Assembly: GCA_030620115.1 (NCBI GenBank)
Contig: JAUXFG010000027.1
Location: forward strand, 1-34,959
DNA: 34,959 bases
From: Candidatus Fermentibacterota bacterium
GTDB lineage: Bacteria > JAFGKV01
Direction of reading: 5' to 3'
Numbering within the stretch: position 1 is the first letter of the stretch; the number at the start of each line of letters is the position of its first letter. The notes below the pieces were generated by a model. That model was not told the origin of the DNA. It made no database searches and worked only from the letters and a program-made list of their open reading frames with translations. Position numbers and translations under genes: made by a program. Below, piece by piece: positions 1-34,959 of the stretch.

Positions 1-68
1 CAGAATGACAGGGGTGGTTGCTATTGGGCGTGTTACTGCATACCCCTCCGGGACGACCGAAGGTCGCA

Positions 69-97
69 CCTTTGTGTCTTTGCGCCTTTACGTGAGG
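69..97. repeat. Degenerate 'CTTTG-GTCTTTGCGCC' type intergenic repeat
   Basis: The words CCTTTGTGTCTTTGCGCC and CTTTACGTGAG form a degenerate short-word tandem repeat of the type scattered between genes in many uncultured bacterial genomes; this is recalled, not searched. It lies downstream of the last gene of the minus-strand operon. The rest of positions 1-165 shows no gene. A weak dyad at about 121-138 (ATCCG..CGGAT) is not followed by a T-run, so I do not call it a terminator. Confidence 0.4.
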
Positions 98-165
98 CTC
101 TCTCTCCTCCAGCTTTACCAATCCGCCAGCCGACGGATGAACTCCCCGCCACAAAGCGGCTATGA

Positions 166-1338
166 TCACATATTCCACCGATAATGGAGATAGGGTAGTA
201 TGGGAAATTGCCCCCTGAAGTAGCTCGCATCGTTCACCTCGATGCGGATATTCGGTTTCGAGGGAAGGAAAGAAAGCTCTATGGAGCCCCGAGGATCCAG
301 TTCGAATTCGAACATCCTCTTCTCCGCCACGTGATCCTTCAACACCCATCCATTAAAATCACCGATCCGAACAAGGCAGTACTCATGGAGTCTTTCGATC
401 ACATGAACACCGACACGGCCGCTGAGTCTTGTCAGGATCCTGGCATCCGGTCGAGGTCCCGCACGTACCAGTATGTCTCTACCTGAGACCACATACTGAT
501 CTTCTTCCGGCGAGAAGACTACTCTGATGTCCGCATAGCTTCCCTCCCCACATGATATATACACCGTGGGGAAAAACCTGGTGGAATCCACCTCTGCCCG
601 GTACGGGGCACCGGGCCAGGGCGTATAGTCAACCGCGTCTTGATAGAGCGTGGCCTCGGTCTTCAAAGCGTCCTTGATGTCTTGGACGACTTCTTGTAGT
701 GATTGCTTCTCTGCCGTGGATAGACAATGACTCTCGCCAATCCGCATCGCCTCTTGGAGAGGAAGAATCCGCTCCGACCGGGAACCACCCCTGGCGGACA
801 TGGAGAGCAGCGAAAGACAGAACGAAGATCGACGATCCAGGCGGGCCCCATCCAGGGCAATGGCTCTCCGAGAATACGGCGCTGCATCTTCAAACATACC
901 CGCCGACACAAGAGGCTTGGCCACTGCCATGAGGGAATCCGCTTCTCGGCTCGCCGCCCTCCATTGATCTGCTTGTTCCTTTCCAATCCGGCTTCCGCCA
1001 AGATCCGAAACGGAAAGATCGAGCACAAGGGAAGGATCGGGGAGTTCTCCGGCAAAGTGGAGCAGGCGATCGAAGGCTTCCTGGTTCCGGGGATCTGTAC
1101 GGAGAATCGCCTGCCATAGCGGCTTGGCATCACCAAGCTGACCCTTTTGCTCCAACGCTCTGGCCTTGAAGGCAAGACATGTGAGGTCATGGGGGTTCTT
1201 TGCGAGACCCTCCTCGCTAATACGAAGGACCTCATCGACCTCTCCATTTTCCAAGAGACCCTGCAGGCTGCCGACTCCGTGACCGCATCCCACCGCGAGA
1301 GCGATGGCCAAAACGAGCAAACGTGGTAGTACTGTCAT
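166..1338 (-). CDS. TPR and SH3-like domain exported protein, probable lipoprotein
   Basis: The protein has about 390 residues. The start is the ATG at 1338, which has an AGGAGG-type ribosome site about 8 nt upstream and overlaps the thymidine kinase stop as ATGA. Residues 1-18 look like a signal peptide ending in A-V-G-C, so Cys18 is probably lipidated, although the -3 position is not ideal for a lipobox. Residues 25-105 read as TPR-like helical repeats ([18 protein letters not shown], then [19 protein letters not shown]). Residues ~285-340 ([24 protein letters not shown]) match a bacterial SH3b fold. The likely role is envelope scaffolding or peptidoglycan-associated binding; no enzyme signature is seen. 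It is the last gene of the ten-gene run. An in-frame extension of about 45 codons upstream would lie inside the kinase gene and is rejected. Confidence 0.75.
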
Positions 1339-1916
1339 CCCTGATCCTCCTGCGTGCTCTGCCATGGCTTGAAACATTTCCTGCAGCGTGGCTCGTACGC
1401 AGCACCGGCCCCGACCAGAACACGATCTCTGCTCTGGACGAGCCGCTGGGAGCGGTTCGCCGGTGCGCCACACACGACACAGACTGCCATGGTTTTTGTG
1501 ATGGATTCAGCCACGGCGAGAAGCTGTGGCATGGGTTCGAATGGACGGCCCAGATAGTCCTGATCCAAACCCGCGACTATGACGCGAATACCCCGGTTGG
1601 CCAATGCCTCGCATACCTCTACCAACGAGAGATCAAAGAACTGTCCTTCATCTATGCCTACCACCTGGGTATCGTCTTTCACAGCCGCGGTTATCTGATC
1701 GGGCGAGGAAACGCTGATGCTGGGGATCCTTCTCTTGTCGTGTGACACGATCTGATCTCGTGCATAGCGTTCATCAATGGCGGGTTTGAAGGCCTGGACC
1801 TTTTGCTTGGCGATGAGGGCCCTCCGTAGGCGGCGGATCAGCTCCTCGCTCTTCCCGCTGAACATGCTGCCGCAGATGACCTCGATCCATCCGTATCCGG
1901 TTGGCGGGTAGAACAT
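1335..1916 (-). CDS. tdk: Thymidine kinase (type II, zinc-binding)
   Basis: Transfers the ATP gamma-phosphate to thymidine or deoxyuridine in cytosolic pyrimidine salvage. The 193-residue length is normal for the TK1-like family. Visible are the P-loop GSMFSGKS at residues 16-23, the catalytic Asp-Glu in [10 protein letters not shown] (89-90), the lasso-side motif [11 protein letters not shown] (116-126), and two zinc cysteine pairs, CVVC (146/149) and CRKC (178/181). The ATG at 1916 was chosen because it begins one nucleotide after the hpt stop; an upstream in-frame start would overlap hpt. Its stop overlaps the next gene's start. The pairing with hpt makes a small nucleoside/base salvage module. 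Nothing is truncated. Confidence 0.96.
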
Positions 1917-1917
1917 G

Positions 1918-2460
1918 TCACTCGTCCGTGTACACGGCCTCTTTGAGGACACAGATCTCTTTCAGATTCCGGTAGCGTTCCCCATAGTCCAATCCATACC
2001 CCACAACGAATTCATCCGGAACCTCGATGCCGATATACTCAACTTTGACAGGCACTTTCCGCCGTGAAAGCTTGTTCAGCAACGTGCAGGTCGCCAAGGA
2101 ACGCGGCCCACGCACCTCCAGCAGTTCCTTCAGATAGTTCACCGTGAGGCCCGTGTCCACGATATCCTCCACGATTATCACATCTCGACCATTGATGTTC
2201 GCGGAAAGATCCTGGATGATCTTCACGATCCCGCTGGAGCGACGTGATGCCCCGTAACTGGAGATAGCCATAAAATCCATGGTCAGGGGAAGGGGAATTC
2301 GACGAACAAGATCCGAAAGAAAGACTACGGCGCCTCGTAGGATGCCGACGAGGTACGGCTCACGCCCCGCATAATCTCTGGTAATCTCGGCGCCCAAACG
2401 GTCCACAGTACGGGCGATCTCCTCTGCGCTGATGAGCACACGATCGATGTCACGCTCCAC
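1918..2460 (-). CDS. hpt: Hypoxanthine phosphoribosyltransferase
   Basis: Converts hypoxanthine (and usually guanine) plus PRPP to IMP/GMP in purine salvage. The 180-residue length is typical. The PRPP-binding loop [13 protein letters not shown] is at residues 94-106, preceded by the characteristic [20 protein letters not shown] and by [10 protein letters not shown], which matches the flexible catalytic loop of the family. The start is GTG at 2460, preceded by AAGGGGG at about 5 nt spacing. It sits 13 nt after carbamate kinase and 1 nt before thymidine kinase, so the three are almost certainly cotranscribed. Confidence 0.96.
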
Positions 2461-2473
2461 GTTGCCCCCTTGT

Positions 2474-3439
2474 TCAGCCTGACCTGCCGTCGGGAACGAT
2501 GTGTGTCCCTACATCGTGACGGAATGCCCGGTCAACTTGCTCCACTGACGTGATCACCACTTCCTTGCCGCCGGCAAAAATAAACCGAAGCGCGGCTTCG
2601 ATCTTGGGGCCCATGCTCCCAGGCGGGAACTCACCTGCAGCGAGGAGCCGTTCCGCCTCTGTGGCAGTGAGCAGGTGCAAGGGTTCCTGCTCGGGCATGC
2701 CATAAGAACGGTAGACCACCGGCACGCCCGTTAAGATGACCATCCGATCCGCACCGATTCGGTTCGCCAGGACCACGGACGCGCGGTCCTTGTCGATCAC
2801 CGCTTCCACGCCCTCCAGCCAACCGCCCGGCAACCGGATCACAGGATTGCCTCCACCCCCCACGGCGATGGTTATGATATTCGCCTCCAGGAGTCGCGCC
2901 ACGGTGCGCCATTCAATGACATCCAAGGGAATGGGTGATGGAACGACCCTCCGATAGCCCCGCCCCGCATCCTCTACGATCTCCCAGCCTTCTTCTTCAG
3001 CGCGCTGCTGCGCTTCTGCGGCATTGTAGAAAGGGCCGATGGGTTTCGTGGGATGACGGAATGCAGGATCATCCCGCGAAACGAGAACCTGAGTCATCAC
3101 CGTCACGACTTCCCGCGCCATCCCAAGCTTGTGCAGCATGTTAAACAGACACTGTTGAATCATGTAGCCGATCTCGCCGGCGGAATCCGCATCACAGATG
3201 CCCAGCGGCATGGGCGGCACCACCTCACGGGCAAGCTCGTTTCTCAGCAGTATGTTCCCCACAATGGGGCCATTGCCATGAGTCAGCACGACTCGATAGC
3301 CGTGCTGCACGAGCCGCGCAACCCCGAGCATGCTGCGCCTGGTGATCTCGAACTCCTCGGCAATGGTTCCCCTATGCCCTGAGGGTACGATGGCATTTCC
3401 CCCCAGGGCAATGACGATGGTCTCTCTGGTCCCGCGCAT
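2474..3439 (-). CDS. arcC: Carbamate kinase
   Basis: Catalyses reversible phosphoryl transfer between carbamoyl phosphate and ADP, or makes carbamoyl phosphate from ATP, ammonia and bicarbonate. The 321 residues cover the full amino-acid-kinase fold: IVIALGGNAI near residue 10, VLTHGNGPIVGN near 50-60, the substrate-site VVPSPIP, TIAVGGGGNPVI, EAVIDKD, and the C-terminal GSMGPKIEAALRF. No arcA or arcB partner is present in the window, so an arginine deiminase pathway is not supported here. The neighbours suggest a role feeding or draining carbamoyl phosphate near nucleotide metabolism; this is inference. The ATG at 3439 is 8 nt after the preceding stop with only a weak AAGAG ribosome site. 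Confidence 0.94.
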   Translation of the reverse strand: MRGTRETIVIALGGNAIVPSGHRGTIAEEFEITRRSMLGVARLVQHGYRVVLTHGNGPIVGNILLRNELAREVVPPMPLGICDADSAGEIGYMIQQCLFNMLHKLGMAREVVTVMTQVLVSRDDPAFRHPTKPIGPFYNAAEAQQRAEEEGWEIVEDAGRGYRRVVPSPIPLDVIEWRTVARLLEANIITIAVGGGGNPVIRLPGGWLEGVEAVIDKDRASVVLANRIGADRMVILTGVPVVYRSYGMPEQEPLHLLTATEAERLLAAGEFPPGSMGPKIEAALRFIFAGGKEVVITSVEQVDRAFRHDVGTHIVPDGRSG

Positions 3440-3447
3440 GCTCTTAC

Positions 3448-4467
3448 TTACTTCGTGTCCGTAGAAAGCCTGAATCGGACGATACGGTTATTCCCGGTGT
3501 CGGAAACAAAGATGGCGCCATCAAACTCCGCGATGCCATGGGGATTCATGAACTCCTTCTCTCCGGTCCCCTCATCGCCAAAGGATTCGTATTCCTTGCC
3601 CGTGCTTGCGAACTTGAACACACGATCTTCCCCGCTGTCCACCACGAACAAGAAACCGTCACCGTCAATGGCGATATCCTCGGGTGAGGAGAATTTCCCA
3701 AGAGTGAACAGATCTCCACCGCTGGTGGGATCGAGCTTGGGCTTCCATCCATACTGATCCGTGGTGATGAGCTGGACCTTGTAGTAGTTCTCGCCCCGCT
3801 GGCTATAGGCGAAGTCCACTGATCCATCACGGATCGCGGTGATGCCGGCAGGATCTGCCGCCGCGAAGAGACCGGTGCCGTCCGGTGTCAGGGGCAGCGG
3901 CCCCTTGAGCGTCCCGTCCTCCTTGAAGTGCAAGATCTGATTGTCGTTTCGGGAATCCCCACTGCACGTTACCATGTAGTAGATCCCTTCATCATAGGTC
4001 TTGAACGCTTCCACCCCATTGAACCGCCAGCCGGGCCGGTCCACGGCATGATACAGCGTCTCGATCCGTGCATGAGCGATGTCGTGGGCAGCCTCGAACA
4101 GATCGATTCGGAAAAGGTAGTTCCGGCCGCTGACGATGAGGAGCCTTAGCATGGCGTCCTCGGCCAATGCGAGGGGGGAATCAATGTATGCCGATTGACC
4201 GAGCAGGTTCCCCGCCATATCCAGCATGGTGACCCGATTGTTGCCTGTATCGGCTATGTAGACCAGTGTCTCCCTTCCGATGAGGATGTCATGGGGGAGA
4301 AGGAAATCGTAACCTGTTTCCGCGCCCCACACGGGACGGAGCTGGATGTAGGTGGTGTCGTCAACCGCGGTTTGGCCATTGTCGTCGTCGCCCTGGTCCG
4401 GAGGAGTAAACTTGGTCCCGCAGGCTGCCAACAAGAGAATCAGGAGAAGAATGGTGTATCGTCTCAT
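3448..4467 (-). CDS. NHL-repeat (beta-propeller) lipoprotein
   Basis: The protein has 339 residues. MRRYTILLLILLLAACG is a classic lipoprotein signal with Cys16 in the LAAC lipobox. Two clear NHL-type blades are visible, LVYIADTGNNRVTMLD near residue 70 and GFLFVVDSGEDRVFKF near 275, and a third ends the protein (IFVSDTGNNRIVRF), consistent with a six-bladed propeller anchored in an outer or inner membrane leaflet. No catalytic motif is seen; the likely role is ligand or protein binding. Its ATG overlaps the barrel-gene stop (ATGA), implying translational coupling to the PorV-like protein. Confidence 0.85.
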   Translation of the reverse strand: MRRYTILLLILLLAACGTKFTPPDQGDDDNGQTAVDDTTYIQLRPVWGAETGYDFLLPHDILIGRETLVYIADTGNNRVTMLDMAGNLLGQSAYIDSPLALAEDAMLRLLIVSGRNYLFRIDLFEAAHDIAHARIETLYHAVDRPGWRFNGVEAFKTYDEGIYYMVTCSGDSRNDNQILHFKEDGTLKGPLPLTPDGTGLFAAADPAGITAIRDGSVDFAYSQRGENYYKVQLITTDQYGWKPKLDPTSGGDLFTLGKFSSPEDIAIDGDGFLFVVDSGEDRVFKFASTGKEYESFGDEGTGEKEFMNPHGIAEFDGAIFVSDTGNNRIVRFRLSTDTK

Positions 4468-5471
4468 CGGAATTCGAGCTCCATTGAGATCCGGTGGGCT
4501 GAACCGAGATAGCCCATGGATGAATACGCGTAGTCAATATGCGCTCCCCCGCCGGGAACGGGAAGCAGAACTCCCCCGCCCAAGGCGTACGATTCAGCAT
4601 CGGAGTTCAGCCTCATCCCTCCCCTTAGAAAAAACCGCTCACTCCAGAGATACTCCACGCCAACACCAAGGTTTTCCGCATTATCATTGGGATGGTTGAG
4701 CTGAAGCGACCCCGTCACTCGTTGCCCGGGCCGGTCCAGGAACTCCGTGGCGAGCCCGAGCCTGAACTCCGTGGGAGGGCTGAATGCCTGGAAATCATCC
4801 AATGTACTTCCGTCATCCAGCTCATAGCTCCCACTCGGCGCTGAATCACCACCGAAATTTGCCAATACGACCGCGAATCTGCTGGATCCCCATCCGGTTC
4901 TGTAAAACGTACCGAGATCAAAAGTTACCGCTCTGATCTGCACAAGATCAAGGGTTTCCTCGATGAGCCGGACCGTGAGGCCAAAGGAGAATCGATCGGT
5001 CATGGCCCGCGCAAACGTCACCGCGGCGGCAAGATCTCCGTAGCGCCACATCTCTCCTGTGCCGTCGGGCTGCATCTCCGTGGTGACCTCTGTTTCGGGG
5101 CAGGTGAGCTGCGTCACGGACACACCGAAAAAGTTCACTCCCATGGGGTAAACCGCCCCGGCAAAACGATGGGAGAGCTCCACAGGCCAATCGGTATACG
5201 AACCATAGACCAGGGGTGAGGCACTCTGCGTGATGCCCGCGGGATTCCAATGGAGCGCGGAAGCGTCATCCGCCACGGCGGCATACGCTCCCCCCAGTGC
5301 CACGGCCCGCGCCCCCACGCCCACCTTCAGGAATTGGAGACCGCTGATACCGACCCGTTGCCCGCCCAATACGGGAATCAGGTCAGCCCCCGCGAAACCG
5401 GGAAAACCACACAGCACCACACAGAAGAGGACGATTGCACAAAACTTGGAGTGAGTCTCAGAAAACAACAT
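4464..5471 (-). CDS. PorV/PorQ-like outer-membrane beta-barrel (UPF0164-type)
   Basis: The protein has 335 residues: a signal peptide (hydrophobic residues ~11-28, ending near FAGA) and then the family hallmark FLKVGVGARAVALGGAYAAVADDASALHWNPAG, which resembles the N-terminal part of PorV/FadL-type barrels. Alternating hydrophobic strands follow, and the C-terminus ends in ...HRISMELEFR, a beta-barrel end with an aromatic residue. PorV helps type IX secretion deliver C-terminal-domain proteins to the surface; several such proteins are encoded upstream in this operon, which supports a related role here by inference. The start codon lies 14 nt inside the TonB receptor gene. Confidence 0.8.
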   Translation of the reverse strand: MLFSETHSKFCAIVLFCVVLCGFPGFAGADLIPVLGGQRVGISGLQFLKVGVGARAVALGGAYAAVADDASALHWNPAGITQSASPLVYGSYTDWPVELSHRFAGAVYPMGVNFFGVSVTQLTCPETEVTTEMQPDGTGEMWRYGDLAAAVTFARAMTDRFSFGLTVRLIEETLDLVQIRAVTFDLGTFYRTGWGSSRFAVVLANFGGDSAPSGSYELDDGSTLDDFQAFSPPTEFRLGLATEFLDRPGQRVTGSLQLNHPNDNAENLGVGVEYLWSERFFLRGGMRLNSDAESYALGGGVLLPVPGGGAHIDYAYSSMGYLGSAHRISMELEFR

Positions 5472-8259
5472 TGATTCCCACCCTTATGTTCCTTGGGCTC
5501 AAGTATCGGGCCGGATTGAAAGGATAGGGTTTCACCGGAGCCTGGCGATCGGCATAGAACGGATCATTCCAACTCAAGGGAACCGGGTCACCAAGCTCGT
5601 AGGCCCTCCCTGTCACTGGATTCAGGATGTTGGCGTTCCGCCGGTCGAACACATTCAGGAACTCGATCTCGATAGACTGTTTGAGCCCCGCGAAGGTGAA
5701 ATACTTGGCGAAACTGAGATCGACCCAATGCCAATGCTGGCCCAATTCGCTGTACAGGTTCTCCTGATCTCTGATGAATTCGGGTCTGCCGTCAGCTAAT
5801 GAATCACCGGTCGCGATATAGGGAGTGTACCGTTTCCCCGCCTGGAAAAAGAACCGGGCCGCGAGACTCCAGTCGCTGGGTAGACCGAAACCAAACAGCT
5901 CCGGCTCTGCCTGCGCCGGCACATCGAGATTCAGGTCAGCAGTGAGCTGCCAAGGCCTGTCCCACACCAGATTGGTCTCCCCTATGGGTTTCTCGTCAAG
6001 CTGGCCCCGGGCCACCAGGTATGCGTCCTGGCTTGAGCTACTCTTACCCGTAGCCAACGAATACGTCCCTGAGACCCGTCCGGTGAGATATCGGCCCGCT
6101 CGTTTCCGGTATTCCAGCTCCAAACCCCGTACCCGTGCATAGTCGAGATTCAGGTAGGTGATGAAGCTCTTGCCGGAAAGCCTGCCTTCTCCTTTCACCG
6201 ATATGGTGGTCACATAGTCAAAGATGTCCTTGTAGTATGCCGTGACACTAAAGACATCATTCTCGGTGAACTTCTGCCGGATGCCAAGCTCATAGGCCAC
6301 GGTCGTCTCGAGATCGAGATTGGGATTCCCGAACTTCTGAAACGTGCTCTTTGCGCTGTTCGGCCCTAATTTCGCATAGATGAACTGGGGTTTCGGCCGC
6401 TTGTTGAAATGTCCATATGAAAAGAACAACATCTGATTGTTACTGATGGGGTGGCTGATGCCGATCCTTGGTGATATCCTGCCCTTCCACCGTCTTCCAA
6501 AGAATCCATACGTGTCCTCGTAGAACCTCTCTCGGGTCTCATCCGGAATCGTCACCACGGTCGTATCATCAACAGCGCGTTCCACATATTCGCCCGGGAA
6601 CCACCAGTCGAAACGAAGGCCAAGGTTCGCGATCATCCCGGAAAAGGTCACGTTGTCCTGGATGTATGCCGCACCGAAGCTTGGGTAAACCTTGTAGATG
6701 TCATTATTGAGACCGAGCTCACCATACCAGGGCGCGTAGATGTCAACAAGCTGCATCTCTTGGGCCGTTGCCTCGATTCCCGCCTTGATCTTGTGGCCCG
6801 ATTCGCGGGTCGTAGTCATGGACAGCTTGCCCGTGAACTCCTCCACATGGTGGTCGTGCCAGATGTACCCGTTGCCGTAGTCATAAAAACCGTCACCAGG
6901 GATCACCAGAATCTCCGATGAATCCCCGGTGGTGTAATACTCCAACGGCAACGTCACAATGTCCTGCGGCTCGGTATACTCGGTCCAGTGCTTACCAGAG
7001 ATATCGGAACGCAGGTGTGTGAAGAAACGACTGAGCGAGAGCCTGTAGAATGTTCTATTGCTCAGCGTATGGGTCCACGTCAACGCGTGCAGCGTGTTAT
7101 CGTGTGTGAATGTGTTGAAGTTGTCGAGGTTGTACTGGTACTCGTATGGATAGCCCGGTCCCGGCGGTGCATACTCGAGATTGGTCTGAAGGGACTGGGT
7201 GTTCTGGTTGATTCTGATGGATCGATGAAAACTGTAGACCAGCTTATGGAGATCATCGATCTTCCAGGTCGTCTTGAACAGGCCTGACCAGTCATTGTCC
7301 TGCCTGGGGGCAAATGTCTCATCATAGAAGATGCTCGAACTGAGCTGGTCTGCCGTGAACCCGGCAAACGAATCAGTGATGAACATATACCCCGACAGAA
7401 AGAAGCTGAACTTGCCCGGAGGTCGAATGCCGATGGCAGGGAGTGCATAGCGGGTAAGGGGTTCTGCCCCTTGAAGGCTGAGCTCGAAGATGTCGGTATT
7501 GAAGTTCGACCTCCACTCGTCATTCAGTGCCACATGATCAAGCTTGTAGCCGAAGCTTCCATGGTAGACGGTCTTCCCCTCTTTGGTAGAGATGTTGACC
7601 ACACCGCTCATTGCCTGTCCGTACTCCGCATTAAATCCTCCGGTCAAGATCTCCATCTCATCAATGGCGCCTGCGGCCACGCGGAGTCCGAACCCGGTTC
7701 CTGAAAGAGGATCCTGTACACTCAACCCGTCCAGGAGATAGGCTGTCTCATACGATCGGCCTCCCCTGATGTGGATCTCATCGTCCTGCGTCACCACACC
7801 TGCCTGTGATGCCACGATATCCTCGGCATTCTGCACGATGGAACCTTCGATATCAGCCGACGAGACCGCCCTCCGGCTCGCCGTTTCTTCGATATCGAAG
7901 AGGGGTTTCTCACCGACTATGACGATTTCCTGCCCCAATGCGAGCACCGTTGGCTCGAGCTTGGCCTCCACCTCGACGATTCCGCCGCCGGTCACTTTAA
8001 CCCCGGTGATCTGGTAGACCTTGTAGCCGATCATGGTGATCTCGAGGCTGTACGAGCCGGGGTTCATCTCGCTGATGGCGAATCTCCCCTGGAGATCGCT
8101 GACCGCTCCTCGATAGGTCCCCTGGACGAGGACATTCACCCCCACCAGAGGTCTCCCGTCGTTGGCATCGGTGATGGTCCCGCGGATCTCGCCCACCTGG
8201 GCATGGGCTGCGGCCGCCATGAGGAAAAGCAGTCCGAAAGGAAGCATTGCCCTGTACAT
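5458..8259 (-). CDS. TonB-dependent outer-membrane receptor with carboxypeptidase-regulatory-like N-terminus
   Basis: The protein has 933 residues. A signal peptide (1-20, ending AHAQ) is followed by a carboxypeptidase-D-regulatory-like domain (~22-105: GEIRGTITDANDGRPLVGVNV, GRFAISEMNPGSYSLEITMIGY). The plug follows (~115-230: VVTQDDEIHIRGGRSYETAYLLDG, then GGFNAEYGQAMSGVVNI), and then a long barrel ending in RNIRVGINVVF with terminal Phe. It would import a ligand across the outer membrane using TonB energy; the substrate is not readable from sequence. No SusD-type partner is present, so it is not a typical SusC. It starts with ATG at 8259 after TTGGAG and follows the lipoprotein gene by 2 nt. 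Confidence 0.9.
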   Translation of the reverse strand: MYRAMLPFGLLFLMAAAAHAQVGEIRGTITDANDGRPLVGVNVLVQGTYRGAVSDLQGRFAISEMNPGSYSLEITMIGYKVYQITGVKVTGGGIVEVEAKLEPTVLALGQEIVIVGEKPLFDIEETASRRAVSSADIEGSIVQNAEDIVASQAGVVTQDDEIHIRGGRSYETAYLLDGLSVQDPLSGTGFGLRVAAGAIDEMEILTGGFNAEYGQAMSGVVNISTKEGKTVYHGSFGYKLDHVALNDEWRSNFNTDIFELSLQGAEPLTRYALPAIGIRPPGKFSFFLSGYMFITDSFAGFTADQLSSSIFYDETFAPRQDNDWSGLFKTTWKIDDLHKLVYSFHRSIRINQNTQSLQTNLEYAPPGPGYPYEYQYNLDNFNTFTHDNTLHALTWTHTLSNRTFYRLSLSRFFTHLRSDISGKHWTEYTEPQDIVTLPLEYYTTGDSSEILVIPGDGFYDYGNGYIWHDHHVEEFTGKLSMTTTRESGHKIKAGIEATAQEMQLVDIYAPWYGELGLNNDIYKVYPSFGAAYIQDNVTFSGMIANLGLRFDWWFPGEYVERAVDDTTVVTIPDETRERFYEDTYGFFGRRWKGRISPRIGISHPISNNQMLFFSYGHFNKRPKPQFIYAKLGPNSAKSTFQKFGNPNLDLETTVAYELGIRQKFTENDVFSVTAYYKDIFDYVTTISVKGEGRLSGKSFITYLNLDYARVRGLELEYRKRAGRYLTGRVSGTYSLATGKSSSSQDAYLVARGQLDEKPIGETNLVWDRPWQLTADLNLDVPAQAEPELFGFGLPSDWSLAARFFFQAGKRYTPYIATGDSLADGRPEFIRDQENLYSELGQHWHWVDLSFAKYFTFAGLKQSIEIEFLNVFDRRNANILNPVTGRAYELGDPVPLSWNDPFYADRQAPVKPYPFNPARYLSPRNIRVGINVVF

Positions 8260-8261
8260 GA

Positions 8262-9692
8262 TTACTCCAATGCCTCCAACAGCAAGGTAAGCATCTCCGC
8301 TGCATTGCCGTCTTGATTCACCTGGTGCAGGGGAAACTCCAGGAAGACCAGGCGGTTGGAGCTATGCCAGACACCGATGATTGGCTCCCCCTCCCAGAAA
8401 TCGCCCTCTTCCAGCCGGTAGAGCACGCGTGCACTGGGGAGCGGTTCCAGGCCCCACACGAAAAACAGCGCGCCTGTGGAGCTCTCCACCGTAAGCTCCG
8501 GAAGCGGCGCCAGCTGCGGCATCCCAAGAGAATCAGGATCCGTTGGGATAATCCTGGAGCCGTTCAGTATGATGGACATCTTTGTGGTAACGCTGTCAAC
8601 CCCCACGAAATCCAGAGGATCACCTTGATTCGTGAACGTTTCCGGGAGCGTGATGGTCATGACCGCCTTCCCTCCCCCACTCACATAGTCAGCCATGGAA
8701 ACCTGTGCTTCCTCCACATGACCGCCCTGGTCGCCATACCAGATCACGGTGGGGAAGAGTTGCATGGTTCTGGTCAGAGTGACCGTAGAAAACGGCATGA
8801 GATCTGATCGGCCATCGCCATCTCGGTCCGCTCGTATATCCCACAGGCTGTAATCACCAAATGCGGAAACCACTGATTCGTAGAAACCCGGTGCGTGATC
8901 CGCAACCGCGTAGTCGTCCACGATGAGCATATCCCCATGCGGTGCTCGCACATGCCAAACATCCAGTGTGTCGACAGGCATCCGCACAATGGGCGAAACC
9001 GCGCCGGCCATATCCTCGGCGATAAGATAAAAAACATGATCACCCTCCACCAACCCGCTGTCCGCATCCAGGGTGATGCTGGACAACGACGAAGGAAGGC
9101 GGCGCCATGCCGAGAGGGCCGCCATCGTATCATCGAGGCTCCAGTAGTAGTTCTCGAGCGTCTCGTCGCCGTCGTAATCAGAACCGCTCCAGAAGAAAGT
9201 CGTCACCGTATACGTGGTCTCAGGCACATCGGAACCAATGACGAACGCCACGGCGGGCGGCGAGTTGTGGACCGGGAAGTGCTGGACAGCGGGAGTGGGA
9301 TCCACGTCTCCGGCATCATCCACGGCGCTGACCCGGAAGGTGTAGGTTGTCTCAGTACCGGAGATGGCCAAGGCAAACGTACTCTCGTACGCAGTGGTGT
9401 AAACCCAGCTCTCGGGATCGGGCTCAGCCTGGTCCCATGAGAAAATGAACCCGGTCACATACCCGTCAGGATCGTCGCCCCACCAGTGAAGTGTTTGCTG
9501 GCTCGTGGTTGAAGCCAGGGTGGTATCAGGGATCCCCGAATCGGGATAAAGCGAGAGAAAGGTCTCGGGTGGCCGGTTGGTGAAGAGGCTTCCCCCACGT
9601 TCCGAATCACACCCATTGACGAGCATAAGGAATACGAATAGGAACAAGAGGGGCACGGCGACCCGTGCCCCCCTTGTCAGGCGAATTCTCAA
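8262..9692 (-). CDS. Lipoprotein with fibronectin-III-like and possible glutamine-amidotransferase-like domains
   Basis: The protein has 476 residues. The start is a TTG at 9692 (overlapping the upstream stop as TTGA) with GGTGG about 8 nt before it; no ATG gives a full signal sequence. A positively charged n-region, a hydrophobic core and the lipobox LVNGC predict an outer-membrane-type lipoprotein. Residues ~40-125 (TLHWWGDDPDGYVTGFIFSWD, TTYTFRVSAVDDAGDVDPTP) are fibronectin-III/PKD-like, with a second similar module to ~225. The second half (DMLIVDDYAVADHAPGFYES, FPTVIWYGDQGG, YVSGGGKAVMT) resembles a class-I amidotransferase-like fold without a visible catalytic Cys-His pair; this is a tentative reading. 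It could partner the adjacent TonB receptor. Confidence 0.75.
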   Translation of the reverse strand: MRIRLTRGARVAVPLLFLFVFLMLVNGCDSERGGSLFTNRPPETFLSLYPDSGIPDTTLASTTSQQTLHWWGDDPDGYVTGFIFSWDQAEPDPESWVYTTAYESTFALAISGTETTYTFRVSAVDDAGDVDPTPAVQHFPVHNSPPAVAFVIGSDVPETTYTVTTFFWSGSDYDGDETLENYYWSLDDTMAALSAWRRLPSSLSSITLDADSGLVEGDHVFYLIAEDMAGAVSPIVRMPVDTLDVWHVRAPHGDMLIVDDYAVADHAPGFYESVVSAFGDYSLWDIRADRDGDGRSDLMPFSTVTLTRTMQLFPTVIWYGDQGGHVEEAQVSMADYVSGGGKAVMTITLPETFTNQGDPLDFVGVDSVTTKMSIILNGSRIIPTDPDSLGMPQLAPLPELTVESSTGALFFVWGLEPLPSARVLYRLEEGDFWEGEPIIGVWHSSNRLVFLEFPLHQVNQDGNAAEMLTLLLEALE

Positions 9693-11707
9693 CGAAGAAC
9701 CACCAATCGCTCATTCCTCGTGGCTGAGCCGGCCTTGAGCCGACAGACGTACGTCCCTACCGGAACAAGCCGTCCGCGATCATCCTTCGTATTCCAGATC
9801 ACCGTATGACGCCCGGCAAGCTCAGGCCCGGAGATCAGCGAGCGAACTCTGTGACCCGCAAGATCGAACACCGCAAGGTTCACCGCGGCGGCGTTGGGAA
9901 GTATATAGACCAGGGTGAACTGCCCTATGCCCGGATTTGGTCGAGGCGGAAGAAGCGTCAGGGACACGGGTCGCACCTGACTCCGCTCACCGGCCAGCCC
10001 TTCAATATCATCGTATCCACGCGGCTGGATCTTGAAGTCGCTGTAGCTGTACCACAGGAAGCCTTGGAGGAAGTTCAAGGGCATGTCCTGCGTATAGGTG
10101 GAATCGTTGTTTCCATTGAACACCACGGAGATGTCATCGACTCGAACTTCTCCTGAGCCATCATCTATGGCAAACTCACCATGGTTGCTCGGCGCATCTG
10201 GAAATGGAGTGGAGACAATTACATCCTCAACACGAACAAGCATACCCTCATATGACTCGGCGCCAAGACCCGCCGAGGTGGCGATGTCGCCTGTCGGGAC
10301 CATGATGGGATCGAATACGGGGAGCCCGGTGGACAGGATCTCCACGTCTGTTGACGGATCGTCCGGAACGATCCGCGTAAGGCTATACCACTCATCCACA
10401 ATACCGGTGACCCGAACCTCGTCGCCGGGGTTTGGAAGGGTAAAACTGTCATCGATAAGGATGCCATGCCAGGGCTCATCGGAGTCTTGAATGAAGTAGT
10501 ACGATCCGGCAAATGGAAGTGTATCATTCATAACGGTGCCGGTCACCGTGACGGTCAGGTCCTCGTAGACCGAGTTGCTTTCATACCCGCCATCACCGTA
10601 CGGGGTCCACTGCACGTGGTAGATGCCGAAGCCCTCGTCAAGGACATGGTACATCATGAATGAGAGACTCGTATCAGGCACCACGATCTCGTTGCCTTCG
10701 TTGTCAATGGCTTTGATGAAGAATCGAACGATTGAGCCGTGCTCCTGTGCGGGAATGGCGGCCGTGTACGTCGTGTCTTCTACCAGAACCATGGCCACTT
10801 CGGAGAATGGATCCTCTCCAACACTATAGTAGAGGTTTTGCGTCATGATTTGGCCATCAAGATCATAGATCTCGGCCCCAATGGTCACCTCATCCGTGCT
10901 TCCCGGAACCACGGGATCCCATACGATATTCTCAATGATCGGAGCCAATGTATGCAGATGCAGATCGCCGGATGAACGCGGCGCAACCGCATAGTCCGTG
11001 CCTGAAGGGAGATCTCGAACGAATCCTGTGATATCGAACCGTGATCCGTTCGGCGGCCACTCATACAGGCCGTCGTACAATGAATCCTTGAGACTGTTAT
11101 ACCAGTCCTCGATGATGATTTGATAACCTGTCTCGTCCTCAAACAAGGCCTGCCCGCTGCCGAGATCATTGTTGATCATGACGGCGCCTTCAATCTTGAC
11201 AAGCACTTCCTCCCACTGCTCTCCGGTAGCCATGAAAGACAGATCCTCGCATGTGACGACTTCCGGCTCAGGAATATCCGCGACCCCCGTGATCTGGATG
11301 GGTACCGGCGGGTTGGTCAGAAGCGCGAACTGTGTTGCCTTCCGGTCGTCCACATAGGAAAATTCCTCCACAAGGCCCGTGAACTTGACCATGTAGCCCT
11401 CTTGCACCGCCGTGAAGTTTGTGCCGGCCTGTGATGTATCGTGCTGGATAACCTGGAGTCCACTCCATGGACCACCATCAGGATCCGCGATCATGAGGGA
11501 CCAGCGGGCCCCACCCCACAACGAACGCGCGTGGCCCATTGCCACACCTTCCACCACAAGCGTGTCACCCTCGAGTGGGCTGAAGTCCGACGAGTCGGGA
11601 TTCTCCACGAACTGGATATCCTGAATAGTGACTTCAGGATATTGGGCTGATGCGGGCATAGCGAGAGCCAACACCAAGAATCCTAACAACAAACCGAGAG
11701 CGCGCAT
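9689..11707 (-). CDS. Secreted OB-fold-like repeat protein with type IX/FlgD-like C-terminal sorting domain
   Basis: About 672 residues from the ATG at 11707, which is preceded by GGAGGATCCC and opens with a good signal peptide (MRALGLLLGFLVLALAMPASA). Much longer in-frame sequence exists upstream but overlaps the previous gene in another frame and is rejected. The body has at least two modules of the type LEGDTLVVEGVAM / TVTVTGTVMNDTL...VRVTGIVDEWY that resemble nuclease-associated OB-fold domains, though no nuclease motif is present. The C-terminus (PPRPNPGIGQFTLVYILP, VNLAVFDLAGHRVRSL, VPVGTYVCRLKAG) is a FlgD-Ig/type A sorting domain, so the protein is probably exported and surface-attached through the type IX-like route. 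Confidence 0.8.
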   Translation of the reverse strand: MRALGLLLGFLVLALAMPASAQYPEVTIQDIQFVENPDSSDFSPLEGDTLVVEGVAMGHARSLWGGARWSLMIADPDGGPWSGLQVIQHDTSQAGTNFTAVQEGYMVKFTGLVEEFSYVDDRKATQFALLTNPPVPIQITGVADIPEPEVVTCEDLSFMATGEQWEEVLVKIEGAVMINNDLGSGQALFEDETGYQIIIEDWYNSLKDSLYDGLYEWPPNGSRFDITGFVRDLPSGTDYAVAPRSSGDLHLHTLAPIIENIVWDPVVPGSTDEVTIGAEIYDLDGQIMTQNLYYSVGEDPFSEVAMVLVEDTTYTAAIPAQEHGSIVRFFIKAIDNEGNEIVVPDTSLSFMMYHVLDEGFGIYHVQWTPYGDGGYESNSVYEDLTVTVTGTVMNDTLPFAGSYYFIQDSDEPWHGILIDDSFTLPNPGDEVRVTGIVDEWYSLTRIVPDDPSTDVEILSTGLPVFDPIMVPTGDIATSAGLGAESYEGMLVRVEDVIVSTPFPDAPSNHGEFAIDDGSGEVRVDDISVVFNGNNDSTYTQDMPLNFLQGFLWYSYSDFKIQPRGYDDIEGLAGERSQVRPVSLTLLPPRPNPGIGQFTLVYILPNAAAVNLAVFDLAGHRVRSLISGPELAGRHTVIWNTKDDRGRLVPVGTYVCRLKAGSATRNERLVVLR

Positions 11708-11759
11708 GGGATCCTCCTTCCATACTTTGAAATATCCTGGGCGCATTTGATCTCTCCAC

Positions 11760-13898
11760 CTACTTAATAACAAGAAACCGGCCACGTTGCACGTCTTTGG
11801 TGTCAAGGTCTTCCACTGCGAAGAGGTAGAGGCCGGTTGCCACGGCCTGATCGCTTTCCGAAATGAGATCCCAGGCATGCTCGCCGCCTGAGAACTGGGC
11901 CTCTGAGCGCGAGTACTCGTCAAACCATCGTGTGTCGCCTCCGTTGTAGGTTGCGGCATCATGATCAAAGCTGTCAACCAGATCTCCGGCGATGGTGTAG
12001 ATCCTGATCTTGCAGCGCCCCGGAAGATGCCGGAAATAGAGCTTCCGCTCCCGCTCCAATCCCCCATCCCACAGGGCGCGGGTAATGTACGGGTTAGGAT
12101 ACACGATCACCTCTGGCCCGCCTTCCTCCGCGGGTCTTGCCCCGGGAAAGACACGGACCACATTGCTCAGGCGACTCGATTCAAGGCTCGAGAGGCCATA
12201 CGTGGGATCTCCCGTGTCATAGGCAGTCACTGCATACGCATACTGCCAGCCGCTGTGGAGGCCCGTGTTGTGGAATCGATAGCGGCACACCAGGGTATCA
12301 AGCTCGCCGGTATCGGTATCAGGCTCAATGAAGAAAACCGGCTCGTCCATCCTGGCCAAGTCGAGACCTGTGTCATACCCGATACCGTTGATGGAGTCGT
12401 ACTCCGCCATGCGAACCATGGAGCTGAGAAGATCATGACCGGGAAGGTCCTCGAAGATACGGGTACGGAACACCCTATACCCTTCGAAATCCTTCTTCCC
12501 CGTGATGAAATCGATTGACTCCTCGGCCCGGGCATCCCAGTACACCGTCACCTCGGCATCATCGGGGACCACTCTGATGCGTGGAGTCAGCGGCGGGGTG
12601 GGAAGGATGTATCGATCCAAGACACCGTCGTCGTCGAGGTCTTCATTGTGATCCAAGACACCATTCCCATTGATGTCCTCCCCTTCATCGAGGATACCGT
12701 TGCCATTGATGTCTTCCTCGAGGAGGTCCAGAACGCCATTCCCATTCCGATCCTCCCCATTGTACGCGGTCTGAGCCCAGTAGGCATTGTTATAGAAGTT
12801 CTTCTTCGCGAGTTCGGTGTCTTCGGTGGTGGGGTCGTTCCCATACTTCTTGCCACACACCACGGTGAAAACCACGTTCATGGTGCTATCGGGGTCAAGC
12901 CGGGAAAAGGGACCGGTGCTCAGCATCGCCATCCGATTCGAAGGAACGCCCAACACCGCCTGCAGCTCGGGCCAACTCAGCGGTGCCGACATTTTCTCGT
13001 ACTTCTCGCGGTCGGTCTGAGGCGAGAAGTAGATCGGATCGGAGGTATTCCGGAAGCCCCAGGCTTGCATGTGGGTGAAGCCTTCGTACAGCGTGTCAAC
13101 AGCCTGAGGCGTCACACCGAGAAGCTTGAGACCAACGTAGCTGTCGGTGAAACCGGGATCGCCGTCATAGTCGAACGCGTACGCCATGTCCAAGGAATCG
13201 GTCCATCCGAATGCCACGTGCTGGTAGAATGGCGCGCCGACCCGAGGCGACGTAATGCTTACGTTTCGCACCACCAGATCCGCCCAGAGCCCGATCCAGA
13301 GGTTTGTGAGGGGTTGCCGGCCGGTGTTCTTTATCTCATAGTTGAAAATCACGAAGGCGTCGGCGAACGGATAGTCCCACGCATATGTCTCCATATGCAC
13401 GGAGATGTTCATGGGAGTATGGCTTGGAATAGTGATGCTCGTGCCCGGTACCACGGTATTCGAGTCAGTGAAGTCAGCGAGGAAGTCCTGATGACTCACG
13501 GCCTCAGGATGGTAGAATCGGCTATCCAAGTGACTCGATCGTTCGATGACCACATCTTCCGGGTCCTCCGAATTCGTAAACTCGAAGCCCGACGCCACAT
13601 CAGTGAGGTAGGCCGCATCCACGGCGCCTGTGGTCACGCGCGTCTGGCCGTCGGGCAGCTTGGCCCCAATCCAGAGGCCTCCGTCGAACAGATGCTCTAT
13701 ATGGGAGCCGGTTGGGTATTCACAAGATGGGTGGTCATCAGGAAATTGGACCTGAAAACCGTCTCCAAAGGTACCATAGTTTGAAATAGTGAGGTTGATA
13801 TTCCCGGCCGTGGTATATTTGCTGGCGTCATCCACCGCAAAGGCAGAGCCCAGGAGGAAACAGAGGATGAAGCCGGCAAGGGAGCTAGTTCGTAGCAT
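11760..13898 (-). CDS. Large secreted surface protein with Ca-binding-type repeats and C-terminal sorting domain
   Basis: About 712 residues from the ATG at 13898; an in-frame TTG six bases upstream is possible but less well spaced from the GAGGGG ribosome site. MLRTSSLAGFILCFLLGSAFA is a signal peptide. The first half is a beta-rich region of unknown family. Residues ~378-429 carry four DxNGNGxLDxxED loops resembling thrombospondin-3/dockerin-type calcium ligands. A fibronectin-like segment follows (VTVYWDARAEESID..GYRVFRT). The C-terminus (VYPNPYITRALW, CKIRIYTIAGDLV, VATGLYLFAVED) is a sorting domain. This is the promoter-proximal gene of the ten-gene run, divergent from the Mut7-C gene across only 36 bp. 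Confidence 0.82.
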   Translation of the reverse strand: MLRTSSLAGFILCFLLGSAFAVDDASKYTTAGNINLTISNYGTFGDGFQVQFPDDHPSCEYPTGSHIEHLFDGGLWIGAKLPDGQTRVTTGAVDAAYLTDVASGFEFTNSEDPEDVVIERSSHLDSRFYHPEAVSHQDFLADFTDSNTVVPGTSITIPSHTPMNISVHMETYAWDYPFADAFVIFNYEIKNTGRQPLTNLWIGLWADLVVRNVSITSPRVGAPFYQHVAFGWTDSLDMAYAFDYDGDPGFTDSYVGLKLLGVTPQAVDTLYEGFTHMQAWGFRNTSDPIYFSPQTDREKYEKMSAPLSWPELQAVLGVPSNRMAMLSTGPFSRLDPDSTMNVVFTVVCGKKYGNDPTTEDTELAKKNFYNNAYWAQTAYNGEDRNGNGVLDLLEEDINGNGILDEGEDINGNGVLDHNEDLDDDGVLDRYILPTPPLTPRIRVVPDDAEVTVYWDARAEESIDFITGKKDFEGYRVFRTRIFEDLPGHDLLSSMVRMAEYDSINGIGYDTGLDLARMDEPVFFIEPDTDTGELDTLVCRYRFHNTGLHSGWQYAYAVTAYDTGDPTYGLSSLESSRLSNVVRVFPGARPAEEGGPEVIVYPNPYITRALWDGGLERERKLYFRHLPGRCKIRIYTIAGDLVDSFDHDAATYNGGDTRWFDEYSRSEAQFSGGEHAWDLISESDQAVATGLYLFAVEDLDTKDVQRGRFLVIK
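12610..12765 (-). repeat. In-gene tandem repeat encoding DxNGNGxLDxxED loops
   Basis: Four near-identical 33-39 nt units (top strand words such as ATTCCCATTGATGTC) encode successive acidic loops, NGNGVLD, NGNGILDEGED, NGNGVLDHNED and DDDGVLD. Spacing of Asp/Asn/Gly matches calcium-coordinating loops. Such units expand and contract readily by slippage. Confidence 0.8.
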
Positions 13899-13934
13899 GC
13901 GCAAGACGTCCCCTCAGGTGGCATGGACTGAGCA

Positions 13935-14495
13935 ATGACAGTAATAAGGCCAGAAGGATTACGTGATCCTTCCCCACTTGTCAACCCCACGCTCACACCT
14001 CCACGGTTCATCGCTGATACCATGCTTGGTTCGCTGGTGCTATGGCTCCGGCTCATGGGCTTCGACACACTGATCCACGCCGCCAAGGACGACAATGCCC
14101 TTCTTCGCAGCGCCGCCTCCTCGGGGAGAATCCTGCTCACCGCACACCGGGCTTTGGCGGCCCGCCCCCTCGCACGAAACGTCATCCTACTCCCGCCAAC
14201 CGGCCCCCGGCGGCAGTTGGAACAGTTGGCTCGCTTCTGCCCCCTCCACCGCCGGCTGAAACCATTCAGCAGATGCCCCAGGTGCAACAACCTCCTGCGC
14301 CCCGTTGACAAGGATCGAGTACGCGAACAATTGCCGCCCTACATCTGGGAGCAGTACGAACGCTTCTCTCGCTGCACCTCCTGCGGCCGAATCTACTGGC
14401 CCGGCAGCCACCGCAGTCACGCTCTTGGAAAGATGATGGGGGGAGGGGGGATGGGGAAGAATTGCGAATTGAGGGAATGCTTGATTGCGAATTGA
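13935..14495 (+). CDS. Mut7-C (PIN-like RNase) domain protein with zinc ribbon
   Basis: The protein has 186 residues. Residues 25-75 (FIADTMLGSLVLWLRLMGFDT, AAKDDNALL, GRILLTAHRALA) match the Mut7-C/DUF82 PIN-like nuclease domain, and two CxxC pairs (C114/C117, C147/C150, the second as CTSCGRIYWPGSHRSH) form the usual zinc ribbon. Family members are presumed RNases. The family motif LLTRD reads LLTAH here, so one expected acidic residue is missing and activity is doubtful. No strong ribosome site precedes the ATG. The C-terminal ~20 residues run into a 23-bp tandem repeat and are probably not ancestral. It is divergent from the surface-protein operon. Confidence 0.8.
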   Translation: MTVIRPEGLRDPSPLVNPTLTPPRFIADTMLGSLVLWLRLMGFDTLIHAAKDDNALLRSAASSGRILLTAHRALAARPLARNVILLPPTGPRRQLEQLARFCPLHRRLKPFSRCPRCNNLLRPVDKDRVREQLPPYIWEQYERFSRCTSCGRIYWPGSHRSHALGKMMGGGGMGKNCELRECLIAN

Positions 14496-14502
14496 GGGAA
14501 TG
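14461..14502. repeat. 23-bp direct tandem duplication at the 3' end of the Mut7-C gene
   Basis: The unit beginning ATTGCGAATTGAGGGAATG is at 14461-14483, and its first 19 bases recur exactly at 14484-14502. The stop codon of the preceding gene (14493-14495) falls within the second copy, so the C-terminus is set by the repeat. Confidence 0.85.
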
Positions 14503-14806
14503 AACATCCAACATCGAACATCCAACATTCAACATCGAAGTGAGGATGATGGAGGGCCATGCTCCGTCATGGCCGTTGATGCTCGATACGACGGACGCGA
14601 GAAGGAAATGGGGGAAGGAAGAAGACAGCGTTCAGCGTTCAGACGACAGAAGGAGGAGCAAGGATGCTGGAAGAGGAGTTCGAGGCTGGTTTCTCTCTTG
14701 ACGTGGAGGCCTGGATGCGCCATCGTTTGCTCGTCTGAGTGGAACACTGGAAGTTATTTTGTTTTTTGGCGGGATTCTTCGCCGGCATTTGGGATAAGGA
14801 GAGAAC
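14498..14806. repeat. Gene-free gap with 'ACATCGAAC/ACATTCAAC' short-word repeats
   Basis: At 14503-14540 the top strand is a chain of near-identical 7-9 nt words (AACATCCA, ACATCGA, ACATTCA), ending in GTGAGGATG. The same family occurs at 19974-20022 and, inverted, at 20170-20205. At 14628-14656 a second word family (GCGTTCAGCGTTCAGA, then ACGACAGAAGGAGG) follows. These repeats generate spurious ORFs with peptides such as NIQHRTSNIQH. No gene is seen in the remainder of the gap. A T-rich stretch (TTATTTTGTTTTTTGG) near 14755 and the GGAGAG ribosome site of the next gene are the only other signals. Confidence 0.6.
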
Positions 14807-15280
14807 ATGATAGACAAGAAGAAGAGAACGCTCATCTCGGGAGGAGTCCTCATTGGCTTGGGACTCGTGCTTTTCCTGGTACAGTTCATCGAGGGCTTTG
14901 ACTTCCAGGCCATTCCCCTGCTCATCGGTGGACTGCTGCTGGCCGCATACTTCTATCGGAGAGCCTACGGGCTCCTTGTTTCGGGTTGCATCCTTCTTGG
15001 CATGAGCATTGGATCAATGGCGGAGGAGACGAGCCTACGATACGTAGATGCCAGTTCCATCGGCCTTGGCCTTGGGTTTTTGGCGATCTATATCATCCAA
15101 AAGGCCTATCGCGGAAGGTCACACTGGTGGCCCTTGATTCCTGGGTTTCTCCTTATTGCGGATGGCCTCGCTTCAGCCATCGAAGGCCTGGAGGACTGGC
15201 TCTCCGTGGGATGGCCGCTTCTCCTCGTGCTCATCGGGATATTGCTGATCACCGGCAGATTAGGCCCCGCAAAGAACTAG
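14807..15280 (+). CDS. Small multi-pass membrane protein of unknown function
   Basis: The protein has 157 residues. The ATG follows AAGGAGAGAAC, a good ribosome site. About five or six hydrophobic segments are visible (residues ~12-28, 35-50, 55-70, 83-97, 108-125 and 132-150), with basic loops such as KKKR at the N-terminus and QKAYRGRSHWW in the middle. The pattern of paired short helices with glycine (GGVLIGLGLVLFLV, LLLVLIGILLITGR) resembles LiaF/DUF5668-type envelope-stress membrane proteins, but I cannot assign a family. It stands alone on the plus strand, bounded by repeat-rich gaps. Confidence 0.75.
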   Translation: MIDKKKRTLISGGVLIGLGLVLFLVQFIEGFDFQAIPLLIGGLLLAAYFYRRAYGLLVSGCILLGMSIGSMAEETSLRYVDASSIGLGLGFLAIYIIQKAYRGRSHWWPLIPGFLLIADGLASAIEGLEDWLSVGWPLLLVLIGILLITGRLGPAKN

Positions 15281-15386
15281 CGGTCTTGAAATGGGTTAGA
15301 GACTTCACAAACGAGTCAAGTTTTGTAACGCTATATGTGGATTGGCTGCGAGGTGATGCTTGATGCTGGAAGGAGAACGGAACGAC

Positions 15387-15485
15387 TTAGAATCTTCCGC
15401 TGTCACTTCTCTGTCGGAAACGTGCACTTGTTGAAAGTGGGGTGCTCCATGCACGCACGAATGCTGGTTTTGCGGAAGATTCTAA
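15387..15485. repeat. 99-nt element bounded by perfect 14-bp inverted repeats
   Basis: TTAGAATCTTCCGC at 15387-15400 is exactly complementary to GCGGAAGATTCTAA at 15472-15485. Inside are a second dyad, CGTGCA (15421-15426) with TGCACG (15450-15455), and a small hairpin, CACTT (15425-15429) with AAGTG (15435-15439). It could be a small MITE-like element or a transcribed structured RNA. No target-site duplication is obvious. Confidence 0.65.
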
Positions 15486-15752
15486 GGATGTACAAGTGCT
15501 AAACGATATTCATCCGTCTATTGGGTTGCGGCCTATGGCTGCTTTATGGTTCCATCCAGTATCCAGTGACCAGCAACCGGCATCGCTGCGCCTCGATCAA
15601 TGCGCCACGGCATCATGACTCGTCGGTTTGAGGCGCAGCTTCGCTAGGACAGAAGACAGTGGACGGAGGACAAAGACATTCGATATTCCGGGAAGTTTCA
15701 TTCTCTCGATTTACGGTCTCAGCCCAACGCTACGGCTCAAGATTAGGAATAT

Positions 15753-15773
15753 GGAATCCCATGGAGGGATTCC
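15753..15773. repeat. Perfect 8-bp hairpin
   Basis: GGAATCCC and GGGATTCC flank a 5-nt loop. It is not followed by a T-run, so it is not a standard terminator. Similar GGGA-type perfect hairpins are at 20122-20143 and 28666-28682. Confidence 0.6.
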
Positions 15774-15795
15774 GGAACCGTGGCCCCACCCTCAG

Positions 15796-15967
15796 TCATT
15801 GCGAGGAGGGTAACGACGAAGCAATCTCATATCGGCAACTGAGATCGCCACGCTTTCACTCGCGATGACCCCCGGGGTCTCAGTCATTGCAAGGAGGGTT
15901 CCGCAAGTGCAGACCACTTCCCGGCCTGTCCTGAGCTCAGTCGAAGGGCCTATCCTGAAATATCCCG
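15796..15967 (+). repeat. Compound palindromic repeat (REP-like), copy A
   Basis: Arm 1 (15796-15829, starting TCATTGCGAG and ending GCAATCTCA) is the imperfect complement of arm 2 (15840-15868, TGAGATCGCC...CGCGATGA). A further module follows (15892-15950) that repeats TCATTGCAAGGAGGG and ends in the 28-nt block at 15923-15950 with central CTGAGCTCAG. Positions 15840-15967 match an inverted copy at 28501-28628 with about a dozen mismatches by eye. Relatives of this element are common in intergenic regions of many anaerobe and candidate-phylum genomes (recalled). Confidence 0.8.
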
Positions 15968-15983
15968 TTATTCCGTCTTCTAT

Positions 15984-16014
15984 GTTTACCAATCTCGCCA
16001 GGGCGGGAGTAAAC
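15984..16014 (+). promoter_or_regulatory. Stem-loop in the leader of the NtrC-family gene
   Basis: GTTTAC (15984-15989) pairs with GTAAAC (16009-16014), and TCTCGC (15993-15998) pairs with GCGGGA (16003-16008) around a CAGG loop, with a 3-nt bulge (CAA) on one side. It ends about 20 nt before the AAGGAGG ribosome site. It may be an attenuator, a protective leader hairpin or an operator; no T-run follows. Confidence 0.45.
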
Positions 16015-16046
16015 TCGTCCCCACTGAGGGGCTGAAGGAGGATTTC

Positions 16047-17447
16047 TTGGACCGGATCTCCGTGCTTGTGGTTGATGATGATCAGGCGGTGAGGGAAGGA
16101 CTGCGCATGGTTCTTGAGTATGAGGATGTTCTGGTGTCTGAGGCTGAATCCGGGGAAGAAGGCCTCGAACGAGTACGCTCAGGCGGGATTGAGGTCGTCC
16201 TTCTGGACCTGAGACTACCCGGCATGAGTGGTCTCGAAGTGCTGGAACAGCTCACTACCCTCACGGAGAGGCCTGAGGTCATCATGATTTCCGCACAGGC
16301 GGACCTTTCCACCGCTGTTCAGGCAACGAGGAAAGGCGCATTCGATTTCTTGGAGAAACCCCTGGATCAGAACCGTCTTCTAGTCACGCTACGAAATGCC
16401 CGTGCACACGCCAAGCTCCGCAAGCAAGCCATCATTCTGCGGGGAACAGTGCCAACGGTGGAAAGCATCTTGGGGGACGCAGATTCCATCAAGAGGCTCA
16501 AACAGATCATCGGTCAGGTCGCGAAGACTGATTCCAAGGTGCTCATCACCGGTGAGTCGGGGGTTGGCAAGGAGCTGGTGGCCCGGGCTATCCACGCCGG
16601 GAGCTCTCGAGCCGCCGAGCACTTCGTGGAGGTCAACTGCGCCGCGATACCTTCGGAACTGATCGAGAGCGAGCTGTTCGGGCATGAGAAGGGATCGTTC
16701 ACCGGGGCATCCGCCAAGAGAATCGGACAGTTCGAACGCGCAGATCGTGGCACACTCTTCTTGGATGAGGTTGGCGATATGAGCCTGGCTGCCCAGGCAA
16801 AAGTCCTTCGAGTTCTTGAATTGGCCATGCTCACCCGGGTTGGGGGAACAAAGGCCATTGAGACGGATGTCAGGGTCATCGCCGCCACGAATAAGCCGCT
16901 TGTCGAGGAAGTGGAGGCAGGCAGGTTTCGGGAGGATCTGTTCTACCGTCTCAACGTGGTCCCCATTCGCGTTGCTCCACTGCGGGAGCACACCGAAGAT
17001 GCGGCCCTCCTCTCTCGCCACTTCCTCGATCATTTCACCGACAAGATGGGGAGATCGCGACTCACGTTGGGCAGAGGGGCCATAGACATGATCAGGAAAC
17101 ACCGCTGGCCCGGCAATGTGCGAGAGCTCAAGAACGTGATGGAACGTATTTCCTTGTTCTGTGCCGGACCTGAAGTCCTTCCCGACGAGATCAATGTATT
17201 GCTCGACAGTGGAGTCCGCCCAAAGCAAGACCTCGGTTCCTTTTCCGGCTCCCACCAGGAGTTCATGGAATGGGCCGAGCATCGATTCCTGCAAAGGAAG
17301 CTCGAATCGAACAACTGGAATGTGACACGCACCGCCAAGGACTTGGAGATGCAGCGGTCCAACCTCTACAAGAAAATCGAACGTTATCGCCTTCAGAGGC
17401 CGGAAAAAGAAGCGTCCTCTGCAGTGGACAGCAGGGACGACGAATAG
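16047..17447 (+). CDS. NtrC/NtrX-family sigma54-dependent response regulator
   Basis: About 466 residues. The start is TTG at 16047, placed 6 nt after AAGGAGG. The receiver domain (residues 1-120) has the acidic pocket D10-D12, phospho-acceptor D54 and K104. The AAA+ domain (~145-375) has Walker A GESGVGKE (169-176), the sigma54 contact loop GSFTGA (216-221, a common variant of GAFTGA), Walker B LFLDEVGD and the arginine-finger region FREDLFYRLNV. The C-terminal Fis-type helix-turn-helix is NVTRTAKDLEMQRSNLYKKIERYRL-like (~423-449). It activates sigma54 RNA polymerase when phosphorylated. No histidine kinase is adjacent, so it is an orphan. The closest overall resemblance is NtrX. It probably drives the promoter at 17516-17532. 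Confidence 0.93.
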   Translation: MDRISVLVVDDDQAVREGLRMVLEYEDVLVSEAESGEEGLERVRSGGIEVVLLDLRLPGMSGLEVLEQLTTLTERPEVIMISAQADLSTAVQATRKGAFDFLEKPLDQNRLLVTLRNARAHAKLRKQAIILRGTVPTVESILGDADSIKRLKQIIGQVAKTDSKVLITGESGVGKELVARAIHAGSSRAAEHFVEVNCAAIPSELIESELFGHEKGSFTGASAKRIGQFERADRGTLFLDEVGDMSLAAQAKVLRVLELAMLTRVGGTKAIETDVRVIAATNKPLVEEVEAGRFREDLFYRLNVVPIRVAPLREHTEDAALLSRHFLDHFTDKMGRSRLTLGRGAIDMIRKHRWPGNVRELKNVMERISLFCAGPEVLPDEINVLLDSGVRPKQDLGSFSGSHQEFMEWAEHRFLQRKLESNNWNVTRTAKDLEMQRSNLYKKIERYRLQRPEKEASSAVDSRDDE

Positions 17448-17470
17448 GACAACGGTGCTTCATAGTGATA

Positions 17471-17486
17471 GGCAGTGATCGCTGTC
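17471..17486. promoter_or_regulatory. Imperfect dyad, candidate activator site
   Basis: GGCAGTGATCGCTGTC is a near-palindrome (12 of 16 positions symmetric) about 40 nt upstream of the -24 element. It also includes part of a direct AGTGAT repeat. The position suits a site for the adjacent sigma54 activator, though closer than most enhancers. Inference only. Confidence 0.3.
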
Positions 17487-17515
17487 TTGAATAGCCCTAT
17501 CCTGCCTCCTGCTGC

Positions 17516-17532
17516 TAGGCCTGCTTCTTGCA
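17516..17532 (+). promoter_or_regulatory. Candidate sigma54 (-24/-12) promoter
   Basis: The sequence TAGGCCTGCTTCTTGCA keeps the invariant GG (17518-17519) and GC (17530-17531) exactly 10 nt apart and has TTGCA at -12, as in the consensus TGGCACG-N4-TTGCA. It lies 45 nt before the start codon of the lipoprotein gene and directly downstream of a sigma54 activator gene. Confidence 0.5.
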
Positions 17533-17576
17533 TTTGCTTGATTGTAGGTCTATTCACCAAGAGGAGGATTTTAGCC

Positions 17577-18452
17577 ATGCAAACTCGGAAGCTCTCTTTT
17601 CTTCTGCTCCTGCCGCTGATTTTCTTTGGCTGCGAGATTCACCACTGGGATCCGCACCCAGAGGGGGATTGTTACTACGACCACACCCCGCCGGCTGTCC
17701 CACGCGGTGTATACAGCGTGACTGGCGATCAATCGGTCACTGTATGCTGGGAACCTGTACATGACGGAGATGTGTCAGGCTACGGCGTGTACTGGAATGA
17801 TCGCGCCGAGGGCTACTATGAACGTATCGGCACCACATCCATGACATCGTATCGGGTCACGGGTCTCAGCAATGGGCGGACATACTTCTTTGCCGTGGAC
17901 TCATTTGACAGGTGCGACAATTCCAGCGATCTCAGCTATGAAACCGTGCCGGATACGCCCAGACCGGAGGGCTATGGGCTTCGGATCTGGGATGTCATGT
18001 ATTTCCCCGACGAAGCCGGCATCGACTTCTCAGAGTACCAGTATGGCAATCAAGCCATGGTGCTCCCCTACGACGATCCATCGGCGGACATCTTCTTGGA
18101 GCGGGATGGGGATATGTTCTTCATCACTGCCACTGCTGAAGATACCGATGTTCTGGCCTGGGGGAGAGTCGAGAATCTCGATGAAATTGACATCGCGCCC
18201 GAGACAGGCTGGATTTCGGGAGGCAGCCTGGCAGTCAGCCAGTCATACGCCTACCTTGTCTGGACATGGGACAATCATTTCGCCAAATTCGTGGTGACGC
18301 GTGTGGGAGAGAATAGCATCACGCTCGATTGGGCGTATCAAACGGATCGGGGCAATCCCGAGCTCGCCCCGGGGATGCCCAATGAGCCGCCCGTCAGGCT
18401 TGCCGTGAAAGATGTCGCGGCCAGGGACTTGGGCGAAGGAGGCCAAGGATAA
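17577..18452 (+). CDS. Fibronectin-III-domain lipoprotein
   Basis: About 291 residues from the ATG at 17577, which follows GAGGAGG with 9-nt spacing; an earlier in-frame start lacks a ribosome site and a signal sequence. MQTRKLSFLLLLPLIFFGC is a lipoprotein signal with Cys19. Residues ~35-120 (TPPAVPRGVYSVTGDQSVTVCWEPVHDGDVSGYGVYW, then YRVTGLSNGRTYFFAVDSFD) form one fibronectin-III domain. The rest is a beta-rich domain of unknown family. It ends as TAATG, so its stop overlaps the start of the DUF4384 gene by one base and the two are translationally coupled. It is probably under the sigma54 promoter just upstream. Confidence 0.8.
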   Translation: MQTRKLSFLLLLPLIFFGCEIHHWDPHPEGDCYYDHTPPAVPRGVYSVTGDQSVTVCWEPVHDGDVSGYGVYWNDRAEGYYERIGTTSMTSYRVTGLSNGRTYFFAVDSFDRCDNSSDLSYETVPDTPRPEGYGLRIWDVMYFPDEAGIDFSEYQYGNQAMVLPYDDPSADIFLERDGDMFFITATAEDTDVLAWGRVENLDEIDIAPETGWISGGSLAVSQSYAYLVWTWDNHFAKFVVTRVGENSITLDWAYQTDRGNPELAPGMPNEPPVRLAVKDVAARDLGEGGQG

Positions 18453-19813
18453 TGAGATTCCGGTGTATCTTGATCGTGCTTGCGTGCCTGTCCATGGTAT
18501 CCGGCGCGCTGGAGATCGAAGGGGAAAACGGAATCGTGATGGTCCCCGCCGTTCCTCCCCTGGAGATCGATATCTGGACAGACCGCGGCGAGCGCTCGGT
18601 CTACTATCCCGGGGAGGAGATCCACATCTACTTCAAGGTGAGCGACGACGCATTCGTGGTGGTCTACGATGTGGATACGGACGGCAGGGTCAAACTGCTC
18701 TATCCCATGGATCCGGAATCATCAATGCCAACACGAGGAGGGAGAACATATCGGTTACCTCCTACTACGTCGGCCTGGAATTATCACATCTCCGGCCCCA
18801 CGGGCATAGAGTACGTAGTGGCGGTGGCGAGTCCGGAACCCTTCTATTGGGGCGAATACATGGAAGATATCGCGGGTAGCGGGGTGTTCGAGACGATCAG
18901 CACCGATCCGCAGTTGGGCATCGAACGCATCAATCAGTTCATTGCGCCGACGAGAAATGATATGCCCTACTATGTCAGCGACAAGACCATGTTCTATGTG
19001 GAACGAAGAGTGCCCTATCCCCGGTATATGTGTTATGACTGCCACTGGCCCTGGCATTGGGATCCCTACTATGATATCTGCCCCGCTTTTGAGGTAGTGA
19101 TCTACACATCCTACAGGAATTACTACTATCATCCTCCATACAGTAGATATGATCGGAGACCATATTATTGGTACAAGAAGAAAACAAATAAGGATTACCC
19201 AAGAATAAAATCAAAATATAAGAGCGGCGGCTCTGACTACTGGAACAGGAGAGGTAAGCGAGTCATTACTGTCAATGGCTCTGATAAGTATAAGGATTCA
19301 GGAGAGCGAGACACAGACGACAATTCCCGTTGGAAAAAGCAAGACTCCAGTGATTCGGATTCATACCGTCCCGGCGGGAGGGTCACCAACTTCCCTTCTC
19401 GCGAAAAGCGCACGAAGCAGGGCGATAGCAACGAAGAGAGAACAAAACAAGGGGAGAGCGAGGAACAACGAACAAAGCGTGGAGACATCAACGAACGACG
19501 GACAAAAGACGAAACGGATGACGCGTCACTGCGAAAAACAGAAACAAGACCTCTCTATCGAGAAGAGAAGCAGCAGGCCAAGAAGCCCAGCCAAGAGCGT
19601 CAGGAAGAGCGACGGCAAGGAAGAAGCGATGGCGGTTCCTCCGGCCGCGGATCTACGGACAAGCCAAGCTCGCGTGAGAAGCCAACCTCGTCTCAGGGCA
19701 GCTCGCGACAGCCCGAATCATCCCAAACACAGACAGAGGAGCGGAATACCTCCACATCTTCATCCGACGGATCATCGAGTTCCACCAGGCAGCGATCCGG
19801 CGGTTCCCGATAG
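18452..19813 (+). CDS. Exported DUF4384 protein with long basic low-complexity tail
   Basis: The protein has 453 residues. A signal peptide (MRFRCILIVLACLSMVSGA) is followed by a DUF4384-like domain (~30-135: SVYYPGEEIHIYFKVSDDAFVVVYDV, GRVKLLYPMDPES, GIEYVVAVAS). A Tyr/Trp/Pro/Cys-rich segment follows (~185-245, YMCYDCHWPWHWDPYYD, then many YY and RR). The last ~200 residues are Lys/Arg/Ser/Gln/Glu-rich and disordered-looking, including four 10-residue repeats beginning RTK (~320-359). DNA at ~19130-19300 is visibly more A-rich than its surroundings. The role is unknown; the architecture suggests an envelope or surface-exposed protein that binds polyanions. It is coupled to the preceding lipoprotein. 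Confidence 0.8.
   Translation: MRFRCILIVLACLSMVSGALEIEGENGIVMVPAVPPLEIDIWTDRGERSVYYPGEEIHIYFKVSDDAFVVVYDVDTDGRVKLLYPMDPESSMPTRGGRTYRLPPTTSAWNYHISGPTGIEYVVAVASPEPFYWGEYMEDIAGSGVFETISTDPQLGIERINQFIAPTRNDMPYYVSDKTMFYVERRVPYPRYMCYDCHWPWHWDPYYDICPAFEVVIYTSYRNYYYHPPYSRYDRRPYYWYKKKTNKDYPRIKSKYKSGGSDYWNRRGKRVITVNGSDKYKDSGERDTDDNSRWKKQDSSDSDSYRPGGRVTNFPSREKRTKQGDSNEERTKQGESEEQRTKRGDINERRTKDETDDASLRKTETRPLYREEKQQAKKPSQERQEERRQGRSDGGSSGRGSTDKPSSREKPTSSQGSSRQPESSQTQTEERNTSTSSSDGSSSSTRQRSGGSR
19409..19528 (+). repeat. 30-bp in-frame repeat encoding RTK(Q/R)G(D/E) units
   Basis: Four successive units encode RTKQGDSNEE, RTKQGESEEQ, RTKRGDINER and RTKDETDDAS. They are degenerate at DNA level, so the repeat is not recent, and lie in the disordered tail of the DUF4384 protein. 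Confidence 0.65.
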
Positions 19814-19973
19814 AGTTGCCCGCGCACGGCGTTCCGCATAGATGCCGAATTAAATCCCTCCTTCCAAAGGGGGCTATTGGACCCACATAACACCGGGGCT
19901 ATTCTCTGATCCACAACAACAGTCGTCTTTCTCCGCCTCTATTCGTACCGAATAGCATATGTGCCACACCGAC

Positions 19974-20022
19974 ATGAACATCGAACGTCCAACATCGAAC
20001 ATTCAACATCGAACATCGATGT
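19974..20022 (+). repeat. ACATCGAAC-type word repeat, left arm of an inverted pair
   Basis: A chain of words GAACATCG, AACGTCCA, ACATCGAAC and ATTCAAC, ending GTGAGG. The 26-nt core at 19989-20014 is exactly complementary to 20175-20200, so the two could fold into a long stem with a ~160-nt loop. A related, not inverted, chain is at 14503-14540. Confidence 0.75.
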
Positions 20023-20121
20023 GAGGATAGGGGTGGTCCTCGTAGCCTTCCGAATTATCCTCGGGAGTTCTGTTCTTTCCCGCCGTTCGAGTACTGGTGA
20101 CAAATCTCTTGATCAACTCCA

Positions 20122-20143
20122 CTATTCCCGCAAGAGGGAATAG
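20122..20143. repeat. Perfect 8-bp hairpin
   Basis: CTATTCCC and GGGAATAG flank a 6-nt loop (GCAAGA). It lies between the two arms of the word-repeat inverted pair, near its centre. Confidence 0.6.
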
Positions 20144-20169
20144 ACTTCGCTGGGATCCTCTTCCCTCCT

Positions 20170-20205
20170 TCGGCGTTCGATGTTGAATGTTCGATGTTGG
20201 GCGTT
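20170..20205 (-). repeat. ACATCGAAC-type word repeat, right arm of an inverted pair
   Basis: The reverse strand reads the same words as 19974-20022. The exact 26-nt match is 20175-20200. Confidence 0.75.
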
Positions 20206-20250
20206 TGGACTCCGCGAGTTCTGAACCTCTGAACCCCTACCAAATCCCCT

Positions 20251-22998
20251 CTACCGCAAATGCAGAATGGGATTTGTCGTCATGCCTGAGGAGGAGTTCA
20301 CCGTAAGGAGATAGACCCCGGATGGGACCGTCCTCAGAGAAATCGTGTTCCTGGTGATCCCGGGATTGGGATGAAGCACCGTGGCGATCCGGCTTCGTCC
20401 GGCGAGATCCACGAGATAGATGCTGACTGGTTCCGCGCGCGGAACCGAGAGCGTCAGGAATAGCTCATCCCGTGCGGGGATGGGGCTGCATGTGAGCAGC
20501 CGGATCAGCGGCTTCCCCACTTCTTTTTGTGGCGGAGACATCGCCGTATCACGGACATAGTATCCGGTTCTCCTCAGATCTGCTCGGTGGGTGGCCCAGA
20601 TGGCGCGCGCATCAACGCATTTGAGATCCAGCGCTTCGACGCCCTGATCGGTGCCGATAATGATCTCAAGATCACCATCACCATCCATATCGGCCAGAGA
20701 AGGTGGCGATAGACATCCACCATCCAGGTAGACAGGCGAGGGATTGAGGAGTGAACCGTTCCCGTCAAGAAAGCTGACGATACCACGGTCGGTTGAGCAG
20801 ATCAGTTCGGGAAGGCCGTCATTGTCGATATCGGCTGCCGTCAATCCCACGAATGAGGCGTTCTCTAGGGATCTCGGCCATCCATAGGCGAGCTCCCCAT
20901 CCGGTTTCACGACATAGAGCCTTCCGGCGCTGGTGGCGAATATGGCCTCGAGCTTCCGGTCTCCATCAATGTCGAGCACAAGCAACGCCGAACGAATCAA
21001 TGCCGTGGAGCTGAAAAGCTCCGTCGCACTTCCAGAAAGCTCGATGGCATAGACGCTTCGGCCGGCGGCACAGATGATCTCGGTATCCCCGTCATCATCG
21101 TAGTCAGCCACTACCGGGCCTGTCCAGATCTCGCCCCCTACATCAACGGGCCAGCCGGGCATCTCCTGCGCCTCTGGGTCGAGAAGATGGAGCATGCCGC
21201 TTCTTGAACCTGCGCAGATAAGGAGCGGGTCATGATCTTGCACCAGCGCCGCTCCGGAAATGATCGCCTGCCCGAAATCCACTGGCCAACCGGTCAGATC
21301 ATTCCCTTGACTGTCCAAAGCCCAAAGGTTGCCCTGAATATCTCCGGCAACCATATCAGGAAAACCATTGCCTGTCAGGTCAGCCAAAAGAACCGTGGCC
21401 GCAATGCTGTTGCCTATGTCTTCAATCAGAAGCGGTGTACCGTCGACATGGAACGCCGCGAAGAGATCATTCCTAGTGCCCACCACTATCTCGGGTGACC
21501 CATCGCCGTCGAGATCTGCCACCGCGGGGGCCGACCTGACCACATCCCCCAATGAAACCGGCCAGCCGGGCAACGGACTGCTTTTTCCGTCAAGCACCCA
21601 GAGGTCCCCATATCTGTCCGCCACCGCCACCACCATGGAATCACCAAGCGAGAAGCATGCAGGGCCTGCATAGAAGTCAGTGGGCTGGTCGAATGGCCAT
21701 CCGGGCATGGAAATCGAAGGATTGATAGCTACCACGCTTGTCTTCTCATACGGGTAAGAACCACCCACATTGGATTCCATCGTCACCTGCAATGGGATCT
21801 CATCAACAGGACCGATATCGGCGATCTGGATGATAAAATCGCCCATGCACCACGCGCTGTCCCCTGGAAGCACGGTTACGTCAAAGGAATCCGTTCCCTG
21901 GATCACCGAAACACGATCTTGGTACTCAGGCGCCACCGAGAGCGTCAGATCAATCCCCTGAGCGCTGATCCAATAGATGCTATTTTCTATCAGGAAGCCC
22001 AGCGATGCCCGCTCCCCTGGGTTCACGACGCCATCTCCATCGCCTTCCACTTCGGTCATGATCACGTCGGCAACACAGAGATTGGGAAACGTGGGTGTGT
22101 TGACCGTGAGCCAGCATGCCGCGCCTTCCATGCCGCACTGGCCATACTTCATCCGGAAGTAGCCGTTCTCGCCCCATTCCGGTCCCCACGAGTTCTTCAG
22201 GATCCAGTACGACTGCTCGTCGTTCCATCCTACCAGCGCCACGGCGTGGCCGGCCTCCACTTCACCCCAGAGATGCTCGTAGATCCCACCGGTATAGGCC
22301 ATGAAGTCTTCATACACCGTGAATGCGACATACACAGGGCCATCCAAGATGCGGGTCTTGATAGCGGCTTGATTCGACGCGATCCACCCCCAATTCTGAA
22401 TGGTCAGTAGTTCCATGTCAGAAAACGAGCAATGATTGTCACAGGGGATGGTGTCATCGGCATGGTAAGGCATACATGCCTCGGTGGGAGTGCCGGTGTG
22501 CCGCAGGAAGTCACAAGTGCCGCTCAGCGCATAGCCATTGCATGTGCCGGGGCTGCATGAGAGAAGATACTGTTCCGAAAGATCCAGCGTGGGGAATGGT
22601 ATGAATCCATCGATGGCAAACCGCGCTTCCATGCAGGCTACGGCCCCGAATGCCCAGCAGCTCCCACATTGCTCCTGGTTCGTGATGGGAGTGATGTAGG
22701 ATTCACCATCCACATCACGCCAGTCGAACTGATCGCGGAGCATCGCCGCTCTTTCCGTTGCCTCCGGCATGGAAGCACGAGCCGCCTCATCGAGCTCCTT
22801 GTTCCATCCCAAGAGCGCGAGCCGCTCCTCCCGAGGAAGCTCCCAAATCTCGTTGGATCCAGCGGTCCAGTTCGCCCCTTTCTCTGCGATGACGCGCTGC
22901 ACTTCCCGCAGCTGGTCATCACGCGAGAGCGAGGCATGGCTGGGCATGGATACGAGCAGCAGTACCATGATCAGTGTCATCAGTTTCAAGAGTTTCAC
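20251..22998 (-). CDS. Secreted C1A (papain-like) cysteine protease with FG-GAP/VCBS propeller and sorting domain
   Basis: About 915 residues from the GTG at 22998, which follows AAGGAG with 7-nt spacing and begins a signal peptide (KLLKLMTLIMVLLLVSMPSHA); an upstream ATG at 23043 lacks both. A short propeptide-like region (25-90) precedes the catalytic domain. Gln108, Cys114 (CGSCWAFG), His251 (GHAVALVGW) and Asn269 (KNSWGPEWGENGY) form a complete papain active site. Residues ~440-840 carry FG-GAP-like blades (VADLDGDGSPEIVVGT, VADYDDDGDTEIICA, LADMDGDGDLEIIIGT). The C-terminus (CSPIPARDELFLTLSVP, SIYLVDLAGRSR, VPSGVYLLTV) is a type IX-style sorting domain. It should be exported to the surface and cleave extracellular protein. 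It stands 236 bp after the SurA-like gene and may have its own promoter. Confidence 0.92.
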   Translation of the reverse strand: MKLLKLMTLIMVLLLVSMPSHASLSRDDQLREVQRVIAEKGANWTAGSNEIWELPREERLALLGWNKELDEAARASMPEATERAAMLRDQFDWRDVDGESYITPITNQEQCGSCWAFGAVACMEARFAIDGFIPFPTLDLSEQYLLSCSPGTCNGYALSGTCDFLRHTGTPTEACMPYHADDTIPCDNHCSFSDMELLTIQNWGWIASNQAAIKTRILDGPVYVAFTVYEDFMAYTGGIYEHLWGEVEAGHAVALVGWNDEQSYWILKNSWGPEWGENGYFRMKYGQCGMEGAACWLTVNTPTFPNLCVADVIMTEVEGDGDGVVNPGERASLGFLIENSIYWISAQGIDLTLSVAPEYQDRVSVIQGTDSFDVTVLPGDSAWCMGDFIIQIADIGPVDEIPLQVTMESNVGGSYPYEKTSVVAINPSISMPGWPFDQPTDFYAGPACFSLGDSMVVAVADRYGDLWVLDGKSSPLPGWPVSLGDVVRSAPAVADLDGDGSPEIVVGTRNDLFAAFHVDGTPLLIEDIGNSIAATVLLADLTGNGFPDMVAGDIQGNLWALDSQGNDLTGWPVDFGQAIISGAALVQDHDPLLICAGSRSGMLHLLDPEAQEMPGWPVDVGGEIWTGPVVADYDDDGDTEIICAAGRSVYAIELSGSATELFSSTALIRSALLVLDIDGDRKLEAIFATSAGRLYVVKPDGELAYGWPRSLENASFVGLTAADIDNDGLPELICSTDRGIVSFLDGNGSLLNPSPVYLDGGCLSPPSLADMDGDGDLEIIIGTDQGVEALDLKCVDARAIWATHRADLRRTGYYVRDTAMSPPQKEVGKPLIRLLTCSPIPARDELFLTLSVPRAEPVSIYLVDLAGRSRIATVLHPNPGITRNTISLRTVPSGVYLLTVNSSSGMTTNPILHLR

Positions 22999-23085
22999 AA
23001 AAATTCTCCTTCCGGCTTCATGTGAGGATGCCCCGTAGGTCATTGAAGATAACAGCAGAATGGTGGTAGCTCCTTACATTTCGAT

Positions 23086-23108
23086 TGTTTGAGTAAATGA
23101 GTCAAACA
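23086..23108 (-). promoter_or_regulatory. Dyad overlapping a possible -35 of the protease gene
   Basis: TGTTTGA (23086-23092) and TCAAACA (23102-23108) are exact inverted repeats around 9 nt. On the minus strand TTGACT (23105-23100) overlaps the dyad and could be a -35 box; a good -10 is not evident. Confidence 0.25.
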
Positions 23109-23186
23109 GATCAGTGTTCAGGAAAGAGAGGCAGAGAGGAGGAAGAAAAGGCCACGGGGCGCCCTTACTTCCGCTTTTCCTGCCTC

Positions 23187-23224
23187 GCTGAACTCTGAAC
23201 ACCGAACTCTGAACGCTGAACTCG
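23187..23224. repeat. CTGAAC-type short-word repeat
   Basis: The words GCTGAACTCTGAACACC and GAACTCTGAACGCTGAACTC form an 11-18 nt periodic array. Related arrays occur at 20219-20238, 24551-24622 (inside the end of mfd) and 28684-28703. On the minus strand it codes the spurious-type peptide SEFGVQSS, which recurs in databases of uncultured bacteria (recalled). Confidence 0.65.
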
Positions 23225-23234
23225 CGTAACATCC

Positions 23235-24524
23235 TCAGATTCGGATATCAATGAATGTGTCTTCCTTGAGTCCCTGTAGGAGCCCCTGAAGCTTTGCCTC
23301 ATGCTTCTCGCGATACAGTAGATCACGTATTCCCGGGGCGATCTCCTCACATGCCGGTTTCCCCGCAGGGATCCGTTCCGCGATCCAATAGAGGGAAACC
23401 TCGTTCTCTTGTACCACAGGAGTCGAGAGTGTCCGTTCTTCCAGCGAATCGAGCACCGCTCGTACCGTCTCATCACGGATGCTCGATATGGGGGCAACAC
23501 CCACGAGACCGCCCCTCTCCTTGGTATCGAGATCGGCTGAATAGCGACGTGCCAGCTCCTCCAGGGGGACACTATCGGCCTTTGCAGCAATCTCCTGCGC
23601 CAACGCGAGGAGAACACCGGTGTCTGACTCTCCCTGCAAAAGCAAGATGATGTGACGAGCTTGGAATGAATCCTCATCCTTGTCGATCAACTGAATCAGA
23701 TGCATACCGAACCTTGTGGTGACCACGCCGGAGACCTCACCCGGCTCAAGCGCATCCAACGCCTTCTCGAACTCCGGCACCATGGTTCCCCTATCAAAGC
23801 GGCCGAGGTCGCCTCCCAGTGATGAACTGGCATCTTGGGAGAACTCCCTGGCAAGATGGGCGAATGCTTCTCCATTCTCGATTCTCTCCCGGATGCTTCT
23901 GAGCAATGAGTCCTGCGAACCCACCACCGCTGCATCAGGACCCGCCTTGAGCAGGATATGATGAAGCTCCACCTGTTCAGGATTGTCGGGGACCTCATCA
24001 AAACGCTCGTCGCAGAACTTCCGGACATCGCTCTCGGAGACCTGGATACGCCATTCATCCCTGAGCGTTTCCTGGAGCCGGAGCTTGAGCAGCTGATCCT
24101 CCACTGCCTTTCGTTGCAGGCTGCGAAAACGGCTCATATCGAGCCCTTCCGCTTCAAGCTGGGCGATGAAGGCCGATTCCGATGAGAAGCGCGACCTGAT
24201 CTGGTCAATACGCTCCTGAAGAGTAGTCTCTATCTCTTCTTCATTTATCTCTGTCTTGCGTTCTCGCGCATGGTTCAGGAGCAGTCTGTCATCAATCAAT
24301 TGATCAAGAAGCGCGCGCCGGAGCGAGGCGACTAGTGTATCAGAAGGAGATGCCAATTCAAGACTGGCCAGTTCATACTCCAATAGATCGTTCAGCTCGC
24401 TCTTGAGAATGAGTTCATTTCCCACCACCGCCAGAATGCCTTCGACCTCAGTGCCAAAATCAGCTTCTTCCTGGCCGCGCGTAGCGCCCAACAGCAGGAC
24501 AAATATCATGATTACTCGCAACAA
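23235..24524 (-). CDS. surA: SurA/PpiC-type periplasmic peptidyl-prolyl isomerase and chaperone
   Basis: About 429 residues. It starts with TTG at 24524 (GAAAGGAG 8 nt upstream), inside the 3' end of mfd; an ATG five codons on has no ribosome site. MLRVIMIFVLLLGATRG is a signal peptide. Residues ~30-175 are a SurA-like N-terminal chaperone domain (ILAVVGNELILKSELND..LIDDRLLLNHARE). The first parvulin domain (~182-280: VELHHILLK, AREFSQDASSSLGGDLGRFDRGTMVPEFEKA, GMHLIQL) is intact. A second (~285-385: ARHIILLLQ, RRYSADLDTKERGGLVG) is degenerate. It would escort outer-membrane barrels, such as those encoded in the first operon, through the periplasm. Confidence 0.88.
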   Translation of the reverse strand: MLRVIMIFVLLLGATRGQEEADFGTEVEGILAVVGNELILKSELNDLLEYELASLELASPSDTLVASLRRALLDQLIDDRLLLNHARERKTEINEEEIETTLQERIDQIRSRFSSESAFIAQLEAEGLDMSRFRSLQRKAVEDQLLKLRLQETLRDEWRIQVSESDVRKFCDERFDEVPDNPEQVELHHILLKAGPDAAVVGSQDSLLRSIRERIENGEAFAHLAREFSQDASSSLGGDLGRFDRGTMVPEFEKALDALEPGEVSGVVTTRFGMHLIQLIDKDEDSFQARHIILLLQGESDTGVLLALAQEIAAKADSVPLEELARRYSADLDTKERGGLVGVAPISSIRDETVRAVLDSLEERTLSTPVVQENEVSLYWIAERIPAGKPACEEIAPGIRDLLYREKHEAKLQGLLQGLKEDTFIDIRI

Positions 24525-27500
24525 GACGTCGCTCCTTTCTTGAGATGTAGGCGTTCAGGGTTCTGGGATTGCCTTTTCTTGTCAACCTTCACTAACCTTG
24601 AACCTCTGAACCCTTGAACGGTCCCTTCAAGGCATTTCAGAAGAGGCTCGATCTCTCCCCCATCCTTTCGCCACTTGCGCAGAGAAATCTCCAATCTCAG
24701 GCCTGCCCTCCTGTCATGACGCCAAACCGCGTCTGTCTTCTGAGTGACGAGGTGAAGGCAAGGGTCTCTTCCTCCCTCTTCCTGTACCCGGAAAACCATC
24801 ACATTCTCCTTCCAATGTACTGCTTCAACCGGCAGCGGGAGGAGCAAAAGTTTGAGACGAACCGCCCGGATGAACCTCTCCACCTCGGATGGCACGGGAC
24901 CAAAACGATCACGGAGCTCTTCATAGAGGTCTTGTAGCTCCCCTATTTCGCGAATTCTTCCCAGCCTTCGGTATAGGTCGAGTCGCATGCTCTCTTCGGA
25001 TACGTACTGGTCTGGAATGGTAAACGGCACATACGATTGCAAGCTCAAATCCCTCCGGGGCGGCGGCGCATGCTCTTTGATCCGCGTAACCTCTTCCTCC
25101 AACATCCGACAGTAGAGGTGGAAACCCACCTCGGACACGTGGCCATGCTGATCTCGACCGAGGATGTTGCCCACACCTCTGATCTCCAGATCGAGAAGCG
25201 ACAGGCGAAGCCCTGATCCAAGCTCGGAGAACTGCCTCATGGCATCAAGACGTTTGATGGCATTGCTCGTCAAAGAGCCCTTTCCCGGAATGAAAAGATA
25301 GGCGAACGCTTGCCTCATGCCCCGTCCGACCCTTCCCCTCAGCTGATAGAGCTGCGCCAGGCCGAATTTGTCAGCACGATTGATGATGATCGTGTCCACC
25401 CCTGGAATATCCAGGCCGGACTCTATGATCATGGTGCACACAAGCACGTCGAACTCGCGCGCCAGGAATCGATGCATGACGTCTTCCAGCATGTGCTCAT
25501 GCATCTGGCCATGTCCAACCTCGAACCGTACATCGGGGATATTCCTGCGGAGAAGTGTGGCCACTGCATTTATGGACTCGACTCTGTTGTGCACGAAATA
25601 GACCTGCCCTCCCCTTGAGACCTCGCGTAGAATCGCCTCAGCAACGATCTCCATGTCGAAGGCGGCCACCATGGTCCTTATCGGGACCCTTCCCTGAGGT
25701 GGGGTGTTCACCACGCTCATATCCCGCGCGCCGGAAAGCGCCATGTACAGGGTTCTGGGGATAGGCGTCGCGGTCATGGTGAGCACATCGACCTGCATTC
25801 GCAGATGTTTCAGCTTTTCCTTATGTGCGACGCCAAAACGCTGTTCCTCATCGATCACCACCAGCCCTACGTCCTTGAGCTTCACATCCTTCTGGAGCAA
25901 GCGATGAGTGCCTATCACGATATCGATCTTCCCTGCCTTCAGGTCGGAGATAATGGCCCTCTGCGCTGATGGTGACCGAAAACGACTGAGCATCTCGATC
26001 TCCACGGGATACTCGGCCATCCGTTCTCGAAATGTATGGTAGTGCTGTTCAGCGAGTATCGTGGTCGGCACAAGGACGGCAACCTGTTTTCCATCCAGAA
26101 CGGCTTTGAACGCGGCACGGACCGCGAGTTCGGTTTTGCCGTACCCCACATCACCGCAAACCAGTCGATCCATAACCTTGGGCTGTTCCATATCCTCGCG
26201 GATCTCATCCCAGGTCTTCAGTTGATCCGGCGTCTCCTGGAATGGGAAACTCGCCTCCAATTCCTGCTGCCAATGATCACTGGGGGGAAAGATATGCCCT
26301 GGAAGCGCCTGCCGGGCCGCATATAGGCGAATCAGCTCCTCGGCCATGTCCTTCACCGCTCGTCTGACCTTGGCCGTGGCCTTGATCCACTTGGTTCCTC
26401 CCAATGAATCAAGTGCCCGAGCTCCTGAGTCGGGTCCAAGATAGCGGTCCACCAGGTTGGACTGCTCCACCGGCACATAGAGCTTATCGCCGCCCCTATA
26501 GCCTAGGACTAGGCACTCCTCCTCGTGGCCCCCGACGCGAGGCCTTGCGAGGCCCTCGAACCGGCCAACGCCATGGCTGACGTGGACCACGAAGTCGCCT
26601 GGGTGTAGATCGGTAAGTCTCGTGGCAGGCAACGCTGAATGATGGCGTCGTCTTCTCCGCCGACGTGCATAGCGCTGGAAAACGTCTTGATCTGCAAACA
26701 GGGCAGTGTTCAGCGATGACCACATGAATCCCTGCCGAGGCCCTCCAACCCAGTAGCGAACTCCCTCGTTCTCAGAGAGGATCTCCGTAAGCCGCTCTCG
26801 CTGCCCCTCGTTGTCGCAGGAAAGCCAGACGCGGTACTCCTTGGCCGTCAATTCGGCAAGCCTCTCCTGTAGCATGGGGAGACTTCCTCCGAAGGCCTCG
26901 GCCTGGAAGACCTCCAGTGGACCATGCCAGCCGCTTACTGATGACACAAGATCGCCTGACGACTTCAGGCGAGCCAGCAACTTCGAAGATACGTCGAACA
27001 GATGCGTGGGCCGAAGCAGGGGCATGGGGAAGCCGCGACCCAGGCGACGATCAAACTCGGATTTGATCTCTGCCTCGAAGGAGACAAGCTCCTGCTCGAC
27101 TTTCTCCACATCCTGCACATAGATGAGTACCTCCTGGGGAAGCAGATCCAGCAGGGAGATGGGCGGGAACCCAAACAACGGATAGAGCCACCGTCTCGAT
27201 GGATGCCGGGTATCCTGTTCAAGCCGCAGGAGAATGCGGTCGATCTGGTCCGGGGACACATCCATCCGGCGGCCGCGACGGAGCAAATCAGCCTCTTTCG
27301 ATTCGTCCCATTCAGCGGGAAAAGCGGCAACCATCTCGTCGCCAGGGAGCAGGTGTATCTCCTGGAGAGATTCCAGTGATCGTTGTGTCTGGGGAGCGAA
27401 GGATCGTATGGAGGTCGCAATGTCATCATCCAGCTCAATACGTACCGGGTCCTCGGCGCCATTGGGGAAAAAATCGATCACCCCACCCCGAACGCTGAAC

Positions 27501-28033
27501 TGCCCCACCTCGTCCACAAGAGGAAGCCGTTGGTAGCCATACTGAGCCAACCATCGAATGAGTTCTTCGTATCCAACCGAACTCCCACTCTTGATCTTGA
27601 TGCCTGCCGACGAATTTCCCAACGGCCGCGGGAGGAGCTCCATGAGTGCCCGCGCCGGTGTGACCATGACCCTGAACTCCTCCCTGGTCACCGCTGCAAG
27701 CGCCGCAATCCTGAGGGAGGTGATCTCAGTGTCGGGATGATTCTCTTCATAGGGTAGAAGCTCGGTTGCGGGGAATTCGTAGACCGTGCCCTCCTTCATA
27801 ATGCTTCTCAGATCGTCAGCCAGCCATCTGGCCGAGGCGGAATCCGGCGTCACGGCAAGGAGCGGTTTGCGGACTGCGCTTTGAAGGTGCAAGAGCAGCA
27901 ATGTCTTTGACGACCCGGCCAAAAGCCCCGGATTGATCTCTTTTTCACCAGCCCGCAGACGTGACACGATTCCCCGAACCGTTTGATCCGCTTCCAGGAG
28001 CGCAAGAAACTCGTCAAGAGGGTTGGCCCGCAT
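24512..28033 (-). CDS. mfd: Transcription-repair coupling factor Mfd
   Basis: The protein has 1173 residues, close to the family's usual length. It displaces RNA polymerase stalled at lesions and recruits UvrA. In order: a UvrB-like N-terminal region, a CarD-type RNA-polymerase-interaction domain (~478-545, HPGDFVVHVSHGVGRFEG..KLYVPVEQ), then the translocase with Walker A GDVGYGKTE (~630), DEEQRFG (~727), TMTATPIPRTLYMALSG, and QLRGRVGRG, followed by the TRCF C-terminal domain (DLYRRLGRIREIGELQDLYEELRDRFGP). The ATG at 28033 has GGTGAG just upstream. The last ~35 codons (24512-24625) are made of short-word intergenic repeats, so the C-terminus appears to be altered. It overlaps the surA start by 13 nt. 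Confidence 0.96.
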   Translation of the reverse strand: MRANPLDEFLALLEADQTVRGIVSRLRAGEKEINPGLLAGSSKTLLLLHLQSAVRKPLLAVTPDSASARWLADDLRSIMKEGTVYEFPATELLPYEENHPDTEITSLRIAALAAVTREEFRVMVTPARALMELLPRPLGNSSAGIKIKSGSSVGYEELIRWLAQYGYQRLPLVDEVGQFSVRGGVIDFFPNGAEDPVRIELDDDIATSIRSFAPQTQRSLESLQEIHLLPGDEMVAAFPAEWDESKEADLLRRGRRMDVSPDQIDRILLRLEQDTRHPSRRWLYPLFGFPPISLLDLLPQEVLIYVQDVEKVEQELVSFEAEIKSEFDRRLGRGFPMPLLRPTHLFDVSSKLLARLKSSGDLVSSVSGWHGPLEVFQAEAFGGSLPMLQERLAELTAKEYRVWLSCDNEGQRERLTEILSENEGVRYWVGGPRQGFMWSSLNTALFADQDVFQRYARRRRRRRHHSALPATRLTDLHPGDFVVHVSHGVGRFEGLARPRVGGHEEECLVLGYRGGDKLYVPVEQSNLVDRYLGPDSGARALDSLGGTKWIKATAKVRRAVKDMAEELIRLYAARQALPGHIFPPSDHWQQELEASFPFQETPDQLKTWDEIREDMEQPKVMDRLVCGDVGYGKTELAVRAAFKAVLDGKQVAVLVPTTILAEQHYHTFRERMAEYPVEIEMLSRFRSPSAQRAIISDLKAGKIDIVIGTHRLLQKDVKLKDVGLVVIDEEQRFGVAHKEKLKHLRMQVDVLTMTATPIPRTLYMALSGARDMSVVNTPPQGRVPIRTMVAAFDMEIVAEAILREVSRGGQVYFVHNRVESINAVATLLRRNIPDVRFEVGHGQMHEHMLEDVMHRFLAREFDVLVCTMIIESGLDIPGVDTIIINRADKFGLAQLYQLRGRVGRGMRQAFAYLFIPGKGSLTSNAIKRLDAMRQFSELGSGLRLSLLDLEIRGVGNILGRDQHGHVSEVGFHLYCRMLEEEVTRIKEHAPPPRRDLSLQSYVPFTIPDQYVSEESMRLDLYRRLGRIREIGELQDLYEELRDRFGPVPSEVERFIRAVRLKLLLLPLPVEAVHWKENVMVFRVQEEGGRDPCLHLVTQKTDAVWRHDRRAGLRLEISLRKWRKDGGEIEPLLKCLEGTVQGFRGSRLVKVDKKRQSQNPERLHLKKGATSCCE

Positions 28034-28171
28034 TGCTCACCAGCTATCTGTTGTGGCATCGCATTAATCCCGCATCCGCCGCGAAACCGCTTCGCGACGA
28101 GATCCGATGAGAAATGCGTGCTATCCACGTGTGGGGAATCCTTAGCCCGGGCTTCTCACCGGCTTTCGAAG

Positions 28172-28295
28172 CGAAGCCGCCGAGATGGTTCTGAATGCGA
28201 GGCTTGCGACTGAGGACCCCGCAGACGTATCCTCTGCGATACGGCGAGGAGTCCGATCGAGCGTAACGAAGCAGGCAGTTCCATATCGGCTGCTG
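28172..28295. repeat. Structured ~120-nt intergenic element, possible ncRNA
   Basis: Outer arms around 28175-28190 (AGCCG..GATGG) and 28277-28293 (CCATATCGGCT) are imperfectly complementary. Within them is a multi-part hairpin, GGAC (28214-28217) with GTCC (28251-28254), CGC (28220-28222) with GCG (28244-28246), and CGTAT (28226-28230) with ATACG (28239-28243). The layout and words (TGCGACTGAGGA, GAGCGTAACG) resemble a ~100-nt intergenic repeat I recall from Desulfobacterota-type genomes. Its function is unknown. Confidence 0.55.
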
Positions 28296-28500
28296 CAGCC
28301 CAATGCCAGTGAGAGGTCCGGGTTAGGGTTCGCCAAAAAATATTGGCCGAAAGCGAAGATACGGCATCCCGCCAGCAGATCAAGCTGAAGGGACAGGAAG
28401 ATCCCCAACTGTTGCATTCGAGCACTCAAGAGGATAGGATTGCAGCCCTCCATGTGAGGGATCCGCTCATGGGTTCGGAGGTTCGGGGTTCTCCGGGAAT

Positions 28501-28628
28501 CGGGATGTTTCAGCACAGGCCCTTCGACTGAGCTCAGGACAGGCCGGGAAGTGCTTTACACTTCCGGAACCCTCCTTGCAATGACTGAGGCCCCAGGGGT
28601 CATCGCGAGCGATAGCGCGGCGATCTCA
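28501..28628 (-). repeat. Compound palindromic repeat (REP-like), copy B
   Basis: On the minus strand this equals copy A positions 15840-15967 with about a dozen mismatches by eye over 128 bp and no gaps. It includes the 28-nt block at 28518-28545 that is exactly complementary to 15923-15950. Copy B lacks arm 1 of copy A. Confidence 0.8.
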
Positions 28629-28665
28629 ATGGGTTGATTCGTGGGATCTGAAAGGTAACCTTGAA

Positions 28666-28703
28666 TCCCGCTTCCAGCGGGAAACTCTGAACCTGTGAAC
28701 GCT
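28666..28703. repeat. Perfect 7-bp hairpin plus CTGAAC-type words
   Basis: TCCCGCT (28666-28672) and AGCGGGA (28676-28682) flank a 3-nt loop; no T-run follows on either strand. Directly after it, CTCTGAACCTGTGAACGC (28685-28702) belongs to the CTGAAC word family. Confidence 0.6.
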
Positions 28704-28765
28704 TACGAAATAAGTTTGCAGTCTTGGCACACGGATTTGCCGTAGAATTGGTCTCCCCCATGTAG

Positions 28766-29086
28766 GAGACGCTTTCGGCGTTCCTTGGATTGCGCGGGGA
28801 GGATCCGCTCTGGGCGCCAAGAGGCACGCTGTCGCCGGAAAAGGAGAAGCTCTCACTGGCGCTGGTTCGCCACGTGAAGAGGGTTCTCGAACTCGTGGGG
28901 CCGTGCCGAGTGGACTTGGTATGGGAGCAAGAGAGCCTGTTCCTTCGTGGCGTTTCCGTAGTCACCGATCTCGGACCCATGGGTGATGCGTTCCAGGCAA
29001 TAGGAGGCTCTTACGAGGAATTCCTCAAGGGAATCGTGGAAACGTCGGCGCGAGGATTGATCCCAACTCACTCGCAATCTTCTTAG
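28766..29086 (+). pseudogene. Probable C-terminal remnant of an ATP-grasp (D-Ala-D-Ala ligase-like) protein
   Basis: The frame is open from 28766, after an in-frame TAG at 28763, to the stop at 29084-29086, giving about 106 residues. VELVGPCRVDL-like text (RVLELVGPCRVDLVW), a hydrophobic strand (ESLFLRGVSVVTD) and GGSYEEFLKGIVETSARG align in order with the end of D-Ala-D-Ala-ligase-like ATP-grasp domains (RVD, the metal-site strand, SYEELxxxIVxxA). The metal-binding N-E-x-N residues are absent from the FLRGVSV strand. No ribosome site precedes any start. I read it as a decayed 3' fragment; a coincidental ORF cannot be excluded. Confidence 0.4.
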
Positions 29087-29119
29087 GGGTTGCTGCAACG
29101 TCGGGAGCACGGACAGTTG

Positions 29120-29980
29120 ATGACCTGTTTCTTCGTTTCTGATCTTCATGGACATGCCGATCGCTACCAGAAGCTCTTCCAGGCTATTGGCGATGAACGA
29201 CCCGATGCGGTTTTTCTGGGAGGAGATATCTTGCCTTCGGGCCTCTTGCCATCATCATCCATTTCCCCTGATCATGAAGACTTTGTCAACGATTTCCTCG
29301 CCGCTGGGCTGGACAGGCTACGGTCTACGCTCGGTTCCGCCTACCCGCGGATCTTCCTCATCCTCGGCAATGACGATCCCCGCTTCGAGGAATCGGTAAT
29401 ACTCGACGTGGCAGCCCGAGGAATCTGGGAATACGCTCACAACCGAAGAATTCTCTTAGGCGACTATGAGATATATGGATACAGTTTCGTGCCGCCCACG
29501 CCATTCTTGCTGAAGGACTGGGAGCGCTACGATGTCTCTCGCTACGTGGATCCGGGTTCGGTCTCCCCGGAAGAAGGCTTCCGCTCAGTCCCTGTCTCGG
29601 AATACGAGATCCAGTTCTCGACCATAGAGAAGGACCTTGCACAACTGACTGCCAAGCGAGATCTCTCGCGAGCGCTCTTTCTCTTTCATGGCCCTCCCTA
29701 TAAAAGCAAACTTGACCGCGCCGCCCTCGATGGCCGGAAAATTGACCATGTTCCCCTAGATGTGCACGTCGGAAGCATTGCCGTGGCGCGCTTCATCCAG
29801 TCCCGACAGCCATATGTCACCATGCACGGCCACATACACGAATCTGCTCGACTCACCGGCTCCTGGCACGACAAGATCGGCGAAACCTACCTCTTCTCCG
29901 CGGCTCATGACGGTCCTGAGCTGGCCCTTGTCCGCTTCTCGCCCGAAAATCCGGCCTCGGCAGAGAGAGAGCTCCTCTGA
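29120..29980 (+). CDS. Calcineurin-like metallophosphoesterase
   Basis: About 286 residues from the ATG at 29120; an earlier TTG at 29090 is less likely. Metal ligands are clear: D8 and H10 (FVSDLHGH), D36 (FLGGDIL), N84 (ILGNDD), H190 (LFLFHGPP) and the GHIH box (237-240). No signal peptide, so it is cytosolic. It would hydrolyse a phosphomono- or phosphodiester whose identity cannot be read from sequence. Its last 25 codons overlap tail-to-tail with the 3' end of the ATP-grasp/nucleotidyltransferase gene on the other strand. The Asp in place of His in the canonical GNH(E/D) motif is shared by some relatives. Confidence 0.87.
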   Translation: MTCFFVSDLHGHADRYQKLFQAIGDERPDAVFLGGDILPSGLLPSSSISPDHEDFVNDFLAAGLDRLRSTLGSAYPRIFLILGNDDPRFEESVILDVAARGIWEYAHNRRILLGDYEIYGYSFVPPTPFLLKDWERYDVSRYVDPGSVSPEEGFRSVPVSEYEIQFSTIEKDLAQLTAKRDLSRALFLFHGPPYKSKLDRAALDGRKIDHVPLDVHVGSIAVARFIQSRQPYVTMHGHIHESARLTGSWHDKIGETYLFSAAHDGPELALVRFSPENPASAERELL

Positions 29981-32900
29981 CCCGCCTTCATGGGCAATTC
30001 CCTGGCCGCATCCGTCACCGCACCGATCTTCATGGCAAAGCTGCTCCTGGCCTCGATGTCCGTGTCCGTGAGGAGATGCACATCAAGCAACCCGTCGGTC
30101 TTGTAGCCGGTTTTGAGGTAGTTTAGCTCGGCAAGGCATTCACTCCAACCCTCGAGCCAAACCTCAAGCTCCTTCTTCTGCTCATCCGTACCCTGGAAAT
30201 GGATGAGCAGGTCGATATCGCTCGCCGGACCGGCGGTCCCGTTCTTGGTGCTGCCGAATATGTAGAACGCCTTGACACCGAAACGTTCCGGGGCTATCTG
30301 GGCCGCTATTCTCTTCGCCATCCTCAGCCGCCAGCTCCAATAGTCTTCACCCGGTCGGCCGGCCGCCACTTCGGCATCCTCACGCACGAATTCAACCACG
30401 GAGGATGACTCCGTAATGAGCCCGAGTGCCTCGTCTTGGGCGGCGTTCATCAGAACTCGCAGAATCCTTCCATCCGTGGTTTTGGGAATGTCGATGACTC
30501 GAATGGTCTCGGAGAGGGAACCATACTCAGGGAGGATCTTCGGCAGGATATTCGGCGAGCTCAGCAGGAATTCCTCGTTGAACTTCACGCCCTGTTCGTC
30601 GGGGTAGAGCGGCAGATATCGAATGGACGCCTCCACGAGATCCTGGAAGAAATGCGTGCCGAAGGAGACCTCAGGGACATACTTGCCCTTCTTGCGCGCC
30701 ACCTCAATCAGCATCGCCGAGTTGTTGATGTCTGAATAGGTGACTCTCACGCCCAATTTGATGTCGCCTCTGCTCCCCCACCGCCCTGGTCCCATGAGTA
30801 TAAATTGGCGCTTAGGCAGAATCCTATTGAGCTTTCCTATGGCCTGACCCACTGCCACAAGCTCGCTGAACTCCGAAAGCGTATCATACCGCTGCGGGTC
30901 CACGTATACGATGTGTGTGATGTCCGGAACCCAGCCGTTTGACACAAAGCGGTTTGCGGAAAACAGGACCGATTCCGCGGGCACATTCTTCGGGATCTCC
31001 GCGGCCGCGTCATCGCTCGAGGAGGCCTGTGGTCGACATTGAAGAAGGTACAGGTCTTCACCATCCGACGCGAACTCTATGTCTACGGGAGTCCCAAATC
31101 CATGCTCCAGAGCGCGGAGAATGGCGGCCATCCGGTCAACGAACGACGTCTTGGAAATCAGTCCATCAAAAGTCACCACCACATCTTCCTGGCTGAGATC
31201 CGTAAGTAGACCAAGCGGCGGGCGCAATAGGCCATCGCGGTAAATCGAGATGACCTTGCTGATGCTCGGGTAGTCCTGATCACACTCGGAGATCAATTCA
31301 TCGATCTCTTTGGTCTCGAAGCAGCTTTTCTCCAGGTTGATGACATCGATCTTCTTGGGTGAATACCGTACGGTCTCATCGATCGTGACATTGACTCGCA
31401 ACTTCGGCCGACCAGGCGCCACGAGGATCGGGTAGTCATCACTCAACCTGTCTACCGCTCGCGTGCCCAGTCCCGGGACGATACGAAGAAGCCCATCTTC
31501 GCGTTTGATTCGGGATGACCACCGGAATTCGTTTCTGCTGAACGCAACCCCGGCGAAACAAGGCATGAAGTACTTCCCCACACGCTTCCCCACGACTTCC
31601 TGTATCATGATGCCCATCTCTTCGTGAAAATCGAGCAGGCCGCGTTCACAGCGATACTCTATCGGATCCGGGCTGAAGGTCGACGCATATACTTCCGCAA
31701 TCGCATCCATCAACGCCTCGAGACGCTTACTCTTGTCTCCTTGATTGGCCAGAAAAAGACTCTTGTACTTGCCCGCGAATGCCGTCCCTAATCGGTCTTC
31801 CAGAAGGCTGGAGCTGCGCACCACCAGTGGAACTTCCCTAAAGTCGTCCAGAGCCACGGAAAGCCCCTTCACGAGCTCAGGCGGAAAGGTGGAGTTTTTG
31901 AAGACCTGCACGATGTGAGGATACTCCCGCCGTACCTCGTCGATTTCTTTGTACTTCTGTTCGTAGACCTCTCCAAGGTTATTGTACCGCAAGAAGGCGA
32001 GGATACCGTCAGAAGCCACGTACCAGGTCTTTGGCGTCTTTACATTCTCGAGTAGATCAATCTCTGAGCTTTTTTTCCTAAGCATAGCGCTGGCAACAAA
32101 AATCCCCGCGCTTTTCCCGCCAAGCTTGCCATGACTTCCGGACGAGAATATGATCCGCTCCAGCAAGTCAAAGAAATCCTCGATCTCCACGTGTTTCTTG
32201 GCAACATTGATGAACTCGAGCTGATCGCTGAAGAAGCGCCTGACCAGTGCAACCCGAAGGCCATTCATGGTCGGTTTTGGAAGCTTCATTCCCTCTGGCA
32301 TGAGATGTTGATAGCGCCGCACCGCATCGGACACATCATCAAGCGGAGCGTATCCATTGACGAGTACGTCGACGAGGATGCTTGATCTGTCCTCGAGGAT
32401 CCATTTGTGAATACGCGTCAGGATTTCAGCGTCGCTGAGATGCACTGCGGCGACGCGAAAGGTCTCATCCGAGAGACTCAAGGGATTCTCAAGGGGCGCC
32501 TTTTTCTCCGGCTGATTCACCTGCCCGAGAAGATCCGCGCTCTCCCGCTCCTGACCAAAACGCTGCAGTAACGACTTCGCCTCCCCGATCCCTCTCCAGC
32601 CGAGATAATTTATCATCTTCCGCGAGATACGGATCAAGAGGTCTTCATCGGTCTTCCGCAGAAGATCCAGGGCCACCCGCCACTCGCTGGGCTTGCCCTG
32701 CTTGCCGTTCTGCCTGGCCACTCGCATATCCTCGAACATGAGCTTGAGGCGCTGATGAAGGATGAAATGCCCTAATCGATCGGCAATGGTGTCGATGAGC
32801 CTGATTTCCTCATCGAGAAAAGGCCCGCTGTCGGCGGGCGGCATCTCCTCCTTGTACCCAAGACATATCCTACCCACGGTGGCATCCTGCACCTTAATCA

Positions 32901-33162
32901 GGGCACAGTGTTCCCACGGCGTCTCGACATAGTCAGCGAGCTGATACGTCTCGGATTCATGATCAATCTTGACCTGGCACTGCTCCGGATACTGCCAAGC
33001 AGGCGGTATCGCCTCCATGATTCCCATGAAGATCTCTTCCAGTGGCGTCTCGCTCTCGCTCAGCAGCTCCTCGATTCGGTAGAGGCACCTGAGTTCCTTT
33101 GCTCGCTCTTGAAGGGCAGAGATCAGGCTGCCCACTGCCTTGGTGGTCTTACTCTCGGTCAT
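29905..33162 (-). CDS. GAF / PEP-synthase-type ATP-grasp / nucleotidyltransferase fusion protein
   Basis: The protein has 1085 residues. Residues ~20-140 are a GAF-like domain (ELRCLYRIEELL, IPPAWQYPEQ, ETPWE..ALIKV, GPFLDEEIRLIDTIADRL) of a type found in some sensor kinases. A helical linker follows, then a PPDK/PEP-synthase N-terminal ATP-grasp: GKLGGKSAGI (~344), PLVVRSSSLLEDRLGTAFAGKY (~449), YLLQCRPQ (~707). The swivelling phosphohistidine domain and PEP-binding barrel are absent. Instead comes a domain with FILMGPGRWGS (~791) and SFGTHFFQDL (~834), shared with the adjacent gene. The end (~965-1045) is a nucleotidyltransferase with FGSTKNGTAGPASDIDLLI. The ATG lies 14 nt inside the previous gene. 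No characterised function is known to me. Confidence 0.88.
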   Translation of the reverse strand: MTESKTTKAVGSLISALQERAKELRCLYRIEELLSESETPLEEIFMGIMEAIPPAWQYPEQCQVKIDHESETYQLADYVETPWEHCALIKVQDATVGRICLGYKEEMPPADSGPFLDEEIRLIDTIADRLGHFILHQRLKLMFEDMRVARQNGKQGKPSEWRVALDLLRKTDEDLLIRISRKMINYLGWRGIGEAKSLLQRFGQERESADLLGQVNQPEKKAPLENPLSLSDETFRVAAVHLSDAEILTRIHKWILEDRSSILVDVLVNGYAPLDDVSDAVRRYQHLMPEGMKLPKPTMNGLRVALVRRFFSDQLEFINVAKKHVEIEDFFDLLERIIFSSGSHGKLGGKSAGIFVASAMLRKKSSEIDLLENVKTPKTWYVASDGILAFLRYNNLGEVYEQKYKEIDEVRREYPHIVQVFKNSTFPPELVKGLSVALDDFREVPLVVRSSSLLEDRLGTAFAGKYKSLFLANQGDKSKRLEALMDAIAEVYASTFSPDPIEYRCERGLLDFHEEMGIMIQEVVGKRVGKYFMPCFAGVAFSRNEFRWSSRIKREDGLLRIVPGLGTRAVDRLSDDYPILVAPGRPKLRVNVTIDETVRYSPKKIDVINLEKSCFETKEIDELISECDQDYPSISKVISIYRDGLLRPPLGLLTDLSQEDVVVTFDGLISKTSFVDRMAAILRALEHGFGTPVDIEFASDGEDLYLLQCRPQASSSDDAAAEIPKNVPAESVLFSANRFVSNGWVPDITHIVYVDPQRYDTLSEFSELVAVGQAIGKLNRILPKRQFILMGPGRWGSRGDIKLGVRVTYSDINNSAMLIEVARKKGKYVPEVSFGTHFFQDLVEASIRYLPLYPDEQGVKFNEEFLLSSPNILPKILPEYGSLSETIRVIDIPKTTDGRILRVLMNAAQDEALGLITESSSVVEFVREDAEVAAGRPGEDYWSWRLRMAKRIAAQIAPERFGVKAFYIFGSTKNGTAGPASDIDLLIHFQGTDEQKKELEVWLEGWSECLAELNYLKTGYKTDGLLDVHLLTDTDIEARSSFAMKIGAVTDAARELPMKAGQRSSLSAEAGFSGEKRTRASSGPS

Positions 33163-34888
33163 GGCGAAGAATCACTCCTCGACCGCTCCTGCCGTCGACT
33201 TGGACCGACAGCGGCGAATCGGTCCTGACGTGCCGAACGAATCGTTCCTTGGCAATTTCCTGGTTTCTCTCTATCCAGTCCCAATCTATCGCGTACTTGT
33301 GTGCATGATGTACTGAGAAGTAGCAGACTCGGAAGCTTGTCAGGTTGTGGAAAAAATGCGAACCTTGACTCAGATCCGGCGCCATCTTCGGAAGGGTAGC
33401 CTCCACAATGACCCTTGCACCGGATATCTGGCTCCACGCCACAGGAATCCCGAGCCACGGATCGGAACTCCCCCAGCGACCGAATCCCATGAGCACATAA
33501 GACCTTCCTTGCGCAACCAAGTTACTATTGATCTTCTCCAGTTCCAATGCCATCTCTTGGGTCGACCGGGGATCAAAGGTGTCCGGGCGGACATACACGA
33601 TGTCGTGGAGACTATCGGTGACGCCGTTCCCCAGGGCCTTCGTCGTGGCCACAACCACATTCCCGCCCTCAAGGAGATCCAATGGTATGTCTACCTGCTC
33701 GTCCGAGACCACCATGGGCCTGACCTGGAGAAACCCCAGCCGCGCGGGCACCCCCTTCTTCCGGTCCAGAGTCATGGCGAATTCGATCTCCACTTCCGCG
33801 CCCAACTCCTCTTCGCTTTGGGCAAGCACTTCCTTGACCACCTCATTGAGTGCGATGTCTCCATATACGAGAATCGAGGCGAAGTTGATGACACGAGGCC
33901 CGCGAGCCCCAATCCCTGGACAAAGCCGGTCTGATTGCGGATCATAGGTGGACGCAGTGAATCTCAGTGTGTTGTCATACTCCGCTTCAGAGAAACCTGC
34001 CTTGACCAAATATTCGGTTTCCCGGATAGGATCGTAGGCAGGAGGCTTCCCCATGTTCACGGCCCAGAATTCGGTCTGGGTATTCTTCAAGAGGTCGCCA
34101 ACGTCATTGTAGGGAGGCGGCGCCTGTGGAGCAGCCGGTGAATAGCTCCACGTCACACCGCCATCAACAATGGTCTTGCCCAGGCCAAGTGCAAGGTTCA
34201 CCACGCCATCTTCCGGCGACGAACCACCGAAGGCATAGAAATCGTGGGATCGCGCCACACCCGATAGTGTGGGGTAGAATCGATCGCCGATTCGCTCACC
34301 CACCACCTCCTGGATGATCACCGCCATCTTCTCGTCCGTACTCTCCCGGTTCACGGAGTTGATGTACCGCTTCGCATCCTGGAAGAATGTGGAAGCATAG
34401 ACAAACTTGACGGCCTCCACCAGTCTCTGAAACCGCGTATCGGGCTTGGGCTGGTTGTTCGGGATCATCTTCGTGGCATAAACCCCGGCGAAAGGACGAT
34501 ACATGGCGTCCTCCAGGAGACTTGAGGAGCGTATCGCCAGAGGGACATGAACCTGATCCGCAAGAGACCGAAGATCTCCCACGAGTCTTGGTGGAAGATC
34601 CGCCTGCTGGAAGGCGTGGGCGATCCTGTCGTCTCGCAGGTCTGATGCCACAACCTCGTAAAGATCGTTTGACCCCATGAACTCATCGAAAAAATCCGTG
34701 GCGATCACCGTGCTTCGAGGAATGCTCACACTTATGCCGGGAAATCTCCCCTCGCCACATCGGGAATGAATCCTCTCCGCCATGAGGAAAAGCCCATGAG
34801 CCTTCCCGCCCAAGGAACCTGATCCGATCCGGGTTATTTCATTCTCAGATCCGAAGAACCGGCGATCAAAATGATCGAGCTCAGCCAT
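33149..34888 (-). CDS. PEP-synthase-type ATP-grasp protein lacking the phosphohistidine domain
   Basis: The protein has 579 residues. The ATG at 34888 follows GGAGAGAG. ATP-grasp landmarks are IGSGSLGGKAHGLFLMAE (21-38), VPLAIRSSSLLEDAMYRPFAGVY (~117-139), VIIQEVVGERIGDRFYP and GFLQVRPM (~385). As in the next gene, a C-terminal domain then carries HDIVYVRPDTFD, VLMGFGRWGSSDPWLG (~466) and LSQGSHFFHNL (~508) where PEP synthase would have its phosphohistidine domain. It lacks the GAF and nucleotidyltransferase parts. The 14-nt overlap with the partner gene suggests coupled translation and a heteromeric complex; this is inference. Homologues are usually labelled PEP/pyruvate-binding-domain protein. 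Confidence 0.88.
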   Translation of the reverse strand: MAELDHFDRRFFGSENEITRIGSGSLGGKAHGLFLMAERIHSRCGEGRFPGISVSIPRSTVIATDFFDEFMGSNDLYEVVASDLRDDRIAHAFQQADLPPRLVGDLRSLADQVHVPLAIRSSSLLEDAMYRPFAGVYATKMIPNNQPKPDTRFQRLVEAVKFVYASTFFQDAKRYINSVNRESTDEKMAVIIQEVVGERIGDRFYPTLSGVARSHDFYAFGGSSPEDGVVNLALGLGKTIVDGGVTWSYSPAAPQAPPPYNDVGDLLKNTQTEFWAVNMGKPPAYDPIRETEYLVKAGFSEAEYDNTLRFTASTYDPQSDRLCPGIGARGPRVINFASILVYGDIALNEVVKEVLAQSEEELGAEVEIEFAMTLDRKKGVPARLGFLQVRPMVVSDEQVDIPLDLLEGGNVVVATTKALGNGVTDSLHDIVYVRPDTFDPRSTQEMALELEKINSNLVAQGRSYVLMGFGRWGSSDPWLGIPVAWSQISGARVIVEATLPKMAPDLSQGSHFFHNLTSFRVCYFSVHHAHKYAIDWDWIERNQEIAKERFVRHVRTDSPLSVQVDGRSGRGVILRHDRE

Positions 34889-34959
34889 TTCTCTCTCCGT
34901 TCGAGTATCGTCACCTCTAGATGGTTCGCCGCGCGCCTCCCCGCCCAGGGGGGGAGGGC

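Follow-up and report, generated by a model that had tools for sequence, protein, structure and literature searches.

A conserved pair of PEP-synthase-like ATP-grasp proteins encoded near glutamate dehydrogenase genes, with a candidate phosphohistidine in their C-terminal domain

The phosphohistidine domain of PEP synthase (PEPS) and PPDK follows the order VILV strand, helix, IVT strand, GGxTSH motif, helix, CVAG strand and ISIDGxTGxV hairpin. RPH and HpeHI demonstrate that the PEP-synthase ATP-grasp can be reused for other substrates (PMC4844700, PMC12167813). Here we analyse two adjacent genes, P0002 and P0001, in a stretch of 34,959 nt from a Candidatus Fermentibacterota bacterium (the window). 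Both encode the ATP-grasp half of such an enzyme, followed by a C-terminal domain (C-domain) with an invariant histidine.

The gene pair, its ATP-grasp half and additional domains

Both ORFs lie where the initial annotation had placed them, including the overlap of 14 nt (Table 1). The pair was present in all three genomes of the host phylum examined, and a small overlap is retained in both sister genomes as well as in other, distant genomes. P0001 and P0002 are 28% identical over 536 columns, which span the ATP-grasp and the C-domain, and have the motifs LQ(C/V)RP, IVYV, GRWGS and G(S/T)HFF in common. This bears out the earlier view that they share a C-terminal domain marked by GRWGS and G(S/T)HFF.

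Table 1. Positions of the features of the gene pair and its convergent neighbour within the window
Feature	Position	Strand	Remarks
P0002	33149..34888	-	579 aa: ATP-grasp (PPDK_N) and C-domain; orthologues in G001/G002
P0002 ATP-grasp domain	33695..34816	-	aa 25-398; K29, R120, E126, D127, E369, Q388 family-invariant
P0002 C-domain	33161..33676	-	aa ~405-576; swivel-like strand/helix order in the AF2 model
GRWGS motif, P0002	33467..33481	-	aa 470-474
His511 of GSHFF, P0002	33356..33358	-	candidate phosphohistidine; invariant in 114/114 complete members
P0001/P0002 gene overlap	33149..33162	-	14 nt; 8 nt in sister genomes
P0001	29905..33162	-	1085 aa: GAF-like sensor, helical region, ATP-grasp, C-domain and nucleotidyltransferase
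P0001 GAF-like sensor domain	32728..33150	-	aa ~5-145; akin to the N-terminal region of the HisKA_3 histidine kinase at L153
P0001 ATP-grasp domain	30982..32127	-	aa 346-727
P0001 C-domain	30412..30975	-	aa ~730-917; GRWGS and GTHFF (His837)
P0001 MNT-type nucleotidyltransferase domain	29995..30342	-	aa ~941-1056; GS...SDIDLL; PF01909 7.3e-10; Foldseek matches 2rff and MntA structures; unseen in the initial annotation
Metallophosphoesterase, calcineurin-like	29090..29980	+	convergent with P0001; likely start 29120; conserved beside P0001-type genes

PPDK_N matched both proteins far above the cut-off (3.5e-60 for P0001, 1.5e-35 for P0002). As annotated, each carries the PPDK/PEP-synthase nucleotide-binding half, which ends after LQ(C/V)RP. 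The domain search found no PEP/pyruvate barrel in either protein and no match to PEP-utilizers PF00391. With the barrel absent, the annotation was right that neither is a PEP synthase. Since the same genome also encodes a true PPDK, the pair is not the PEP-forming dikinase of the host. Whole-protein NCBIfam scores of the pair were far under the cut-offs for RPH, PigC and RedH. The ATP-grasp residues listed in Table 1 (P0002 numbering) are invariant in all complete members. As judged from sequence, these catalytic residues and the C-domain site described below argue for P0001 and P0002 being active ATP-using enzymes.

P0001 has additional domains at both ends. Its GAF-like N-terminus and helical region (together aa 5-340) had also escaped the initial annotation. 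Foldseek related the N-terminus to several GAF structures, including NifA-type ones, with a probability of 1.00, although the E-values were weak and the predicted structure of P0001 is itself weak (pLDDT 63.6). A region homologous to this domain heads the histidine kinase at L153, in another genome. At the C-terminus, the NTP_transf_2 GS motif and DxD active site are present, and GS and SDIDLL are conserved among full-length P0001-type proteins. The neighbours of P0001 are P0002 and the metallophosphoesterase, with no HEPN toxin gene beside it, and the MntA model scored 26 on P0001 versus a cut-off of 60. A defence system was considered and rejected, as the PADLOC match was confined to the nucleotidyltransferase domain. 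Phage or mobile origin of the pair was likewise rejected: a search of viral contigs with P0002 returned no relative.

A third paralogue in the same genome, P0003, has two receiver-like domains ahead of the same core (REC-type). The first is without the phospho-acceptor Asp; the second has Asp253 and Lys306, which are found in 70/70 REC-type relatives. The presence of sensor (GAF) and receiver domains suggests a signalling role for the family, and the initial proposal of a sensor role or of another substrate is supported as likely. Between receiver and ATP-grasp, aa 340-415 of P0003 and its homologues give a weak match to DUF5752 (PF19027). Literature searches on DUF5752, on PPDK_N with a response regulator, or on GDH with PEP synthase yielded nothing on function. 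A member of 1403 aa in Carboxylicivirga (L167:894-5102; G027:C61) combines several tandem GAF-like sensor domains with a receiver-like domain, with DUF5752 and with PPDK_N; it adjoins a second REC-type member and a glutamate dehydrogenase (GDH) gene.

No Rfam match was obtained in the window. The contig end (34933-34959) is GC-rich (CCTCCCC...GGGGAGG) and resembles a terminator-like inverted repeat that separates GDH from P0002 in the sister genomes. Type IX secretion in the candidate phylum is hinted at by two proteins: a papain-like protease (20251-23043) that has FG-GAP repeats and, weakly, a Por secretion tail, and a weakly PorV-like protein (4464-5471).

The C-domain and its invariant histidine

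The C-domain matches no described family, which supports the initial annotation. P0002 was modelled with AF2 from 84 input sequences (pLDDT 87.6, pTM 0.84). Downstream of the ATP-grasp, the model shows a strand (411-415), a strand (422-433), a helix (440-459), a strand (464-469) and the GRWGS loop, then a helix (485-488), a strand (491-497), the SQGSH loop with His511, a helix (513-518) and a strand (522-526); the last strand pair carries VDGxxGxGVI. In this prediction the order of strands and helices resembles that of the PEPS/PPDK phosphohistidine swivel, with the His before a helix; the motifs of the two domains were matched by eye. The C-domain also follows the ATP-grasp directly, as the swivel does in PEPS/PPDK. 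G470, R471, D476, G480, E496, G509, H511 and F512 are invariant in all 114 complete members, and the invariant C-domain residues sit in or beside the loops surrounding His511.

The best Foldseek matches of the P0002 model were RPH, HpeI, PEPS and PPDK. Alignments to PEPS/PPDK covered 485-701 columns versus 376-390 for isolated ATP-grasp chains, Foldseek giving these lengths without the aligned residues. Sequence profiles were silent: hhalign of the C-domain versus PEP-utilizers (truncated, full-domain, PEPS-only and mixed sets) showed no similarity, hmmsearch of the C-domain against the PDB gave no support for a phosphohistidine domain, hmmscan of 74 family members found no PF00391 match, and a home-made profile alignment of C-domain and phosphohistidine domains with decoys was null. 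We consider the C-domain to be probably a phosphohistidine-type swivel domain, which the sequence profiles neither confirm nor exclude. The initial annotation had considered the mobile histidine missing, a statement that is not safe in view of the invariant His in GSHFF and the predicted swivel-like order. It had set its reading against an HMM or structural match of the C-domain to the PEP-utilizing His domain: the profiles are null, but the AF2 strand/helix order and the invariant His agree with such a match, which is plausible rather than proven.

Distribution and linkage to glutamate dehydrogenase genes

A scan of genome contigs gave at least 547 related stretches. The best 80 were used as loci; being the top relatives of a single query, they are not a random sample. 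They belong to Ignavibacteria, Bacteroidetes, Acidobacteria, Krumholzibacteriota, Calditrichaeota, Planctomycetota, delta-proteobacteria and others. The C-domain occurred in 77 of the 386 diverse genomes that were sampled (about one fifth), and the P0002-P0001 pair recurs in many of the genomes with relatives. A single copy of the REC-type protein occurs in 70 of the 81 genomes of one Bacteroides-related family, in agreement with the earlier mention of similar proteins in Bacteroidetes.

GDH is a main entry of ammonium into metabolism. The neighbourhood survey that had been suggested as a check revealed GDH, which the initial annotation had not noticed, as the outstanding neighbour: ORF clustering of the best 80 of at least 547 loci placed it beside the family in 53 loci, versus 7 for the next family, and no pathway genes recurred nearby. 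Clustering assigned 78 loci to the family, 60 of them with flanks of 1.7 kb or more on either side. In 48 of these 60, also drawn from the best 80 of at least 547, the distance between the family gene and a GDH gene is no more than 1 kb. Of the 53 nearest GDHs in the loci, 49 are on the same strand. Pfam and NCBIfam both confirmed the identity of the neighbour as GDH. As a control, GDH was found near canonical PPDK/PEPS/EI genes in 0/60 loci (1.5 kb flanks).

The order GDH-P0002-P0001 is seen in nine loci from distant genomes (L158, L165, L166, L278, L279, L280, L283, L284, L285), eight of which have a convergent metallophosphoesterase like that in the window. Divergent relatives of about 860 aa, 33-41% identical to the P0001 core, have GDH nearby in 4/5 loci examined. 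In Bacteroides-related genomes GDH lies within 1.5 kb in 15/30 loci, in several orientations; the link thus does not stem from a single inherited operon. REC-type genes mostly adjoin an NADP-type GDH, and P0001/P0002-type genes mostly a GDH closest to the archaeal-type model. The clusters at L279 and L280 each unite four family members with a metallophosphoesterase and GDH of two kinds, the NADP-type GDH being flanked by two REC-type genes. A divergent P0001-like subgroup (L288-L293; 588-874 aa) gives no match to the P0001 nucleotidyltransferase and has GDH nearby in 4/6 loci.

Upstream of P0002 the window extends for 71 nt and then stops. The host GDH gene that comes closest to the pair-linked type, 81% identical to the pair-adjacent GDH of G001, has its stop 84 nt from the end of contig C174; the two contigs have no sequence overlap. 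Both contig ends fit a broken GDH-P0002 junction, which is not proof. Adjacency of GDH and the pair in the host is suggested by its occurrence in two sister genomes.

Possible mechanisms and relation to known systems

The domain content, the invariant catalytic-type residues, the wide distribution and the GDH linkage are all observed. For the widespread family, we regard it as an evenly balanced proposition that its members are ATP-dependent, sensor- or receiver-linked phosphotransferases that act on or regulate GDH. The pair would then represent PEP-synthase-superfamily ATP-using enzymes that have turned into dedicated GDH partners. In this model, the most economical one, the ATP-grasp would use ATP to phosphorylate His511/His837, with the C-domain acting like a swivel. 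Without a PEP barrel, the phosphate would then be handed over in trans, GDH or some other protein partner being the most likely recipient. GDH activity could track signals through the GAF domain of P0001, or through the receiver domain in paralogues, while the metallophosphoesterase and the nucleotidyltransferase domain may reverse the modification or add to it. GDH of E. coli is reportedly phosphorylated on His. Swivel identity, phosphotransfer, GDH as target and the direction of control are what we infer. Adjacency is not proof of a target, as glutamate, 2-oxoglutarate or ammonium chemistry would yield the same linkage.

A metabolite shared with GDH is at the centre of a possible, though rather unlikely, alternative, modelled on rifampin phosphotransferase, HpeHI or PigC: a small-molecule dikinase or ligase would use ATP to phosphorylate or ligate a substrate or product of GDH (glutamate, 2-oxoglutarate), with the C-domain as substrate site. 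The nearest solved structures are indeed small-molecule dikinases, and the invariant cluster of G470, R471, D476, E496 and H511 could form a substrate pocket. However, no third substrate domain is recognisable within the 579 aa, the GAF and receiver fusions suggest regulation, and GDH belongs to central metabolism, with no recurring pathway genes nearby. The same fusions, together with the GDH linkage, would also suit a non-catalytic sensor, in which the ATP-grasp would sense ATP/AMP and binding of the C-domain would inhibit or activate GDH allosterically. We consider this unlikely, as ATP-grasp and C-domain have kept all catalytic-type residues, beyond what binding needs.

The nucleotidyltransferase of P0001 might AMPylate or UMPylate GDH or P0002, with the PEP-synthase-like part being regulatory, comparable to nitrogen control by GlnE/GlnD. 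Conservation of GS and SDIDLL and the MNT-type structural matches are in line with this, but P0002, the REC-type members and the shorter P0001-like members still located near GDH all lack this domain; it is thus not part of the shared core, and we find this very unlikely. A two-component-like scheme appears quite unlikely to us: ATP-grasp and the His of the C-domain would replace a histidine kinase, P0001 would be the sensor kinase, the receiver Asp of the paralogue would accept the phosphate, GDH would be controlled directly as the output, and the metallophosphoesterase would undo this.

If the family does control GDH, it would account for how this enzyme is regulated in many bacteria, gut commensals included (77/386 genomes; 70/81 Bacteroides-related), and would carry the PEP-synthase fold beyond metabolism into regulation at the protein level. 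Linkage to GDH recasts a "PEP-synthase-like protein of unknown function" as a question that can be addressed at the bench.

No description of the GDH linkage, the GAF/nucleotidyltransferase form or the conserved operon was found in the literature searched, which left most subscription journals outside. By its title, a 1996 paper of Baggio and Morrison is said to describe gene(s) located downstream of gdhA in B. thetaiotaomicron and affecting GDH activity in trans; like these, members of the present family are found close to gdhA in many Bacteroides-related genomes. A REC-PPDK fusion is already recorded in a census, and is probably the same architecture as P0003; the passage on it mentions no function, GDH link, GAF/nucleotidyltransferase form or P0001-P0002 pair. 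The second receiver of P0003 resembles response regulators in its phospho-acceptor Asp and conserved Lys. The C-terminus of P0001 shares the GS...DxD nucleotidyltransferase fold with MntA-type enzymes, but is fused to a PEP-synthase-like enzyme and has no HEPN partner gene in sight. With PEP synthase/PPDK, the pair has in common the PPDK_N ATP-grasp with conserved K, R, E and Q and a His-bearing domain directly after it; it differs in lacking the PEP/pyruvate barrel, in a His domain that PF00391 misses, and in GRWGS/GSHFF versus GGxTSH. RPH and the HpeHI/CreHI/PpsAB dikinases are the best structural matches of the ATP-grasp, and represent a dikinase fold redeployed for another substrate and a two-protein organisation (PMC4844700, PMC12167813). 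A RIF-binding-like substrate domain was not found in P0002, whose 579 aa leave no residues for it. Unlike in those systems, each protein of the pair has its own ATP-grasp and C-domain, and both stand in the context of GDH and sensor domains.
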